Assembly (NCBI GenBank): GCA_945868805.1
Contig: CAMBMO010000003.1
Coordinates: 62,001-126,000 of the forward strand
DNA: 64,000 nucleotides
Source: Singulisphaera sp. GP187
GTDB lineage: Bacteria; Planctomycetota; Phycisphaerae; Phycisphaerales; SM1A02
Direction: 5' to 3'
The notes beneath the pieces are model-generated. The model had not been told where the DNA came from. It ran no database searches and worked only from the letters and a program-made list of their open reading frames with translations. Each line of letters starts with the position of its first letter. The stretch's first letter is position 1. This document shows, one piece after another, positions 1-64,000 of the stretch. The position numbers and the translations under genes were made by a program.

Positions 1-194
1 TCGCCATTAAACAGGAAGCTCATCATAAAGTAAGCCTGTGACGGTGATTCAACTTACGAATCATCACAACCCATAGCCGGTTCGGTCAGCGGCTCCACCA
101 GCCATCCCGGGTGATTCTGGTTGTGACACATCGGTGGAAGTCGTTCAGGGCAACAGCGTACGCTTGGGCTCTCTATATGAGTGGATTGCTTGGA

Positions 195-1961
195 ATGTCA
201 GCTCGCGCAGGAATCTTGCTGGTCTGTGTTTTCGTCGTGGTTGGATGCCAGGATGAACAGTTCCATGTGATCGATCTTCAAGCCGAAGAGCACTTGCGAG
301 AAACAAGCGAATCGATCGGCGAACCATCAAGCATTCCGACAATGAGCAAGGCCGAATCGCGCTATCCCGGGGTGAACTTCACGCCAGATTCTCCAGGCCT
401 CAATCAACCGCCCACTGTGAATCCCAAGCCCGAAGATCTGAAGTACCAGGCGCGCGACAGAGTGGTCTTGGATGTCAACAAGGTCATTCAAGAAGTAACC
501 AAACCGCTCGAAGTTTCGGCGAGCGCCGAGCACTTCACGCTCGCCAAGAGCGTCCAGTGCGCGATCAACAAGAGCCTTGAGTACCGCGTCGCCGAAGAAA
601 CTTATTTGCTTATTGCACTCGATCTGCTGATCCAGCAGCACATCTGGAGCCCGCGAATATTTGACTCGATTTCTCCACAGGTTCAAGGCGTATCGCTCAA
701 CGGAACTCAGTCGACCGCGCTTCAGCTTGTGAACAATTTCTCGGTCAGTCAAAAGCTGCCATATGGCGGAGCGATCAGCGCAAACATTCTCGCGACTGCA
801 TCGGAGCAACTCAATGATGCAGTCAATACGGGTCAGGCAAGCTCGCTCGACATTGCGCTCTCGCTCGACATTCCGCTCCTGCGTGGAGCGGGGTTGATCG
901 CTCAGGAAGATCTCATCCAAGCAAAGCGAAATCTCGTCTATGGGGCGCGGGCTTTCGAGGATTTTCGTAGACGCTTTTACATCGCAATCTTCAGCGATTT
1001 TCACGAGTTGGTCGTGCAGCAACAGGTGATCTCGAACACGCGAAACCAGATTAGGAGCCTTCGATCGATCGTCGAAAGAGAAGATGCTCTCGTCACGAGC
1101 GGTCGGCAGGTCGCATTTCAGGCTGATTTGGCGAAGCAACGCGCCCTTTTTGTCATCGATCGCCTTGCCGCGCTCGAAGAGACCTATCGACTTGCAGTCG
1201 ATCGATTCAAGTTGCGGATTGGATACCAGACGGATTCGCCAGTGGTAATCGATCCAGAAATGCTCGACCTCGATCCGCCCGTTATTGATACACCGCGCGC
1301 CATCGCATTCGCGTTCGAATGGAGACTCGACTTGCAAAACACGCGCGATCTCGTCACTGATGCGCGGCGCCGTGTCGACAACACCCGCAACCTCGTATTG
1401 CCTGGAGCCGATTTCTTCGCGGATGCGTCGTTGCTGAGGAACCCAGACTTCTTCAACGGAATCCAACTCGACGATTCGTTCGGCAATTACACGGTGGGAA
1501 TGAAGTTTGATCTTCCACTCGATCGGACGATTGAGGAGGTCAATGTTCGAAAGGCTCAAGTGTTGCTCGAGCAGATCGATCGCAGATATGTCTTCGCCCA
1601 GAACACCGCTGCGGTCGAAGTGCAACAAGCGATCCGTCGCATCGACAGAGCCCTTTACACCCTGTCGTTACAGGACCGAAATATCGAAATCGCTAAGAAC
1701 CGACAGGCGAGCATCGATGCGGCTCCGGATCGAGCGAGTCCACGTGATCGCACCGACGCGGTGGATGCACTCAATTCAGCGGAAAACGACAAGGCACGTG
1801 CACTGCGCGAAGTGCAAATCGCGATTCTGGAATTCCTCCGCCAGAGCGGTCAACTGCGGGTTTCAGATGACGGGGAAATTATCGCTCCAGATGGCATGCA
1901 GGTCCGATATAGGCGAGGCTCTGGAATTCTTGCCCAGCCCGCAGGAATTCCTCCCGCTTGA
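195..1961 (+). CDS. TolC-family outer-membrane efflux lipoprotein
   Basis: Likely outer-membrane channel of a tripartite export system. From the ATG at 195 the product has 588 residues and begins with a lipoprotein signal: Arg4, a hydrophobic stretch, and a lipobox ending VVVGC with Cys18. The remainder resembles TolC-family proteins, with long amphipathic helices around residues 260-340 and 470-560 and segments such as LDIPLLRGAGL and FDLPLDRTIEEVNVRKAQVL. In-frame starts also exist at 111 (GTG) and 177 (ATG); I chose 195 because it gives the most compact signal peptide. Positions 1-194 show no gene. The HlyD-like partner follows after 39 bp. No inner-membrane ABC or RND pump is adjacent, so it must lie elsewhere or upstream of the window. 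Confidence 0.82.
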   Translation: MSARAGILLVCVFVVVGCQDEQFHVIDLQAEEHLRETSESIGEPSSIPTMSKAESRYPGVNFTPDSPGLNQPPTVNPKPEDLKYQARDRVVLDVNKVIQEVTKPLEVSASAEHFTLAKSVQCAINKSLEYRVAEETYLLIALDLLIQQHIWSPRIFDSISPQVQGVSLNGTQSTALQLVNNFSVSQKLPYGGAISANILATASEQLNDAVNTGQASSLDIALSLDIPLLRGAGLIAQEDLIQAKRNLVYGARAFEDFRRRFYIAIFSDFHELVVQQQVISNTRNQIRSLRSIVEREDALVTSGRQVAFQADLAKQRALFVIDRLAALEETYRLAVDRFKLRIGYQTDSPVVIDPEMLDLDPPVIDTPRAIAFAFEWRLDLQNTRDLVTDARRRVDNTRNLVLPGADFFADASLLRNPDFFNGIQLDDSFGNYTVGMKFDLPLDRTIEEVNVRKAQVLLEQIDRRYVFAQNTAAVEVQQAIRRIDRALYTLSLQDRNIEIAKNRQASIDAAPDRASPRDRTDAVDALNSAENDKARALREVQIAILEFLRQSGQLRVSDDGEIIAPDGMQVRYRRGSGILAQPAGIPPA

Positions 1962-2000
1962 GGATCGCTTCTGAAGAGGCTTGCTCATAGGCTTGCATAT

Positions 2001-3671
2001 ATGTCCAGTGACTCGATCCAACCATCTCGCTCCCATCGACTTCGCAGAATCGTTCTCGTCGCGGTCTCTGTGGTCATCGTTGGAGGAGTGACGACAGTCG
2101 CACTCACGGGTGGAAGGACGAAGTCGCAAGCGTCCAAGACGAAGGGCTTGATCGAGAGCGGTGCCGAGTTGTACATCGTCGACCGCACGGACTTCGACAT
2201 GATCATCCCCGTCTCCGGAGAGCTCGCGGCACTTCGTCAGGTCGAAGTTCGAAACTTGCTCGAAGGGCGCTCGGTGATAACGGAAATCGTCCCCGAGGGA
2301 AGACTCGTGCGTAAGGGCGACCTGCTGGTGAAGTTCGCAAGCGAGGAATCTGCGGACAAGATCAAGGACATGCAGGACAAGTGCAAGACGGCACAGGCTG
2401 AGGCGGTGTCCAACGAACAAGCACTGGCGATCAAACAGAACGAACGATCGAGCGAGATCGAGAAGTCGCAACTTCAGGTGAAATTGGCGCAGCTCGCCCT
2501 CGAGGGCTGGATAAACGGCGAACTCGTTTCGAAGCGGCAGCAGTTTGCGACCGCCCTCGAAGCAGCGACCATTGACGCGCAGAGGCAGCGAAAGAGGTTT
2601 GGCGAATCCGACGCGCTCGTCGCCAAGGGATTCATCAGCCGGGATGAATACGAGAGGGACCGCATCGCACTCATTCAGGCGGATGCCAAGGTCAAGCAGT
2701 CGGCGCTCGACATCGAGGTCTATGAGAAGTTCCAGCGACCCCAAGACGAGGCAAAGAAACAGTCCGATCTGGATCAAGCGATTGCCGAACGGAGTCGAAC
2801 GCAGCAGAAGAAGGATTCCGAGATCGTCAAGGCACAGTCAGACCTTGAGAGCGCGCAGTTTCGGTCCAAGACAGCGGCAGAACGCCTTGCGCAAGGCCAA
2901 AAAAACCTCGAAAACACTTCGATTCTCTCGCCGACAGAGGGTTTGGTTGTGTACGCAAGCAGTTTGGAATCAGGAGGATGGGGCCGAGGCGGAGACGCGC
3001 CACCACCTGCCGCCGGCACAGAGATGAAGCCGAACGAACTGGTCATGATCATTCCGGACACGTCGCAGATGGTTGCATACCTCAAGGTGAGCGAGGCGCT
3101 CTCAGGGCGTATCAAGCCCGATCAGGAAGTGACGATTTTCGGCGATGCGAATCCAACCGTTCCAATCCGCGGAACCGTCATGAATGTCAGTGTGCTTGCC
3201 GAGAGCGGTGGCTGGCGCGATCCGAATCGTCGCGACTACAAGGTGCGCGTCCTGCTTGACGAAGCTGATTCGCTCGGACTCAAGCCGAGTATGCGCTGCA
3301 AGGCGTCCATCCTGCTCGGTCGGGCGGAGGGCGTACTCAGCATTCCGGTGCAGGCGATCTTTCGTCAAGGATCGGCAAGTTTCGTTTATGTCACGGATGG
3401 CGCGGGATACAGCCAGCACCTCGTGACACTCGGTCGATCAAGCGAGATGGATGTCGAAGTGCTTTCCGGCCTCAACGAGGGCGACCAGGTTCTTCTGCGC
3501 GAACCGCGCGCGGAAGAAATCCTCGCTCGGCTCCCACCCGAAGTGGTCAACCCAAAGGATGATCTCGATTCGGGAAAGTCGAGCCGAGGATCGAAGGGGA
3601 AGCCAATCGACTCGACTGTCGATCCCGAGGCGAACCAGCCGACGAGCGCAGTTCCGATGCGCGGATCGTGA
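2001..3671 (+). CDS. HlyD/RND-type periplasmic adaptor protein
   Basis: Membrane-fusion protein that would link an inner-membrane transporter to the TolC-like channel encoded 39 bp upstream. The 556-residue product has one N-terminal membrane anchor (about residues 14-36, after a basic RLRR). A lipoyl/barrel half follows (SGELAALRQVEVRNLLEG), then a long alpha-helical hairpin rich in Gln, Lys and Glu (about 110-310), then the second barrel half (ILSPTEGLVVYASS). The C-terminal membrane-proximal domain carries VSEALSGRIKPDQEVTIFGD and IPVQAIFRQGSASFVYV. The last 40 residues are polar and probably disordered. Substrate is unknown. TolC plus HlyD without a pump gene is an incomplete export operon. 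Confidence 0.85.
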   Translation: MSSDSIQPSRSHRLRRIVLVAVSVVIVGGVTTVALTGGRTKSQASKTKGLIESGAELYIVDRTDFDMIIPVSGELAALRQVEVRNLLEGRSVITEIVPEGRLVRKGDLLVKFASEESADKIKDMQDKCKTAQAEAVSNEQALAIKQNERSSEIEKSQLQVKLAQLALEGWINGELVSKRQQFATALEAATIDAQRQRKRFGESDALVAKGFISRDEYERDRIALIQADAKVKQSALDIEVYEKFQRPQDEAKKQSDLDQAIAERSRTQQKKDSEIVKAQSDLESAQFRSKTAAERLAQGQKNLENTSILSPTEGLVVYASSLESGGWGRGGDAPPPAAGTEMKPNELVMIIPDTSQMVAYLKVSEALSGRIKPDQEVTIFGDANPTVPIRGTVMNVSVLAESGGWRDPNRRDYKVRVLLDEADSLGLKPSMRCKASILLGRAEGVLSIPVQAIFRQGSASFVYVTDGAGYSQHLVTLGRSSEMDVEVLSGLNEGDQVLLREPRAEEILARLPPEVVNPKDDLDSGKSSRGSKGKPIDSTVDPEANQPTSAVPMRGS

Positions 3672-3720
3672 CGAGTCGAGTCATTTGTGACCTAGAGCAA
3701 TTCTTGGGATACTCGCACGC

Positions 3721-4458
3721 ATGGTGAGAGTCGCACTCCTTCTGGTCTTGGGACTCATCATCGCAGTCGCACCAGATCCGCCACGTGTCTTGGTTTTCTC
3801 GAAGACCGCTGGCTTTCGCCACGCATCGATCCCCGACGGGATGAAGTGCATCAAGGAGATCTTGGGATCAGATTTCGCCGTCGATGCAACCGAGGATGCA
3901 ACGCGGTTCACGAAAGAGAATCTTGGGCGGTATCGAGTGGTCGTCTTCCTTTCGACAACGGGCGATGTGCTCGATGCTGCGCAACAGTCAGCATTTCAGG
4001 AGTACATCGAATCTGGAGGCGGATTTGTCGGCGTGCACGCCGCGACCGACACCGAACACGGTTGGCCGTGGTACGAGGAGATGATCGGCGCGCATTTCGC
4101 GGGGCATCCCGACATTCAGAAGGCGACGGTCATCGTTGAAGACCGAACACACGCGTCGACGGCGATGCTCCCGGATCGATGGGATCGCACAGACGAGTGG
4201 TATCGCTTCAATCGCAACCCGCGCAAAGTCGACGGAATCCATGTGCTCGCGCGGATGGACGAAACGACATATCAAGGTGGAGGGATGCCCGACGATCATC
4301 CATGTATGTGGTGGAGAGAGATGAAGTCCGGTCGCAGTTGGTACACGGCGGGCGGTCACACGAAGGAATCCTTCTCCGAGCCACTCTTCAAAGAGCATCT
4401 CCGGCAAGGGATAATCTGGGCGTCAAACGTGGCGGTACCAGCAGTCGGCAAGAAATAA
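3721..4458 (+). CDS. ThuA-like domain protein, probably exported
   Basis: 245-residue protein of the ThuA family (glutamine-amidotransferase-like fold, common in planctomycetes and linked to sugar metabolism). An N-terminal hydrophobic segment MVRVALLLVLGLIIAV looks like a signal peptide. Family signatures are the first strand RVLVFSKTAGFRHASI, the loop GGGFVGVHAATDTEHGW, the segment GAHFAGHPDIQKATVIVED, and the C-terminal GRSWYTAGGHTKESFSEP. Exact enzymatic activity is not established for most members. It is separated by 49 bp from the HlyD gene and by 19 bp from the membrane-protein gene downstream, so cotranscription is possible but the functions look unrelated. Confidence 0.85.
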   Translation: MVRVALLLVLGLIIAVAPDPPRVLVFSKTAGFRHASIPDGMKCIKEILGSDFAVDATEDATRFTKENLGRYRVVVFLSTTGDVLDAAQQSAFQEYIESGGGFVGVHAATDTEHGWPWYEEMIGAHFAGHPDIQKATVIVEDRTHASTAMLPDRWDRTDEWYRFNRNPRKVDGIHVLARMDETTYQGGGMPDDHPCMWWREMKSGRSWYTAGGHTKESFSEPLFKEHLRQGIIWASNVAVPAVGKK

Positions 4459-4477
4459 AAGTCGGCAAGAGGAAACA

Positions 4478-5353
4478 ATGACAGAATATTCATTCACGAA
4501 TGTCTGGGGTCAAAGTTGGGCGCTCTACAAAAAGTCATGGATGATCTTGACCGTCAGTGTCGTCGTGTACTTCGCTGCAAACCTTCCGACATGGGGGCTC
4601 TCGACCGTCCAGAATGTCCTGAAGATTGTGCAAGAGAAAAACCCAGATTCCGTCGATTTCGAGATGGTTACGCAGAAATTCAACGCGGGAATGGGATTTT
4701 TCATCGCGGTGTACTCGCTGGTTGTTCTCATTCCGCTCTATGCGGGCATGCTCTGGATGGGACTGCGCGCGGCGCGCGGGCAGACGCCCGAGATCCGCGA
4801 CATTCTTCGTGGGTTTCGGAGGTTTCCGAGCGTCTTAGGAACCGTCCTGTTGACCTATGTCATCGTGCTCGTGCCAATCGCGTTGGCGGTCGCAGTCGGC
4901 GGCGCAATCGCATTTTGGGGAGTGGGGATCGAGACATTCGAGGATGGCATTGATCTGTCGGATTTCGACAACTACTCAAAGGCCGCGCTTGCCGGTGGTG
5001 CAGCATGGGCGCTTGTCTGCATCGTCGTGGCATACTGGATCGTGATTCGACTTTCGCTTGCGATGTTTGTCGTGATCGACGAATCCCTCGGCGCTCGAGG
5101 ACCGCTCCAAAGCATCGAATTGTCCTGGCGCATCACGCGGCAGAGAGCGCTTTCTTTGCTGGGGCTTTTCATCACGATCGGGTTGATGCTGATAGCAACA
5201 TACCTGTGCTGCTGCCTTCCGGTGATTTTTGTTGGATGTCCACTCGCGCTCGTCATGGGCGGTCTCGCTTACAACATGTTGCTCGGAAGAGACGGGTTCA
5301 TCAATCAAAGCGCAACCCCATTTGCAAACCAACCCACCGACGCTGCTTCGTGA
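4478..5353 (+). CDS. Multi-pass membrane protein (paralogue of next gene)
   Basis: 291-residue integral membrane protein of unknown function with about six hydrophobic segments (for example ILTVSVVVYFAANL, FFIAVYSLVVLIPLYAGML, VLLTYVIVLVPIALAVAVGGAIAF). The order of segments and the motif SIELSWRITRQRA before the last two helices recall the broad group of bacterial glycerophosphoryl-diester-phosphodiesterase-membrane-domain or DUF975-like proteins, but I cannot name a family. The neighbouring gene has the equivalent segment GALAKSWRMTRNQN, so the two look like tandem paralogues that may form a heteromer. The start ATG at 4478 follows a purine-rich GAGGAAACA. Confidence 0.7.
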   Translation: MTEYSFTNVWGQSWALYKKSWMILTVSVVVYFAANLPTWGLSTVQNVLKIVQEKNPDSVDFEMVTQKFNAGMGFFIAVYSLVVLIPLYAGMLWMGLRAARGQTPEIRDILRGFRRFPSVLGTVLLTYVIVLVPIALAVAVGGAIAFWGVGIETFEDGIDLSDFDNYSKAALAGGAAWALVCIVVAYWIVIRLSLAMFVVIDESLGARGPLQSIELSWRITRQRALSLLGLFITIGLMLIATYLCCCLPVIFVGCPLALVMGGLAYNMLLGRDGFINQSATPFANQPTDAAS

Positions 5354-5375
5354 AATTCGCGATCGAATTCGAAGC

Positions 5376-6200
5376 GTGCTGGTGCGACCGAGCGCATCGC
5401 TCATGTGGGCTGGCGCGATTGCCGCACTCATGGTGCTCATGGCAAGCTTGCCACTCATCGGATCCCTTCGCGCCATCCTGACTTCCAGCTTGGCTGGTGA
5501 CAGTGGCGGTTCACTGCATGGTGCAGATCTTGCGGCGGATCAATCGATCGCAGAACTGAGCGGACTCTTAGGAGGGATCATCGTGCGATTCTCGGTGAGT
5601 CTGGCTCTCTTGTTATTCGTGGTGATTCCCTTCTCATATGGTGCAGCGCTCGCGGGTCTTCGCGCCATGCGCGCAGAACAACCTCGTCGAGGGGACTTCT
5701 TCGCTCCGTATTTTCATGCGCGGGAGTTTGCGCTCTTCTCGGTCGCCTTGCTTCTTGTCACGATTGCTCCTCTGGCGATCTGGCTGGTCGTCGCTGTTGT
5801 GCTCTCGGTGATCGCGACCATCGTGCTTTCGTCAAGCGGCGCCGACCCGCTGTCGCAGGTACCGATGATCACGATGCTCGTGATGGTTGTTGGCTTTCCA
5901 TTCGTGTTCCTGAGTGTCTATCTTCAATTTCGGTTTGTCTACGGCGGTGTCGCAATCATCGACCCAAGAATGGGTCGTGTGGGAGCTCTGGGTGCGCTTG
6001 CCAAATCATGGCGGATGACTCGGAACCAGAACTGGCCTCTCTCGATCGTGGCGCTTTACGCGATGTGGGCTCCGATTCGCGAGGCTGTCCGCGGTTGCGG
6101 GATCGGTCTCTTTACTCGAGGACTCCCCGAGTTTCTCGCACTCTTCAGCGGGTCCTACGAGGTCCTTGTCGAACGAACACAATCGCAAGAAACACTGTGA
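5376..6200 (+). CDS. Multi-pass membrane protein (tandem paralogue)
   Basis: Integral membrane protein of unknown function, about 274 residues if it starts at the GTG at 5376; the ATG at 5403 is the alternative. The frame stays open back to 5229 inside the upstream gene, but that stretch is hydrophilic and lies over real coding sequence, so I exclude it. Hydrophobic segments include LMWAGAIAALMVLMASLPLIG, RFSVSLALLLFVVIPF, FSVALLLVTIAPLAIWLVVAVVLSVIATIVL and MLVMVVGFPFVFLSVY. The SWRMTRNQN motif near the C-terminus matches SWRITRQRA in the preceding protein. Its 3' end overlaps the convergent cation-transporter gene by 46 bp. Confidence 0.65.
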   Translation: MLVRPSASLMWAGAIAALMVLMASLPLIGSLRAILTSSLAGDSGGSLHGADLAADQSIAELSGLLGGIIVRFSVSLALLLFVVIPFSYGAALAGLRAMRAEQPRRGDFFAPYFHAREFALFSVALLLVTIAPLAIWLVVAVVLSVIATIVLSSSGADPLSQVPMITMLVMVVGFPFVFLSVYLQFRFVYGGVAIIDPRMGRVGALGALAKSWRMTRNQNWPLSIVALYAMWAPIREAVRGCGIGLFTRGLPEFLALFSGSYEVLVERTQSQETL

Positions 6201-7093
6201 CCAGTCTGTTTGGGCTTGCACGGCTCGCAGTGTGCCGTCGCGACGCCACTGCCTCCGAGTGCGGCGATGGCGCGGTCTTCGATGACGCTTGCGACATCGT
6301 GGCTCTGCGCCACGCTCATGTCTGCGGGTAGGCGGATGTGCATGTCGACCCAGTGGTTGCTTCCATCATGGCGACAGCGCAGCCGATGGAATGAACAGAT
6401 CTTCGGAGTATTCGGTCCATCCTGCAGATGACTGGTGAGGAGTGACCGAAGGATTTCAAAGTCGCCATCATCCTGTCGATCGATCAAGCGACTGACTGAA
6501 CTCTTTGCGACGCGCCATCCCAAGTACATCAGCAAGGATCCCAGCGCGATGGCGATGGCCGGATCGACCCACCACCACTGCGTTAATTGAATGATGACGA
6601 GTCCAGCGATCACCGCGGCGGTCGTCAGCGAATCAGAGAGAATGTGCACGCCATCGGCGATGAGCGCCGCTGAATTGGTGCGCCTCCCTGACGAAATCAT
6701 GAGCCACGCGAGAGCGAGATTGATCACTCCGCCAGATACGACTAGCGTGATGCCCAACGATGTGTTTTGAATCGGCGTCGAGCGCACCATTAACGACTGC
6801 GCGGAGTGAATCAAGATGAACGCGCCGGCCGCGATGAGCATTCCACCTTCGACTGCTGCGCTGACGAATTCGACGCGTCCGTGACCGTATGGATGATCGT
6901 CGTCGGGTGGCTTCGCGGCCATTCGCACCGCGCCCAGTGTCATGACACTCGCGACGACATTCACGATCGATTCGAGCGCGTCGGAAAGGACCGCGTCCGA
7001 TCGCGTCACCCACCAAGCCCACAGTTTCACCCCCAAGATCACGAGCGATCCGATAACGGCGATGCCAGCGATCGTTGTTTGGGTCAATCTCAC
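6155..7093 (-). CDS. Cation diffusion facilitator (CDF) family metal transporter
   Basis: 312-residue inner-membrane CDF transporter that would export divalent metal ions (Zn, Fe, Mn or Co) in exchange for protons. Seen directly: helix I GIAVIGSLVILGVKLWAWW; helix II with the acidic metal-site motif SDALESIVNVVA; the linker HPYGHGRVEF; helix V with the paired site ADGVHILSDSLTT; and a cytoplasmic C-terminal domain from about residue 205 with HRLRCRHDGSNHWVDMHI. Start is GTG at 7093. Metal specificity cannot be assigned. The gene converges on the upstream membrane protein, and their 3' ends overlap by 46 bp. Confidence 0.92.
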   Translation of the reverse strand: MRLTQTTIAGIAVIGSLVILGVKLWAWWVTRSDAVLSDALESIVNVVASVMTLGAVRMAAKPPDDDHPYGHGRVEFVSAAVEGGMLIAAGAFILIHSAQSLMVRSTPIQNTSLGITLVVSGGVINLALAWLMISSGRRTNSAALIADGVHILSDSLTTAAVIAGLVIIQLTQWWWVDPAIAIALGSLLMYLGWRVAKSSVSRLIDRQDDGDFEILRSLLTSHLQDGPNTPKICSFHRLRCRHDGSNHWVDMHIRLPADMSVAQSHDVASVIEDRAIAALGGSGVATAHCEPCKPKQTGHSVSCDCVRSTRTS

Positions 7094-7140
7094 GAGAAGT
7101 GTCTTACCACAGGCGGGATCAACTCTCTACGATTGGACTG

Positions 7141-7584
7141 ATGCCAGTTCCCCCCAATCGTCCGTATCACCCGCAAGGAAATCCCAGTGACAACGATGGT
7201 CCGCGCGGGAGTGGACTTGGATCATCCCGTGGTGGTCGTGGCGCTCCACGCGGGAACACTTCGAGAACAGGAGCATGGAAGAAGACGGAGGGTGGTCCAC
7301 GTGCGCGCCCTGTAGCACTTCGACTGGCGGCGGCACGAGCCGATCTGGAGAGAATGATCCGTGAGCTTCAAGATGCGACGAAAGCGTTGTCGAGTCCATC
7401 CGTTCAATTTCCTGCAACCAGCGTCCTTGAACACACCAAGGAACTCGATCTCGATGCAATCTTCGCTCCATGGCGTCGGGTTCGTGCTGCACTTGCGGAT
7501 GTTGAACGCGCATGCGTCTCGATCGAGCGATTGAAGTTCCCACCGAAACCATTTGCTCCGAGAGACTTCCCTCCTAGACTGTGA
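7141..7584 (+). CDS. Small Gly/Arg/Pro-rich hypothetical protein
   Basis: 147-residue protein with no family I recognise. Residues 1-55 are low-complexity and rich in Gly, Arg, Ser and Pro (RGSGLGSSRGGRGAPRGN), reminiscent of RNA-binding RGG tails. Residues about 60-130 are predicted alpha-helical (LRLAAARADLERMIRELQDA, WRRVRAALADVERACVSIERL) and the end is proline-rich. The ATG at 7141 was chosen because it lies after the divergent CDF start (7093); upstream in-frame starts would overlap that gene's leader. The stop is only 3 bp before the metalloprotease start, so translation may be coupled. Confidence 0.6.
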   Translation: MPVPPNRPYHPQGNPSDNDGPRGSGLGSSRGGRGAPRGNTSRTGAWKKTEGGPRARPVALRLAAARADLERMIRELQDATKALSSPSVQFPATSVLEHTKELDLDAIFAPWRRVRAALADVERACVSIERLKFPPKPFAPRDFPPRL

Positions 7585-7587
7585 ACC

Positions 7588-10224
7588 ATGCTTTATTCAG
7601 CGCCCCTTCTCATTTGTTTGACATGGGGGTCGGGATCGAGTCCGGTCGGTACGCATGAGCTCCAGACGGGGTGGGACGGACTACAAGCGCAATGGCCGCG
7701 GCAAATCGAATTCACTTCGTCGAAGACAACCACCCGTGCTACCGATCGACGATCCTGCATTCTCTCGGGCCACGACGCGAGTGGGCCGATTCAAGCTGTC
7801 GTCGTTGAGCGAGCGGGATTTCTCGCGGCGACCTTGGTCGATGGCTCGGGTGTTCGCTGGGGTGCTCGCGGAGTCGCTGGAAAACCACTCGAATTCGAGC
7901 CACTTCCACCCGAAGCGATGCGCGATTGCGCGGGCGCGGTCAATGCTCCGCCAGAAATGATCGCACAGGGTTCGTCGCGCAGTGGCATGCGCGGGGGTGA
8001 TGAAGGTGGCATTGCGGGTGGATGCGCCGACGCCGGCACGGTCGATGTGCTCGTCATCACGACGCCTGGAGCTCGCGTGCAAGCAGGTGGTGCTGGTCCC
8101 CTTGGAGCCCTTGTCGACCTTGCCGAAGCGAGTGCGAACGCGGCGTATACGAATAGTGAGATCAATGCGCCCATTCGGGTGATCTTTGACACGGAAGTTG
8201 TCTACACCGAGGTCGACTTTGGTTCAGACCTCAACGGACTCGCATCCGTAGGCGATGGAGTCCTCGACGAAATTCATCAGTTGCGAGACGCCGCTGGAGC
8301 AGATCTCGTTGCGATGATCCGATCGAGTGGCGAGTACTGCGGGATCGCGTACCTCATGCCCGCCAACGATCCATCGGTTTCGGGGGTTGGGTTCAGCGTC
8401 ACTGCATGGGGCTGTCTCTCGAGCCAGACGTTTGCGCATGAACTTGGTCACAACATGGGATGCTGTCATGCGCCTAATGATGGCGGTGGATGCACGAGCG
8501 GCGGATTGTTTCCCCAGTCGGTTGGTCACCGCTTCAATGGAACCAATGGCACGCAGTATCGAACCGTGATGGCGTACGCCCCAGGCGCGCGCATCGATCA
8601 CTTCTCTAACCCTCTTGTGAATTTCAATGGCACGCCGACGGGGATCGCACCGAGCGGTCAAGATGCCGGTCGCGACAATGCGGGGTCAATCTTGATCACC
8701 AATGCGGCGATACGCGGATTCCGGTGCGCGGTCCCACCAGGCGCGTTCGGAGATTGCGATCAAGATGGTCGCATCGACATTACCCAGTTGGCGGATGGAT
8801 CTGCCAGTGACTGTGACGGGAATGGAGTACTCGATCAGTGCGACCTTTCGTCGACTGGAATATGCGTCGACGCGAGTCGTTTTCTCTGTGAGGGTGGAGT
8901 CGTGAGTGGGGTGCATGCACCAATCATCGTTGCAGACAACTTCTATGGGTACTCGGTGGATACCGATGGTCACACGATGGTCGTTGGCGCGTACGGAGAC
9001 GATGTCGGCGCCAACTTTGCGGGAAGTGCGGCAGTCTTTTCGATCGACGGAAGTTCGACGCAATTCGTGGCGACCCTCCGGCACGCGACTCCGCACTCGT
9101 CCGATCTCTTTGGACGAGCAGTCGCGGTTGATGGATCGACGATCGCAATTGGCAGTGAGACGCGAGATGTGCAAGGGCTCAACGGAGCTGGCGAAGTCAG
9201 CTTGTTCAGCAAGTCTGCGAGTGGTGCCCCTTGGCAATTGACAGCGACTCTGAACGCTCCAAATCCGACCGAGTCTGGGCGGTTCGGTGCTTCGGTGGCA
9301 CTGCGCGGCGATGTTCTCGTCGTCGGTTCTCCCGAGACCGCTGTCAGCACTGGTACCCCACGGCGAGGGCGCGCATATGTCTACGAGCGAGTGAATTCCA
9401 CGTGGTTGTTCGTCAAAGAACTTCAACCGCTCGACGCGACGAATCAGGGCAACTTTGGATTGTCCGTTTCGGTTGCCAAAGGCACGATCGCAATCGGTGC
9501 TCCCTATGTCGCTCTTCCCAATGGCGAAGAGATTGGCGCCGTCTATTTCTCCAGACGGGACGTCACAGGATGGCAAAATGCAACGAGGTTGGCAGGTTTT
9601 CCAGCAATGGCAGGTCGCTCCGGGGCGGCCGTCGCCGCCGACGGGAACACAATCGCAGTCGGCTCTCCTGGCGCGGGAGCTCAGTCGTCACTGAATGGAA
9701 GCGCGGTATACATCTTCGAGTGGATTGGTTCTGGTTGGCAGCTCGACAACGCGGTTTACTCCCAATCAGGATCGGGCATAGGAAAGTTTGGAGCGCGCGT
9801 CGCGATGGACGGGGACTCCCTTCTCGTTGGCGCGTGGGCTGATCCCAACACGAGCGGATTTCATGAGTCTTTCGTGCGGTCGGGTTCTGATTGGGAGAGT
9901 CGTGGACCAATTCGAGCTGGATTCGCGGTCGCAGTCCGAGACGAGCATGCCGCGATCGGTTCCTATCGCGATGTCCGCACAGGAATCGCCGTCGGAGATG
10001 CGAGGATGGAATTGCACCTCAAGGACATCGATGGCGATGGCAAGGCGGATCGCTGCGAACGCAGGCTTGGAGATCTTGATCTCAATGGTGTGGTCGACGG
10101 ACTCGATCTCACAGTTCTGCTTGCAAGCTGGGGATCGAGCAATGTCTATGCCGATGTCGACGCGAATGGGATCGTCGATGGATCGGATCTCGCGGCGGTG
10201 CTTGCGGGGTGGGGAGCGCTGTAA
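7588..10224 (+). CDS. Secreted reprolysin-like zinc metalloprotease with FG-GAP-like repeats and dockerin-like tail
   Basis: 878-residue exported protease. A short hydrophobic N-terminus (MLYSAPLLICLTWG) acts as signal peptide. The catalytic domain (about residues 150-380) carries a complete metzincin zinc site HELGHNMGCCH at 284-294, followed by the Met-turn region TVMAYAPG. Next comes a Ca-binding-like DCDQDGRIDITQLADG / DCDGNGVLDQCD segment (about 390-425), then repeated beta-propeller-like blocks with DGHTMVVGAYGDDVGANFAG and DGNTIAVGSPGAG (about 450-790). The C-terminus (827-878) is a dockerin-like double repeat LDLNGVVDGLDL / DVDANGIVDGSDL. Likely role: extracellular protein degradation, with the tail serving surface attachment or sorting. 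Substrate unknown. Confidence 0.88.
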   Translation: MLYSAPLLICLTWGSGSSPVGTHELQTGWDGLQAQWPRQIEFTSSKTTTRATDRRSCILSGHDASGPIQAVVVERAGFLAATLVDGSGVRWGARGVAGKPLEFEPLPPEAMRDCAGAVNAPPEMIAQGSSRSGMRGGDEGGIAGGCADAGTVDVLVITTPGARVQAGGAGPLGALVDLAEASANAAYTNSEINAPIRVIFDTEVVYTEVDFGSDLNGLASVGDGVLDEIHQLRDAAGADLVAMIRSSGEYCGIAYLMPANDPSVSGVGFSVTAWGCLSSQTFAHELGHNMGCCHAPNDGGGCTSGGLFPQSVGHRFNGTNGTQYRTVMAYAPGARIDHFSNPLVNFNGTPTGIAPSGQDAGRDNAGSILITNAAIRGFRCAVPPGAFGDCDQDGRIDITQLADGSASDCDGNGVLDQCDLSSTGICVDASRFLCEGGVVSGVHAPIIVADNFYGYSVDTDGHTMVVGAYGDDVGANFAGSAAVFSIDGSSTQFVATLRHATPHSSDLFGRAVAVDGSTIAIGSETRDVQGLNGAGEVSLFSKSASGAPWQLTATLNAPNPTESGRFGASVALRGDVLVVGSPETAVSTGTPRRGRAYVYERVNSTWLFVKELQPLDATNQGNFGLSVSVAKGTIAIGAPYVALPNGEEIGAVYFSRRDVTGWQNATRLAGFPAMAGRSGAAVAADGNTIAVGSPGAGAQSSLNGSAVYIFEWIGSGWQLDNAVYSQSGSGIGKFGARVAMDGDSLLVGAWADPNTSGFHESFVRSGSDWESRGPIRAGFAVAVRDEHAAIGSYRDVRTGIAVGDARMELHLKDIDGDGKADRCERRLGDLDLNGVVDGLDLTVLLASWGSSNVYADVDANGIVDGSDLAAVLAGWGAL

Positions 10225-10331
10225 CGCGCGGCAAGAACGGAAGGGAAACATCGCGAAGCACGGAATTGAGATGGCCGCGAAAGGACCTCCCGGCGCTCAA
10301 ACATGCTCGCTGGCTACGCGGACGCTTGCCA

Positions 10332-10379
10332 GCTCCGCAACTCGCGCGGGAGGTCTTTCGACGGCCGATACGGTTTGCG
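10332..10379 (+). repeat. Copy 1 of a 48-bp dispersed intergenic repeat
   Basis: This 48-bp block lies in the gap between the convergent metalloprotease and deoC genes. It matches positions 23877-23924 in the same orientation at 44 of 48 bases. The first 22 bases (starting GCTCCGCAACTCGCG) and the last 10 (ACGGTTTGCG) are identical. The flanks do not match. The rest of the 255-bp gap shows no gene that I can support. Confidence 0.8.
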
Positions 10380-10479
10380 ATGAACGGTGCGAGACAGCGA
10401 AGCAATCAATCGTCGTGGGAGTTCGCAGTCCGCTGAATCGGTCCCTTGATCTCCGGGCACCGAGGTTGCATCGCCCACC

Positions 10480-11466
10480 TCATTCCGTCGGGTCGTAACT
10501 CGCCGCGTACCGCACTGCGCCTGGGACGACCGCAGAATTTCCCATTTCAAGTCGAATCAATTGGCGCACGAGATCGTTCATGAGTGTTGATGCGCCGAAG
10601 CGAAACAAGTCTGGAGTAAGCCACTCGTCGCCGAGCGTTTCCTTGACCATCACGAGATAAGCGATCGCGCTCTTCGCTGCGCGAATCCCCCCCGCTGGCT
10701 TCATTCCGATTCGAATGCCCGTCGCTAGGAAGTGATCGCGGATCGCTTCGAGCATGATGAGTGTCACGGGCATCGTCGCCGCAGGCTGAATCTTTCCAGT
10801 CGAAGTCTTGATGAAGACATCGCCGTCCTTTGGGTCGGGAACTCCAGGCACGCTCGATGCGGCATCGATGGCAAGGTCGCTTGCACGACGAACTGCGTCA
10901 AGCGTTCCGAGTTCGCCAGTTTCGAGAATGATCTTCAGATGTGCCTTACCCTTACGGCGCGACTTCGAAGCCGCGAAGCACGCGGCACGAGTCTCTCGAA
11001 TCTCGCTTCGAACATCGTCGTAGCGACCCGCAAGAAAAAGTCCGCGCGAAATCACCATGTCGATTTCGTCCGCGCCAGCTTCGACCGCTTTGCGACAATC
11101 TTCTAGGCGCACGTCGAGTGGATACTGCCCGCTCGGGAATCCTGTCGCGACCGATGCGATCTTGATCTTGGTGCCCTCGGGCGCATTCTTGAGCGACTCT
11201 TTCGCGATTGGTACAAGCGATGGATAGACGCAGACCGCCGCGGCACTCGGGAGCGCGGGCGAGAAAGGCAATTCACTCGGCGAGATCGCTTTCTGGCAGA
11301 GCGCGCGAACCTTGTCTGGAGAATCCTTCCCCTCAAGCGTCGTCATGTCAAGCATCGAGAGCGCAAGGCGTAGCGCAAAGCGTTTCGAGTCTGCTTTGAT
11401 GGAACGCTTCGTGAACCGTGCAGCTCGCGCGACTGCAGTGACTGTCTCGACTGGTCGCGCTCGCAT
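10480..11466 (-). CDS. deoC: Deoxyribose-phosphate aldolase
   Basis: Class I aldolase that cleaves 2-deoxy-D-ribose 5-phosphate into glyceraldehyde 3-phosphate and acetaldehyde in deoxynucleoside catabolism. 328 residues from the ATG at 11466; the frame is open further upstream but without plausible coding sequence. Catalytic landmarks: EIDMVI with Asp136, the Schiff-base lysine Lys220 in DVFIKTSTGK, and Lys256 in GMKPAGGI. It is somewhat longer than the E. coli type (about 260), with an N-terminal extension of about 30 residues, as in the eukaryote-like longer DeoC group. It lies 14 bp after the small-protein trio and is the last gene of that minus-strand run. Confidence 0.95.
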   Translation of the reverse strand: MRARPVETVTAVARAARFTKRSIKADSKRFALRLALSMLDMTTLEGKDSPDKVRALCQKAISPSELPFSPALPSAAAVCVYPSLVPIAKESLKNAPEGTKIKIASVATGFPSGQYPLDVRLEDCRKAVEAGADEIDMVISRGLFLAGRYDDVRSEIRETRAACFAASKSRRKGKAHLKIILETGELGTLDAVRRASDLAIDAASSVPGVPDPKDGDVFIKTSTGKIQPAATMPVTLIMLEAIRDHFLATGIRIGMKPAGGIRAAKSAIAYLVMVKETLGDEWLTPDLFRFGASTLMNDLVRQLIRLEMGNSAVVPGAVRYAASYDPTE

Positions 11467-11480
11467 GGAATTCTTCGAAG

Positions 11481-11834
11481 CTAGCGCGGTCGAGCCGCTC
11501 GAAAGAGGCTCGAAAGACTTTCGACGGTGCGCAGTGAAAGCGTGCGGTTGTTGCCGACCATCTCGACGGCGTAGATCATCAGCATCTCGTTGCGATTGTC
11601 GAGCAGGTAGACGTTCTCGCTCGGTCGATTGTCCGGGCCTTCGCCGTTGGCAAGCGCCATCACGGCGATGCCATTCGGTGCAGGGTTGACCGACTCTCCT
11701 GCGCGTGCGGTCGAATCGATTGGCTGACCGATACACAGCATCACGAGGACCGTGCCGAGTACACACGCCGATGTCGCCAATCCCCACTCGGCGCGCGACG
11801 AACGCAACGATGATGTTGAGTTCTGCGTTGTCAT
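11481..11834 (-). CDS. Small exported protein, third of the trio
   Basis: 117-residue protein of unknown function. A hydrophobic segment (about residues 20-38, GLATSACVLGTVLVMLCIG) gives a signal peptide or membrane anchor. The C-terminal half carries NVYLLDNRNEMLMIYAVEM, which parallels AIYIVDETHDEMISVMW in the protein just upstream, suggesting an ancient duplication. Its ATG at 11834 overlaps the stop of the preceding gene (ATGA, 11831-11834), so translation is coupled. deoC follows 14 bp downstream. I recognise no database family. Confidence 0.65.
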   Translation of the reverse strand: MTTQNSTSSLRSSRAEWGLATSACVLGTVLVMLCIGQPIDSTARAGESVNPAPNGIAVMALANGEGPDNRPSENVYLLDNRNEMLMIYAVEMVGNNRTLSLRTVESLSSLFRAARPR

Positions 11835-12148
11835 GGTCGCGGTCTCGCGGACGAGCTGCCATCCGCCGCGAGGTTTCGATACCCGATCGAAGTCAAGATC
11901 TTCGACTTGTCGTTCCACATGACGCTGATCATCTCGTCGTGCGTTTCATCGACGATGTAGATGGCACCCGTCGCGATTCCAGGGATGTTGCCACCCGCCA
12001 TCGAATAGGTTGCATGGGATCGAACGCCCAAGCCCCCCTGCCCATCGGCACTACGCGACATCGGAAGCAGGACGATTCCCACAAGCAAACAACTGTTGAG
12101 AATCGCGAGCGCGGTGAGACGAGATCGACGAGTCGCGGTGAAGGTCAT
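11831..12148 (-). CDS. Small exported protein, second of the trio
   Basis: 105-residue hypothetical protein with an N-terminal basic region and hydrophobic segment (ALAILNSCLLVGIVLLPM, about residues 13-30), then a short periplasmic or secreted domain containing GAIYIVDETHDEMISVMW. Its start codon overlaps the stop of the first trio gene by 4 bp (ATGA at 12145-12148), and its stop overlaps the third gene's start in the same way. It resembles the third protein in its IVDE/LLDN...EM motif. Function unknown; the arrangement suggests a small membrane-associated complex made in fixed stoichiometry. Confidence 0.65.
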   Translation of the reverse strand: MTFTATRRSRLTALAILNSCLLVGIVLLPMSRSADGQGGLGVRSHATYSMAGGNIPGIATGAIYIVDETHDEMISVMWNDKSKILTSIGYRNLAADGSSSARPRP

Positions 12149-12435
12149 GGTTTCTGCTGTCCGCGCTTGGATGCCTTCAGGCTGATCATCATGACGAGTC
12201 CGAGGATCAGCACCATTGCCGCATATCCGACCCATGCGGATGTCAAGATGCGAACACCAGGTTGTCGCGGGGCGAGAGCAGCCTGGGCCTCATCCTGCGC
12301 GAGCGCATGGGCGAGTACAGGTGCGTTGGCGAGGATGAACACAGAAAGCGCAACGATCATCGAGCGGATCCCCTGTCCGCGGACGAGGAGTCCGATTGAA
12401 CGAAATGGACTGATGTCGGTGTGTCCGTGCTTCAT
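12145..12435 (-). CDS. Small two-helix membrane protein, first of the trio
   Basis: 96-residue protein with two hydrophobic segments: IRSMIVALSVFILANAPVLA (about 23-43, probably a signal peptide ending near ALA) and SAWVGYAAMVLILGLVMMI (about 66-84), then a short basic tail KASKRGQQKP. This is a type I single-span topology with a small periplasmic loop. Start ATG at 12435, 41 bp after the nucleotide-sugar dehydrogenase stop. The frame is open further upstream from a TTG at 12615, but that part overlaps the dehydrogenase. Function unknown. Confidence 0.65.
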   Translation of the reverse strand: MKHGHTDISPFRSIGLLVRGQGIRSMIVALSVFILANAPVLAHALAQDEAQAALAPRQPGVRILTSAWVGYAAMVLILGLVMMISLKASKRGQQKP

Positions 12436-12476
12436 TGTTCGATCACGCCAAGGATACTCGTCGAGGCCCCCCCTAA

Positions 12477-13829
12477 TCACGACTTCACGACTTCGCACTT
12501 GAGGTGATCCGCTGGCACTCGCGCCATCGCGTTGCGTGTGTCCACAACGATCTTCGCGTGCTGTCCGATCAGCGAGTAGTCCACCGCATCGTGATCGGTG
12601 AGAATCAGGACGCAATCGCTAGCGGACACGGAGGCCGGCGTGAGCGCGACCGACGACAAATTGACTCGATGCTTGCGCATCGCAGGAAAGAGAGCCAGGT
12701 GCGGATCGTGGTACGAGACGATCGCACCGCGATCGCGCAGAAGTTCAATGATCTCCGCCGATGGACTCTCGCGTGGATCGTCGATGTTCTTCTTGTAGGC
12801 GATCCCCATCACGAGCACCTTCGAGTTCTTGATCGACTTCGAGTGCTCGTTGAGGGCATGCTGCGTGCGCTCGATGACATAGTGGGGCATCGACGTGTTC
12901 ACTTCGCCTGCGAGTTCGATAAACCGAGTGTTGCGTCCGACTTCGCGTGCCTTCCAGGTCAAGTAGAACGGATCGATCGGGATGCAGTGTCCGCCGAGAC
13001 CTGGTCCCGGATAGAACGCCTGAAAACCGAATGGCTTTGTGCTCGCGGCTGCGATGACTTCCCAAACATCGATGTTCATGTCGGTCAAGACCAACTTCAT
13101 TTCATTGACAAGAGCGATATTCACCGCTCGGTAAATGTTTTCAAGCAACTTCGCGCTCTCCGCGATCTCCGCGCTTGAGACTCGGTGCGCAGACTTCACG
13201 ACGCGCGTATAAAACGCCATCGCAAGATCTGTCGAGAGATCGTCGACGCCGCCGACCAATTTTGGGATGTGCTGGGCACTGCGCCCGATGCTGCCCGGAT
13301 CCTCGCGCTCGGGGCTGTACGCGAGGAAATAATCCTCGCCACACTTCAGCCCGCGTGCATCAAGAATTGGCTTCATTTCATCGCGAGTTGTGCCTGGGTA
13401 TGTCGTCGATTCGAGGACGATGAGCTGACCCTTGCGGAGCGAAGCAGCCGCGGTCTTGGTGCTCTCAAAAACATAGGTCAAGTCAGGTTCGTGATGCGCT
13501 CCAAGCGGGGTCGGGACGCAGAGAAGGACGAGATCGGCGTTTCCGAGGTCCTTCGGATTTGATGTCGGTGTGAAATGCTTGTCAGCTTTCAGCGAGCTGA
13601 AAAAGTCATCCCCGAGGTGGAGGATGTATCGCTCGCCCTTGTTGAGTGCGTCGATCTTGCGCTGATCGACATCGAAGCCGATGACTGGAAATCCACTATC
13701 ACGAATGGCACGCACGAGTGGGAGCCCCACGTATCCCAATCCGACGATCGCGATCGTCGCTGTCTTGCTTTCGATCTTCTGCATGAGCACACGAGCGGTC
13801 TCGCATGAGGATGTGGTGGACGTGGACAT
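12477..13829 (-). CDS. Nucleotide-sugar dehydrogenase (UDP-Glc/ManNAc/GlcNAc type)
   Basis: NAD-dependent four-electron oxidation of a UDP-hexose(amine) to the uronic acid, feeding surface-polysaccharide synthesis. 450 residues with the three domains of the UDPGDH superfamily: Rossmann motif VGLGYVGLPL (29-38); central helices with ESAKLLENIYRAVNIALVNE; catalytic Cys282 in GLGGHCIPIDP; and a C-terminal domain with VLVMGIAYKKNIDDPRESP. The pattern fits the WecC/WbpA-like branch (acetamido-sugar substrates) better than classical UDP-glucose dehydrogenases, but the substrate is inferred. The ATG at 13829 is supported by an upstream AAAGGA about 8 nt away. It leads the minus-strand run that continues with the small-protein trio and deoC. 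Confidence 0.92.
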   Translation of the reverse strand: MSTSTTSSCETARVLMQKIESKTATIAIVGLGYVGLPLVRAIRDSGFPVIGFDVDQRKIDALNKGERYILHLGDDFFSSLKADKHFTPTSNPKDLGNADLVLLCVPTPLGAHHEPDLTYVFESTKTAAASLRKGQLIVLESTTYPGTTRDEMKPILDARGLKCGEDYFLAYSPEREDPGSIGRSAQHIPKLVGGVDDLSTDLAMAFYTRVVKSAHRVSSAEIAESAKLLENIYRAVNIALVNEMKLVLTDMNIDVWEVIAAASTKPFGFQAFYPGPGLGGHCIPIDPFYLTWKAREVGRNTRFIELAGEVNTSMPHYVIERTQHALNEHSKSIKNSKVLVMGIAYKKNIDDPRESPSAEIIELLRDRGAIVSYHDPHLALFPAMRKHRVNLSSVALTPASVSASDCVLILTDHDAVDYSLIGQHAKIVVDTRNAMARVPADHLKCEVVKS

Positions 13830-13895
13830 TGGTGGGTTTCCTTTGGGGGGGGAAGAGTACCAATTGTGGGGTGAATTCGACCCCGAAGAGACGTG

Positions 13896-14672
13896 TTACG
13901 GGTTCGACTCTGGTGCGACGACTTTCATCTTCCCGTTCATCGTCCGCCAATGGCTCGGATAGGTGCAGACATAGGGGTAGGTGGCCGCCTTCATCGGTGC
14001 GACGAACCAGAGCGACTTTGATTTTCCGGGGGCGACGAGTCCCATCACCGTCAGAACCTTTGGTGATGGAGGAACGAATTCCTTCGCTTTGCCGTCGGGA
14101 GTTTGTCCCATTCTGTCCCCCGCAATTCCCATCTCCGCGAGCGCACCAGGCGCGACGATCAGCAGATTGTGCTCGAGAGCGTCGGGATTATGGAGAATCA
14201 AATGGACGAGGCATCCAGGCGAGACCGAAAAGTTCTTCTTGTCATAGCTCATCTGGGAGGGGAGAGCGTTGATTTCGATAGTGACTTGATCGATTGCACG
14301 GACTTCAGCAGGACGCTGATCGGCCGGAATCGCCGCGAGCGCACGAAGCGCGACGACGCGAGCACTGCCGTTCGTCCCTGCGCCATTGAAAATCGCCAGC
14401 AACTTGGTGGAGACAGCCGACTGCGCCAACTCTGTTGGCGACCAATTCGCCGCGAGATCACCATAGATCTCTGTTCGCGGATCATGAGGTGCGAGGAGGC
14501 TCACTCGCTCGATGAGGTAATCGATGGGCTGTTCGTGGACAGCGGTCGCGCACGCGTCAAGAGCGGCGCGACGCTCGAGCGCCGTCAAATCTGCAGCATC
14601 CAAACGATCGCATCCTCCAGTTGCACTCGTCGATTGAGCGATTGCCATTGAGACAAGGAGTGGGACAAGCAT
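13896..14672 (-). CDS. Exported azurin-type cupredoxin-domain protein
   Basis: 258-residue exported protein with a type 1 copper domain. Residues 1-20 form a signal peptide. Residues about 25-125 are helical, with repeated Ala/Leu helices (HEAT-like). Residues 145-252 form the cupredoxin domain with a full ligand set: His168 (DALEHNL), Cys236, His241 and Met245 (CTYPSHWRTM). The C-x4-H-x3-M spacing is that of azurin rather than plastocyanin. Likely a periplasmic electron carrier; in planctomycetes such domains often occur with PVC-type dehydrogenases such as the one at 51107-54862, which is an inference about partnership. It is divergent from the nuclease gene, with only 26 bp between start codons. 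Confidence 0.85.
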   Translation of the reverse strand: MLVPLLVSMAIAQSTSATGGCDRLDAADLTALERRAALDACATAVHEQPIDYLIERVSLLAPHDPRTEIYGDLAANWSPTELAQSAVSTKLLAIFNGAGTNGSARVVALRALAAIPADQRPAEVRAIDQVTIEINALPSQMSYDKKNFSVSPGCLVHLILHNPDALEHNLLIVAPGALAEMGIAGDRMGQTPDGKAKEFVPPSPKVLTVMGLVAPGKSKSLWFVAPMKAATYPYVCTYPSHWRTMNGKMKVVAPESNP

Positions 14673-14698
14673 GGGCGAAGAATGGTACACCCGCTCGA

Positions 14699-16165
14699 AT
14701 GAGCAAAGATGTTCCGTGCGTCGCGGTTCGAATTCATGGCGCGGCCGGAGAAGTGACTGGTTCGTGCTATGAAGTGACGACACCACACGCGCACTTGTTG
14801 GTGGACTTTGGAATGTTTCAGGGAGCGCCTGAGCAAGAGCTACGCAACACGATTCCTCCGGACCTCGACTTCGCCACGCTCGACGCAGTCCTCGTGACGC
14901 ACGCGCATGTCGATCACTGCGGGCGCCTTGGGATGCTGCCGGGACTGGGATTTCAAGGTCCAGTCCTCGCAACAGAGCCGACAGCCGAATTGCTCCCTCG
15001 CGTCCTCACAAGCTCGGCGACGCTTCAGCAAACACGGACACAGGAACATCGCGGCGGTACAGCGCCCAGCTCGCGCGTCCTTGCGCCACATCATCTCGCG
15101 TCGTCGATACCGATTCGCAAGGACCCCCCCGTCGTTCTCTTCACCCATCGCAACGCAGAACGAGTCGCGCGGTCTGTGCGGGCAATACCGTTCATGGAGT
15201 GGGAGTCGATCGCTGACGGAGTGGAGATGCGTTTCTTGCACGCCTCGCATGTCATCGGTGCCGCGAGTATCGAGTTGCGTGTCGCACGACCAGATGGTGG
15301 CGAACCAGTCCGCTTGCTCTTCTCGGGCGATATCGGTCCCATCGAGAATCCACTCCTCGCACCTCACCAGTGGTCTGATCGCCCAGCTGATCTGCTGATC
15401 ATGGAATCCACTAATGGCGCGCGTCGCTTCCCGCAAGTCGACCAGTATCAATTGCTCATCGAAATATTGAAAGAGGCGCGCGCAAAGAATCAGCGTGTTT
15501 TAGCGCCAGTTTTTGCACTCGGGCGGGCGCAGACAATCCTTCAACTGCTCGCGCGCGCGTCGCGCGACGGGATCCTTCAAGGCATGCCGGTCTATCTCGA
15601 CTCTGCGATGGCTGTGCGTGCGAGCGAGTTGTACGCGCGCCACCCCAAGCTTCTTGAAGAGTCGTTGCATCGCCAATGTATTCGCGGCACGAACCCGCTT
15701 CACTTTCCAGAGTTGCACACGCTGATGTCGCGACGAGAGTCAGAATCAATCGATCGAGTGAAGACCGCATGCGTGATACTTGCGGGTTCTGGGTTTTGTG
15801 ATGCAGGTCCAATTCTTCGGCATGTCCAACTCGCGATCGATCAACCTGACACACGGATTCTCTTTACGGGGCATCAACTTGATGGTCTGCTCGGGCATGG
15901 GTTGCTCAATGGCGCGACACGGGTCGAGATCAATGGTGCCGCGCTCGATGTCAATGCGAAGATCGATCGCATCGCGGGAATCTCAGGACACGGAGATTCG
16001 GATGATCTTCTGACGTGGATTGGTCGCATGGCCGGACCGCCGAAGACCATCGCGCTCGTCCATGGATCGGTCGAGGCAAGGAGCGAGTTCGCATCCATTC
16101 TTCGGCAACATGTCACAAGTGATGTGGTCGAACCCGCTCTTGGCGACATTCTGCGCGTGACCTAA
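14699..16165 (+). CDS. Beta-CASP metallo-beta-lactamase-fold RNA nuclease
   Basis: 488-residue cytosolic hydrolase of the RNA-processing metallo-beta-lactamase group (CPSF73/YSH1-like, related to bacterial KH-less beta-CASP nucleases). Zinc motif HAHVDH at 68-73; LFSGDIGPIENPL supplies the bridging Asp; the beta-CASP insertion includes RVLAPVFALGRAQTILQLL and the SAMA segment; the C-terminal motifs are FTGHQLDGLLG and GISGHGDSDDLL, with the His at the end in LVHGSVEA. Expected activity is endo- or exonucleolytic RNA cleavage. The ATG at 14699 is preceded by TACACC 7 nt upstream and by no Shine-Dalgarno sequence, suggesting a leaderless message. The 26-bp gap to the cupredoxin gene must hold overlapping promoters. 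Confidence 0.9.
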   Translation: MSKDVPCVAVRIHGAAGEVTGSCYEVTTPHAHLLVDFGMFQGAPEQELRNTIPPDLDFATLDAVLVTHAHVDHCGRLGMLPGLGFQGPVLATEPTAELLPRVLTSSATLQQTRTQEHRGGTAPSSRVLAPHHLASSIPIRKDPPVVLFTHRNAERVARSVRAIPFMEWESIADGVEMRFLHASHVIGAASIELRVARPDGGEPVRLLFSGDIGPIENPLLAPHQWSDRPADLLIMESTNGARRFPQVDQYQLLIEILKEARAKNQRVLAPVFALGRAQTILQLLARASRDGILQGMPVYLDSAMAVRASELYARHPKLLEESLHRQCIRGTNPLHFPELHTLMSRRESESIDRVKTACVILAGSGFCDAGPILRHVQLAIDQPDTRILFTGHQLDGLLGHGLLNGATRVEINGAALDVNAKIDRIAGISGHGDSDDLLTWIGRMAGPPKTIALVHGSVEARSEFASILRQHVTSDVVEPALGDILRVT

Positions 16166-16193
16166 CACCGCGCGTGGGGTCCAATTGAGTGAA

Positions 16194-16547
16194 TCAGTTC
16201 TCGTCAACTTTGAGGAGTCGGAGAAATCCCATTCGCGCGAGTAGTCTCTGAAAAGTCGGCGTGATTTTTGAAATCGAAAGGGGCACGCTCTTCTCGATGC
16301 AACCGTGATGAAGAAAGAGCAACGACTCGAACCCCCGACTGCTCATCGCCAGAACTTCGGAGAAATCAAGCGCGATTGCTCGAACGCTTGGTGAGAGCCC
16401 TCCGAGTATTCCGGAGAACTCTTCTTTCAGGCGCACCGCATCTTCGGAATTAATCGTCGAGGACATCGTTGAGAGTGTGAGGATCGATCCACTCATCGAA
16501 GTCGTCAGAATCGGTTCCAGCCCTGCCATGCGGCGCAGTATAGACAT
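16194..16547 (-). CDS. STAS-domain protein, anti-sigma-factor-antagonist-like
   Basis: 117-residue single-domain protein. The core IALDFSEVLAMSSRGFESLLFLH (residues about 58-80) fits the STAS pattern of strand, conserved Asp and a Ser pair at the start of the helix, where SpoIIAA-type proteins are phosphorylated. The following VPLSISKITPTFQRLLARMGF is the usual second half. It may act in a partner-switching pathway or as a small scaffold, but no anti-sigma kinase or phosphatase is nearby. ATG at 16547 or 16529. It is divergent from parB, sharing a 103-bp intergenic region that contains the parB promoter and a parS-like site. Confidence 0.8.
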   Translation of the reverse strand: MSILRRMAGLEPILTTSMSGSILTLSTMSSTINSEDAVRLKEEFSGILGGLSPSVRAIALDFSEVLAMSSRGFESLLFLHHGCIEKSVPLSISKITPTFQRLLARMGFLRLLKVDEN

Positions 16548-16578
16548 CGTGCAGAGTCCGATAAAACGAAATACTTTC

Positions 16579-16606
16579 TTGACTCTATAAAAAGTGCCGG
16601 TACACT
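16579..16606 (+). promoter_or_regulatory. parB promoter (-35/-10)
   Basis: TTGACT at 16579-16584 and TACACT at 16601-16606 are separated by 16 bp, a good match to a housekeeping sigma-70 promoter. Transcription would start near 16613, just before the parS-like palindrome. The parB ATG at 16651 follows a strong AAAGGAG (16639-16645), so this gene, unlike several in the window, has a leader and a ribosome-binding site. Confidence 0.7.
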
Positions 16607-16618
16607 GATCGAAACACC

Positions 16619-16632
16619 GTTCCACGTGGAAC
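16619..16632. promoter_or_regulatory. parS: parS-like palindrome in the parB leader
   Basis: GTTCCACGTGGAAC is a perfect 14-bp palindrome that differs from the widely conserved parS core GTTTCACGTGAAAC only at the two symmetric T/C and A/G positions. It sits about 6 bp past the predicted parB transcription start, an ideal place for ParB nucleation and for repression of its own promoter. Identification as a true ParB target is inferred from sequence and location. Confidence 0.8.
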
Positions 16633-16650
16633 ATTACGAAAGGAGTCGTT

Positions 16651-17805
16651 ATGACAGAACCCCGCAAGGAATCAGCGGTTTCACAGTCGAAGCCAGTTCA
16701 GGTGCCGTCCAAACCAACAGTCGTCTCGAGGCTCGGTAGAGGACTTGGATCGTTGATTCCAGCTTCCCACACTCCCGCATTTACACAACCACCGAGAGAA
16801 CCTGCAGCGCCTAGGACGGTGGTAGTGACCGCGGAGCCGCCACCGAAGTCGAATGTTGGCGATCGACAGGCGATTCACGAGTCATCTGGAGCAACGGATC
16901 GGATGCCAGACCCGAAGCCGCACTCGGAACGTTCCACGGGGAACATTGCAGTGAAGCCAGCTGGAAGCACGATTACGATGGTTGTCGAGATGGAGCTTTC
17001 CTTCATCTCGCGCAATTCACGGCAACCACGCGAGAAGTTTGATGAACGGGCTATCAAGTCGCTGGCAGAATCGATCCGACAACACGGCTTGCTACAGCCG
17101 ATCGTTGTTCGCAAACTCAGAATTCCGGTTGGCGGCAAGACGCATGAATTGATCGCTGGGGAACGGAGATTGAGGGCGTTCGAGTTGCTCGGTCGTACAA
17201 CCGTTCCGGCGATTACGCGAGATGCTGATGAAGCACAATCGGCCGTCTTCGCGCTCATTGAGAATGTCCAGCGGGAAGACTTGAATCCGCTGGAGCGCGC
17301 TACCGCCCTCCAACGGTTGATAACTGAGTTCTCGTGGACACAACAGCAAGCAGCCGAAAAGGTCGGTCTTGATCGCGCGACGGTGGCAAATCTACTGCGG
17401 TTGAATGACCTCGATCCATTCTCAGCCGGATGTGTCCGTGAGGGTCGGCTTACTCAGGGTCACGCCAAAGCGCTCTTGGCGATAGAGAATGTCCAGGCAC
17501 GGCGAGCGCTGGGGGAGAGAGCACTGCACGACGAGTGGTCCGTTCGCCAGCTTGAACGAGAGGTACAGCGGGTGAAGTCCGCAACCAGTCTTGAGTCGCC
17601 ATCTATCCCCAATCCAACTCGGCGCGGGGCGGCACAGGTTGGCGACCTCGAAAGGCGACTTGGCAGTCACATTGGATCCAAGGTGAGAATTCGCAAGGGC
17701 CGGAAGTCCGGGAGCGGCACATTGTCCATCGACTTCTACTCGCTCGACCAATTCGACGGAATTCTAAACAAGCTTGGGTTCGATCCGAACAGTTTGACGT
17801 ACTAA
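16651..17805 (+). CDS. parB: ParB-family chromosome partitioning protein
   Basis: 384-residue CTP-dependent DNA clamp that loads at parS and spreads. The N-terminal 110 residues are low-complexity and Pro-rich, and begin with a ParA-interaction-like motif (RLGRGLGSLIP, residues 28-38). The ParB/Srx domain follows: RQPREKFDERAIKSLAESI, the CTP-binding motif GERRLRAF and ENVQREDLNPLE. The HTH domain has FSWTQQQAAEKVGLDRATVANLLRL and GRLTQGHAKALLAI, and a C-terminal dimerisation segment ends with SLDQFDGILNKLG. No parA lies next to it, which is unusual for a chromosomal parB. A parS-like site lies in its leader and a second, imperfect one inside the gene (16931-16944). Confidence 0.95.
   Translation: MTEPRKESAVSQSKPVQVPSKPTVVSRLGRGLGSLIPASHTPAFTQPPREPAAPRTVVVTAEPPPKSNVGDRQAIHESSGATDRMPDPKPHSERSTGNIAVKPAGSTITMVVEMELSFISRNSRQPREKFDERAIKSLAESIRQHGLLQPIVVRKLRIPVGGKTHELIAGERRLRAFELLGRTTVPAITRDADEAQSAVFALIENVQREDLNPLERATALQRLITEFSWTQQQAAEKVGLDRATVANLLRLNDLDPFSAGCVREGRLTQGHAKALLAIENVQARRALGERALHDEWSVRQLEREVQRVKSATSLESPSIPNPTRRGAAQVGDLERRLGSHIGSKVRIRKGRKSGSGTLSIDFYSLDQFDGILNKLGFDPNSLTY
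16931..16944. promoter_or_regulatory. Imperfect second parS-like site inside parB
   Basis: GTTCCACGGGGAAC differs from the palindrome at 16619-16632 at a single central base (T to G). Two near-identical 14-mers 312 bp apart are unlikely by chance. The block also encodes part of the linker ERSTGN between the N-terminal region and the ParB domain, so coding constraint alone does not explain it. Confidence 0.55.
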
Positions 17806-18272
17806 GTAAGTTATAGGACAAACAAATAGTACAACCATCACAAGTTCATTGAAGTCGATCATCAATCGGTGCGATTGGGAAGTGCGCAGACGCACATCCC
17901 ATGAAGAATCCAATCCAACCGAAGTCCGAGCAAGGCGATCGTCCGAATTTCAAACCCGCAATCGCTACGGAGATTTCGATCCAACACTTCGAGTCGCCGT
18001 GCGTTTCAGAGCCGATCGGAACAAGCGTCGCGAATTGGCAAGCAATGCTTCGACAAGTTCAGCATTCAGTCGGCGCGTGGGGGTGTGACCTTCTTGAGCT
18101 TCGCCGTGCCAATCGACTCGTTCCGTCTTGGGCGGGCAGGATTTCAACGACCGACCTTGATGATTGCGATTGATCGTAAGTCGCACGCGAAGTCACATAC
18201 GCTTGCGACTCGCGTGATGCGTTTGTCGCATCTATTGAAGTCACTTCATTACCCAACTCGAGAAAAATCATC
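17806..18272. other. 467-bp gap after parB with a doubtful small ORF
   Basis: No recognisable gene. An open frame on the plus strand at 17901-18173 could encode 90 residues (MKNPIQPKSEQ...), with a weak Pro/Gln-rich start and no convincing Shine-Dalgarno sequence; minus-strand frames of similar size overlap it, so I do not call any of them. An inverted repeat AGTCGCA/TGCGACT (18179-18185 and 18204-18210) lies about 60 bp before the YceI start and could be an operator or a stem-loop. Confidence 0.4.
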
Positions 18273-18986
18273 ATGAGTATCGAATCTATTTGCTCTGTGC
18301 TTCACCCTTGGCATCTGACCCGGTGTCGTTCGTTCGTTTCGATCAGCGCGCTCATCACCACCGCACTCTTGCTTGGAATGGGCTTCGCATCGACTCAAGC
18401 GGCAACATCGCCGAAAGCCGCGGTTCCCACGCAGAGCACTCCATCGTCAACATTCGAAATCGACGACACGCATTCGATGGCACTCTTCCGAGTCCAACAC
18501 CTCGGCGCTGGTCGGTTCTGGGGACTCATCCATGATGTCAGTGGAGCGGTGCAATATGTTCCCGAGACATCGATCTCGATGACTGTCTCGATTAAGACAG
18601 AGAGCATCGACACCAACAACGCGAAGCTCGATCGACATCTGAAGAGCCCAGACTTTTTCAATGCGGTGGAATTTCCAACGATGAATTTCGTCAGCACAAG
18701 CTCGAAGCGGATGGACGACGGACGATTCGAGGTCAGCGGAGATCTCACCATCCGAGGCGTGACGAAACAAGTCACAGTTCCATTCGAGTGCTCAGCGATT
18801 TCGAATATTGGCGGGGTGACTCGTGCCGGCTTCGAAGCGACCTTCAACATAAATCGCAGCGAGTTTGGAGTGACCTACGGAGTCGAGAAAAAGACACTCG
18901 GCGACGAGACTCGAGTTATCGTTTCAATCGAGGGTGTTCAAACAGATCCAGCAGGGGAAGAGGCAAAGGCAGCGAACCCTAGATAG
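18273..18986 (+). CDS. YceI-family periplasmic lipid-binding-like protein
   Basis: 237-residue exported YceI-domain protein (lipocalin-like barrel that binds isoprenoid or other lipids). The N-terminus has a hydrophobic segment FVSISALITTALLLGMGFA ending near TQAA, an expected signal-peptidase site. Domain signatures: FEIDDTHSMALFRVQHLGAGRFWGL at the start of the barrel, then DRHLKSPDFFNAVEFPTMNF, GDLTIRGVTKQVTVPF, and NINRSEFGVTYGVEKKTLGDETRV. Typical family length is about 190 plus signal peptide; the last 15 residues form a charged tail. The start is the ATG at 18273. It stands alone, convergent with xylA. Confidence 0.93.
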   Translation: MSIESICSVLHPWHLTRCRSFVSISALITTALLLGMGFASTQAATSPKAAVPTQSTPSSTFEIDDTHSMALFRVQHLGAGRFWGLIHDVSGAVQYVPETSISMTVSIKTESIDTNNAKLDRHLKSPDFFNAVEFPTMNFVSTSSKRMDDGRFEVSGDLTIRGVTKQVTVPFECSAISNIGGVTRAGFEATFNINRSEFGVTYGVEKKTLGDETRVIVSIEGVQTDPAGEEAKAANPR

Positions 18987-19027
18987 TTTCGGAATCCGTT
19001 TCTGTCACGTCATGCTTTTCGCGCTTG

Positions 19028-20353
19028 TCATGCTCGAGATCGCGCGAAGATGACATCGTTAAGGAGTGCTTCAAGCATCTCTTGACGCCCGGAATAGACA
19101 GTTGGATTCGTCAATTCACCCGCACGCTGCGCGCACTGAGTGAGTGTGAGCTTGCCCGCCGCAATCTCGACGCCGAGCGCTGTTGACCAGGAGGCGTATC
19201 GCTCGCGAACAAATTGAGCGAGCCTTCCATCGGTTCGAATTCGCGCGGCAGCCTTCAGCCCGAATGCGAACGCATCCATTCCAGCGGCGTGCGCAAGAAA
19301 GAGATCAATCGGTTCGGGACTCTCTCGTCGTCGTTTCGCGTCGAAGTTCAGACCGCCGCGCACGAATCCACCCATCGCGAGCACCGCGAGCATGATCTGC
19401 GTGGTGAGATACAAGTCCGTTGGGAATCGATCCGTGTCCCATCCAAGGCCGGGCGTTCCCATATTGGCATCGACCGATCCGAGCGAGTTCGCAGCGATCG
19501 CCACAGTCATTTCGTGCTCCATTGAGTGCCCGGCGAGTGTCGCGTGGTTTGTCTCCAGATTCAATTTGAATCTCCCGAAGAGATCAAATTCTCGCAAGAA
19601 GTTCAAGGTCGATTCGGCATCGCTGTCGTACTGATGCGTGGATGGCTCATGCGGCTTCGGTTCGATGAGAAGGTCGCCCTTGAATCCGATGCTCTGCGCA
19701 TGATCGGCAGCGAGGTGCAGAAAACGCGCGAGGTTTCTGCGTTCACGGGAGAGGTCGGTGTTGAGGAGGGTGGTATATCCCTCTCGACCTCCCCAGAAGA
19801 CATAGCCCTCGCCACCGAGCGCCATCGTGACCTCCATTGCTTTTCGAACCTGCGATGCGGCGAAGAGGAATGAATCGACCGACGGACTCGTTGCCGCGCC
19901 GTGCATATATCGAGGATGCGAAAAGAGATTCGCAGTTCCCCACAGAAGGCCGATGCCACGCTCCCGTTGTAATGCAGCGACATGCAAGACGAGCGCGTCG
20001 AGGTTCTTCTCTGACTGCGCGATCGTGGCGCCTTCTGGCGCGAGGTCGCGGTCGTGGAAGCACCAACGACCAATCTGGCATTTGGTCAGGAATTCAAAGA
20101 ATGCATCCGCACGACGCTTGGCGTTGTCGAGGGATTCACTGCCATCGTCCCAAGGAGTTTGCGCCGTTGGAGCGCCGAATGGATCTGCCAGTCCATTGCG
20201 CATCGTGTGCCAGTAGCACGCCGCGAATCGAAGGTGCTCGCGCATCGGACGACCCTCGACGACTTCATCAGCGTCGTAGTGGCGAAACGAAAGCGAGTTC
20301 TTGGACTCGACCCCTTCATACTTCAGCGCAGCGATGTCGGGGAAGGATTGCAT
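19028..20353 (-). CDS. xylA: Xylose isomerase
   Basis: Interconverts D-xylose and D-xylulose (also glucose/fructose) in the cytoplasm with two divalent metals. 441 residues from the ATG at 20353, matching class II enzymes such as E. coli XylA (440). Active-site signatures: catalytic His and Asp in [29 protein letters not shown]; metal ligands in [44 protein letters not shown]; and [13 protein letters not shown]. No xylulokinase or xylose transporter is nearby. Its 5' end overlaps the 3' end of the upstream membrane-protein gene by 38 bp, so it probably belongs to the same minus-strand transcript as lepB, the EamA-like gene and that gene. Confidence 0.97.
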
Positions 20354-21221
20354 CGGCGCGAGTGTACGGAAGCCGCTCGCGATGATCGATCGCCTCTTGC
20401 CTTTGAACACATGCAATGACGCTCCACGCGCACACGATGATGACGCAGAGAAAGCTTGCACCGGCAAGCAATCCCAGTCGGGAACTTCGCGAGAACGAGA
20501 GTGTCGTGACTGTCATCAACAATGGTGAAAGCGCGACGAACCAGAATGAGGCAGTCGAGTGGTCTGAATCTCCGCGATAGGCGGATCCATAGACCGCGAT
20601 GGCGAGTGACATCGTTGTCATCGAAGTCGCAAAGGCGGTTCCCCCAGTGAATCCAGGACCGAACCAGGTGAAGGTTCCGCACGCGAGCGCGGTTGCACCG
20701 AGCGCACTCGCGAGGAGCGCAACTTTCATCGATCCGATGACTGCGAGCATCGTTGCAAGAGACAACATCGCGCTCCCGAGTGCGATTGTCGTGAGCGCGG
20801 GAGCGCGATTCATCGGGTGACGGATCGCGATGGAGAGCAATCCAGCGACGAGCGCGATCATCGCTCGAAATGCGATGCCGTCGTGTCCTGGAAACTGAAG
20901 GCTCAAGATGGCAAGGAACGCCGCCGTCGCAGACACCACCAATTTGCCACGACCGAGTGCCGAGACCACTCCAACGATCGCGCTCGCAGGAAGCAATCCG
21001 TACCAGCGCTGGTCAAAGGTCCACAGCCCGACGCTCTCGGTGGCGTGAAGTGAGAGTGCCGTGACCGCTGTCACGGTGAGAGGAGCCGTCCATGCCGCGA
21101 CTCTCCTTCGAGGTTCGACGCACCACGGCATTCTGGGGATGAGCAGAAGGACGGTCGCCCCGACGACCGGAAGGAGGACAGGCTCGGCGATGAATTCGAC
21201 CATGCCACCGAGGCCGCTCAT
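20316..21221 (-). CDS. Polytopic membrane protein of unknown function
   Basis: 301-residue very hydrophobic protein with about nine membrane segments ([100 protein letters not shown]). I recognise no family. Its ATG at 21221 shares one base with the stop of the EamA-like gene (TGATG), a clear sign of translational coupling, so the two may work together. At the other end it overlaps xylA by 38 bp. Confidence 0.6.
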
Positions 21222-22150
21222 CAGGAATCTTGCTCGCGACGGTTCGACAATTGGCGAGTCGTATCGATTTCGGGACGTCGTGCGATGTGCCTGCGTAGTC
21301 CAGTGACCGTTGCGACAAGTGCGCCTGCGAGCATCAAGATCGCTCCAACCCATTTGCGCGGATCAAACGATTCGTGCGTCCAGATCGATCCGGAGAATTC
21401 CGCGAAGACTGATTCCAACGACAGAATGATCGCCGCATGCGATGGCGGTGCAGAAGTTTGCGCAAGCACTTGAAGCGTGAATGCGATCCCAATCGAGAAG
21501 ACAGCAGAAAAGATGATCGCCCCTGATCCAATTGAGAGCGCCTCGACTGACACAGGCTCGATACTCAGTGCGATGATCAACGCGGAAACTCCGGTCACTG
21601 AAAACTGCACCAGCGCAATGCCGAGCGGATCGCCTCGCCTCGCGGCCCATCCGATGACATGCACATGTGCGGCCCACGCGATTGCGCAGCCGAGCAGATA
21701 CCAGAATCCAGATGTGAGGCGGTCGTTTCCATGCACACAGAGAAACCAGAGTCCAGCGATGGCGAGTGCGGTGCCGATCCAAACGCGCAGACTCACGCGC
21801 TGTCCCCAGAGCAGACCAAGGAGTGGCGTCCATATGACATAGGTCCCTGTCACGAATCCCGCGGTGCCGGGTGTCTCAGACTCCATTGCGATCTGTTGAA
21901 GCGAACTCGCGATGAGCATCGCGCTCGCAGCCGCGGTACCACCGATGATCGTCGCACGAGTGAACGGAATTCGCCGCCAGAGAATGAACGGGAGTATCAG
22001 TAATGCGCCAAGCAAAAACCGCGACGCATTGAATGTGAATGGCATGCCACCCATCTCTTGCGCGGCGATGCGCTGTGCCACGAATCCCGCTCCCCAGAGC
22101 ACAGCGGCGACGAAGAGGAAACCATCGGCGACTGGGACAGAAATGCGCAA
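21221..22150 (-). CDS. EamA/DMT-family transporter
   Basis: 309-residue inner-membrane protein of the drug/metabolite transporter superfamily, with the two-repeat EamA architecture of about ten helices. Seen: first repeat FLFVAAVLWGAGFVAQRIA and NASRFLLGALLILPFILWRR; loop GTAGFVTGTYVIWTPLLGLLWGQR; second repeat GFWYLLGCAIAWAAHVHVIGWAAR and SLESVFAEFSGSIWTHESF, then RKWVGAILMLAGALVATV. Substrate unknown; relatives export amino acids or metabolites. Start is probably TTG at 22150, 15 bp after the lepB stop, which suggests coupling. Confidence 0.88.
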   Translation of the reverse strand: MRISVPVADGFLFVAAVLWGAGFVAQRIAAQEMGGMPFTFNASRFLLGALLILPFILWRRIPFTRATIIGGTAAASAMLIASSLQQIAMESETPGTAGFVTGTYVIWTPLLGLLWGQRVSLRVWIGTALAIAGLWFLCVHGNDRLTSGFWYLLGCAIAWAAHVHVIGWAARRGDPLGIALVQFSVTGVSALIIALSIEPVSVEALSIGSGAIIFSAVFSIGIAFTLQVLAQTSAPPSHAAIILSLESVFAEFSGSIWTHESFDPRKWVGAILMLAGALVATVTGLRRHIARRPEIDTTRQLSNRREQDS

Positions 22151-22165
22151 GGATTCAATCCAGGT

Positions 22166-23797
22166 CTAGCGAATGAATCTCAGCCGACCAAAGTCTGGGA
22201 TGAACGCTCGACCGCCACGGGACATCGCCAATGGCGCGGGGAAATAAACAGACCACGCCTTGCCGATCACGAGGTCGCTCGGTACGACGAATGGATTGTC
22301 GTTGTCGATCTCACGCGCGACGAGCGGGTGGGGTCTTCCCCAGAGTCTCGAATCTTTGCTTGCTCCGCTATTGTCGCCAAACATCACATATTCGCCAGGT
22401 TGAACCCGCGAAAGATTGGTTGGATTGGTGGCGAACGCCAACCCCGCGATCGCCGGTCCGTTCGTTGGGAACTGATTGTTCGCGCTCAGAAAATCTGGGC
22501 GGTAGTAGAGGTCGCGCTTGACCTCGACGCGCCGAAGCGTAAATGGCGAACCCTCGAACTTCCAGTGAATGGCCGTGGGACTCGGGCGCTGCCCCATGGG
22601 ATTCGCGAGGACATGTTCGAGCGTTCTTCCAAAGTGCGAGGCGAGCAATCGCTTGACCGGTCCGCCAAGGTCGTACTGAAGAGCGACAATGCGCTCTCCG
22701 TTCATGAACACGGACAATTCTTGATCGACATGCCAGAATTCCAGCAAGGTTGGCTCGGACCAACTCGTCACGTCTCTCGCAGGTAATCCAAATGGAGCGT
22801 CTGCCGTGGCGATGACTTTTTGCGATTCAGCTTCGGTCACCGAGAGCCGTGCGCGTCCGAGTTCGAGGTCAAACTTGATCAAGAGCCCGCGAGCCGAAAG
22901 TTCGAGGGTCGTTCGAAATGTCGTCGGATCCTGGATCTGAATCGCAGCGGCGATACTGAGATCGGCGGTCGGAAATGTCGGGATTTCACGACGGTAGACG
23001 TTGTACGCATTCCAGTCGTCGAGTGGCACAATGTCGTTGGACCAAGTGAGCGAGGCTTGCGCCGATTGCTCCCATGTCCATGCGCGGTCGCCTCGAATGT
23101 CCCAACCGTTCGAGGCGATCCACGGCGCACCTGCCCAACGCTGCCGCAGAGCGGACTCGAGACGCGCAATATCGGATGGCTGAAAGTCGCTGTCGTACAC
23201 GGGTTGCCAGACCGCGCGCTGGATGTACTCGGGTTTGCGCTCGATTCTGAGGTCGTCTGCATTCGCGGTGATGGGTCCAGTGAAAATATCTCCATCGGAA
23301 ATCAGCAGAGTTTCGTCGGGCATCCCGATGAGTCTCTTGATGTAGTAAACGGCTTCACCCACGGGGTCAGTCGGATTCTTGAAGACAACGACATCCCAAC
23401 GCTTCGGCAGTGTGAACGGAAAAAGATATTTCAAGACGAGCACACGGTCGCCCATGCGACCTTCAGCCGCGAGCTCTTCGTTGGGGATCTTCACAAGCGG
23501 TTGCTCGCGGCTGATCATCGGATCGAAGATCGGTCGATCGCCGCGCATCTTGTTCATCGCGGTCATGAGCACTTCAGCGTTGTCGGCGGAATACTCGTAT
23601 CCAGTGGCAGGACTTCGAAGACGAACATGCGCTCCCATCAGAGTCGGCGCCATCGATCCAGTTGGAATGACGAATCCTTCAAGGATGAATCCGCGGAATG
23701 CCATCGCGAAGACGAAGGCAACGATGAGCGATTGCAATGTGTCGATGATGCCGCTCGTGGACTGTGGCGCGAGCTCCGGCGCGCGAGTGGAGGTCAT
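22166..23797 (-). CDS. lepB: Signal peptidase I with a large internal insertion
   Basis: Membrane-bound Ser/Lys peptidase that removes Sec and Tat signal peptides. N-terminal helix LIVAFVFAMAFRGFILEGF; catalytic Ser48 in PTGSMAPTL; general-base Lys123 in GDRVLVLKYLF; closing box MFGDNSGASKDSRLWG near residue 495. At 543 residues it is about twice the usual size. The extra material (about residues 170-440) includes a beta-rich block, LSIAAAIQIQDPTTFRTTLELS to LEFWHVDQELSVFMNGERI, which looks like a concanavalin/LamG-like jelly roll. Such enlarged signal peptidases are seen in planctomycetes; the role of the insert is unknown. It leads a run with the EamA-like gene. Confidence 0.93.
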   Translation of the reverse strand: MTSTRAPELAPQSTSGIIDTLQSLIVAFVFAMAFRGFILEGFVIPTGSMAPTLMGAHVRLRSPATGYEYSADNAEVLMTAMNKMRGDRPIFDPMISREQPLVKIPNEELAAEGRMGDRVLVLKYLFPFTLPKRWDVVVFKNPTDPVGEAVYYIKRLIGMPDETLLISDGDIFTGPITANADDLRIERKPEYIQRAVWQPVYDSDFQPSDIARLESALRQRWAGAPWIASNGWDIRGDRAWTWEQSAQASLTWSNDIVPLDDWNAYNVYRREIPTFPTADLSIAAAIQIQDPTTFRTTLELSARGLLIKFDLELGRARLSVTEAESQKVIATADAPFGLPARDVTSWSEPTLLEFWHVDQELSVFMNGERIVALQYDLGGPVKRLLASHFGRTLEHVLANPMGQRPSPTAIHWKFEGSPFTLRRVEVKRDLYYRPDFLSANNQFPTNGPAIAGLAFATNPTNLSRVQPGEYVMFGDNSGASKDSRLWGRPHPLVAREIDNDNPFVVPSDLVIGKAWSVYFPAPLAMSRGGRAFIPDFGRLRFIR

Positions 23798-23876
23798 GGT
23801 TGGCGAATCCTAACAAGGAGGGGAGTAGGATCAGAAGATCCGAGAAGGAAGTGATGCTGCGATTCCGATGGCAATG

Positions 23877-23924
23877 GCTCCGCAACTCGCGCGGGAGGCT
23901 TTTCGACGGCCTACACGGTTTGCG
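23877..23924 (+). repeat. Copy 2 of the 48-bp dispersed repeat
   Basis: Same orientation and 44/48 bases identical to 10332-10379; the four differences are at element positions 23, 24, 36 and 38. It lies in the 251-bp gap upstream of lepB and downstream of the ricT-like gene. The remainder of that gap has no recognisable gene. Confidence 0.8.
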
Positions 23925-24048
23925 TGTTCCGTGGCGCTATCGCGTGCCCTGCATTGGCCTTCGCCTGCCTTCAGTTGGTCCGCTTGACCCGAGATGCACT
24001 CCACGTTGATCCAGTCGCTTGTAGATCTTGTATCCGACGCCCGTCTGT

Positions 24049-25050
24049 CTAGTTTTGCGGATTCTTTGGCTTGTTGCTCGGCGGGTCGGTCTTCGGCACG
24101 ACCTTCACATCTTCGATTGGATAGGCAAAGTCATGACCGTTCGATTCCAATCGCACCAAGACAAGTTGCACGAGAATGCGTGCTTCGATCACCGTTCCGC
24201 GTCCATCGGGTGTCTCGACAACGGATTTCACCTTTGGCATTCGCTTGGAGAGCGTCTCGTACGTCTCGTCCTCATAGCGCAGGCAGCACATAAGTCGCCC
24301 GCAACGACCGCTGATCTTCATCGGGTCGAGCGTCGCCTTCTGCAACTTTGCGCTCTTGATCGAAATCGGCTTCAGCACTTTGAGAAAATTCTTGCAGCAA
24401 CAATGCTGTCCACACTTCTCGTAATCCGCAACGAGTCGGGCCTCGTCGCGTGCGCCCACCTGCCGAAGTTCGATGCGTGCCGAGAATCTCGTGGCAAGCG
24501 TCTTGAGCAAATCGCGGAAGTCGACCCGATCTTCGCTCAGGTAGTAAATCGTCAGCACCTCGCGCCCAAAGATCGGCTCGACTGCGACAAATTTCATCGC
24601 GAGTCCGCTGGAGTTCAGGATTTCCTTCGCTGGTGGTCCCATCGTCGCCGCCTCCGACTGAACGATGTTCCACTGCTCGATGTCTTGCGCCGTCGCGACG
24701 CGGAGGATTCGGCCTTCGTTGTGGAATGGATAGTCGCGACCGCCCGAGTTCTCGATGTATTCAAGAACTTCTTGGCGCGAGACACTCTTCGAACAGCCTG
24801 AGTTCGAGCAGACAGTCGTGAGCATCTCGACCAACTCGGTGCCACGGTGCGTATGCGCGATCAACTTCGTACCACATCCAGGCTTCGCGCCTCCCTCGTA
24901 TGGGTACTCCGCAATCCACTTCATCCGACCGCCTCGAATGACGATCGAGGTCGGAGACTTCAGCTTTGCGTATGCCTCTGCCTCGGTCTCGAGGGTGCGA
25001 AACTGTGGGTCAGCATCGCGTTCGAAGATTGGCAGGGGTTGGATCGACAT
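24049..25050 (-). CDS. ricT: PSP1/RicT-family protein (YaaT-like)
   Basis: 333-residue cytoplasmic protein whose core matches the PSP1 domain of B. subtilis RicT (YaaT), part of the Ric complex that affects RNase Y activity and phosphorelay. Seen: GTELVEMLTTVC, the cysteine-rich centre CGQHCCCKNFLKVL, and ISGRCGRLMCCLRYEDETYE, a hallmark of the family and a probable Fe-S or metal site. The first 70 residues are variable, with another Cys pair near 105-115. The last 30 are Pro/Lys-rich. The gene starts 2 bp after the der stop, so the two form an operon. RicA/RicF partners are not visible here. Confidence 0.88.
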   Translation of the reverse strand: MSIQPLPIFERDADPQFRTLETEAEAYAKLKSPTSIVIRGGRMKWIAEYPYEGGAKPGCGTKLIAHTHRGTELVEMLTTVCSNSGCSKSVSRQEVLEYIENSGGRDYPFHNEGRILRVATAQDIEQWNIVQSEAATMGPPAKEILNSSGLAMKFVAVEPIFGREVLTIYYLSEDRVDFRDLLKTLATRFSARIELRQVGARDEARLVADYEKCGQHCCCKNFLKVLKPISIKSAKLQKATLDPMKISGRCGRLMCCLRYEDETYETLSKRMPKVKSVVETPDGRGTVIEARILVQLVLVRLESNGHDFAYPIEDVKVVPKTDPPSNKPKNPQN

Positions 25051-25052
25051 CC

Positions 25053-26477
25053 TTACGACTTTCCTGCGGAGCGGCGATTCTTCGCATCATCGGGATCGCG
25101 CTTGCGCGCACTGAAGACCAGCTTGATCGGAACTTCCGAGTAGGGGAGTTCTTCGCGCAATCGATTGAGCAAGTATCGCTCATAGGTGCCCTCAAAGAGC
25201 GACGGCTTGTTGACGACCATCGCGATCGTTGGAGGATTCGTCTCGATCTGCGAGATGTAATAGATCTTCGCGATCGTCCCTAGCTTGGACGAGGGTCCTC
25301 GTTCAGTCAACACGCGTTGCACGAGCGCGTTGAGTTTCCCGGTCGTTTCGCGGTGGCTCGACTGTGTGTGCAGGTTGAACGCCATCGCGACCGCGTCGTT
25401 GATCGAGTCGCCATTTTTCGCGCTGACGAAGACCATCGGGGCGAAGTTGAGCATCGGGAGTTCCTGCGTGAGGTACTCCAAATAGTCGCTGGTGCTCCGC
25501 GCCTTCTCGACGAGGTCCCACTTGTTCACGACGATGACGGTCGGCTTGAACTGCTCGACAAGTTCTCCCGCGAGCTGTTTTTCGATTTGTGAGACGGGTT
25601 CGGTCGCATCGAGAAGCAGGAGCGCAACATCGGCTCTTCGGATCGCGACCTGTGTCCGATTGTGCGAGTAGTACTCGACATCGTCCGCCCACGACTTACG
25701 TTTGCGAATACCGGCCGTGTCGATGGCGATGAATATTCGCCCATCAGATTCGAATCGCACATCAACCGAGTCGCGCGTGGTGCCGGCGATTTCGCTGACG
25801 ATGACCCGAGGGGCGCCAGCGAGCGCATTGACGAGACTGCTCTTGCCAGCGTTGCGGCGACCGACGATTGCGACTTTCATCTCCGGTGAAGCAACGTCTT
25901 CTTGTGGACGCGATCCCAGTCGTGTCCAAAGTGCCTCCATCAGTTTCCGGATTCCCGAGCCCGCCTTTGTCGAGACGGGCAGTATGTCACCGAATCCAAG
26001 TGCGGCCGCTTCCATCGCATGCACTTCCCACGATGGACCGTCGACCTTGTTGGCGACCTGCATGACACGGTCGGTGTTTCCAGCGCGACGCAGAAGTTGC
26101 GCGATTTTCTCATCGAGCGCGGTGATCCCGGACTGCGCGTCAATAGTGAAGAGCACAATTGTCGCGCCTTCAATTGCGGCGAGAATCTGCCCCTCGATAT
26201 CGGGAGCGAGCATCGCGAGGTCCTGGCCTGCATCGTCGAAGCGTTTGCCTTCGGCAGAATAGATTCCGAAACCGCCCGTGTCGCAAAGCTCTGCGACGCG
26301 TGGCAGAGCGTCGTCATCCGACTCGGCAGGTGGGGTGATCGTGACGATGGTCGAAATGCGATCTCGCGTCACACCTGGCGTCGGATCAACAATTGAAATG
26401 CGTTCGCCTGCCAGCCTATTGAAGAGGCTGGACTTGCCGACATTGGGTCGTCCGACGATGGCGATGACTGGAAGCAT
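25053..26477 (-). CDS. der: Ribosome-assembly GTPase Der (EngA)
   Basis: 474-residue double GTPase needed for 50S subunit maturation. First G domain: GRPNVGKSS (9-17), DTGG (66-69), NKVD (143-146). Second: GRRNAGKSS (206-214), then IDTAGIRKRKSWADDVEYYS and VVNKWDLVEK. The C-terminal KH-like domain (about 380-460) ends in PIKLVFSARKRDPDD. The first domain has an extra acidic loop, PPAESDDDALPR (49-60), between switch I and the DTGG motif. The ATG at 26477 gives the canonical N-terminus and has AAGGAAAAGAG upstream. It is followed at once by the ricT-like gene. Confidence 0.97.
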   Translation of the reverse strand: MLPVIAIVGRPNVGKSSLFNRLAGERISIVDPTPGVTRDRISTIVTITPPAESDDDALPRVAELCDTGGFGIYSAEGKRFDDAGQDLAMLAPDIEGQILAAIEGATIVLFTIDAQSGITALDEKIAQLLRRAGNTDRVMQVANKVDGPSWEVHAMEAAALGFGDILPVSTKAGSGIRKLMEALWTRLGSRPQEDVASPEMKVAIVGRRNAGKSSLVNALAGAPRVIVSEIAGTTRDSVDVRFESDGRIFIAIDTAGIRKRKSWADDVEYYSHNRTQVAIRRADVALLLLDATEPVSQIEKQLAGELVEQFKPTVIVVNKWDLVEKARSTSDYLEYLTQELPMLNFAPMVFVSAKNGDSINDAVAMAFNLHTQSSHRETTGKLNALVQRVLTERGPSSKLGTIAKIYYISQIETNPPTIAMVVNKPSLFEGTYERYLLNRLREELPYSEVPIKLVFSARKRDPDDAKNRRSAGKS

Positions 26478-26541
26478 TGGGGTTCGGCTCTTTTCCTTAG
26501 GGGGTGGGCAAGCATAGTCGCTCGGCCGAGCTTCCCCGTGC

Positions 26542-27156
26542 CTACGTCCGAACACGCATGACGAATCCAAACTTCTTGCAGAGCGCCATTTGCTCGCGAC
26601 GCATGAGCGTGATCGCACGCCGAACCCCCTTTGGAGTTCGCGATTCATAGTGCAGCAGTGTCAGCCAATAGGCTTCGAAGATCGTTGACTCGAGCCACGG
26701 CACTTCCCGCGTGAATCCGCTGATGGCCAACGCATTCGTGCGCTTCAAAAACTTCGCGAGTCTTGCGGGAGCAATCTTCAAGTAACGGCATCCCGAGAAA
26801 TGAAGGATGCGCCCTCCGCATTTTCCCGCAAGGAGTTCTTCGAGATCGTCTAGCGAGATGCGCTCGAGCGGAACGCGCATGTCGCCAGGGAGCAATTCGC
26901 CTGGGCGAGAGTGAATCGCAAACCAGAGGATGTCAAAGCGTCGGTATCGCGTCTGGAATGAACGGCGTAAATAGAACTCGATTTCGGCGCGCGTGACGAC
27001 ATCGCGCAGGACATACGGGATGCGAGCGTCGCTCGATTCCATCAAGTCGAGCACGGGACGCATCGACATTGGTCGCACGAGTCCGAACCAGTCAGCTTCG
27101 ACACAGAAAATTCCGTGCTTGCCCAGAATCTTTTGTGATCTCGTCATCGGTTTCAT
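26542..27156 (-). CDS. Conserved-looking hypothetical protein, possibly DUF6642-like
   Basis: 204-residue soluble protein. I recognise no firm function; the pattern GIFCVEADWFG, FDILWFAIHSRPGELLPGD, SLDDLEELLAGKCGGRILHFSGC and TNALAISGFTREVPWLESTIFEAYWL resembles small proteins annotated DUF6642, but this is from memory and weak. The FDILWFAIHS/ILHFSGC layout, with alternating strands and helices, suggests a caspase- or CHAT-like alpha/beta core, though no His/Cys dyad can be assigned safely. The ATG at 27156 overlaps the gpmI stop (ATGA, 27153-27156), so the two genes are translationally coupled. Confidence 0.6.
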   Translation of the reverse strand: MKPMTRSQKILGKHGIFCVEADWFGLVRPMSMRPVLDLMESSDARIPYVLRDVVTRAEIEFYLRRSFQTRYRRFDILWFAIHSRPGELLPGDMRVPLERISLDDLEELLAGKCGGRILHFSGCRYLKIAPARLAKFLKRTNALAISGFTREVPWLESTIFEAYWLTLLHYESRTPKGVRRAITLMRREQMALCKKFGFVMRVRT

Positions 27157-28763
27157 CGGATAAGTGAGCGACCAGTCATCGCCGAAGGAATGGGCAGTCC
27201 AATCATGTCGAGCATCGTCGGAGCAATGTCGGCGAGTCGACCGCCTGAGCGAAGGGATCGTCCTCGCAAGTGCGCTCCCACAACAATGAGTGGTACGTCG
27301 TAGTTTGTGTGCGCGGTGTGCGGTGCGCCAGTGATGGGATCTTTCATCTGCTCGACATTTCCATGATCTGCCGTGATGACGAGCGATCCGCCGCGTGCGA
27401 GGACCGCATCCGTGATCTTCCCAACGCAATCGTCGACAATCTCGACGGCCTTGATCGCCGCGGGGAGCGACCCTGTGTGGCCAACCATGTCGCAGTTGGC
27501 GAAGTTGACGATGATCACATCCTCGCAGTCTGGCGCTGAAATCCGACCAAGAACGGCCGCGAGCACTCCCGCGGCGTTCATCTCGGGCTTCAGGTCGTAT
27601 GTTGCGACATCGCGTGGACTCGCGACGATGGCTCGCGATTCACCATCGAAGGGTTCCTCGCGGTAGTCGTTGAAGAAGAACGTCACATGCGGAAACTTTT
27701 CCGTCTCGGCACAGCGGAATTGACGAAGCCCTTGAGTCGATAGCCACGATCCCAGGATGTCTGGCATCTTCGCGGGGCGTTCAAAGACAACATGGACCGG
27801 CAGTCCGCGTTCATAGTTTGCCATCGTGCAGAAGTACAAGTCGCGCGGAATCTCGCCGCGCTCGAAGCCACCGTTGGGGAGTGCTCGGAAGTCTTGCTCG
27901 TTGAACAGGAACGCCTTCACGATCTCGCGCGGACGGTCTCCGCGAAAGTTGAAAAAGATCACCGCGTCGCCATCGCAAATCGCTCCATCGACTCCCGCGA
28001 TGCGTGTCGCCGGCACAAACTCGTCGCTTGTTTGGGTCGCAGATGGTGGCGCTGCATAATGCGCGTCAATGGTTGCGAGAGCGGATGTGCTGGTCCGTTC
28101 GCTTCGACCAAGCAAGCATTCCCATGCGCATCGAACGCGTTCCCACCGGTGGTCGCGGTCCATGGCGTAGAAGCGACCGATCACTGTAGCGATCCGCCCA
28201 CCGCTTCGAGCAAGGGACGCTTCGAGAGCTTTGATGTACTTCTTCGCGCTCTGCGGTGCACAGTCGCGACCGTCGGTGAAGAGTTGGACGAAGAGGCGAT
28301 CCGCTGGAAACTGGCATGCATGCGCCATCTCAACGAGGGCGAGGAGGTGGGAAAGATCGCTGTGCACCTGTCCGTCGCTGACCAATCCCATGAGATGGAC
28401 CTTTTTCCCAGTCACTTTGCTTCGTCGGAAAGCTTCTTGCAATGTCGAATTCGTCGCAAATCGACCATCCAGAACCGCGTGCGAAATTCGCATGAGCTCT
28501 TGATCGACGATTCGGCCAGCACCGATGTTCTGGTGTCCGACTTCAGAATTCCCCATCACCGGGCCTTCGGGACCGACTGGCAATCCGACATCTTCTCCGC
28601 TGGTGCGAATGAGAACCGTGGGGTACTCCAGAGATAGTCTTGCGTCCACGGGTGTGCGGGCGAGAACCAGCGCATTGAACGAGTCGTGCGATCGGTGTGG
28701 ATTTCGTCCCCACCCGTCGCGAACGATGAGCACGCACGGCGTATTGGAAAGCGCTTTCGCCAC
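27153..28763 (-). CDS. gpmI: 2,3-bisphosphoglycerate-independent phosphoglycerate mutase
   Basis: Glycolytic interconversion of 3- and 2-phosphoglycerate by the Mn-dependent, cofactor-independent enzyme. 536 residues from the GTG at 28763, which places the family start VLIVRDGWGRNP at residues 11-22. Catalytic Ser73 in MGNSEVGHQNIGAGR; other family blocks are FTDGRDCAPQSAKKYI, AIDRDHRWERV-like (YAMDRDHRWERV), VIFFNFRGDRPREI, FANCDMVGHTGS and TADHGNVEQMKDP. The frame runs open upstream to 29000 across the divergent yggS leader, but that part shows no homology. The start is not certain. Followed by the hypothetical gene with a 4-bp overlap. Confidence 0.95.
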   Translation of the reverse strand: MAKALSNTPCVLIVRDGWGRNPHRSHDSFNALVLARTPVDARLSLEYPTVLIRTSGEDVGLPVGPEGPVMGNSEVGHQNIGAGRIVDQELMRISHAVLDGRFATNSTLQEAFRRSKVTGKKVHLMGLVSDGQVHSDLSHLLALVEMAHACQFPADRLFVQLFTDGRDCAPQSAKKYIKALEASLARSGGRIATVIGRFYAMDRDHRWERVRCAWECLLGRSERTSTSALATIDAHYAAPPSATQTSDEFVPATRIAGVDGAICDGDAVIFFNFRGDRPREIVKAFLFNEQDFRALPNGGFERGEIPRDLYFCTMANYERGLPVHVVFERPAKMPDILGSWLSTQGLRQFRCAETEKFPHVTFFFNDYREEPFDGESRAIVASPRDVATYDLKPEMNAAGVLAAVLGRISAPDCEDVIIVNFANCDMVGHTGSLPAAIKAVEIVDDCVGKITDAVLARGGSLVITADHGNVEQMKDPITGAPHTAHTNYDVPLIVVGAHLRGRSLRSGGRLADIAPTMLDMIGLPIPSAMTGRSLIR

Positions 28764-28827
28764 GTGCGCGAGGATATCGCGCAGAGGTGATGTGTCGGAT
28801 AGGCTTGGATCATTGGAGGTCTCGGCA

Positions 28828-29649
28828 ATGCAGGAAGCAACGGCCCACACTGGCACGATGAACGGAACTCTTCGAGAACGATACGACGCAGTCAACGCGC
28901 GAATTGCGGCTGCTGCTGTGCGCAGCGGACGCAAGCCTGAGCAAATCATGGTCGTGGTCGTGACAAAGTCCGCGACGATCGAGCAGATTCGCGAACTCAT
29001 TTCGTTCGGCCACCAAGATTTCGGCGAGAACCGAGTTCAGCAACTGATTCAGCGATCCGCGCAAATCGACGAGCACTTCGTGCGACTTCGCGAGTTGCGA
29101 GGGAGCGCTCCGGAGGTTCGTTGGCACATGATTGGATCGGTTCAACGAAACAAGGTGCGCAAGACGGTGGATTTGGCGCGGCTGATTCAGTCGGTCGACA
29201 GTCTTCGACTCGCCGAAGAGATTCATGTGCAAGCGGCACGGCGCGAACAGCCAATCGATGTGTTGCTCGAAGTCAATGTTTCGGGCGAGATATCCAAGCA
29301 CGGCATCACGGGCGCAGCTGTGCGGCATGTTGTGCAGCAACTTGACACGATGGTCAATCTTCGAGTGCGCGGGCTGATGTGCATGGCGCCACTTGAAGGG
29401 GGCGCAGTCGAAGCGCGTAAGACTTTCGACCGAGCCTTTGAACTCTTTACCGATGTTCGCCAAAGCGGTCAGGGTGGCAAGACATTCGATCTGCTCTCGA
29501 TGGGAATGTCAGCCGACTTCGAAGCGGCGATCGAGGCGGGAGCCAACATCGTTCGGATCGGATCGGCGATCATCGGTCCAGAGCTCGGTCTGCCTGACGG
29601 CAACGCGAACATCGATACGGACTCGACGAACGAATCGGACGGCCAATGA
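28828..29649 (+). CDS. yggS: YggS-family PLP homeostasis protein
   Basis: 273-residue PLP-binding protein of the YggS/PROSC family, which buffers pyridoxal phosphate; it has no known catalytic reaction. PLP lysine Lys47 lies in MVVVVTKSAT; other family blocks are GHQDFGENRVQQL, WHMIGSVQRNKVRKTVDL, DVLLEVNVSGEISKHGI, LRVRGLMCMAPL and LSMGMSADFEAAIEAGANIVRIG. The ATG at 28828 has GGAGG 8 nt upstream; an ATG at 28858 is less likely. The stop overlaps the tmk start by 4 bp, so the pair is coupled. Divergent from gpmI. Confidence 0.93.
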   Translation: MQEATAHTGTMNGTLRERYDAVNARIAAAAVRSGRKPEQIMVVVVTKSATIEQIRELISFGHQDFGENRVQQLIQRSAQIDEHFVRLRELRGSAPEVRWHMIGSVQRNKVRKTVDLARLIQSVDSLRLAEEIHVQAARREQPIDVLLEVNVSGEISKHGITGAAVRHVVQQLDTMVNLRVRGLMCMAPLEGGAVEARKTFDRAFELFTDVRQSGQGGKTFDLLSMGMSADFEAAIEAGANIVRIGSAIIGPELGLPDGNANIDTDSTNESDGQ

Positions 29650-30344
29650 CACTTTCGGCGACCATGACGGCGCGACTAGCATCGGTCGCTATGCGAGACT
29701 CGTCCGCATGGACAACACACCTTCCCGGGAAATTCGTCGTCTTCGACGGTCCCGATGGAAGTGGCAAGAGCACGCAGTTTCGCGCAGTCGCTGACGCGGC
29801 ACGAGGAGCTGGTGTTGAAACGATCGAGGTGCGCGAGCCAGGTGGTACGAAGATCGGCGAGAAGATTCGAGATGTGCTCTTGGATCCTGCGAACACAGAG
29901 ATGGTGACTCGCTGCGAGATGCTGCTCTATATGGCGAGTCGAGCGCAATTGTTCGAGGAGCGCATTCAGCCAGCGCTCGCACGTGGCGCCTTCGTGTTGG
30001 CGGACAGATTCATTTCTTCGACACTTGCGTATCAAGGCAGCGCTGGCGGGTTGGCGCGCACAGACATCTTGGCGATTGGAGATATCGCCATCGGTGGACG
30101 GTGGCCCGACTTAGTCGTCGTCTTCGATGTGGACTGGGCGACTGCACAGCGAAGAATGTCGCGCGCGCTCGATCGCATGGAGCAGAAGGATGCCGACTAT
30201 CACCGACGAGTGCGCGAGGGATACCTCGAGCAAGCGCGCGAGCAGCCGGACAAGTACCTCGTGGTCGATTCGACCGCAGAGCCTGAAACAGTTATTGCGA
30301 ATCTGACACGGGGACTTCACGACCGACTTTGTTCTCGGCGATGA
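29646..30344 (+). CDS. tmk: Thymidylate kinase
   Basis: Phosphorylates dTMP to dTDP for DNA synthesis. 232 residues with P-loop FDGPDGSGKST (33-43), REPGGTKIGEKIRD, MLLYMASRAQLFEE, the DR motif LADRFISSTLAYQG, and RMSRALDRMEQKDADYHRRVREGYLE in the lid region. The N-terminus is about 25 residues longer than usual from the ATG at 29646, which overlaps the yggS stop (ATGA); an internal ATG at 29664 or 29691 would give a more typical length. Coupled with yggS; convergent with gmk, 27 bp between stops. Confidence 0.95.
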   Translation: MTLSATMTARLASVAMRDSSAWTTHLPGKFVVFDGPDGSGKSTQFRAVADAARGAGVETIEVREPGGTKIGEKIRDVLLDPANTEMVTRCEMLLYMASRAQLFEERIQPALARGAFVLADRFISSTLAYQGSAGGLARTDILAIGDIAIGGRWPDLVVVFDVDWATAQRRMSRALDRMEQKDADYHRRVREGYLEQAREQPDKYLVVDSTAEPETVIANLTRGLHDRLCSRR

Positions 30345-30371
30345 TCGAAGTGCAAGATTGTGGCACCAAAA

Positions 30372-30980
30372 TTAACTGTGGGGGACTTGACCCATCCGCC
30401 CCGCGACCAGTCCGCAAATCGTGTCGATCGCCTTGGTGAGATCGTCGTTGACGATGAACTCGTTGAAGGTCTTACCAGCGCGCGCGCGCGCGATCTCGCG
30501 TGTGCTCGCCGCGAACCTTCGTTGAATCGTCGCTTCGTCTTCGCGGCCACGTGCGCGAAGTCGGTGGAGGAGTTCCTCTTCGCTCGGTGGAAGAACGAAC
30601 ACACCGTACATCTGCGGGCACTGCGCCTTCACCTGCTCGGCGCCTTGCACATCGATGTCGAGAATCGCGAGTTGCCCTCGCGCGATCGCGGCATCCACCG
30701 GCGCACGTGGGGTTCCATACCACGACTTGCCGAAGACTTCGGCGTGTTCGAGAAAGCTCTTCGAGTCGATCAACTTCTGGAACGCCGACTCGCTGATGAA
30801 ATTGTAATCGCGTCCATCGACTTCTCCCGGTCCAGCACTCCGTGTGGTCGCCGAGACACTGAAGTATCCGCCAAATCTCTTGAGGAGTTCGTGCACGATC
30901 GATGTCTTGCCGACACCAGACGGTCCCGCGAGAACTAGGAGCAATCCACTGCGAGCATCATGTCCATCCGCTTCAGCCAT
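30372..30980 (-). CDS. gmk: Guanylate kinase
   Basis: Phosphorylates GMP/dGMP to the diphosphate. 202 residues of normal length: P-loop LAGPSGVGKTS (17-27), SATTRSAGPGEVDGRDYNFIS in the GMP-binding domain, FLEHAEVFGKSWYGTPRAPV, GQLAILDIDVQGAEQVK and VFVLPPSEEELLHRLRARGRE. The ATG at 30980 is preceded by TACACT with a 6-nt gap and no Shine-Dalgarno sequence, so the message may be leaderless. Confidence 0.97.
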   Translation of the reverse strand: MAEADGHDARSGLLLVLAGPSGVGKTSIVHELLKRFGGYFSVSATTRSAGPGEVDGRDYNFISESAFQKLIDSKSFLEHAEVFGKSWYGTPRAPVDAAIARGQLAILDIDVQGAEQVKAQCPQMYGVFVLPPSEEELLHRLRARGREDEATIQRRFAASTREIARARAGKTFNEFIVNDDLTKAIDTICGLVAGRMGQVPHS

Positions 30981-30986
30981 TGCCCG

Positions 30987-30992
30987 AGTGTA
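30987..30992 (-). promoter_or_regulatory. Putative -10 box of a leaderless gmk transcript
   Basis: TACACT on the minus strand, 6 nt before the gmk ATG. Transcription would begin at or beside the A of ATG. No convincing -35 TTGACA-like box lies 16-18 bp upstream. Confidence 0.45.
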
Positions 30993-31019
30993 AGGATTCG
31001 CCCACTCGGCGAGGATGGA

Positions 31020-31453
31020 TCATTCGCCAGGCTTCTTTGGCTGCCATCCCTTGACTCCATCTTTCAGCATGTCGAACATGTGCCAGATCGAGCAGAATTC
31101 ATCGCTGGGATTTGGCTCGTATCCACAGTCGTGCGCAAAGGCAGTGCCAGGATCACTGACGACGGGGAAGTTCCATCCACGAAGCGAAATCTGCTTCGTG
31201 AGCGACGCTGGTGAATCTGGCGAAGCCAACACAAATGAACATCGCTCCCGCACGTGGCGCGAGAATCCGATGAACCCGGCCGCCTAGATTGCGCAGTACT
31301 GGAACCGTTCGCCCATCGGCCCGTCATGAGTGGATTTGCGCAGAGCGGTCAACTCCCCCTCAGGATCTCGATTTGTTTCTCGAGTGCGTCGATGGCGGGA
31401 TTCGAGTGCGCAGGGGTGCCCGCTGTGGCCTCGGTCGAAGTGGTGTTGCTCAT
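31020..31453 (-). pseudogene. Decayed DUF899-family thioredoxin-fold gene
   Basis: Remnant of a DUF899 (COG4312-like dithiol-disulfide oxidoreductase) gene, normally about 230-260 codons but only about 144 here. The start is intact (ATG at 31453; SNPAIDALEKQIEILRG). A run of five G near 31358 then shifts frame, giving a stop at 31349-31351; in the shifted frame the family sequence resumes as ELTALRKS. Next comes MGERFQYCAI, a stop codon (TAG, probably from a Trp codon in the family's CxxW region), then AAGFIGFSRHVRERCSFVLASPD and RGWNFPVVSDPGTAFAHDCGY, ending DEFCSIWHMFDMLKDGVKGW at 31020. Segments are missing before MGERF and after CGYEP. Several independent lesions argue for real decay rather than a sequencing error. 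Confidence 0.75.
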
Positions 31454-31632
31454 CACGACAAAGTACCCAACCCTCGCGGGCAGATCACGCCTTCCGGAGG
31501 GCGCTCTCTGCCGGTAAGACCGCCATTTCAGAAAATCTTTAGAAGTTCGGTAATGAAATGGAGAGTTGTCTCCTTATGTCAGTGCATAGGCGGCGGTTTC
31601 GGACCCGGAGTCCGCGAGAAAGTGGGGTATCC

Positions 31633-32886
31633 ATGTCTCGAGACGAAGTCCGTCGGGATCGAGTCAGTCAGTTTGTCGATCTCGCACGCATCTACCGAAG
31701 GTGGACGAAAGTCCAAACGGCACAGGCACTCGGGCGCGAGCCATCGAAGGTCGTGCCCGAAAGCGGAAATCCAAAGCTTGATCTTGTGGTCGGGCTCGCA
31801 GAGGCGCTCGACTGGGAAGTAGGCGATGTCGCCGAAGGCATTTGGCGCGACGAGGCAGAGTCGTACGAGCAGATTGAAAAGATCGCAGAGCGGGGATTCG
31901 CCGTGCTCGACCGCGAAGCAATCGAAGCACACCGTGCTGGGGAGTATCGACGCATGACCGAGCTTGCACGAGCGCTCTTCCTCGCAGCCCATACTGGGAG
32001 CGAGCGTGCGACTGCAGCGAATCGCCTCGCAGGTGCCTACGACGGACTCGGCCGGTACACGAAGGCTCTCGCGGCCTTGCAGCGCGGGCTTTCCGAACCG
32101 GAGGTTCCATCGCATGTCCGCATGATTCTCGAAGTGAATCTTGCGAATGCGCACTACGCGCTCTGGCATCTCGTCGAGGCGTGCGCCGTAGCAAACGGGC
32201 TCGTCCAACGATTCCAGGTGCGTGTTGCGCAAAGTCGTACCGAGCGGGTCGTTTGCGCATTTGGACACTATGTGCGTGGGCAGTCGCAGCGACGGCTCAT
32301 CGAAACGGATCCACTCAGTGGCAATGTCCACGCGGAGGCAGCGAAGGCGGACCTTCAAATCGCAATGGAGTCCTATGGAGCACTCGCGACGGAATTCGAC
32401 GATCCTTCGTACGCAGGAGTCGCAAACACCTGCACCGGAGCGATCATCGAGTGCAATGCGGCGCTCGGCATTGTCGATCCGATCTGCGCCGCGGAGGCTC
32501 TCTCCGTCGGACTCGATCAGGTCGTCGATGTCGCAAACTATCCACCCGGTGATTGGCTCGAGAGCTATGGTTGGTGGGCAGTGTTCGGTTGCAATGTCGC
32601 GCTCCGGGGATTGAGTGGTCCAGAGCTTCATCGTCACATGGCGATCTTCTCGAACAAGACTTCCGAGATCGCGGAGCGAATGGAGAACTGGTCGATGCGC
32701 GAGCGTGCCTTCACATTCGAGCATCTGCGCCGTCAGCGGATGAACGAATCGCTTGGATATTCGACCGAGTGGCTACTCGATGACGAGGATGTTCGCACCG
32801 TGACCGGGACGATGGGTCGTTTTCCGTCGTTCCGCGAGACTGGATGGCGAATACTGGAGAGTTCCCGTGCTCTGCACAACGCCTGA
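31633..32886 (+). CDS. XRE-type HTH regulator with TPR-like helical domain
   Basis: 417-residue cytoplasmic protein. Residues about 5-60 look like an XRE-type helix-turn-helix (KVQTAQALGREPSKVVPESGNPKLDLVVGLAEALDWEVGDVAEGI). The rest is all-helical with TPR character: HRAGEYRRMTELARALFLAA, ANRLAGAYDGLGRYTKALAALQRGL, MILEVNLANAHYALWHLVEACAV, FGHYVRGQSQRRLIETDP. The HTH-plus-TPR layout recalls RRNPP peptide sensors of Firmicutes, an inference from architecture only. Start ATG at 31633 is preferred over 31558 because the HTH begins just after it. A 102-residue exported protein is encoded 19 bp downstream. Confidence 0.7.
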   Translation: MSRDEVRRDRVSQFVDLARIYRRWTKVQTAQALGREPSKVVPESGNPKLDLVVGLAEALDWEVGDVAEGIWRDEAESYEQIEKIAERGFAVLDREAIEAHRAGEYRRMTELARALFLAAHTGSERATAANRLAGAYDGLGRYTKALAALQRGLSEPEVPSHVRMILEVNLANAHYALWHLVEACAVANGLVQRFQVRVAQSRTERVVCAFGHYVRGQSQRRLIETDPLSGNVHAEAAKADLQIAMESYGALATEFDDPSYAGVANTCTGAIIECNAALGIVDPICAAEALSVGLDQVVDVANYPPGDWLESYGWWAVFGCNVALRGLSGPELHRHMAIFSNKTSEIAERMENWSMRERAFTFEHLRRQRMNESLGYSTEWLLDDEDVRTVTGTMGRFPSFRETGWRILESSRALHNA

Positions 32887-32905
32887 AAGGCAGAAGGAGA
32901 TTCCC

Positions 32906-33214
32906 ATGAGAAGTATTTACAAGCGAAATCATTCTTCAAGTCGCGCATCGATCGCAACGACCGCGCTTCGAGCCGTGATGCTGTTGTTGGCATCGGTTAT
33001 GGCGGTCTCTGTCCTCGCGCCGAACGCGCAGGGCACGCCACCGCGCAGTCGCCAGCGAAGTGTCGTGGCGCAGATGTATCCGCAGGGGTTCGTGGACTTC
33101 ATGGATGCCGAGTTTGGTCGCATGTGGATGCACACCGTTCAGGAACGGGCCGTCCGCTGCATGTATCTGAATTGGCTCCAGAAGAACAGCGATCCCGCAA
33201 AGAAGGATTCCTAA
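32906..33214 (+). CDS. Small exported protein next to the HTH/TPR regulator
   Basis: 102-residue protein of unknown function. A basic N-terminus (RSIYKRNHSSSR) and hydrophobic core (ALRAVMLLLASVMAVSVLA) with a probable cleavage near PNAQG give a clear signal peptide. The mature part is about 60 residues, with VVAQMYPQGFVDFMDAEFGRMWMH and one Cys. The ATG at 32906 has a strong AGAAGGAG 8 nt upstream. It lies 19 bp after the regulator and almost certainly shares its transcript. Two stem-loops follow the stop (33254-33325). It could be a secreted signal precursor, an envelope protein or the regulator's target; the sequence does not decide. Confidence 0.65.
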   Translation: MRSIYKRNHSSSRASIATTALRAVMLLLASVMAVSVLAPNAQGTPPRSRQRSVVAQMYPQGFVDFMDAEFGRMWMHTVQERAVRCMYLNWLQKNSDPAKKDS

Positions 33215-33253
33215 CCCGCGCGCGGGGCACTGGCTCCGCGGCGATAAATCACT

Positions 33254-33325
33254 GTCGACACAAATCACCGCCTGTGATGTTGTCGACCAATGGCGCTCCC
33301 CGCATGATCTCGTTCGTGCGGGGAG
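33254..33325. terminator. Two stem-loops between convergent genes
   Basis: First hairpin: GTCGACA (33254-33260) pairs with TGTCGAC (33281-33287), with an inner ATCAC/GTGAT stem. Second: CTCCCCGCA (33296-33304) pairs perfectly with TGCGGGGAG (33317-33325) around a 12-nt loop. No T-run follows on either strand, so intrinsic termination is uncertain; the position between the 3' ends of the small exported protein and lpdA fits a bidirectional terminator or mRNA-end stabiliser. Confidence 0.4.
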
Positions 33326-33370
33326 TTCGCTATCGAGTGAATGCGCCGCGAAATGAGAGCTGCAGTTCGT

Positions 33371-34867
33371 CTATCCATGAATGACGCGACCCTCGGCTGC
33401 AAGCGCAGCTTCGTGAATTGCCTCGTGCATCGTTGGATGCGCGTGAACCGTCGAGATGATGTCCTCGACCGTTGCCTCAAGTCGTTTTGCGAGCGCGAGT
33501 TCGCCGATCAGTTCGCTCGCGTCCTCACCGAAGATATGCGCTCCGAGGATCTCGCCATACGGATCGCTCGTGATGAGCTTGACGAGCCCGTCCGTCGCGC
33601 CGACTGCGATCGCCTTGCCGTGCGCCTTCAGCGAGTACTTGCCGATCTTGTACTTCAGTCCCTTCGCCTTCGCCTCTCGCTCGGTCATTCCGATCGAGGC
33701 GATCTGCGGATTGCAATACGTACACCCAGGAATCGACGCGTAATCGACGCCAAGCGTGTGATGACCATTCATTCGCTCGACGCACGCGATCGCTTCTTCG
33801 CTCGACACATGTGCGAGCCAGGGCGGCCCGACGACATCGCCGATGGCATAGATACCCGCGACGCTCGTCTGGTATTTCGGTTCTGGCGTATCGCGGTAAT
33901 CGGTCCAGATGTGTCCCTTCGCCGGTCCGGAATCGCAGATGCGAATTCCAAGTGATGGATCAAACAATCCCTCGAAGCGCGCTCCGACACCAATTGCGAC
34001 AAGCACAACCTCGACCTCGATGGTCTCGATCTTCTTTTCGTCCTTGATCTCATAGAGCGTGACCTTCGCGCCCTTGGCGTTCTTCTCGATCGCCTTGACG
34101 CTCGTGCCGACGCGCAGATTCATCCCCTGAGCGGTGAAAGTCTTGGTCGCCGCGGCCGAGATGTCGTCATCTTCGATCGGAAGGATGCGATCTTGCATCT
34201 CGACGACCGTCACCTTCGTGCCGAACGCGTTGTAGAAGTAAGCGAACTCCATGCCGATTGCCCCCGATCCGATGATGAGCATCGACGCGGGCTGCGCAGG
34301 AAGATTCATCGCCTCATAACTAGAGATAATCGTCTTGCCATCGCACGGCGCGAACGGCAGTTGCTTCGGAGCCGCGCCAGTTGCGATCATCACTCGGTCG
34401 GCAGTGACGACCTGTGCATCGCCTTCTCCAGAGCCTTTGTAATAAGTTCCGTTGGACTTTCGCACCTCGACCTTGCACGGACCCGCCGCCGTCTTTGCCG
34501 CAACGATCTTCGCGTGACCGACGAGGTGATCGATCTTGTTCTTCTTGAAGAGGAACGCGACGCCGTTGTTCAACTGGGTCGTGATCCCTCGGCTTCGACC
34601 GATGACCTTGCTCCAATCGACCTTGACATGTTCTGGTTTGATTTCGATTCCCCATGTCGCGCCGTGCCGAATTGCTTCGACATAGAGCTCCGCATTGTGC
34701 AGGAGTGCCTTCGTCGGGATGCACCCCCAATTGAGACAGACTCCGCCGAGCTTGTCGCGCTCGATGCAGCAGACCGTCATCCCCATTTGCGCTGCGCGAA
34801 TCGCTCCGACATATCCGCCTGGTCCGCCGCCGATCACGATGAGGTCGTAGTGCTTGCTCTGTGCCAT
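33371..34867 (-). CDS. lpdA: Dihydrolipoyl dehydrogenase
   Basis: E3 component of 2-oxoacid dehydrogenase and glycine-cleavage complexes: FAD enzyme that reoxidises dihydrolipoyl groups with NAD. 498 residues: FAD motif VIGGGPGGYVGAIRAA (12-27); redox disulfide Cys44/Cys49 in GGVCLNWGCIPTK; NAD motif IIGSGAIGMEFAYFYNAFG; second FAD motif GIYAIGDVVGPPWLAH; and the dimer-interface His-Glu pair in HAHPTMHEAI near the C-terminus. Two short insertions (KSNGTYYKGSGEGDAQ and the stretch around DPSLGIRICDSGPAKGHIW) make it slightly longer than usual. Start ATG at 34867. No E1/E2 genes are adjacent. Confidence 0.96.
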   Translation of the reverse strand: MAQSKHYDLIVIGGGPGGYVGAIRAAQMGMTVCCIERDKLGGVCLNWGCIPTKALLHNAELYVEAIRHGATWGIEIKPEHVKVDWSKVIGRSRGITTQLNNGVAFLFKKNKIDHLVGHAKIVAAKTAAGPCKVEVRKSNGTYYKGSGEGDAQVVTADRVMIATGAAPKQLPFAPCDGKTIISSYEAMNLPAQPASMLIIGSGAIGMEFAYFYNAFGTKVTVVEMQDRILPIEDDDISAAATKTFTAQGMNLRVGTSVKAIEKNAKGAKVTLYEIKDEKKIETIEVEVVLVAIGVGARFEGLFDPSLGIRICDSGPAKGHIWTDYRDTPEPKYQTSVAGIYAIGDVVGPPWLAHVSSEEAIACVERMNGHHTLGVDYASIPGCTYCNPQIASIGMTEREAKAKGLKYKIGKYSLKAHGKAIAVGATDGLVKLITSDPYGEILGAHIFGEDASELIGELALAKRLEATVEDIISTVHAHPTMHEAIHEAALAAEGRVIHG

Positions 34868-34999
34868 AGGGGGGGTGATTCTAGCGATCTACTTCAGCCT
34901 CCCTGAGCCGAGTTGGATCGGGCCGTAGCTGCGATCGATCGAGGCGGTTTGCTAGTATCCCCATCCCTCTCTTTGTGACCACTCAGAGCGTGAAATCCA

Positions 35000-35827
35000 A
35001 TGCGAACGGCACTCATCAGCGACATCCACTCGAATCTTTCGGCACTCGAAACGGTGCTGGCGGACATTGATCAACGGGGGGTCGATCGCATCCTTTCGCT
35101 CGGCGACATCGTTGGGTACGGGCCCGATCCGAAGGAGTGCGTGGACTTAGTGGCGACGCGGTGTGAGTGGAGTTTGATGGGGAACCACGACTTTGGGGTG
35201 CTCTACGAACCGACGAACTTCAACGCATCTGCGGAAGCTGCCGCATACTGGACCCGAAGGCAATTGGAACCGCCGAAGTCCGAGGAAGGGCAGTCGCAGA
35301 GTCAACCAACCAACGGAACATATGACAGCGACGAAGCAGTTCGGCGATGGGATTTTCTCGGGCAGTTGCGGGTGCGTGTTGTCTTTGGTCCCTTCCTGTG
35401 CGTGCACGGATCGCCACGGCGACCGATCAATGAGTACATCTTTCCAGAGGACCCGCTGAACAGCAGCAAGAAGATCCGCGACATCTTTGCGCGCATCAAG
35501 CCCTCGCGCGTTTGTCTCGTCGGCCACACACATGTGCCGGGAGTATTCACCGATGACCCCGACTTTCTTCCCGCCTCGGAGATGACCGATGGCATGTATA
35601 AGTTTGCGTCGCAAGATCCAGTAATCGTGAATCCAGGATCGGTTGGGCAACCGCGTGACCTCGACCCCCGCGCCTCCTACGCGATTCTGGAGACGGGCGA
35701 AAACTTCGAACCACTATCGGTCCAGTTCATTCGACTGGAATACGACATCGAGCGAACGGTCGAAAGGATCAAGGCAATCGACGATTTGAATGACTGGCTC
35801 GGCGAACGACTATTGCAAGGGCGATAG
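35000..35827 (+). CDS. Metallophosphoesterase family protein (YfcE/ApaH-like)
   Basis: 275-residue cytoplasmic dinuclear-metal phosphatase or phosphodiesterase. Motifs: SDIHSN (Asp8, His10), LGDIVGYGPDP (Asp37 region), MGNHDFGV (65-72), CVHGSPRRPINEYIF, and VGHTHVPGVF. The set matches the group of small bacterial MPP proteins related to YfcE and diadenosine-tetraphosphatase, and the exact substrate cannot be read from sequence. An insertion of about 30 polar residues (around 90-115) follows the GNHD motif. It lies 41 bp before yidC and may share its transcript. Confidence 0.9.
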   Translation: MRTALISDIHSNLSALETVLADIDQRGVDRILSLGDIVGYGPDPKECVDLVATRCEWSLMGNHDFGVLYEPTNFNASAEAAAYWTRRQLEPPKSEEGQSQSQPTNGTYDSDEAVRRWDFLGQLRVRVVFGPFLCVHGSPRRPINEYIFPEDPLNSSKKIRDIFARIKPSRVCLVGHTHVPGVFTDDPDFLPASEMTDGMYKFASQDPVIVNPGSVGQPRDLDPRASYAILETGENFEPLSVQFIRLEYDIERTVERIKAIDDLNDWLGERLLQGR

Positions 35828-35868
35828 GCCGAGTGGGATTTTGAGCAAGGGACTATGAGTAAACGAAT

Positions 35869-38031
35869 ATGAACAAGGGCACACGAAAAGTACTGTTGAC
35901 ATTGCTGGTCCTTTCACTGGCGGCAGCGATCGTGGCCCTCGTGATGAGTGGAAAAGGACCGGCGAAGTCGCGGCAAGCAGTCGAATCCACCCCAGCGACG
36001 ACGGCGGTCTCGCAACCGGACGCGCAAGTGGTCGCGCAACCGATTGCGCCGGTCGCGCCGAACCAAGTTGCAGCACCATCGAAGTTGAAGGCACGAGCGG
36101 TGACGGTTGCCGCGAAGCCAGCGATCCTCGGATCGCTCGATCCAGCTAAGGACAGATTCACCATCGAGTTTTCTTCGACCGGAGCAGGCATCGATCGGAT
36201 CGCCTTCAGCGAATTCTGGGTGCATGCAGTCGACCGCGTCGCCGCGATCCGGCACGCCACGGCGGTTGCGACCGGCGCCGACAAGATTCCGCCGATGCCT
36301 GCCGAGAGTGACCGCTATGTTCTCACTCCAGTCGGAACGATTGGGACTTGGAATGTTCCGATGCTCGCGGCTCATTCGGTCGAAGTCGACGGGCAGCTCA
36401 TTTCACTCTTTGGATCCGTCTGGGCAGAGCGAGCGGCGGGAGAATTCGAAGCGATAATTGATGATGACGCGGGAACGGCCACGCTGAGAATTCGCAGATC
36501 ATTCACGGTGACGCCGACGCAAGGAGCGGGATACGACATCACGCTTACGCAGACGGTCGAGAACTTGTCGAGCACGCCACGACAAGTCGGCATTCTGCAG
36601 TACGGACCGGGCGATCTGACCCGTGTCGCGGGCGAGATGATGGATATTCGTCGATTGCAGTTTGGATACTTGATGAGCGTGCGTCGCGATCCAGCGCAGT
36701 CATCCGTGATCACGCACGACGCGATGCTCGAACGCGCGGACGTCGTAAAGAGTGTCGACGCGGGGAAGTTTGATGTCTGGCCGAACGAGTTGCAGGCGGA
36801 CCAGGATTTTCATCTCAGCTGGTTCGGAACGACGAACCGATATTTTTCGCTGGCGGTCCACGCGCCGATGACACCGCTCGGAACTGGTGCGCCGAGCAAG
36901 TCGCTGGCGGAATCGGTTCAATTCATCCGCGCATCAATGGGCGAGCCAAGCCTGTCGGATCCAAAGGCGGAACCAACGCTTTTCACGGTTCTCTACTCTC
37001 CACAGCGCACCGTTGCACCGGGGAAGTCGACGGACTTTTCGATGGGGATCTTCGCGGGTCCACTCGATCGATCTATTCTCACAAGCGTTCCACCCTATAG
37101 CGCGCTCGAGATGTCCGGACTCATCGTCTATTCCATGGGTGGTTGCTGTTCGTGGTGCACATTTGCATGGCTCGCGAATCAGATGGTGATTTTTCTCGAC
37201 TTCATTCATGACTATATCGTTTTCGACTGGGGACTTGCCATCATCGTTCTCGTGCTGGTCGTTCGACTGATCTTGCATCCGATCAGCAAGAAGTCGCAAG
37301 TACAGATGATGCGACTCACCAAGGGAATGGCAGAGATGAAGCCCGAGCTCGACGCACTCAAGGCGAGGTACGGCGACGATCCCAAGCGCATGCAACAGGA
37401 ACAGATGCGTCTCTATAAGGAGAAGGGCGTGAATCCGGTCGGATGCATCGGCGGATTTTTGCCAACATTCCTACAGATGCCGATCTGGATGGCGTTGTAC
37501 GCAGTGCTCTATCTGGCATTCGAACTGCGACAGCAACCGGCTTTCTTCGGAATCTTTCAGCAGTTCGGCGGGTGGAACTTTCTCGGTGATTTGAGCTCGC
37601 AAGATCGGTTCATCCCGCTGCCGACACCGATCGATCTCTACATCTTCACTCTGACAAGTATCAATGTCATCCCACTGCTGATGGGAGCAGTCTTCTATAT
37701 CCAGCAGAAGTACATGGCCCCACCACCATCGACGCAGCAGACTCCAGAACAAATCCAGCAGCAGAAGATGATGCGTGTCATGACTGTCATCATGTTTCCA
37801 TTGATGCTGTACGCCGCGCCCTCGGGGCTGACGCTGTACATCATGACTTCGACTCTTGTGGGTATCTGGGAGAGCAAGCGCGTTCGGAAATTCATCGAAG
37901 AGACCGCCGGTCAACCCATCGTCGTGAAGAAATCGAAGACACGAGATGCGATCGGTCGCATGTACGAAAGAGCGTTGGAGCGCGCGCAGGACAAGAAACA
38001 AACGGGCAAGAAGTTCAAAGATCGGGGATAG
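35869..38031 (+). CDS. yidC: Membrane protein insertase YidC
   Basis: Inserts and folds inner-membrane proteins with or without SecYEG. 720 residues, larger than E. coli YidC (548). First helix VLLTLLVLSLAAAIVALVM (5-23), then a low-complexity Ala/Pro/Val linker, then a large periplasmic P1 domain (about 80-410). The conserved core follows: DYIVFDWGLAIIVLVLVVRLILHPISKKS, MAEMKPELDALKARYGDDPKRMQQEQMRLYKEKGVNPVGC, FLQMPIWMALYAVLYLAFEL and MTVIMFPLMLYAAPSGLTLYIM. The basic C-terminal tail fits co-translational ribosome contact. The mnmE GTG follows 2 bp after the stop, the common yidC-mnmE pairing. Confidence 0.95.
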   Translation: MNKGTRKVLLTLLVLSLAAAIVALVMSGKGPAKSRQAVESTPATTAVSQPDAQVVAQPIAPVAPNQVAAPSKLKARAVTVAAKPAILGSLDPAKDRFTIEFSSTGAGIDRIAFSEFWVHAVDRVAAIRHATAVATGADKIPPMPAESDRYVLTPVGTIGTWNVPMLAAHSVEVDGQLISLFGSVWAERAAGEFEAIIDDDAGTATLRIRRSFTVTPTQGAGYDITLTQTVENLSSTPRQVGILQYGPGDLTRVAGEMMDIRRLQFGYLMSVRRDPAQSSVITHDAMLERADVVKSVDAGKFDVWPNELQADQDFHLSWFGTTNRYFSLAVHAPMTPLGTGAPSKSLAESVQFIRASMGEPSLSDPKAEPTLFTVLYSPQRTVAPGKSTDFSMGIFAGPLDRSILTSVPPYSALEMSGLIVYSMGGCCSWCTFAWLANQMVIFLDFIHDYIVFDWGLAIIVLVLVVRLILHPISKKSQVQMMRLTKGMAEMKPELDALKARYGDDPKRMQQEQMRLYKEKGVNPVGCIGGFLPTFLQMPIWMALYAVLYLAFELRQQPAFFGIFQQFGGWNFLGDLSSQDRFIPLPTPIDLYIFTLTSINVIPLLMGAVFYIQQKYMAPPPSTQQTPEQIQQQKMMRVMTVIMFPLMLYAAPSGLTLYIMTSTLVGIWESKRVRKFIEETAGQPIVVKKSKTRDAIGRMYERALERAQDKKQTGKKFKDRG

Positions 38032-38033
38032 GC

Positions 38034-39452
38034 GTGCACTGGCCCGCGATTGCTAGCGCAACGGACGCAATCGTCGCGATCTCGTCGCCGCCGGGCGTTG
38101 CGTTGCGTGGCATCGTGCGCGTGAGTGGCGATGACGCAGTGAGGATCGTCAGTCAGCGACTCGCCCACGGGGAAATCATCAAACGTCGTGGCGTGCAGGT
38201 CGTGCGATTGTCGACGTCCATCGCAGGCGAGCGGGTCGAATTTCCCGCGCTCGCATTGGTGATGATGTCGCCCCGCAGCTTTACAGCACAAGACACAGTG
38301 GAACTTGTCATGGTCGGTCATCAAACGCTCCTCACTGCAGTCGTTGATTCGATGTGCGACCAATCGCGGGGCACGGCGACCGCACGGCGAGCGACTCCTG
38401 GAGAATTCAGTGCGCGCGCCTTTCTCAACGGCACGCTCGACCTCGACGATGCCGAATCGATCGCACTCTCGATCAGCGCAGAGTCCGATGCACAGTTGGA
38501 CGCGGCACGGCAACTGCGCGGGGGACGAGTCGGGCAGCTTGCGTCAAAGGCGGCTGAGGACGTGACGGGGCTTCTCGCACTCGTTGAGGCGGGGATCGAC
38601 TTTAGCGATCAAGAAGATGTTGTCGCGATCGAGGCGAGTGATCTCGCACGAGCGCTCGCAACGATCCAACGAGAACTCGAATCGGGGATCGATGGGACGA
38701 CCCCTGAAGAGTCACTGCGTGCGCTTCCGGTGATCGCTCTGCGAGGGGCGACGAATGCTGGCAAGTCGAGTTTGTTCAATGCGCTCCTTGGGCACGAGCG
38801 CGTGGTGGCGTCGCCTCACGCCGGTTCGACGCGTGATGCAATTGCCGAGCCGCTGAAACTCAATCGAGGTCGCGAGGCGATGCTCGTCGACCTTCCCGGA
38901 ATCGAAGACCCGCAGAGTGCGCTTGCCCAGCAGATGCAGGATCTCGCGCATGCGTCTCTTGCAGCTGCGACAATCCAATTGAACTGCGTGCCAGTGACCG
39001 CAGGGGCGACGGCACTCGTTGGCGCCAAGGCTCTCGCCAGAGTCATCACAGTCTGGACGAAGTCCGATTCAGCTGATGGGCAAGTCAGTCAAGCTGCGGC
39101 TCAGGCACACGGGGGCGTGCTGACAAGTGCCGTTACTGGCGAAGGAATCGAAGCATTGCGCGAAGCTCTCACGGTCGCAGTGGACGAGCGCGGATGGGTG
39201 GGCGGTGCGCGGCATGCGCCAGTTCTGCTTGCTCGACATCGAGATGCGATTGCGCATGCGCAAGAACGACTCGCGAGTGCGCGAGAAGCGGCGCAGGTGT
39301 GCGCGCATGCGGGTCGGCGATCTGCCGAGCCAGCGGAAGTCATCGCCTCGGACTTGCGTGGCGCACTCGATGCGCTTGGAATTGTCGCGGGGCATCGCAC
39401 GCCAGATGATGTGCTCGCCGCGTTGTTCGCAAGATTCTGTGTTGGGAAGTAA
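38034..39452 (+). CDS. mnmE: tRNA modification GTPase MnmE
   Basis: With MnmG, makes the (carboxymethyl)aminomethyl group at wobble uridine 34 of certain tRNAs. 472 residues: N-terminal formyl-THF-binding dimer domain (IVAISSPPGVALRGIVRVSG; RRATPGEFSARAFLNGTLDL), the helical domain, the inserted G domain with GATNAGKSSLFNALLG (about 237-252), SPHAGSTRDA and DLPGIED, and the diagnostic C-terminal tetrapeptide CVGK. Motif G4 appears as TKSD (about 341). It starts with GTG at 38034, coupled to yidC. mnmG is not in the window next to it. Confidence 0.95.
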   Translation: MHWPAIASATDAIVAISSPPGVALRGIVRVSGDDAVRIVSQRLAHGEIIKRRGVQVVRLSTSIAGERVEFPALALVMMSPRSFTAQDTVELVMVGHQTLLTAVVDSMCDQSRGTATARRATPGEFSARAFLNGTLDLDDAESIALSISAESDAQLDAARQLRGGRVGQLASKAAEDVTGLLALVEAGIDFSDQEDVVAIEASDLARALATIQRELESGIDGTTPEESLRALPVIALRGATNAGKSSLFNALLGHERVVASPHAGSTRDAIAEPLKLNRGREAMLVDLPGIEDPQSALAQQMQDLAHASLAAATIQLNCVPVTAGATALVGAKALARVITVWTKSDSADGQVSQAAAQAHGGVLTSAVTGEGIEALREALTVAVDERGWVGGARHAPVLLARHRDAIAHAQERLASAREAAQVCAHAGRRSAEPAEVIASDLRGALDALGIVAGHRTPDDVLAALFARFCVGK

Positions 39453-39481
39453 GGGAGGTTGATCTGATATATAGAGGAGTC

Positions 39482-39892
39482 ATGACAGCGACTCACCGAA
39501 TCGAAATTCGCGTCCGGTACTGCGAGTGCGATCCGATGGGAGTCGTCCATCACACGGTCTATCCCATCTGGTTCGAGATGGGGCGCACTGAACTTCTGCG
39601 CGCAACGGGATCGAACTATGCCCAGATGGAAGCCAAGGGGTTTTTTCTCGCGGTGACCCGACTTGATGTCCGCTACCGCAAGCCCGCGAAGTACGACGAA
39701 CTCCTCATTCTCGAAACGACTGTGCGCGATGTTGGTCACGTGAAAATCGAACACTCGTATCGATTGCTCCGTGGCGTTGAAGAACTTGTGATCGGCGAGA
39801 CGACACTCGCGTGTCTTGACAGATCCGGGAAACCGTGCGCGCTGCCAGCCGATTGGACCGGTGGATCGCCCGCTTCGCGCGTTACGAGCTGA
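39482..39892 (+). CDS. Hotdog-fold acyl-CoA thioesterase (YbgC-like)
   Basis: 136-residue cytosolic thioesterase of the 4-hydroxybenzoyl-CoA thioesterase/YbgC group. The family start is clear: VRYCECDPMGVVHHTVYPIWFEMGRTELLRA, in which the Asp of CDPMGVVHH is the catalytic residue; then DVRYRKPAKYDELLILETTV and IEHSYRLL. It probably hydrolyses short-chain or aromatic acyl-CoA. A GAGGAG ribosome-binding site lies 3-4 nt before the ATG. Its 3' end overlaps the convergent DciA-like gene by 11 bp. Confidence 0.92.
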   Translation: MTATHRIEIRVRYCECDPMGVVHHTVYPIWFEMGRTELLRATGSNYAQMEAKGFFLAVTRLDVRYRKPAKYDELLILETTVRDVGHVKIEHSYRLLRGVEELVIGETTLACLDRSGKPCALPADWTGGSPASRVTS

Positions 39893-40244
39893 CTTGGCCG
39901 ACACGCATTCGAATACGCGTGATCTTGCCGGCACTCGCGGTTCGGATTTCTGCCTCGATCCCGCCGCGCAACATCCGATCCAGCGTGTAGCTCGTCGCAG
40001 ATGACCCCGTCACAATTGTTAAGACGCCGGCTGAGAGCCCCGAAAGTCTGGTCTCGCGACGAAGAGCCTCCGGGATGAATCGCTCCCAGATTTCGGCGGC
40101 ATTGCCGAATCGCTGCGCGTGACGTTCGACGCTCAGCTTGAGATGTGAAACATCTCCTCGGATCGAATCGCGAGGAATTGCGATACGCCCTTTCGGACCA
40201 CGCCACTTCTGCAAGTTACGAAGATGTTCGAGGGCGGCGGGCAT
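39882..40244 (-). CDS. DUF721/DciA-like protein
   Basis: 120-residue protein whose C-terminal half, WERFIPEALRRETRLSGLSAGVLTIVTGSSATSYTLDRM, is the DUF721 pattern found in DciA, the ancestral loader of the replicative helicase DnaB in bacteria without DnaC. The N-terminal part is basic (NLQKWRGPKGRIAIPRDSIRG). It may therefore act at replication initiation; assignment rests on the domain pattern. The ATG at 40244 was chosen because the frame upstream lies antisense to the ABC ATPase. Divergent from that ATPase with 60 bp between starts, and convergent with the thioesterase (11-bp overlap). Confidence 0.75.
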   Translation of the reverse strand: MPAALEHLRNLQKWRGPKGRIAIPRDSIRGDVSHLKLSVERHAQRFGNAAEIWERFIPEALRRETRLSGLSAGVLTIVTGSSATSYTLDRMLRGGIEAEIRTASAGKITRIRMRVGQVSS

Positions 40245-40304
40245 CAAGGCGACGATGGTACGGCTTGCGGACGCGCAATCGAACCCTTCACTATCCTCTC
40301 GTTC

Positions 40305-41411
40305 GTGACCAGTCTGCGCCTGTCCCACATCCGAAAAACGTTCGATCAGACGGTCGCGGTCGAAGATGTCACTCTCGATGTGGCTGCTGGGTCGCTCTTT
40401 TTCCTCCTCGGCTCGTCTGGTTGCGGGAAGACAACGATCCTGAGGATGATTGCCGGATTCGTCGAACCCACCGCAGGGCGCATCTTCTTCGGCGACCGCG
40501 ATGTCACCACACTTCCACCCGAAAAAAGAAATGCGGGAATGGTCTTTCAGAACTACGCGCTCTGGCCACACATGACGGTCGCGCAGAATGTCGGCTTCGG
40601 ACTCGATGTCCGGCGCATGCCTGAGAGCGACAAGAAGAAGCGAATCGGTGAGTCGCTCGAACTCGTTCGCATGAGCCAATATGCGAATCGCGTTCCCAAC
40701 CAGTTGTCGGGTGGACAGCAACAACGCGTCGCGCTGGCACGGGCAATTGCGTTTCGGCCAGACTTGCTCTTGCTCGATGAACCGCTGTCCAACCTCGACG
40801 CGAAGTTGCGGCTTGAGATGCGCGCGGAGATTCGCCGGATCTCGAACGAATTGCGGATCACGATGATCTATGTGACGCACGATCAACACGAGGCGCTTTC
40901 GTTGGCAGATCAGGTCGCGGTGATGAATGCAGGGAGGCTTGAGCAGCTCGGTGCGCCGCGCGACATCTATCAACGACCGCGGACTCGATTCGTTGCAGGG
41001 TTCATCGGCGAGACAAATTTCGTCGCTGGCGATATGCAAGGCGCATGCGGCTCGGACGGATTCGGAAGTGTCGTGACACCGATTGGAATTCTGCGCGCTC
41101 ACATTCCCGCGCCTCTGCGCGCCGGCGGAAAGATGTCACTCTCGATTCGACCCGAGGCGATTCTGATGTCGGAAGAGACCTCGACAGCTCACGCGCCCGG
41201 TGGCGCATTTGCCGTGGCAACGAGCGGCGAAACGATTCTGCGTGGGAAATGCATCGAGTCGGTCTATCTCGGCGCGTATGCGCAGCACATTGTCGATGTG
41301 AATGGTCAGCGCATGAAAGTTTTCGAAGTCAATCCACACGCCACCAGTTTTGCAGGGAAGGCAGTCCGCCTGAGCATTGCCGCGGATCAGGTGGTGGGTG
41401 TCGAAGAGTGA
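40305..41411 (+). CDS. ABC transporter ATP-binding protein (PotA/UgpC-like), orphan
   Basis: 368-residue nucleotide-binding subunit of the CUT1/polyamine/Fe importer type. Walker [10 protein letters not shown] (36-44), Q-loop [12 protein letters not shown], signature [16 protein letters not shown], Walker [14 protein letters not shown]-loop VTHDQHEA. A regulatory TOBE domain follows from about residue 240, including [16 protein letters not shown] and [11 protein letters not shown]. No permease or binding protein is near, so it may serve several transporters, like MsiK-type ATPases. It begins with GTG at 40305, 7 nt after TATCCT and with no Shine-Dalgarno sequence. Its 3' end overlaps the convergent MFS gene by 25 bp. 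Confidence 0.93.
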
Positions 41412-42772
41412 ACGAATCTCCACGCCACGCCGAGTGCGACGAGCGCAATGATGGCGTGGAGCGCGAATCCAAACCCGATCTCATTCGCCGCTGATCGATT
41501 GATGCCATACATCGCAAGCACGAAGAGTGCGATGCCGATCGTCGCGCCGAATTGCCGCATCATCTGCACCAGTCCACTCGCTTCACCACGCTGGCTCGCG
41601 GGTGCTCGAGCGAGAGACTCTGCGTTTGCAGGACTCATCGCAAACCCGCACCCCGTTCCAAGCACCGCCATGCCGATGGCAAGGATTGGATAACTCATCG
41701 CGAAGATGCCGCAGGTCTCGATGATCGTCCCAGCGAGCACAAAGCAAACGCCGATCATGATCGGCCGTCTCGGTCCTCGCCGGTCGTACATCCGTCCGGC
41801 GAAATGGATGACCACAAGGGCAGGGACCAGCAGCGGAAGTGTTCCGAGACCAGCCTCGAGTGGCGTGAAGCCGAGGACGCTCTGCAAGTAGAGCGAACCA
41901 TAGATTCCCTGTCCGACATTGATGAACTGAAAGCAGAAGAGAAGAAACGCGCACGCGAGCAGTCCTCGGTCGCGAAAGAGGCGTAAGTCGATTGTTGGCT
42001 GGATGAGTCGCGACTGCCTCCGTGCGAACAGCGCGAGCGATCCCGCCCCGACCAGAAGTTGGATCCACGCCCATCCCGCATCCACTCCACGAATCCCGAC
42101 CTCTTGCAGTCCACTGACGAAGAGTGGAGTCCCAGCGAGCAACAGCACGACTGAAATCCAATCGGTCACACGCTTCGCGCTTCGGACCGATTTCATGTCG
42201 AGTGTTAGCGTGAGCGCGATCGATCCCAGCGCAATCGGAACATTCAGCCAGAAACACCAGTGCCATGACGCGATCTGAACGAGTGCGCCACCGATGAGCG
42301 GTCCCCCCGCGAGAAACAGCAAGGAAATCCCGGCGTAGGTCGCCATGGCACGCCCCCGTTGGGTTGGTGGGTAGATGTCGATGACGATCGCGCTACTCGC
42401 TGGTTGCATCGTTGCCGCACACACTCCTTGCATCACGCGCGCAGTCACGAAGACCCACGCACTCGGCGCAAGCGCGCAGGCGACGGACGCGAGCGCGAAG
42501 CCCAGCATCCCGAGCCGAAATGCGTTGATTCGCCCCATCCAATCACCAATCCGTCCGCCGAGCGCGACCCACGATGCCATGGCGAGCAGGTATCCATTGA
42601 CAGACCACGCTCGTGCGGAATCGTCGAATGCCAAATCGCGCTGAATGCTCGGGAGCGCAACACCGAGCAGTGTCGAATCGAGCATGATCATAGAGAGTGA
42701 CCCGGTCATGGCAATGAGCGTCAGCCATCGACGATCTGATCCAATTGATGGTTGCTGACTCGATTCGATCAC
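41387..42772 (-). CDS. MFS drug:H+ antiporter, DHA2 (14-TMS) family
   Basis: 461-residue multidrug-efflux-type transporter. Typical first helices: RRWLTLIAMTGSLSMIMLDSTLLGVALPSIQRDL, then RINAFRLGMLGFALASVACALAPSAWVFVTARVMQGVCAATMQPASSAIV (motifs A and C region) and GPLIGGALVQIASWHWCFWLNVPIA. The second half ends with a helix near FALHAIIALVALGVAWRF. The GTG at 42772 matches the family's N-terminus; upstream open frame up to 43033 lies antisense to the thioredoxin gene. TATACT lies 8 nt before the GTG. Substrate unknown. Confidence 0.9.
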   Translation of the reverse strand: MIESSQQPSIGSDRRWLTLIAMTGSLSMIMLDSTLLGVALPSIQRDLAFDDSARAWSVNGYLLAMASWVALGGRIGDWMGRINAFRLGMLGFALASVACALAPSAWVFVTARVMQGVCAATMQPASSAIVIDIYPPTQRGRAMATYAGISLLFLAGGPLIGGALVQIASWHWCFWLNVPIALGSIALTLTLDMKSVRSAKRVTDWISVVLLLAGTPLFVSGLQEVGIRGVDAGWAWIQLLVGAGSLALFARRQSRLIQPTIDLRLFRDRGLLACAFLLFCFQFINVGQGIYGSLYLQSVLGFTPLEAGLGTLPLLVPALVVIHFAGRMYDRRGPRRPIMIGVCFVLAGTIIETCGIFAMSYPILAIGMAVLGTGCGFAMSPANAESLARAPASQRGEASGLVQMMRQFGATIGIALFVLAMYGINRSAANEIGFGFALHAIIALVALGVAWRFVHSSTPTT

Positions 42773-42780
42773 GCTGAGCG

Positions 42781-42788
42781 AGTATAAG
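42781..42788. promoter_or_regulatory. Shared bidirectional -10 element
   Basis: AGTATAAG reads as TATAAG (42783-42788) on the plus strand, 6 nt before the thioredoxin ATG, and as TATACT (42786-42781) on the minus strand, 8 nt before the MFS GTG. One symmetric AT-rich core thus seems to serve both divergent genes, each starting transcription at or beside its start codon. Confidence 0.5.
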
Positions 42789-42794
42789 ACGCAT

Positions 42795-43463
42795 ATGCAG
42801 CCGACCGGATCGAAAGTCGTGAAACTCATTGCGATGTCAGTCGCGGGACTCGCCGTGCTCGCGGCGTCGATCCTCTTTGCGATGGATATGCAGCGCACTC
42901 CGCGACTCTCGCCGGCGACGGCATCGGTGCCACTGGAAACAGTGGTCACTCCGGCGCCCATCGCTCCGCTTGCTATACCCCCGGCTATACCCCCGGCTAT
43001 ACCCCCGGCTATACCCCCGGCGAAGCCACTCACTCCGGCTCAACCGAACACACCTCAGTACGCATTTACGGCACTCGATGGACGAGAGCTCACGCCTGCG
43101 ACCTTAAAGGGAAAGGTCGCCTTCATCGATATGTGGGCGACTTGGTGCGCGCCATGTCGCGCGACGATTCCACATCTCGACAAGCTCGCCCTAGCGTTTC
43201 CAGATGATGTTGTCGTGATCGGCGTGTCGAAAGAGTCGAAGTCCACGATCGAGAAATTCCTCGTTTCGAACAAGATCCACTATCCAATGGTGGCAGCGCC
43301 ACGCGGAATGACCAAGCCATTCTCGCTCGTCACCACGATTCCAACGATCTTTGTCATTCGCCGCGATGGAACGCTTGCGCAGACGCTCGTTGGATCGCAC
43401 AGCTTCAATCAGCTGGCGCAGGCATTCCGCTCAGCCGATTCACCAGCCGCGCCCGCGCGGTAA
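42795..43463 (+). CDS. TlpA/ResA-like thioredoxin, membrane-anchored
   Basis: 222-residue envelope thiol-disulfide oxidoreductase. N-terminal anchor VVKLIAMSVAGLAVLAASILFAM (8-30), then a Pro-rich spacer containing four AIPP units (about 60-75), then the thioredoxin domain with YAFTALDGRELTPATLKGKVAFIDMWATWCAPCR (active-site Cys118 and Cys121), cis-Pro loop VTTIPTIFVIRRDG, and a short Ala/Pro tail. Likely reduces periplasmic disulfides, for example during cytochrome c maturation; the PVC dehydrogenase at 51-55 kb needs such haem attachment (inference). No Shine-Dalgarno sequence; TATAAG lies 6 nt upstream of the ATG. The fucosidase GTG follows 9 bp after the stop. Confidence 0.92.
   Translation: MQPTGSKVVKLIAMSVAGLAVLAASILFAMDMQRTPRLSPATASVPLETVVTPAPIAPLAIPPAIPPAIPPAIPPAKPLTPAQPNTPQYAFTALDGRELTPATLKGKVAFIDMWATWCAPCRATIPHLDKLALAFPDDVVVIGVSKESKSTIEKFLVSNKIHYPMVAAPRGMTKPFSLVTTIPTIFVIRRDGTLAQTLVGSHSFNQLAQAFRSADSPAAPAR
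42972..43019 (+). repeat. Four perfect 12-bp tandem repeats in the thioredoxin gene
   Basis: GCTATACCCCCG occurs four times with no mismatch and encodes AIPP each time, in the spacer between membrane anchor and thioredoxin domain. The unit length is a multiple of three, so copy-number change would lengthen or shorten the spacer without breaking the frame. Confidence 0.95.
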
Positions 43464-43472
43464 CTTGGCAGC

Positions 43473-45311
43473 GTGCGAAACTCATCAATCGTCGTGGCAC
43501 TCACTTCCGTCGCGACACTTTCGATCGCGACGCTCGCTCAATCACCATCGGCTCCGATCGCAACTCCCGCGCCCAAGCCGGTACAGACGGATCTCGATCG
43601 GCGCATGGGATGGTTTCGCGATGCGCGATTCGGGATGTTCATTCACTGGGGGCTTTACGCAATTCCTGCGGGCGAGTGGCAGGGGAAAAAAGTGCCGAGC
43701 GCGGGCGAGTGGATTCTCCAGACGGGGAAGATCCAGCCACTCGAGTACATGAAACTTCAGTCGCAATTCAACCCCGTTGACTTCGACGCAGACGAGTGGG
43801 TACGCATCGCGAAGCTCGCCGGGCAGAAGTACATCGTCATCACCAGCAAGCACCACGATGGATTTGGATTGTGGGATTCGCGCACGACGACCTACGACTC
43901 GATGGGATCGCCGTTTCAGCGCGACATCCTGCTCGAACTCGCGCGCGCATGCGAGCGTGGGGGGATCCAACTCTGTTTCTATCACTCGATCATGGACTGG
44001 ACTCACGCCGAGTATGTGCCGCACCGAGAGTGGGACCCGCGCAAGTCCGAAGACTCGGACTTCGATCGTTATGTCGGATACATGAAGGAGCAGATTCGAG
44101 AACTCATATCGGGCAAGTACGGAAAAATCGGAATTCTCTGGTTCGACGGTGAGTGGGAAGAATCGTGGACCCATGAACGAGGTCTCGACCTGGCGAAGTT
44201 TGTGCGATCGATCGATCCTGACATCATCATCAATAATCGCGTTGACAAAGGACGATCCGGAATGGCTGGGATGAATGGCGCTGGAGATTGGGCGGGCGAT
44301 TACGGAACGCCGGAGCAGGAAATCCCTTCGACCGGGATCTCCGGCGACTGGGAAACATGCATGACGATGAACGACACTTGGGGATTCAAGAGTGACGATC
44401 ACCATTGGAAAAGCGCTGACGAGATGATCCGCATGCTCTGTGACATCGCCAGCAAAGGTGGGAATTTTCTGCTCAATGTCGGTCCGCAGGCAAATGGTCA
44501 GATTCCGCAGGCATCGATCGATCGACTCATGCGCATTGGATCGTGGATGGAGACCAACGGCGACTCGATCTATGGAACAACCGCGAGCCCGTTCGTGCGC
44601 TTGCCTTGGGGTCGATGCACGCGAAAGGCGCTTCCAGAAGGGAAGAATCGGCTCTACTTCCAGGTCTTTGAGTGGCCTAAATCGATTGAGGGCAAGTCAG
44701 CGACGCTTCTCATTCCAGGGCTCGGCAACGAGATAACGAATGTGCGATTTCTTGGTGCGACATCATTCGTATCGCATGCGACACGCACAGCGGATGGTTG
44801 GACGATCACCGTTCCTGCGAATGCTCCTGATGCTGTGAGCAGTGTGATCGCAGTCGATATCACGGGTGCGCCCGTCGTTGTCCCCTACGCGCTGACCGCC
44901 GATGCGACTGGGAAATGGATTCTCACGGCGCGCGATGCGCAGTTATCTGGGACGGTTCGATTTGAAGAAAAGTGTGACAACCTCGGATACTGGACGGATC
45001 TCGACGGAGAAGCGCGTTGGCCGATTCGCGTCGTGAGCGCCGGGAAGTACCGCGTTCTGGCGGAGATTGCGGCGGAGCCCAACCAGGGAGGCAGTCGCTT
45101 TCAGATCTCCGTCGATGGAGCCGTCAGCGCGGGTTCGTCAGTCGTAGGACAAGTCGTCTCCGGGTCGAGCTGGTGCGATTTCAAGTCGATCGACCTTGGG
45201 ACGATCGATTGCCCTCGGGGATCGCAAACGATCGCGGTCAAGCCACTTTCGAAGGCAGGATCCGCGGTGATGAACCTTCGCGCGATCACGCTCGAGCCAA
45301 CAAATCACTGA
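43473..45311 (+). CDS. Secreted alpha-L-fucosidase, GH29 (1)
   Basis: 612-residue retaining fucosidase that releases terminal alpha-L-fucose. The first 22 residues form a signal peptide (IVVALTSVATLSIATLAQS). The GH29 barrel runs from about 40 to 380: MGWFRDARFGMFIHWGLYA, KYIVITSKHHDGFGLWDS, catalytic nucleophile Asp225 in ILWFDGEWEESW, INNRVDKGR, and GGNFLLNVGPQANGQIP. The C-terminal half has beta-sandwich modules, the last (about 510-605) like a carbohydrate-binding module (GSRFQISVDGAV, YRVLAEIAAEPN). GTG start at 43473, 9 bp after the thioredoxin. Its 3' end overlaps the second fucosidase by 7 bp. Confidence 0.95.
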   Translation: MRNSSIVVALTSVATLSIATLAQSPSAPIATPAPKPVQTDLDRRMGWFRDARFGMFIHWGLYAIPAGEWQGKKVPSAGEWILQTGKIQPLEYMKLQSQFNPVDFDADEWVRIAKLAGQKYIVITSKHHDGFGLWDSRTTTYDSMGSPFQRDILLELARACERGGIQLCFYHSIMDWTHAEYVPHREWDPRKSEDSDFDRYVGYMKEQIRELISGKYGKIGILWFDGEWEESWTHERGLDLAKFVRSIDPDIIINNRVDKGRSGMAGMNGAGDWAGDYGTPEQEIPSTGISGDWETCMTMNDTWGFKSDDHHWKSADEMIRMLCDIASKGGNFLLNVGPQANGQIPQASIDRLMRIGSWMETNGDSIYGTTASPFVRLPWGRCTRKALPEGKNRLYFQVFEWPKSIEGKSATLLIPGLGNEITNVRFLGATSFVSHATRTADGWTITVPANAPDAVSSVIAVDITGAPVVVPYALTADATGKWILTARDAQLSGTVRFEEKCDNLGYWTDLDGEARWPIRVVSAGKYRVLAEIAAEPNQGGSRFQISVDGAVSAGSSVVGQVVSGSSWCDFKSIDLGTIDCPRGSQTIAVKPLSKAGSAVMNLRAITLEPTNH

Positions 45312-47404
45312 CCCAACGACCGTCGAAACGCTTTCGCGGGAATCGCAGTGAAATCGCTTTCGAATGGCACCCTCCAACGCAGCGAGAGTGCTTCTCCACC
45401 CACCGACTCGAACATGCGAACTTCGATCTCGTGGCATCCACCAGCGAGCGCGATGTCGCCGAATTTGGAAGTGGCACCGTGGAGTCCTCCGTTGTCGATC
45501 ACGAGACGACCATCGATCCACAATTCGCTCCCGTCGTCGCTTGAAATCTCAAAGCGATAGACACCCGGCAATCGTGTTTCGATCACGCCGCGAATCTGCA
45601 CCGCGTATCGATCGAGCGGAGCGTTTTCGGGAATTCGGATCGAATCGACTCGCGCCAAGTCAATCACGGCGTCGAAATCCTTTGAGCCCGGAACGACTTC
45701 AAACTCGCCGAGCAGGATCTTCGCGATGAGTCCCGATTTGGCGCTAGCTCCCAGGGCATCGCAGACCGACGCGGGAAGCAGTTCAACTTGATCGACCCTG
45801 CGAGTGGTTTCCGCCGAACTCAGCTGGCCATTCCAGCTCGCTCGTGCGCGAACCGTCGCCGATCGAGTGAGAGCAACGGAGTATCCGCGCTGTCCGTCGC
45901 GAACGAGTGGCGGTGTCTCAAGTGTCGGCATCGATCCGTTGGTCGTGACATGGATGACAGCGCCAGCCGGCGGTGGCGAAAGTCGTAGGACGATTCCATC
46001 GACGAAGATCGAATCGTCGCCAAGAATCTCTGGCGCAGTGAGAACGCGTGGCATCGAAGCAAACTCGACTTCGATCACTGCGTGGGGAGTCGTGTCGACG
46101 GTTGAAGCTTTGCCGATCGCTTCGAGAGCATCAGCGTTGAGTTGAACGAGCAAGTCAGCGCCGTCGCGTCGAAGGGAATCCTTGCCGACCGCAAATTCGT
46201 TGCCAGGAACGCGGATCGAGAGCGGCTCGTCCATCACTCCTGCGAGCTGAATCACTCCGCCCTTCGGTGCTGAAAAGAGATGAGCATTGAGGGTCGCGGT
46301 GCCCTCGTCGCTCTGCGCCATCGTCCACTTTCCCCATTCGGGAACTGGTAACGGCGCGCGCCCATTGCCGTGGATGGAAGTCGAGTGTGTCTTCATCCAG
46401 AGCGCGATCGATGAAAGTACGGACATCGATTCGGGATCGATTCGCCCCTTGCCATCGGGACCAATGTTCAAGAGGTAGTTGCCTCCCTTGGAGACGATGT
46501 CCGCGAGATTTCGCAAGACGGCGGCCGCACTCTTGAATTCGTGGTCATCTCTGGCGTATCCCCAGGAATTGTTCAGTGTCATGCAGGTCTCCCATGGACG
46601 AGCAGGACCGGCATCGGGGATCTTGTTTTCTGGCGTCGCATAGTCGCCCGGTTGCGACCATCGATCATTGACGAGTATCCCCGGTTGCAATGCCCTCGCC
46701 ATCGCCACGATCTCGTCACTCGTGTGTTCGCGCGCGCCGTGCTCCCAATCGCCGTCTCCCCAAAGCACTGCGATTTCGCCGTAACGCCCATCGAGCAGTT
46801 CTTTCACTTGGGCGCGCATGTACGTGGTGTAGCGCGGGTACTCGGCTCCATCGATCGAACGAGTATCCCACTCGCGTCTGGGCAAGTAGTCGGGGTGCGA
46901 CCAGTCGAGCAGCGAGTAGTAGAAGCCGAGTTTGATTCCGTGCCTCTTGCACGCATCTGCGAGTTCTCGAAGTGGATCGCGCTCTCGACCGCCTTGCGAC
47001 TTTGGTTTGCCGAAATGCGTCGTGGCGATGTCCTGCTCGCCTGCCGCGCTCGGCCAGAGCGCGAATCCCTCGTGGTGCTTCGTCGTAATGACGATGTACT
47101 TCATCCCAGCGTCCTTGGCGGCGCGCACCCACGCATCCGCGTCGAAATCAACAGGATCGAATCTCGGGGTCAGTTCCGCGTGATATTCGTCCGGTGGAAT
47201 CTTCTTTCGATTCAGCATCCACTCGCTCCAACCAGGAAGAAACTTTCCCTTCCAGACACTGCCAGCCTCGCTGTACAAGCCCCAGTGCACGAACATCCCG
47301 AATCGAGCTTCCGTCCACCATGCGAAGTCTGGTGCGACCGGAGGCGGCGACGCCCCCGCAGAAACGAAAGAGATCGTCAGCGCAAGCGCAGTGGTCCAAA
47401 TCAT
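45305..47404 (-). CDS. Secreted alpha-L-fucosidase, GH29 (2), with PA14-like C-terminus
   Basis: 699-residue secreted fucosidase. Signal peptide MIWTTALALTISFVSAGA; GH29 barrel with WTEARFGMFVHWGLYSEAG, KYIVITTKHHEGFALWPS, Asp217 in LWGDGDWEHGA at the nucleophile position, and GGNYLLNIGPDGKGRIDPESM. A beta domain (about 390-560) carries a chitobiase-like C-terminal module (TNGSMPTLETPPLVRDGQRG). Residues about 590-695 form a PA14-like domain (YRFEISSDDGSELWIDGRLVIDNGG), suggesting glycan binding. It differs clearly from the first fucosidase, so the pair probably acts on different linkages. Start at 47404; tail-to-tail with the first. Confidence 0.94.
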   Translation of the reverse strand: MIWTTALALTISFVSAGASPPPVAPDFAWWTEARFGMFVHWGLYSEAGSVWKGKFLPGWSEWMLNRKKIPPDEYHAELTPRFDPVDFDADAWVRAAKDAGMKYIVITTKHHEGFALWPSAAGEQDIATTHFGKPKSQGGRERDPLRELADACKRHGIKLGFYYSLLDWSHPDYLPRREWDTRSIDGAEYPRYTTYMRAQVKELLDGRYGEIAVLWGDGDWEHGAREHTSDEIVAMARALQPGILVNDRWSQPGDYATPENKIPDAGPARPWETCMTLNNSWGYARDDHEFKSAAAVLRNLADIVSKGGNYLLNIGPDGKGRIDPESMSVLSSIALWMKTHSTSIHGNGRAPLPVPEWGKWTMAQSDEGTATLNAHLFSAPKGGVIQLAGVMDEPLSIRVPGNEFAVGKDSLRRDGADLLVQLNADALEAIGKASTVDTTPHAVIEVEFASMPRVLTAPEILGDDSIFVDGIVLRLSPPPAGAVIHVTTNGSMPTLETPPLVRDGQRGYSVALTRSATVRARASWNGQLSSAETTRRVDQVELLPASVCDALGASAKSGLIAKILLGEFEVVPGSKDFDAVIDLARVDSIRIPENAPLDRYAVQIRGVIETRLPGVYRFEISSDDGSELWIDGRLVIDNGGLHGATSKFGDIALAGGCHEIEVRMFESVGGEALSLRWRVPFESDFTAIPAKAFRRSLGQ

Positions 47405-47437
47405 GCGTGCACGGTACGAAACCGCTAGGCTTCTTGC

Positions 47438-48271
47438 ATGCCTTCGATGATCCTCAATGACGCGAAAGTCGAGTTGACTCTTCAGAGCCAGCAGACCCTC
47501 GGCGCACTCGCGCAAGCGCTTGTTCCGATGATCGCGACGAAACAATCGCTCGTTCCTTCAATCGGCGCGGTGATCGCGCAGGGGCTCTCCAAGGGGATCG
47601 CGCCGACCGATCCGCCGATTCAGGCGCCCCTTTGGTTGCTGCACGAAATGGGCGTTCGCGCACTGACGGTCCCCGCAGGAGGCGAGGGTGGTTCGATTGA
47701 CAAGTTGCTCTCCGACGAGGAACGCACACGCGATCAATCAGATCCTTATTCACAAGGGAATATGGCGACGGGTCGCGCTCTCGCGGTCGCTCTTGCCAAC
47801 ATCGCGACTCGGTCATTCATGCTCAATGGAGAGCGACTCGAAGTGAAGCTCCTCACCAGAGACAAGATGGAGCCCGCGATTCAAGCCGTCGTCGACATGC
47901 GTCGACTGAACGAGCCAATTCACATCACGACAACGCGCGCACTCGCGTCGCTGATCGCTGCCGGCGTCGCCATGACCGACGAGCGGGTCGACGCAGTTGT
48001 CTCGCTGATTTCGGACCTGGGAGTTTCCGGGATCACCATCGATGTCGCGACGAGCACGATCACATTCGATGGATTCTTTTCGGAGGAAAACTCGGCGGCA
48101 TCCGCGTATCTGCAAGGAGGGGGAGTCCAAGGTGTCCTCGTCACGAGGCAACGAGTTCGGCATCTCAACTCGCAGATGCAGAAGGGCTCGAATGGCGGAA
48201 CGGCAGAGGTGGCTCGAGAAGCCTCGCGTCAGCCCAATCGCAGCTTCGTGAAGGCTCGAAGACGCCGTTAA
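47438..48271 (+). CDS. Soluble hypothetical protein
   Basis: 277-residue protein without signal peptide, membrane segments or family I recognise. It is an alpha/beta protein with helices such as SQQTLGALAQALVPMIA and ATGRALAVALANIATRSFML, and strands near GVSGITIDVATSTITFDGFF. The last 50 residues are basic and probably disordered (QKGSNGGTAEVAREASRQPNRSFVKARRRR), which could bind nucleic acid or ribosome. Divergent from fucosidase 2 with 33 bp between starts; TAGGCT lies 6 nt before the ATG and no Shine-Dalgarno sequence is seen. Confidence 0.65.
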   Translation: MPSMILNDAKVELTLQSQQTLGALAQALVPMIATKQSLVPSIGAVIAQGLSKGIAPTDPPIQAPLWLLHEMGVRALTVPAGGEGGSIDKLLSDEERTRDQSDPYSQGNMATGRALAVALANIATRSFMLNGERLEVKLLTRDKMEPAIQAVVDMRRLNEPIHITTTRALASLIAAGVAMTDERVDAVVSLISDLGVSGITIDVATSTITFDGFFSEENSAASAYLQGGGVQGVLVTRQRVRHLNSQMQKGSNGGTAEVAREASRQPNRSFVKARRRR

Positions 48272-48364
48272 TCGCCTGCGTGCATCGGTTTCGTACGGTT
48301 CAATCCGAGGAATTCGCTTTTCTCCCTCGATTTTGTCTGGATCGGTGATAAGTTTCCGAGAACG

Positions 48365-50059
48365 ATGACTCCCCGTTCCACCACTCTTGTCGTCCTGATG
48401 CCTCTCGCGGTCGCCTGCGTCGCGGAAGCTCAGATTCAATTCGTCGATCAGACGACCACTCGTTTTCCAGTCCAAGCCGAGTACACGAATCAGATCGGCG
48501 TCGCGGACATCGACGGTGATGGCGATCTCGACATGTGCTTCGCGAATGGACAGGGGTACAGCTCTCTCGGAGCGCTCCTGAAGCCCCGGATCTATATCAA
48601 CAACGGTGCGGGAGTCTTCAGCGATCAGACCGATGCACGTGTGGCAGGCATAACGGGTTGCTTCCGTAGCGCGGAGTTTGGCGATGTCGATGGCGACAGT
48701 GACCTCGACCTCTTGCTCGGTCAGGACTTCAACCGGCAGACGCTCTTGCTGATCAACAACGGTTCAGGAACCTTTGCCAACGAGACGGTCAGTCGACTTC
48801 CGGCGCTCACTTCGTCGACGGCACGCGCGACCTTCGGCGATGTCGAAGGCGATGGCGACCTCGACATCGCGCTGTGCAACTCAGGAACTGCGAGTCGCTT
48901 TGGATCGGGACAACCTCGGCTCTTCATCAACGATGGAACTGGGCGGTTTACTGATTCGACGGCGACGCGACTACCGGTGGGAAACATCAGCGAGCAAATG
49001 GACGCACTCTTTCTTGATGCCGATGGCGACTTCGATCTCGATCTGTTCATCGGCACTCGCGCAACGACTCCGAACATGAGTCGCCTCTGGCTCAACAACG
49101 GCTTGGGGGTCTTCGCCGGTGGCGGAAACTTTCCCAACGATGCAACTTCCTACGCATACGACGCGGGCGACATTGACAACGATGGCGATCTCGACCTGAT
49201 CGGTACGAATGCCGGAACGAGCAATCAGGAATTGCTTGCGCGCAATGCGAACGGATTGGGCACTTCTTGGACGAACATTTCGAGTTCGATCTCACCGAAT
49301 CCGTCAAGCGACGACAACGACAGCAAGTTTTTCGACATGGACAATGACGGCGATTTCGATCTCGTGATTGCCGTGCTCGGCGGGACGAAGCGCATCTATC
49401 GAAATGGTGGAACAGGCGCATTCACTCAGGTGACGAACATCATCACGGCGTCGAGCGATTCATCGCTCGATGTGAAAGTCGCGGACTTCGACGGTGACGG
49501 TCGATACGACATCGTCACGGGTCAGGGAGAGAGCGGATCCTTCCAGAATCGCATCTATATGAATAACGGCGCGGTTGATACGCGTCCGCCTGTCGCGGTC
49601 CGTACCGAACAAGTTGTTCCTGGCGCGATCGGCACGACTCATCCAGTCCGTGTCACACTGCGCGATGCGTACACCAGCCACATGGGATTTCATGCTCGCA
49701 CTGTCACGCTGCGATTTGGAACAACTGCGGCGATGTTGCAATCGGTGCCGATGAAGCTGACTGGAAACTCAATGTGGCGCGGAGTGATCCCCGCGCAGAC
49801 CCAAGGAGTAGTTATTTATTACTCGGTGCGATGTGTGGATGCCGCTGGCATCACAGGTGAAAGTCCCACGCTCGTCTACACGGAACCCGGAACGCCGCCG
49901 ATTCCTGCCGATCTTAATGGCGATGGGCACGTTGATGGCGCGGATCTCAGCATCGTCCTCGCTGCATATGGCACATCGACCCCTGGCGCAGACCCCAGCG
50001 GCGACGGTTTTGTCGACGGGATCGATCTTGCGATCGTGCTCGCGGCCTACGGGCTGTAA
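48365..50059 (+). CDS. Secreted VCBS/FG-GAP repeat protein with dockerin-like tail
   Basis: 564-residue exported protein. Signal peptide MTPRSTTLVVLMPLAVACVAEAQ. The main body (about 30-400) is an integrin-alpha-like beta-propeller of VCBS repeats, each with a Ca-binding D-x-DxDGDxD loop: VADIDGDGDLDMCFAN, GDVDGDSDLDLLLGQ, GDVEGDGDLDIALCN, LDADGDFDLDLFIG, GDIDNDGDLDLIGTN, FDMDNDGDFDLVIAV and ADFDGDGRYDIVTG. A beta-sandwich follows (about 410-505), then the dockerin-like pair DLNGDGHVDGADL / DPSGDGFVDGIDL (514-564). No catalytic site; probably adhesion or glycan binding. The lipoprotein gene follows 10 bp downstream. Confidence 0.88.
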   Translation: MTPRSTTLVVLMPLAVACVAEAQIQFVDQTTTRFPVQAEYTNQIGVADIDGDGDLDMCFANGQGYSSLGALLKPRIYINNGAGVFSDQTDARVAGITGCFRSAEFGDVDGDSDLDLLLGQDFNRQTLLLINNGSGTFANETVSRLPALTSSTARATFGDVEGDGDLDIALCNSGTASRFGSGQPRLFINDGTGRFTDSTATRLPVGNISEQMDALFLDADGDFDLDLFIGTRATTPNMSRLWLNNGLGVFAGGGNFPNDATSYAYDAGDIDNDGDLDLIGTNAGTSNQELLARNANGLGTSWTNISSSISPNPSSDDNDSKFFDMDNDGDFDLVIAVLGGTKRIYRNGGTGAFTQVTNIITASSDSSLDVKVADFDGDGRYDIVTGQGESGSFQNRIYMNNGAVDTRPPVAVRTEQVVPGAIGTTHPVRVTLRDAYTSHMGFHARTVTLRFGTTAAMLQSVPMKLTGNSMWRGVIPAQTQGVVIYYSVRCVDAAGITGESPTLVYTEPGTPPIPADLNGDGHVDGADLSIVLAAYGTSTPGADPSGDGFVDGIDLAIVLAAYGL

Positions 50060-50069
50060 GTTACGACCC

Positions 50070-50921
50070 ATGCGCGCAAAGATATTCGCCGTTCAATCCA
50101 TTGTCGTGGCACTCTTCGCCCTTGTGGCGTGTCAATCACCACCAACGCAACCCGGGCCAGTCGCGGGCGAGCCCATCTCGACGATTGGTCGATGGTCGGG
50201 CAGTTACACGGGACAAGATCAGATGACGGGAGGGCAAGCGAGAGTTTCCATCGGAGCCGACAGTACTCTGACTGGTTCGCTTGTTGACTCGATCTGGCAG
50301 CGCGCGCACGGTGTCGCTCGAACTGGAATCATCTCAGGATCATTGACGGCGGGAGTGGCGCAAGTGACGATTGCATGGAGCAGTGGACAAACGGAGAAGT
50401 TTGAAGGGATGGCGAGCGCGCCCTCCTATGGATCGATGGGTATCAATCTTCGCCAGTATGGTCCAGATGGAAATTTCGCCAAGGGAGCGAACCTCGCGTT
50501 CGCACTTCACGAACAGGGCGTCGCCGCTGGTCCACCGTACGGCGTGCCACCAACCACACAACCGAATTTCATGACGCAGTATGTCGGTCGCTGGATCGCG
50601 AATTTTCATACAGCAGGTGGGAACGCCGGAACTGGATCAGCGACCATCGACTCCAACGGAGAGGTGCAAGGAGCACTCGTCGACGACGCATGGGCCGATT
50701 CGAGCGCAGGGCAGAGTGCCCGACACGGATCGATTGTTGGCAAGATCGACGATTCGGGGAAACTCGTACTCGCGTTGACATGGAGCGGTTCCGCGCCGAT
50801 CACTCTTCAAGGCGTCGGGTACTTCGGAGCTCCCGAGTCGCTCGTCTTCCAGATGGGAACCGATATCGAAGCAGTGAGGCGCGACGGTCCAGCACTGACG
50901 ATGACACTTGGTCGGAATTGA
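50070..50921 (+). CDS. Lipoprotein with an internal duplication
   Basis: 283-residue protein with a lipoprotein signal (FAVQSIVVALFALVAC, lipobox LVAC). Two copies of a domain of about 100 residues follow: the first has IGRWSGSYTG, ADSTLTGSLVDSIWQRAHGVARTGIISGSL and AWSSGQTEKFEG; the second has VGRWIANFHT, SNGEVQGALVDDAWADSSAGQSARHGSIVGKI and TWSGSAPITLQG. Shared pattern: GRW, xGxLVDxxW, and GxIxGxl near the middle. The fold is probably a small beta-barrel; function unknown. Ten bp after the VCBS gene, so likely cotranscribed. The 185 bp that follow, up to the convergent dehydrogenase gene, hold nothing I recognise. Confidence 0.7.
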   Translation: MRAKIFAVQSIVVALFALVACQSPPTQPGPVAGEPISTIGRWSGSYTGQDQMTGGQARVSIGADSTLTGSLVDSIWQRAHGVARTGIISGSLTAGVAQVTIAWSSGQTEKFEGMASAPSYGSMGINLRQYGPDGNFAKGANLAFALHEQGVAAGPPYGVPPTTQPNFMTQYVGRWIANFHTAGGNAGTGSATIDSNGEVQGALVDDAWADSSAGQSARHGSIVGKIDDSGKLVLALTWSGSAPITLQGVGYFGAPESLVFQMGTDIEAVRRDGPALTMTLGRN

Positions 50922-51106
50922 TGGGGGGCGTGGGTAAGTCCGAGAGTGCGCGCAGGCCGACTGAACATGCGAGCGAACAGAAAGATTTCGGATCTTGTCG
51001 GCGGGCCGAGGACTGCCTGAGCACCCCGAAAAGCGAGAGGAACCCTTGCCGGCACTCGCCATTGCGATCGTGCCCGACTTGAAAGTTCTGCGCCGTGCTC
51101 GTCGAA

Positions 51107-54100
51107 CTATCTCGTCGCCTTCAGCAAATCGAGATATGCGACAAGATCGCGCATTTCGCGTGGCGAAAGGAGCGGTGCCATCGGTGGCATCGCCGAACTC
51201 GCGCCGAATCCTTCGGCGATGACCAACTGAGGTTCGAGCAACGACTGCAACATCGTGCGTCGATCGAGTCGCGATCCGATCCCATCGAGCGCGGGTCCCG
51301 CATGACCGCCAATTCCGGCGACGGCGTGACAGCGCAAGCATGCGGCGGATGAGTGGTACATCAGAATCTCTCGTCCTCGGGCCACATCGCCCCCTTGCAA
51401 AACGTTGGGGGCAAGCGAATCAGTGAGGCTCGTTCCGGCGGTTGGATTCATCAGCACCGCAACCTTTGCGGCGTGCGCGTCTCCTGTCGCAAGAGCGGTC
51501 TCGATGAGATCGAGCCGAAGCCCAGCCGCGATGCTGTCCTCGTTGAGCTGGTCGAGCAGTCTCGCGAGTGTTTCGTTCGCCTCTTGACTGGTTGCTGTGC
51601 TTGGTGTTTGCGCAAGCTGACCGATCAACTTGGCACCAGCTTGTTGTTCCGGCTCGGTTCCCGAAGCAATGGCCTGTTTCGCTTCCTTGAGCGCGCGAGC
51701 AGGATCAACAGCAACGAGATACTGGCGCGCCGAGATACGCAGGCCTTCGTCGGAGGCGACGAGCGATGCATCGAGCGCCTGCGCAAGCGACTCGTGCTTG
51801 GATGTCGCGAGCTGTCCAAGCGATGCGACGCGTTCAGCGCAAGTGCGCTTGTCGTCAAGGACCGCAGCGAGATTTGCACGCTGATCGAGTGCGACTCCGG
51901 ATTCGGTCGCCAACTTCAGCGCTGCAGTACGGATATCGCCATTCGAATCGGATGCGAGACCGGGAATGCTCGTTGCGAGAACCGACTTCAGAATCTCTGC
52001 GTCTCGCGTGGGCGCAGAGACGCTTGCGAGAAAAAGCGCGTTTACACGTCCATGGACACGGTCGCGCAAACTCGGCAGTTGAACCTCGCTGAGTGCTGCG
52101 AGCGCGTCGATTCGAACATGAGCCGGGAGTTGTTCGTTCGCGGCGATGCTCGCGATCGGGAGAGCTCCGCCAGTTCCGCGGGCGAGATTCGCGCCAATCG
52201 TTCGACGCGCAAATGCGGCGATGTTAGGTTCGCTCTCGATGTGTCCGATCGGTCGCTCAACAACTCCGCTTGGGAGCTTCCAGCCGATGGCGAGATGATT
52301 CCCGCCACCACCTTGAGAGTGGCGCGCTTCAAGGAGGTACTTCGCACCTACACGCAATTGCACCGGCGGGGAAATCTGTGATGGCGTCGACTCCCAACCC
52401 TCGGGGTCTGAGTATCCATCGACTCTCGCCAAAACTTGCTTGGACTTCGCGACGCCGACTTCTTGAATCGTCAGCACGGAGTGATCGTCACTCGTCAGAT
52501 AGAACTGGTATGTGCCGTCGACTGGCACGGTGATCTCACTGCTCAATCGTTGCAGATAGTGATCGCCGTGCGAACTGAAGCCCGTTGCCTCGCTCGACTG
52601 CGCCATCTCGTCCGCCGCTCGAGCGAAGAGTGCGTCGTTTTCGAGCGCAGTCGAAGAGTCCACGCTCTGCTTGCGCCAGACTTCGCGCTTGAAGAGCGGG
52701 GCGGTGGCGATCGCAAGTGCTTGCGAAGCGTTCGAGTACTTGCTCATTCGTCCGCTCGCAGTTGCGAGGGCTTCGAACGCACCCGGGATCGGCACATCCC
52801 AGATCGCACGCGCGGCTTCGGTCGCGATGCGAAAGTCTGGGTCGAAGAGAAATCGCTGAATTGCGGGATCTTCATGCCGTCGCATCGCCAGGAGTGATCC
52901 GAGTCGGACGCTCGCAAACTGATCCGCTGAGAGTTCCTGCAATTGTGCTGAACTCGCACATCCTGCAAGCCCCACGACCAGCGCGTGCCGGAGAAATGGA
53001 TCATGCACGTCGTTTTCCCAGATCGCTGCACTGATCGCTTGAACGGGATCGAGCTGCGATCCTGGCTGCTGCTCTCCGAACTGCCCGAGTGCGATCGCAC
53101 ACGCCGCCCGCACCCGGGCGCTTTCGTCGAGCACATGCTCGATGAGTTTCGCGATCGCTGGCGCGTACCGCGTGTCGCCGAGGACGCGCGCGGTTTGCAC
53201 GCGCACTTCGGCGTCTTCCGAATCGAGCAACAAGACGATTGGCGCGAGCGGATGAGGCTGCGTCACGATCGGGCTTCGGATTCCACTCGCCTGCATTCCG
53301 AGCGCCCAGATTGCGTGCAGTCGCGCCAATTGCGCGAGCCGATCCGTTGTTTCGGTCGACTCACCAGCTTGAGCGAGCGCAAGCAACTGTAAGGTCGAGA
53401 GCGAACCCATCGAAGCGAGTGCGAACTGCGCACCTCGACGCACTCGAATGTCCGCGTGAGCTAGGAGCACGATCAACTCGCTGATCGGACGTGCCGAGAA
53501 TCCAGCAGTCAAGAGTGCGCGTGTTTGTATCGATTCGGGCGCATCGCAAACCGTCGGATTCCAAATCGCATGGATCTGCCCCTTGTCGGTCGAGAACCAA
53601 CCGCCACCCCACGCGCTGACATACATGCGACCGTCGGGCGCAAATGCAACATCGGTCGCGAGGACTCCGGTCGCGAACGGCAAGACCTCGGTGACCTTGT
53701 ACCCCGCGCCATTGATCTCGACGCGAATCGAATTCACTCCGCTGTGAGTTTCACTGCCGAGGAAATCGCAGAGATAGAAGCGTTGATCCCACTGTGCTGG
53801 TAAGCCCGTGCCGGGCGCATAGGCGAGTCCCGAAGGTCCGCTCCCGACATGCGCGAGCGCAGGCAGAGTCCACGCGGGATACCGCTCGTCCGATCCAGTG
53901 CGCACATGCCAGATTCCTTCTTGATTCCATGGACCTCGTTGATTCGCACCCTCAAGGGTCTGGTAGTTCATGTCCCAACCCGTTTCGCCACCTTGCATCA
54001 CATAGACGAAACGTGCGCGATCGCCACCATCGGAATTGTTGTCGCCCGTGAAGAGATCGCCGTACTCGTTGAAGGCAAGTTCCTGCGGATTTCGCAACCC

Positions 54101-54862
54101 CGAAGCGAAGATCTCGAGCTGCGTTCCATCGGGTCTGCAGCGAAAGACTGCGCCAGACTTCGGATCCGCGAGGACTTTGCCCTCGCGTGTCGTCACGTGA
54201 TATCCACGGTCACCGATCGACCAGTAAAGAAGTCCGTCCATTCCGATGACCAGTCCGTGCATGTCGTGACCACGAAGCGCGGTTCGCACGCCGAATCCCG
54301 TAAAGACTGCGTTGGTCGTTTCCGCAATCCCGTCGTTGTTCGTGTCGGTCAATCGCCAGAGATTTGGAATGCATGTGTAGAAAACATCGTCGCCATCCGC
54401 GAGCACTCCAGCGCCGGTTCCATCGAGTGGATCGCGGAAGTCGCGGGAGAAGTTCGCGACTCGGTCGCCCACGCCGTCGCCATCGGAATCCTCGACCATA
54501 CGAATGCGATCCGCGAACGCTCGGTAGTAGTCCATGCCACCCTTGCGCTTGTCTTTCCATTTTTCGTAGTAGGCCAGCCGATCCTCGACCGTCTGTGCAG
54601 TCAGGTCGTCCATCAACCAGAACTTGCTCGACCGATTGTCCTCAATGCCTCTTTCCTGGCGCGCACTCTCAGCGACGAAGACTCGACCCTGCGCGTCGAT
54701 ATCGAAAGCGACAGGATCGACCACGAGGGGCTCGCGTGCGAAGAGCGCGATCCTGAATCCCTCCGGCACCGCGATAGGATCGATCCGGGTTGGCGTGGAT
54801 TGCGGCGCCACGACTGGGGGTGGAACGAACAACACGAACATCAATCCGAAGAGCAGTGACAT
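51107..54862 (-). CDS. PVC-type dehydrogenase with HEAT repeats, PA14-like domain and cytochrome c site
   Basis: 1251-residue exported protein typical of planctomycetes and verrucomicrobia. Signal peptide MSLLFGLMFVLFVPPPVVA. Residues about 25-420 form a membrane-bound-dehydrogenase/PQQ-type beta-propeller (VPEGFRIALFAREPLVVDPVAFDIDAQGRVFVAES; GHDMHGLVIGMDGLLYWSIGDRGYH; GTQLEIFASGLRNPQELAFNEYGDLFTGDNNSDGGD). HEAT repeats follow (about 450-690), then a PA14-like domain (about 760-890, YQFYLTSDDHSVLTI), more helical repeats, and a cytochrome c domain with haem motif CLRCH at 1175-1179 and candidate axial Met near 1225. Likely oxidises a sugar in the periplasm and passes electrons to haem. Start ATG at 54862. 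Confidence 0.93.
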   Translation of the reverse strand: MSLLFGLMFVLFVPPPVVAPQSTPTRIDPIAVPEGFRIALFAREPLVVDPVAFDIDAQGRVFVAESARQERGIEDNRSSKFWLMDDLTAQTVEDRLAYYEKWKDKRKGGMDYYRAFADRIRMVEDSDGDGVGDRVANFSRDFRDPLDGTGAGVLADGDDVFYTCIPNLWRLTDTNNDGIAETTNAVFTGFGVRTALRGHDMHGLVIGMDGLLYWSIGDRGYHVTTREGKVLADPKSGAVFRCRPDGTQLEIFASGLRNPQELAFNEYGDLFTGDNNSDGGDRARFVYVMQGGETGWDMNYQTLEGANQRGPWNQEGIWHVRTGSDERYPAWTLPALAHVGSGPSGLAYAPGTGLPAQWDQRFYLCDFLGSETHSGVNSIRVEINGAGYKVTEVLPFATGVLATDVAFAPDGRMYVSAWGGGWFSTDKGQIHAIWNPTVCDAPESIQTRALLTAGFSARPISELIVLLAHADIRVRRGAQFALASMGSLSTLQLLALAQAGESTETTDRLAQLARLHAIWALGMQASGIRSPIVTQPHPLAPIVLLLDSEDAEVRVQTARVLGDTRYAPAIAKLIEHVLDESARVRAACAIALGQFGEQQPGSQLDPVQAISAAIWENDVHDPFLRHALVVGLAGCASSAQLQELSADQFASVRLGSLLAMRRHEDPAIQRFLFDPDFRIATEAARAIWDVPIPGAFEALATASGRMSKYSNASQALAIATAPLFKREVWRKQSVDSSTALENDALFARAADEMAQSSEATGFSSHGDHYLQRLSSEITVPVDGTYQFYLTSDDHSVLTIQEVGVAKSKQVLARVDGYSDPEGWESTPSQISPPVQLRVGAKYLLEARHSQGGGGNHLAIGWKLPSGVVERPIGHIESEPNIAAFARRTIGANLARGTGGALPIASIAANEQLPAHVRIDALAALSEVQLPSLRDRVHGRVNALFLASVSAPTRDAEILKSVLATSIPGLASDSNGDIRTAALKLATESGVALDQRANLAAVLDDKRTCAERVASLGQLATSKHESLAQALDASLVASDEGLRISARQYLVAVDPARALKEAKQAIASGTEPEQQAGAKLIGQLAQTPSTATSQEANETLARLLDQLNEDSIAAGLRLDLIETALATGDAHAAKVAVLMNPTAGTSLTDSLAPNVLQGGDVARGREILMYHSSAACLRCHAVAGIGGHAGPALDGIGSRLDRRTMLQSLLEPQLVIAEGFGASSAMPPMAPLLSPREMRDLVAYLDLLKATR

Positions 54863-54885
54863 GCGAAAGAGGGTAATTTAGATGG

Positions 54886-56826
54886 GTGAATTCGGAGCAG
54901 CTCAAGACAATTCGCGAGCAAGTTGCGCAGATTGGTGCGCGTATTCAGTCGCAGTTATTGCCACATGGTGGGCTCCCGCATCGCAACGCATTCGCACACA
55001 TTTGGCTTGGAGTGAAGACGGTCTTTGGTGAACACTGGCGGGAAGGCGCTCAAAGTTCAGAAGTCGGCGCATTTGTCGCATGGATTGGCGCGAATCCCAA
55101 TGCGTCCTACGAGTCCTTCGATGGCGAGGTCACACCGTGTTTGTTGCTTGCGCAGAAGGCACCTCAAGGGGGGCTTTTCGACGATTTGGCCGAAAGTGGT
55201 GACTCGGCCGGACCACCGATTCCGCAAATTTTGTTTTGCTCGGGGGCGATTCTGTGGCATACTCGCGCAATGAAGAAATATGTATCTATTGTTGCGTTCA
55301 CTGCGAGCGTTCTTGGCGGACTCTGTTTGGCTTGGTCACCGACTGCTGTTACGACACTCGGAGGTGGGCCAAACGATCAAGTTCAAGCCAAAGTTTCGGC
55401 AGGATCCAACGACGAGTTCTTCGTGTCGTGGTTCGACAACGCAACGGGTGGATACGACGTCCGAGCGAATCGCTTCAGTGCTTCTGGTTTGCCGATGTGG
55501 GGATCGAACGGCACGCTGGTCGCTGATCGTAGTTACTCGTCGACGGTGGATTACAGCTCGTGGCGTTGTAGCGGCGATCGATTCGCGGTCGCATACAACG
55601 ACGATCGGCTCGGTGGCGACCGCATCAGTTTCTCTTTGCTGAGTGCGAGCGGCGCGATCACTTGGACGACCACAGTCGGAACCGCGGGCGCTTCTGTAGC
55701 AAATCCGAAAGTTTGCGAGGATCCATTCGATGGTTCGATCTATGGGTCATGGCTCGAAGGATCATCGAGCAGGGTTCAGAAGTTCGATGCAGTCACCGGC
55801 GCATTGCTGTGGGCGACGCCGATCACGATTCAAGATGGCACTGCGCAGACATGGAATGTCGATCTTTGGCCAGCAGCTGACACGGCTGGTGGCATCATGC
55901 TTTCGTGCGTTCGACAAGTTGGATTCACTGGCGCAAAAACGCTCAAGGCATGGCGGATTTCGCCAGCTGGAGTGGTTGGATGGACAACGGGCAGTACAGC
56001 ACCAGCGGTCGTCTTTTCAACAGGGTCGCTGCAGATCGGGAATTACCCACCATGCCAGTCGATTCCCGGAATCGGATATGTCTTCTGCTGGTACACGTCG
56101 AGTCCACTGCAGTGCTATGTTCAGTTTCTGGACACACTTGGAATTCCAAAGTTTGGAACGAGCGGAGTTGCGGTCGCTTCGACGACGGCTCTTAATCGCG
56201 TGGGTCCATACTTCGCGGTCGATGCCGCTGCAGATCGCATGTATGTCGTCTGCCCAGAAAATGTTCCGAACACTTCGACCTACAGCGTGATGGCCCAGTC
56301 GTTTGCCTTGAGCGGAACGGGCACGCGACTTTGGGGCGAGATGGGTAGAAACCTTCTGCCGAGTGGCACGCTCTACTCCGCGGACTTCGTTGGTGTTCGC
56401 TGCGGAAACGGCGCAGCCACCTTCGCATGGCAATCGTCGACTTCATTTGGGCAGACTTCACTTTCTGCGCGACGAATCAATATCGATGGCACCGATGCGT
56501 GGGTCGCTGGCACCGTGCTCGTCGATACAGCAGGTTCGAAGAGCAAGATGGTTTCAGTGCGGCAGTCCGACGCGTCCGTCTTCATCTGGAGCGCAGGGGC
56601 GACGGGTGGTGCATCGGATGTCGTGGCACAGCGCGTCGGGAATGACCGATCGATCGGTGGCAATCCCTCGGTTCCTGGAGATCTCAACGGGGACGGTGCG
56701 GTGAATGGCATTGATCTTGCAATTACCCTCGCAGCGTGGGGCACGAACGATCCGATCGCCGACGTCAACCATGACAACATCGTTGACGGAGCTGACATGG
56801 CAGTCGTTCTCGCTGCGTGGAGTTGA
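54886..56826 (+). CDS. In-frame fusion: small cytoplasmic-type domain plus secreted dockerin-tailed protein
   Basis: One uninterrupted 646-codon frame from a GTG at 54886. Residues 1-105 look like an independent small soluble protein (EQLKTIREQVAQIGARIQSQL, HIWLGVKTVFGEHWREG, ending GGLFDDLAE). Residue 129 is the Met of a perfect signal peptide (MKKYVSIVAFTASVLGGLCLAWS), followed by a beta-propeller-like secreted body (DEFFVSWFDNATGGYDVRANRF; TFAWQSSTSFGQTSLSARRI) and a dockerin-like pair GDLNGDGAVNGIDL / DVNHDNIVDGADM (598-646). A signal peptide cannot work at residue 129, so the secreted protein (518 residues) is probably translated from the ATG at 55270, with the upstream part made as its own or a read-through product. 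Confidence 0.75.
   Translation: MNSEQLKTIREQVAQIGARIQSQLLPHGGLPHRNAFAHIWLGVKTVFGEHWREGAQSSEVGAFVAWIGANPNASYESFDGEVTPCLLLAQKAPQGGLFDDLAESGDSAGPPIPQILFCSGAILWHTRAMKKYVSIVAFTASVLGGLCLAWSPTAVTTLGGGPNDQVQAKVSAGSNDEFFVSWFDNATGGYDVRANRFSASGLPMWGSNGTLVADRSYSSTVDYSSWRCSGDRFAVAYNDDRLGGDRISFSLLSASGAITWTTTVGTAGASVANPKVCEDPFDGSIYGSWLEGSSSRVQKFDAVTGALLWATPITIQDGTAQTWNVDLWPAADTAGGIMLSCVRQVGFTGAKTLKAWRISPAGVVGWTTGSTAPAVVFSTGSLQIGNYPPCQSIPGIGYVFCWYTSSPLQCYVQFLDTLGIPKFGTSGVAVASTTALNRVGPYFAVDAAADRMYVVCPENVPNTSTYSVMAQSFALSGTGTRLWGEMGRNLLPSGTLYSADFVGVRCGNGAATFAWQSSTSFGQTSLSARRINIDGTDAWVAGTVLVDTAGSKSKMVSVRQSDASVFIWSAGATGGASDVVAQRVGNDRSIGGNPSVPGDLNGDGAVNGIDLAITLAAWGTNDPIADVNHDNIVDGADMAVVLAAWS
55258..55263 (+). promoter_or_regulatory. 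Putative -10 box for internal leaderless start at 55270
   Basis: CATACT lies 6 nt before the ATG at 55270, with TTGCTC (55236-55241) 16 bp upstream as a possible -35. No Shine-Dalgarno sequence precedes this ATG. The box lies inside the open frame that begins at 54886. Confidence 0.45.
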
Positions 56827-56929
56827 AGAGAAGCCGCGTCCTGACGAAATTGATTGGCGCGACGAAGCCCGAACGACCGAGTTGAGTCACTTGACGGTCG
56901 CTCTCGCAAGTGCGATCCTACGAACACCG

Positions 56930-58096
56930 ATGGATCCAACTCAGTCGCAAGCGGATCAGAAGCCCCTTCGTATGATCGCGATGCTGCCGTCGATTGGTCA
57001 GCCTCGACATGGAAAGCGTCTCGACACGCTGGCGCAGCGAGGCTTCGAAACGACCGCACTCGCATTTGAGCGGAAGTATCACTCTGGTCGTGTCCCGAAT
57101 TGTCCGATTGTCGTTGTTGGTAAGGCTGTCGAGAGACGGCACGCCGGCAGGCTTCTGGCACTCATCAAGGCGTGGCCCGAGGTGCGCCGACGCATTCGCG
57201 GATGCGACATCGTCTACGCATTCGGAACCGATATGGCACTCTTGGCGGTCATGGGTCGACTCTTCGGCAAGACTTCAATCGTCATGGAGATCAGCGACAT
57301 CGTTCCGATTCAGGTGAACGCCAGCTGGCGAGGTCGGATCTTCCGAATCGTTGACAAGTGGGTGACGTCTCGTTGTCAGTTGATCGTGACGACGACTCCG
57401 AAATTTCTGAGCGAGTACTACCAGCGACGTCTCGGAGTCCACGTCCCAGGAATCGTCTTGGAAAACAAGGTTGATGCCGCGTTCGGCACGAGCGTGCGTC
57501 AGGATGCCCAGTCGCGAACGCCGTCATCAACCGACCCAATTCGCATCGGGTATTTCGGACTCATCGGTTGCCCGTGGTCGGTCGAAGTCCTGAAGACTCT
57601 CGTCACCCGGCATCCAAATCGATTTGAAGTTTGCTTTGCTGGATATCGATGGCCCACGGTGGATCTCGATCGATACCTCGCAACCACGCCGAACTTTTTA
57701 TATTCAGGAGAGTTCAAGTCGCCTAGGGATCTTCCGAAGATCTACGGAGAAGTTGATGTCACCTGGGTGTGCTATCCGCCCATCGGTCCGTCGGACTGGA
57801 ATCTCAGATGGGCTCGTCCGAATCGTTTTTACGAGAGCTGTCTCTTCTGCGTGCCAGTTGTTTCGCGGGAGGGATCGTGCGACTCGGTCGATGTCGCGCG
57901 ATTCAAGATCGGACTGGTCATGGACAAGGTCGCGGTCCAAGAGGCCGCCGATGTCCTTGCAACCCATCTCACGCACGAGAATCTTGCGCAGTGGCGAGAA
58001 AACATGCGATCCGTGCCCGAGGATGTTTATCAATACACCACGGAATTCGATCGACTCGCTTCATTGATGCGGGCGCTGGTCCACCTTCACCATTAA
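56930..58096 (+). CDS. Glycosyltransferase family 4-like protein
   Basis: 388-residue cytoplasmic or peripheral GT-B glycosyltransferase. N-terminal half: LRMIAMLPSIGQPRHGKRLDTLAQRGFETTALAF and CDIVYAFGTDMALLAVMGRLFGKTSIVMEISDIV, then TTTPKFLSEYYQRR and a VLENKVD segment typical of GT4 enzymes. C-terminal nucleotide-sugar-binding half: RIGYFGLIGCPWSVEVLKTL, FLYSGEFKSPRDLPKIYGEVDVTWVCYPP, and NRFYESCLFCVPVVS with an E/C motif before it. Donor and acceptor unknown. The ATG at 56930 is chosen over earlier in-frame starts, which overlap the upstream gene. First gene of the polysaccharide locus; its stop overlaps the flippase stop by 4 bp. Confidence 0.88.
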   Translation: MDPTQSQADQKPLRMIAMLPSIGQPRHGKRLDTLAQRGFETTALAFERKYHSGRVPNCPIVVVGKAVERRHAGRLLALIKAWPEVRRRIRGCDIVYAFGTDMALLAVMGRLFGKTSIVMEISDIVPIQVNASWRGRIFRIVDKWVTSRCQLIVTTTPKFLSEYYQRRLGVHVPGIVLENKVDAAFGTSVRQDAQSRTPSSTDPIRIGYFGLIGCPWSVEVLKTLVTRHPNRFEVCFAGYRWPTVDLDRYLATTPNFLYSGEFKSPRDLPKIYGEVDVTWVCYPPIGPSDWNLRWARPNRFYESCLFCVPVVSREGSCDSVDVARFKIGLVMDKVAVQEAADVLATHLTHENLAQWRENMRSVPEDVYQYTTEFDRLASLMRALVHLHH

Positions 58097-59616
58097 CCGC
58101 GCCGCCGAAGCTTGGCGGCTGTGCTCGCGAGTACTCCATCGAGTGTGGTTCGGATGTCCGCGTGCGTCCAGCGCATCACCCAGATTGCCACCAACGCTGT
58201 CGCCGGTCCGACGACGACCAATGACGCGATGCTCCCAGCGTCTCCATGCTCGCAGAGCAATCGGACGAGCAGGTACGCCCCGCCAAAGATCGGAACGCAG
58301 ACCAACCACGGGCGTACGAAGATTGCGAGTGATTCGAATCCATGCGCCTTCGGCGAACTTCGCGTGCAAAGCCAAACAACAAGCGGTGTACTGATTGCCC
58401 AGACCGATGCACTGGCGATTGCGATGCCGAGTGCGCCAGATTGCTTTGCGCCGAACCAGTAGATCGGACAAGACACCACGAACTGAACGATCTGCCAGAC
58501 GAGGAAAGTGCCGAATCGTCGCTGCGCCCTTAGACAAGACATCGAAGGACCAGCGGCGAACGTGAATGCTTGCATCACGCTTATGACTTGGAAGACCGGA
58601 ATCGCTGGCTGCCACTTCTCGTCGAGGAGCAGTCGAAAGAGCGGTTCTGCGAGGATCGCTTGCGCGAAACTGATTGGGACGCAAACCGCGCTCAAGACAC
58701 GCTGTGACTTCAAGAATCCGGCAACTTGCCGTTCCGGGTCGTCCTGAAGGCGACCGAAAATTGGCTGGAGGACGACACCGAGTTGGAATGCGATGATTGA
58801 GTTCGCCTGAGAGGCGATTGTGTAGACAAATCCAAACAACCCGGTCTCGAAGGAGCCGCTCACGATCCCTAGCACCAAGACTTCGAGCATGACGATCACA
58901 TTGTGGATGTATTGAGCGCTCGCCGCCTTCGCGAATGATCGAAAGAGGAAGCCGGCGACTCGCGTGTCGAATCGATCCAACGAGCTTCGATCCACTTCGC
59001 GGTGGTAGCAGACGCCGCGCGCAGCGACCGCGACGACCTGTGGCACGACAAGCGAAGCAGCTCGCCCTCCAAGCATCGCCGTCGCGACCGAGAGTAGTGT
59101 CGCTCCCATCTGCACGAGTCCGTCGATCATGGCCATGCGCCGGTAGGCCAGACCAAGTCGGAGCGCCGAAAGCGGCAGCATCAATCGCGCTTCAAGGATC
59201 GGTCGAATCGCGAGTACGGCGAGTAGTCCGCCGAGCCACAGCGGCGGAAATTCATCGTAGAAGTAGAGCGCGATCGGAATGCTCACGAGGGTCATCACAG
59301 CCATGCAACAACCGATAATCATCGCGAGCCCCGATGCGCTCTTGGCCAGCATCGCGAAGCGCCTCGGGTGTGCGATCAAAACATCTCCGACGGTCAGCGG
59401 TTGCAAGAAGGTCGCAACGCTGAAGGTCGCGAGCGCTTGAACGCCGACTCCGTACTCGGACGGAGAAAGAAAATAGGCGATGACGAGAATCGCGGCTGAT
59501 GTCAGGAACTTGTTCAGCACCCACTGCGCGAGGTTCCAAGCCGATCCCCGCAACGCCACTTGACCAAAGGATTCTTGTTGTGTCGGCAACACCGACTTTC
59601 GTGACGAATCCGCCAT
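58093..59616 (-). CDS. Wzx-like polysaccharide flippase (MATE/MOP family)
   Basis: 507-residue inner-membrane protein with 12-14 helices, of the polysaccharide-transport (PST/Wzx) branch of the MOP superfamily. Seen: GSAWNLAQWVLNKFLTSAAILVIAYFLSPSEYGVGVQALATF at the start, PTVGDVLI-like linker, GLLAVLAIRPILEARLMLPLSALRLGLAYRRM, FGFVYTIASQANSIIAFQLGVVLQPIFGRLQDDPERQVAGF, and ISVMQAFTFAAGPSMSCLRAQRRFGTF. It would move lipid-linked repeat units across the membrane. Start ATG at 59616. Divergent from the asparagine-synthase gene (59 bp between starts). Confidence 0.9.
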   Translation of the reverse strand: MADSSRKSVLPTQQESFGQVALRGSAWNLAQWVLNKFLTSAAILVIAYFLSPSEYGVGVQALATFSVATFLQPLTVGDVLIAHPRRFAMLAKSASGLAMIIGCCMAVMTLVSIPIALYFYDEFPPLWLGGLLAVLAIRPILEARLMLPLSALRLGLAYRRMAMIDGLVQMGATLLSVATAMLGGRAASLVVPQVVAVAARGVCYHREVDRSSLDRFDTRVAGFLFRSFAKAASAQYIHNVIVMLEVLVLGIVSGSFETGLFGFVYTIASQANSIIAFQLGVVLQPIFGRLQDDPERQVAGFLKSQRVLSAVCVPISFAQAILAEPLFRLLLDEKWQPAIPVFQVISVMQAFTFAAGPSMSCLRAQRRFGTFLVWQIVQFVVSCPIYWFGAKQSGALGIAIASASVWAISTPLVVWLCTRSSPKAHGFESLAIFVRPWLVCVPIFGGAYLLVRLLCEHGDAGSIASLVVVGPATALVAIWVMRWTHADIRTTLDGVLASTAAKLRRRG

Positions 59617-59675
59617 AGAGTTGGGAATAGTAGTCACGCCTGCCTCGAATGCCCTAGGATCGCAACCGAGATTCC

Positions 59676-61526
59676 ATGTGCGGCATTTTCGCGATCTTCT
59701 GCCCTGCCGCGCGACGACTTCCCGACGATGCCCCGGCACGACTTGAGCGTGCGCTCGAGTCCATCAAGCATCGGGGACCGGACGCTCGTGGCACCCACAT
59801 CGATCCATCGGGTCGTTACGCGCTCGGACATGTTCGACTTTCGGTGATCGATCTCGCGCCCTGCAGTAATCAACCATTCTGGTCGAGCTGCGGACGTTTC
59901 GTGCTCAGCTATAACGGTGAGATCTTCAACTATCTCGAGCTTCGCGCCGAGCTGGAGAAGGAAGGGGCGACCTTCCGAACGGCATCGGATACGGAAGTAC
60001 TGCTCGTCGCGATGATGAGGTGGGGACCCGACGCGATCAACCGATTCAACGGGATGTGGTCTTTCGTCTTCGGCGACACAGCAACGGGAAAGTTCCTCGT
60101 CTCTCGCGATCGGTGGGGAACGAAGCCGCTCTTCACGTATCAACACAATGGCTCATTCATCCTCTGCTCGGAGGCGAAGGGGATCCTCGCTTGGCTGGGT
60201 TCGACGCCGAAGCCGAATCCCAACGCAATCGGTCTCTATCTGAAGTATGGAAGAGCTGGCGCGAACGAGGAGTCATGGTTCGACGGAATCGAACGGTTTC
60301 CGCAGGCGTCCTATCAATGCATCGACATGGGATCGGGCGACTCTGGCACAGTCGCGATGGCGCGAACGATGCGCTACTGGAACTATCCAACGGAGCGTCC
60401 GATCCGCGATCTCGCTGAAGCCAAAGAGCGAATGGAGTCGCTCTTGACCGATGCGATCAAACTGCGACTTCGAAGCGATGTGCCGATCGGGCTGAGTCTC
60501 TCGGGCGGGCTTGACTCGGCGGCGATTGCGGCGCTCGTGGGGTCGAAGTTTCATCTCGGACTCGAGGCGTACACCGCCTGGTATGAACCGCGCGAACAAT
60601 CCGAACTCCCGCTCGCACAATCGATCGCGAAACTCTTCGGTCACAAGTCGACCGATGTGCCAGAACCATCTCACGAAAAACTTCTCTTGGATCTGAGGAC
60701 TTGCATCTATCACCTCGATTCCGCGCATGCCGCATCCGCGATCGTTCCATACCTCAACCTCTGTCGTGCAGCGCGAAAGACGCTGACCGTCATGTTGGAC
60801 GGGCAGGGCGCCGATGAACTGCTTGGTGGATATCACCCATTCAAACTCTTCGCGGGAGCCGACCATCTCATGCGAGGTCGATTCGGTTCTGCGTCGCAGT
60901 GCGTACGTGCATATGCCCACTCTGCGGGATGGCGCAATGTGATTCTCGATTGCCTGCGATTCGGAAGCACCTCTGTGTATGAGCGTCAGGCTCTGCGATG
61001 GGGATCGCAGCGGATTCTCTGCCGCGAATCGATGGATGCAACTCCCGATCGGTTGGATCGTCTCAGGTTGTCGCGATCGAATTTTCGCGAAGCGCTGGAA
61101 TTCTCCCACTCGGTCAATTTGACGAATTTGTTGCAGAGTGGCGACGCGATATCGATGTCGGTCAATCTGGAGACGCGCTATCCATTTCTTGACTATCGGA
61201 TCGTCGAACTCGGGTTTTCACTCGACACGGAATTGTTGCTCCAGAAGGGGTTCGGCAAGTACGTTCTGAGAGAGTGCGCGGATGAGATCTTGCCGCACAA
61301 GATCTGCTGGCGACGGAACAAGGACGGATTCGGGAACTCGACAGCGCGGATCATTCGCGAAATTGTCCAGCAACACGGACTCCCCGCGGCCGCAGTTGAA
61401 CGCGCGCTGGATTTCCAGTTGTTCCAGCCGTCGATTCGCGACCCGAAGATCTTTGCACAACTCCCAGAAAATATTCAGTTTCGACTCTACTCCACGCTTG
61501 TATGGCTGGATGTCTTCTACAACTGA
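59676..61526 (+). CDS. asnB: Asparagine synthase (glutamine-hydrolysing) in polysaccharide locus
   Basis: 616-residue two-domain amidotransferase. The N-terminal Ntn glutaminase uses Cys2 (MCGIFAIF), with LSVIDLAPCSNQPF, LSYNGEIFNYLELRAEL and ATGKFLVSRDRWGTKPLF. The synthetase domain has the PPi loop SLSGGLDSAAIAALVGS (about 272-288), HAASAIVPYLNLCRAARKT, and VMLDGQGADELLGGYHPFK. It aligns with the AsnB-like enzymes found in exopolysaccharide gene clusters, where the acceptor may be a uronic acid or another carboxylate rather than aspartate (inference). Divergent from the flippase gene. Confidence 0.92.
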   Translation: MCGIFAIFCPAARRLPDDAPARLERALESIKHRGPDARGTHIDPSGRYALGHVRLSVIDLAPCSNQPFWSSCGRFVLSYNGEIFNYLELRAELEKEGATFRTASDTEVLLVAMMRWGPDAINRFNGMWSFVFGDTATGKFLVSRDRWGTKPLFTYQHNGSFILCSEAKGILAWLGSTPKPNPNAIGLYLKYGRAGANEESWFDGIERFPQASYQCIDMGSGDSGTVAMARTMRYWNYPTERPIRDLAEAKERMESLLTDAIKLRLRSDVPIGLSLSGGLDSAAIAALVGSKFHLGLEAYTAWYEPREQSELPLAQSIAKLFGHKSTDVPEPSHEKLLLDLRTCIYHLDSAHAASAIVPYLNLCRAARKTLTVMLDGQGADELLGGYHPFKLFAGADHLMRGRFGSASQCVRAYAHSAGWRNVILDCLRFGSTSVYERQALRWGSQRILCRESMDATPDRLDRLRLSRSNFREALEFSHSVNLTNLLQSGDAISMSVNLETRYPFLDYRIVELGFSLDTELLLQKGFGKYVLRECADEILPHKICWRRNKDGFGNSTARIIREIVQQHGLPAAAVERALDFQLFQPSIRDPKIFAQLPENIQFRLYSTLVWLDVFYN

Positions 61527-61577
61527 AGTGCATCGCGGGGGGCCGAACTAGTCGCGGGTTGGCTACGAATCCTGCGC

Positions 61578-62426
61578 CTAGTTTTTCAATCGCGCTCGAA
61601 TCCGAAGCGACCGACAACCGGAGGTGTACGGAATGACGATCGATACGTTCTTGCCCCTCGTCTTGTGAACGAGTTGTTTCGCCAAGTTGATGATCGTGTC
61701 GGGTCGAGTTCGTTCGATCTGAAGGCACTCAAAGCCTGCCTCGTCGAGGTAGCCGCGAAGGTGGTGCTCACCCGCGAAGACAAGATGGTCCGGCAAGTTG
61801 AGTTCCGTCGGAACATCTCGACTTCCATTGAGATCCGCGATGTTTCCAGTGACAAAGAAAAACTCGCCACGAGGTTCGAGCCGCTCCTTGATCTGCTGGA
61901 GCATGGGGCGAAAGTCCGGGATGTGCGAGAAGACATTGATAAGAGATGCAAATTGGTACTTCTCCTTGACCGCGTCGAGGTAACCACACTGCACATCGAG
62001 CCGGTGAGCGTGAGCCCACTGCGCCTTCGGTCGCATGGGTTCGATCCCTTGAACCCTGCTTCCACGTGGCGCGATCGACTGGACGGCTTCGACAACCTCT
62101 CCGAAGCCGGCTCCGATGTCGAGCCATGAAATCGCACGATCGGCATTCCAAACATCGCGGTACATCCTGCGGAGCACTCGTCGAAAACTCCAGACCTTTC
62201 TCGCTACCCGCGATCCGATGACCACCTTTCCGCCAACCACATCGTTGTGTTGACCAGTTTCGACTCCATCGGCGATGAGAGAACTCACGGGTCTCGGATT
62301 GACATACACCAGCCGGCACCCACGACACTGAACCGCTGTGTAGCCATTCTCGACTGCCCAAGTGCTTGCGTCGTCGGTTCCGCAATACGGACAGTGCACG
62401 CGCTCGGTGGTGTTCGACTTCGTCAC
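61578..62426 (-). CDS. SAM-dependent methyltransferase with N-terminal zinc ribbon
   Basis: 282-residue class I methyltransferase. An N-terminal four-Cys zinc ribbon (CPYCGTDD and CRGCRLVYVNPRP, residues 12-15 and 34-37) precedes the Rossmann fold with SAM motif ISWLDIGAGFGEVVEAV (about 99-115), acidic residue in VQGIEPMRP, and LINVFSHIPDF / LEPRGEFFFVTGNI. This zinc-ribbon type is common in polysaccharide clusters, where it modifies sugars. It starts with GTG at 62426; TACACT lies 6 nt upstream and no Shine-Dalgarno sequence is present. Transcribed in the same direction as the Wzy-like gene, 53 bp downstream of its stop. Confidence 0.88.
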   Translation of the reverse strand: MTKSNTTERVHCPYCGTDDASTWAVENGYTAVQCRGCRLVYVNPRPVSSLIADGVETGQHNDVVGGKVVIGSRVARKVWSFRRVLRRMYRDVWNADRAISWLDIGAGFGEVVEAVQSIAPRGSRVQGIEPMRPKAQWAHAHRLDVQCGYLDAVKEKYQFASLINVFSHIPDFRPMLQQIKERLEPRGEFFFVTGNIADLNGSRDVPTELNLPDHLVFAGEHHLRGYLDEAGFECLQIERTRPDTIINLAKQLVHKTRGKNVSIVIPYTSGCRSLRIRARLKN

Positions 62427-62432
62427 GATTCG

Positions 62433-62438
62433 AGTGTA
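62433..62438 (-). promoter_or_regulatory. Putative -10 box of a leaderless methyltransferase transcript
   Basis: TACACT on the minus strand, 6 nt before the GTG at 62426, the same hexamer and spacing as at gmk (30987-30992). No clear -35 box is seen at the expected distance. Confidence 0.45.
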
Positions 62439-62479
62439 TGTCCTGGTCCTTTCAGTGCTTTCAATTCTTCCAGTCCGGC

Positions 62480-63820
62480 TCAGTCGGCTTGCCCCTCAGC
62501 GACTGGCCCCTCGCCGTCGTGTTCGACGTCGTCGACCGAGTCACCTCCGAAATTGATGGTGTCGGCGGCGATCTTCGCGAGGAGCAGAAAGTACACGACC
62601 GTGTGCTCCGAGGTCCACAATTCCCCTTGCTTGTTCATCAGCAGAATCTGGTAGCAGCAGAGCGCGACGAGCAGTGCCGCGGCAGATCGATCGTCCGCAA
62701 ATTGGGTGCAGCCTTTCACGAGCTCGATGGATTGCCGCGCAACAGTCCACAGCCAGTAACACAAGAACGCGAAGGCGACGAGTCCCATTTCAGCCAGCAC
62801 ATCGACGAACATCGAGTGTGTGTATGGCTCATGGGCGGAGCCGGTAATGCTCGTGAAGGCGTTGAGTCCCAGTCCGGTCAGCCAACTACTCGGCGATCGC
62901 GCGTACGCGTGGAGCAATTCTGTCGCATTGGCACTTCGCACCTCGAGGGCATCTTCGGTTTTCGCTCCGCTGAACCAGCGCGCGACGACATCTTGATCGC
63001 CGAGCAGGATCGAGAGCACGACGGCGATGACGACCATAAATCCAATAGCGGCCGCGGCAAAGAAGACGAATTGCCTGAGGTCGCGGATAGGTCTCGAGAT
63101 GGGGAAAAACACGATTGCGAGGAGTGCCGCGAAGATGAACTGCCCTCGCGATCCGGAATAGATCGAGAGGACGGTTCCGGCGATGAGCGCCGCAATTCGA
63201 AGGGCGAGCATCCAGTTCTTTCTTCCTTCGACGACGAACAACGCACCAGAAAGCATGAGAAATCCCCCGAGTTCACCGATCGCGAGCGGACTCGAACGGG
63301 ACTTCTCTCCACCTCCGAAGTCGAAGCCCAGTCGTCCACCTTTGAGCGTGAAATCGGGTGTGAACAGAATCGCGACCGCGATCAACAATCCAAAGATCGT
63401 CGTGATCATCAGTACATTGCGCCACTCGGAGAGTCGCTGAACGAAGAGCGGCGCCACCACGATGTACATGCCCACGTACGGATACCCGGCGTCGAGCAGT
63501 ATGAACGCCGTTCCCCTCGATGGTGTCCAAAGAACGCTGAAGAGTGAATACAGATAGGCGCACGCGACGAGCACCCAGATTCGGTTGAAGTATCCACTCA
63601 AATTGATTGTGCCCCGCGCGAATCCGAGCAGGGTTGAAGCGAAGACGATCGCCGCGACCGCAAAATTCGTCATTGAGACATGCGACCGGAGGTAGTACAC
63701 CGACCCCTGCATCGCCTGCTCGAGCGGGTACATCAGAAGCAAGAGCGCAAGCGCCCACTGCGGCCGAACGATCGATCCGACCGCCAAGACCGCGAAGACC
63801 GTGAGAATGAAGATTGCCAT
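62480..63820 (-). CDS. O-antigen ligase/Wzy-like polymerase
   Basis: 446-residue inner-membrane protein with about 11-12 helices, of the Wzy_C/WaaL type. Helices include AIFILTVFAVLAVGSIV, NFAVAAIVFASTLLGF, IWVLVACAYLYSLFSVLW, MLALRIAALIAGTVLSI and FAAAAIGFMVVIAVVLSILLG. The large periplasmic loop with PSSWLTGLGLNAFTSITGSAHEPYTHSMFVDVLAEMG has the G-L-N...HN-like (here HEPYTHS) signature of the family's catalytic loop. It would polymerise or ligate the repeat units flipped by the Wzx-like protein. The ATG at 63820 gives a normal N-terminus. The last 20 residues are acidic. Confidence 0.88.
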   Translation of the reverse strand: MAIFILTVFAVLAVGSIVRPQWALALLLLMYPLEQAMQGSVYYLRSHVSMTNFAVAAIVFASTLLGFARGTINLSGYFNRIWVLVACAYLYSLFSVLWTPSRGTAFILLDAGYPYVGMYIVVAPLFVQRLSEWRNVLMITTIFGLLIAVAILFTPDFTLKGGRLGFDFGGGEKSRSSPLAIGELGGFLMLSGALFVVEGRKNWMLALRIAALIAGTVLSIYSGSRGQFIFAALLAIVFFPISRPIRDLRQFVFFAAAAIGFMVVIAVVLSILLGDQDVVARWFSGAKTEDALEVRSANATELLHAYARSPSSWLTGLGLNAFTSITGSAHEPYTHSMFVDVLAEMGLVAFAFLCYWLWTVARQSIELVKGCTQFADDRSAAALLVALCCYQILLMNKQGELWTSEHTVVYFLLLAKIAADTINFGGDSVDDVEHDGEGPVAEGQAD

Positions 63821-63872
63821 GGAATTCGATTCGGCGAGGCGAGACTGCGATACAAGATCCGGGTTGAATGTC

Positions 63873-64000
63873 TTATGGTGATGTCGGACTCGGGAGCGAC
63901 TGCGAGCTCTCCCAGGTCCTGATGTTGTTGAGGGAATCAAAGAGTGTCTGCGAGAGTCTTCGGGTCAGGACGTCGCGGATCGCGGGTGTATTCCAATCGG
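63873..64000 (-). CDS. C-terminal end of an unidentified gene (cut by window edge)
   Basis: An open minus-strand frame enters at the window edge and ends with TAA at 63873-63875. Its last 42 codons read RDVLTRRLSQTLFDSLNNIR then TWESSQSLPSP, an amphipathic helix followed by a polar tail. It lies 52 bp before the Wzy-like start, in the same direction, and is therefore probably another gene of the polysaccharide locus. Too short to name; a second frame is also open for 20 codons here, so confidence is limited. Confidence 0.4.
   Translation of the reverse strand, partial: DWNTPAIRDVLTRRLSQTLFDSLNNIRTWESSQSLPSPTSP

Follow-up and report, generated by a model that had tools for sequence, protein, structure and literature searches.

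Conserved pairing of predicted HTH-TPR regulators with motif-bearing exported proteins in Phycisphaerae, a candidate partner-sensing module

Background

Two adjacent genes in a planctomycete genome raise the question of whether a TPR-containing regulator senses the exported protein encoded directly downstream of it, in the manner of the RRNPP receptor-propeptide pairs. The genes are located near the middle of a window of 64,000 nucleotides, which represents the whole stretch of DNA analysed here (contig CAMBMO010000003.1, positions 62,001 to 126,000; assembly GCA_945868805.1), and an earlier note had proposed that they form a peptide-sensing pair. The RRNPPA regulators are treated as a Firmicutes/Bacillota family in PMC9765709 and PMC12700828, in the main texts of which the string 'planctomycet' is absent, and searches of open-access PubMed Central found no description of a planctomycete RRNPP counterpart.

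Layout of the locus

A gene coding for a 417 aa regulator (31633..32886, + strand; ATG at 31633, TGA at 32884-32886) is separated by a 19 bp intergenic gap (32887-32905) from a gene coding for a 102 aa exported-type partner (32906..33214, + strand; stop codon ending at 33214). The partner gene is preceded by a Shine-Dalgarno sequence, AAGGAG (32894..32899, + strand), six bases 5' of its ATG at 32906, and AGGAG-type ribosome-binding sites are also found before other partner genes of the genus. The layout described in the earlier note, namely a 417-residue HTH-TPR ORF, 19 bp, a ribosome-binding site and a 102-residue ORF, is borne out by the sequence, with the HTH and TPR parts being predictions. 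These correspond to an N-terminal helix-turn-helix domain (residues 3-71; 31639..31845, + strand) and a TPR superhelix (residues 79-410; 31867..32862, + strand). Alternative in-frame starts occur at 31558 for the regulator (442 aa) and at GTG 32867 for the partner (115 aa); position 31633 is the likelier regulator start, since relatives show 1-2 nt indels in the leader before it. The N-terminus of the partner is basic and is followed by a hydrophobic stretch, with residues 1 to about 43 resembling a signal peptide, as judged by hydropathy only. Its C-terminal tail (...KNSDPAKKDS) gives no Pfam PEP-CTERM match, and the window partner is thus not assigned to the PEP-CTERM proteins. The genes surrounding the pair look housekeeping from the ORF translations in the window.

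Conservation and taxonomic range of the gene pair

The regulator and partner genes are found side by side in 18/19 genomes of the genus (G000-G018), while the nineteenth (G017; 83 % complete) contains neither. Identity within the genus ranges from 73 to 88 % for the regulator and from only 33 to 56 % for the partner. When the own genome and its relatives are considered, the regulator occurs in 33/61 and the small protein in 21/61 genomes. A sample of the class yielded regulator matches at E<=0.001 in 57/397 genomes, of which 48 are clear and nine weak (under 30 bits), while matches in a phylum sample (9/392 genomes) all fall within the window's own family or order. The 80 loci derived from named genomes (of 188 relatives) are mostly labelled as Phycisphaerales, Phycisphaerae or planctomycete MAGs. 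On the basis of these samples and labels the regulator family appears restricted to Phycisphaerae, with record titles serving to infer the class name. Seven loci (L087, L118, L068, L069, L075, L082 and L109) bear titles that name Chitinophaga, Bacteroidia or Singulisphaera; their regulators nest among Phycisphaerales MAG sequences and the titles look mislabelled.

Among 137 distinct regulators, a set from which identical proteins, proteins of <330 or >520 aa and loci with <150 bases downstream were left out, 121 are directly followed by an exported-type ORF. The gap between the two genes has a median of 15 bp, with 116/127 gaps between -20 and +35 bp. A motif described below is present in the exported partner of 89 regulators and missing from that of 32, while sixteen regulators have no exported partner, including six with a transporter or other non-exported neighbour ORF that were re-classed to this group. 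Several of the sixteen represent the first regulator of a tandem pair and four adjoin a transporter-like gene. The comparative data thus show a tight head-to-tail unit of a predicted HTH-TPR regulator and an exported-type protein across Phycisphaerae, and the small gene, the conservation of which the earlier note had put forward as a check, is indeed retained with the regulator. A regulator homologue with an apparent in-frame stop is encoded at L128:192-1415, followed by an intact partner with the sequence HTGQG; this regulator may be a pseudogene or the product of a sequencing error, and the locus was counted as partner-less, probably owing to the stop.

Predicted fold of the regulator

The AlphaFold2 model of the regulator, based on 55 sequences, is all-helical (pLDDT 90.6; pTM 0.80), with N-terminal helices at residues 3-22, 26-32, 49-59 and 63-71. 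HTH families of Pfam were matched in few of the 55 homologues (HTH_31 in three, HTH_3 in one and HTH_23 in one), in all cases weakly. The window regulator has a sub-threshold Pfam TPR match only (TPR_2; E 0.0049), and the regulator profile matched solved TPR proteins at E 4.8e-12. When a profile of 29 regulators was compared against the PDB, generic and designed TPR proteins were matched and no RRNPP chain was found at E<=1. Foldseek returned a single PDB match at E<=0.001, PlcR in complex with PapR7 and DNA (3u3w; E 1.1e-4). Alignment with VIA-align, which spans mainly residues 83-417 and barely covers the HTH part, gave Z scores of 22.5 for TSK, 18.9 for LGN, 18.2 for Rap, 17.9 for MalT domain III, 17.2 for NprR and 15.8 for AimR. 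The TPR part is thus RRNPP-like but not exclusively so, since the RRNPP receptors are equalled or surpassed by LGN and TSK. Overall, the modelling shows a predicted PlcR-like architecture, and, with a TPR superhelix predicted, the loss of the TPR groove that would have refuted the earlier proposal was not observed.

Diversity of the exported partners

The exported partners range from 60 to 554 aa in length and belong to mostly unrelated families. BLAST comparison of 78 partners drawn from the 80 loci distinguished eight groups, with 51, 12, 6, 5, 1, 1, 1 and 1 members, respectively, and the motif is found in seven of these. The partners include proteins of ~100 aa, proteins with PEP-CTERM tails, beta-helix proteins (L139, L182 and L187) and an exported M64-type metallopeptidase (L192:235-1755, - strand; Pfam E 7.9e-49), in which HTGQG occurs shortly after the signal peptide. 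A PEP-CTERM-like C-terminal tail is carried by many of the distant partners, and exosortase is present in 14/14 genomes checked. Searches of NCBIfam and PADLOC gave no match for the regulator or the partner, and PHROG no meaningful match. For the small protein, a Pfam PycTM match (E 0.0056) was rejected, as it covers the signal-peptide region and lies below the cut-off, and a match to the RiPP Chryseobasin (E 0.15) was rejected as chance.

A five-residue motif shared by unrelated partners

The sequence H-[ST]-x-Q-[DEG] is the only recurring element found across the otherwise unrelated partner families. In its wider form, H-[STN]-x-Q-[DEGS], it occurs in 89/121 exported partners and, within the 80-locus set, in 69/78 partners as opposed to 0/78 other exported-like ORFs and 4/595 other ORFs. 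The PEP-CTERM control proteins likewise lack it (0/27; three of the 30 control loci yielded no parsed ORF). This class of sequences was derived from the very data used for counting it, and a scan of spaced residue pairs therefore serves as the unbiased check. All partners containing H[ST][VMI]QE were left out of the scan, as were six neighbours of non-exported type, and the remaining 67 were thinned to 60, all outside the window's partner type. H-x-x-Q headed the ranking of 1,600 spaced residue pairs (z 12.7), occurring in 35/60 partners against a mean of 6.2 after shuffling, while the full motif was present in 32/60 of this non-redundant set, for which shuffling gave a mean of 0.25 and a maximum of 3.

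In the window partner the motif corresponds to H76-T-V-Q-E80 (33131..33145, + strand). The HTVQE columns 76-80 are invariant in 15 genus rows, and residues 74-82 have a mean conservation of 0.90, compared to 0.36-0.64 in the other segments. The window's partner type contains two repeat sites, and among 51 proteins scored the motif is found at site 2 only in 29, at site 1 only in nineteen and at both in two, with one being unclear. It is thus the motif, rather than its position, that is retained. Several loci (L085, L100, L130, L131, L135, L163, L165 and L194) encode a partner in which the motif is present twice. The flanking residues are near random, with no conserved cleavage flanks, and in the long partners the motif occurs soon after the signal peptide, e.g. 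at residue 35 of 524 in L139. The own genome contains 59 motif sites at the DNA level; among 30 examined, one of which gave no row, only that of the window is preceded, at a distance of 52-75 residues, by a start resembling a signal peptide. The sites of L223, L235 and L237 are preceded by a hydrophobic stretch at 48-102 residues, but lie within long frames. A role of the motif as a general sorting signal was considered and is unsupported, given its absence from the nearby exported-like ORFs and the PEP-CTERM controls.

AlphaFold2 predicts a helical mini-domain in the window partner (residues about 58-94), with helices at residues 60-70, 74-77 and 80-94 modelled with high confidence, the third of which has HTVQE at its N-cap; Foldseek gave no match for this model (best E 3.7). 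The pattern [ST]-x-x-[DE] can be a helix capping box, and part of the motif conservation may therefore be structural. Capping does not explain the invariant H and Q, and in other partner families the motif occurs in stretches in which Pro, Gly and Asp are often abundant. As unrelated partners mostly share this five-residue tag, the pattern is suggestive of a regulator that senses the exported protein encoded next to it.

Groove residues and the motif

The register of the TPR_2 match places R131, G134, D137 and G138 at TPR positions 6, 9, 12 and 13, and H100 at position 12 of the preceding repeat, positions which we take to face the groove. Together with N130 (position 5), the first four form a patch encoded at 32020..32046 (+ strand). 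Among the 89 motif-bearing systems, conservation is 1.00 for R131, G134 and D137 and 0.98 for G138, as opposed to 0.38-0.62 in the 32 systems with a motif-less exported partner. Across residues 85-189, the groove columns, which were grouped after the ranking was seen, drop by 0.43 in the motif-less systems and other conserved columns by 0.21 (Mann-Whitney p 0.005), while the mean drop for conserved columns of the HTH is 0.07. The motif label requires fourteen changes on the regulator tree, and motif-less regulators are found on longer branches. Among six supported independent pairs, 3.6 on average agree with this trend and none shows the opposite (p 0.125; not significant). The alignments are thus suggestive, rather than proof, of an erosion of groove residues where the motif is missing and of groove-motif co-evolution, in a direction that is consistent but at a level that is not significant after tree correction.

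A conserved leader element

A 54-nt element, conserved in an alignment of 17 genus sequences, is located directly 5' of the regulator start (31582..31635, + strand). It incorporates a palindrome or hairpin, CGGAC-CCGGA-GTCCG (31600-31614), in which 96 % of the pair cells are preserved and a single pair covaries, with changes on both sides in 3/15 distinct rows. Each of the 18 genus genomes with the gene pair has one match to the element at E<1e-8, and it is absent from G017 (best E 0.24). No Rfam family was found for the leader and no second strong copy in the genomes scanned, which thus provide no indication of a wider regulon or of a target beyond the regulator's own leader. The element may act as the operator of the regulator or, in the RNA, as a hairpin close to the ribosome-binding site. 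In many other clades, too, apparent inverted repeats and GGGGCA-like stretches immediately precede the regulator starts (leaders of L086-L146).

Comparison with known peptide-sensing systems

Set against the definition of RRNPP systems in PMC10075063, the module agrees in size, TPR content, adjacency, ribosome-binding site and putative Sec export, the last as judged by hydropathy. RRNPP receptors measure 250-500 aa. The regulator, with 417 aa, lies within this range, and its TPR part is recognised by profile and fold, the Pfam E-value of 0.0049 being above the 1e-5 cut of the detector. The genes are adjacent, with 19 bp between them here and a median of 15 bp over 127 gaps. Validated propeptides measure 21-50 aa and RRNPP_detector allows up to 100 aa, lengths exceeded by the window partner (102 aa) and by many of its counterparts, which reach 554 aa. 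As no sequence kinship to the known receptors was found and partners extend beyond propeptide length, the module is not filed as a member of the RRNPP family. The proposal of an RRNPP-type pair is partly supported. It stands with regard to adjacency, the predicted TPR superhelix, the PlcR fold match and the shared motif, and falls short on sequence kinship, partner length and the predicted helical fold of the mature window partner.

PlcR-PapR shares with the module a TPR receptor of similar size with an N-terminal HTH, which is here predicted, an adjacent exported-type partner after a short gap and a short conserved core inside a variable exported protein, and provides the best Foldseek match (3u3w). 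The module differs in lacking receptor sequence kinship, in belonging to a phylum other than Bacillota, in its partners of 60-554 aa rather than 21-50 aa, the mature part of which is predicted to be folded in the window's type, and in having an internal motif common to the whole class. In the Rap-Phr systems with tandem pheromones, the duplicated Phr pheromones of Phi3T and Phi105 show higher conservation than the intervening regions (PMC11343458), which resembles the repeated motif with variable flanks in one precursor seen here, and the TPR superhelix is comparable (Z 18.2). The Rap-Phr precursors, however, are short and derive from Bacillus phages. Rap also lacks a DNA-binding HTH, which is predicted in the regulator of the module. 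The enterococcal sex pheromones derive by cleavage from the signal sequences of lipoproteins and are recognised by PrgX, and thus set a precedent for an RRNPP-type receptor that reads a peptide from a larger exported protein. Their precursor genes, however, are not adjacent to the receptor gene, the peptide resides in the signal sequence and H-T-x-Q does not occur. Finally, the PEP-CTERM/exosortase system is shared to the extent that many distant partners have the tail and exosortase is present, but the tail is missing from the window partner and the motif from the 27 control proteins.

Possible modes of action

The most far-reaching interpretation, to which we accord just under an even chance, is a sensing system limited to Phycisphaerae, in which HTH-TPR regulators would read H-[ST]-x-Q-[DEG] as a tag kept in, or grafted onto, unrelated exported proteins. 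If this is true, the cells use a short motif to gauge how much of a single dedicated envelope protein is made or exported, and the class possesses a system of its own in a Gram-negative-type lineage, independent of the RRNPP systems of Bacillota.

The best account of the pair itself is that the TPR domain would recognise the motif of its own partner and that this would feed back on the operon. In the form we favour, tentatively and as rather short of an even chance, the pair is a self-contained operon under its own regulation, which senses its partner in the manner of an RRNPP receptor and propeptide with a re-imported peptide. A peptide would be cut from the exported partner outside the cytoplasm and return via an oligopeptide permease, and the H-T-x-Q peptide would bind in the TPR groove, around H100, R131, G134, D137, G138 and N169. 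Binding of the HTH to the palindrome 5' of the regulator gene would be altered as a result, and expression of the operon, perhaps along with that of further genes, would follow the amount of exported partner. Opp-type binding proteins (SBP_bac_5) are encoded in 14/14 genomes checked, with two in G000, which permits peptide re-import but does not show it. Counter to a pheromone are the partners of up to 554 aa with beta-helix and M64 peptidase domains, the PEP-CTERM-like tails that would retain many of them, and the motif itself, which stays constant within the genus where pheromones diversify.

The extracellular domains of the long partners, together with the PEP-CTERM-like tails and the exosortase in all fourteen genomes checked, would suit an ordinary operon. 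In this case some other signal would act on the regulator of an envelope protein, and the motif would serve the exported protein itself, as a helix cap, a protease or assembly site, or for envelope docking. The location of the motif at a helix cap in the window's partner type agrees with such a role, and the exported protein may have the envelope role that the earlier note gave as an alternative. We nevertheless consider the ordinary operon somewhat unlikely, as the motif accompanies the regulator through partner families that are unrelated, neighbouring exported proteins (0/78) and the PEP-CTERM controls (0/27) lack it, and groove residues erode in the systems without it.

A third possibility, quite unlikely in our estimation, is that the regulator is a dedicated chaperone-sensor, the TPR groove of which reads the motif on the unexported cytoplasmic precursor. 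Slow export would cause the precursor to accumulate, occupy the regulator and alter operon expression, while the exported partner would work in the envelope; the TPR chaperones of type III secretion follow a comparable logic. Such a sensor would accommodate an internal motif with no defined flanks, carried by partners of any size and domain, located soon after the signal peptide of long partners (L139) and not diversified within the genus, and the restriction of the leader element to the own operon is as expected for a homeostatic loop. By contrast, the best fold match is a pheromone receptor and the motif copies are duplicated as in propeptides. That an unrelated regulator and small gene are merely chance neighbours is extremely improbable and is refuted by the recurrence of the same order in the genus (18/19) and of exported-type partners across regulators (121/137), with nothing found in its favour; the partner evolves fast and has no family match above the cut-off.

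With its defined five-residue core, the class-wide module supplies a specific peptide and a putative receptor, along with residues that may make the contact and a possible DNA or RNA target. It thereby opens planctomycetes to direct tests of peptide signalling or export sensing.

Motif-less systems and other variants

The strict motif is missing from 32 exported partners. Five of these, encoded behind tandem regulators, have ERW..PPWH in place of H[ST]xQ (L061, L063, L084, L104 and L110; also L099 and L115), with one exported protein for the tandem regulators, and duplication of the regulator may have been followed by a change of ligand. The distant regulators of L176, L177 and L178 are accompanied by exported partners of a different kind, with a GE.PSQWQG core, which at 60 aa are the shortest of all partners and nearer to the classical propeptide size. 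About six regulator copies are encoded in the single genome G033 (L052, L053, L054, L057 and L062), where near-variants of the motif such as HVSQE occur and several partners contain two tandem 'AM..FYG..W....VV...W' repeats. A divergent second regulator (27-29 % identity) is found in one genus (L204-L207), followed at -4 bp by a motif-less exported protein of ~100 aa, while the main regulator of this genus adjoins a cation-transporter-like gene.
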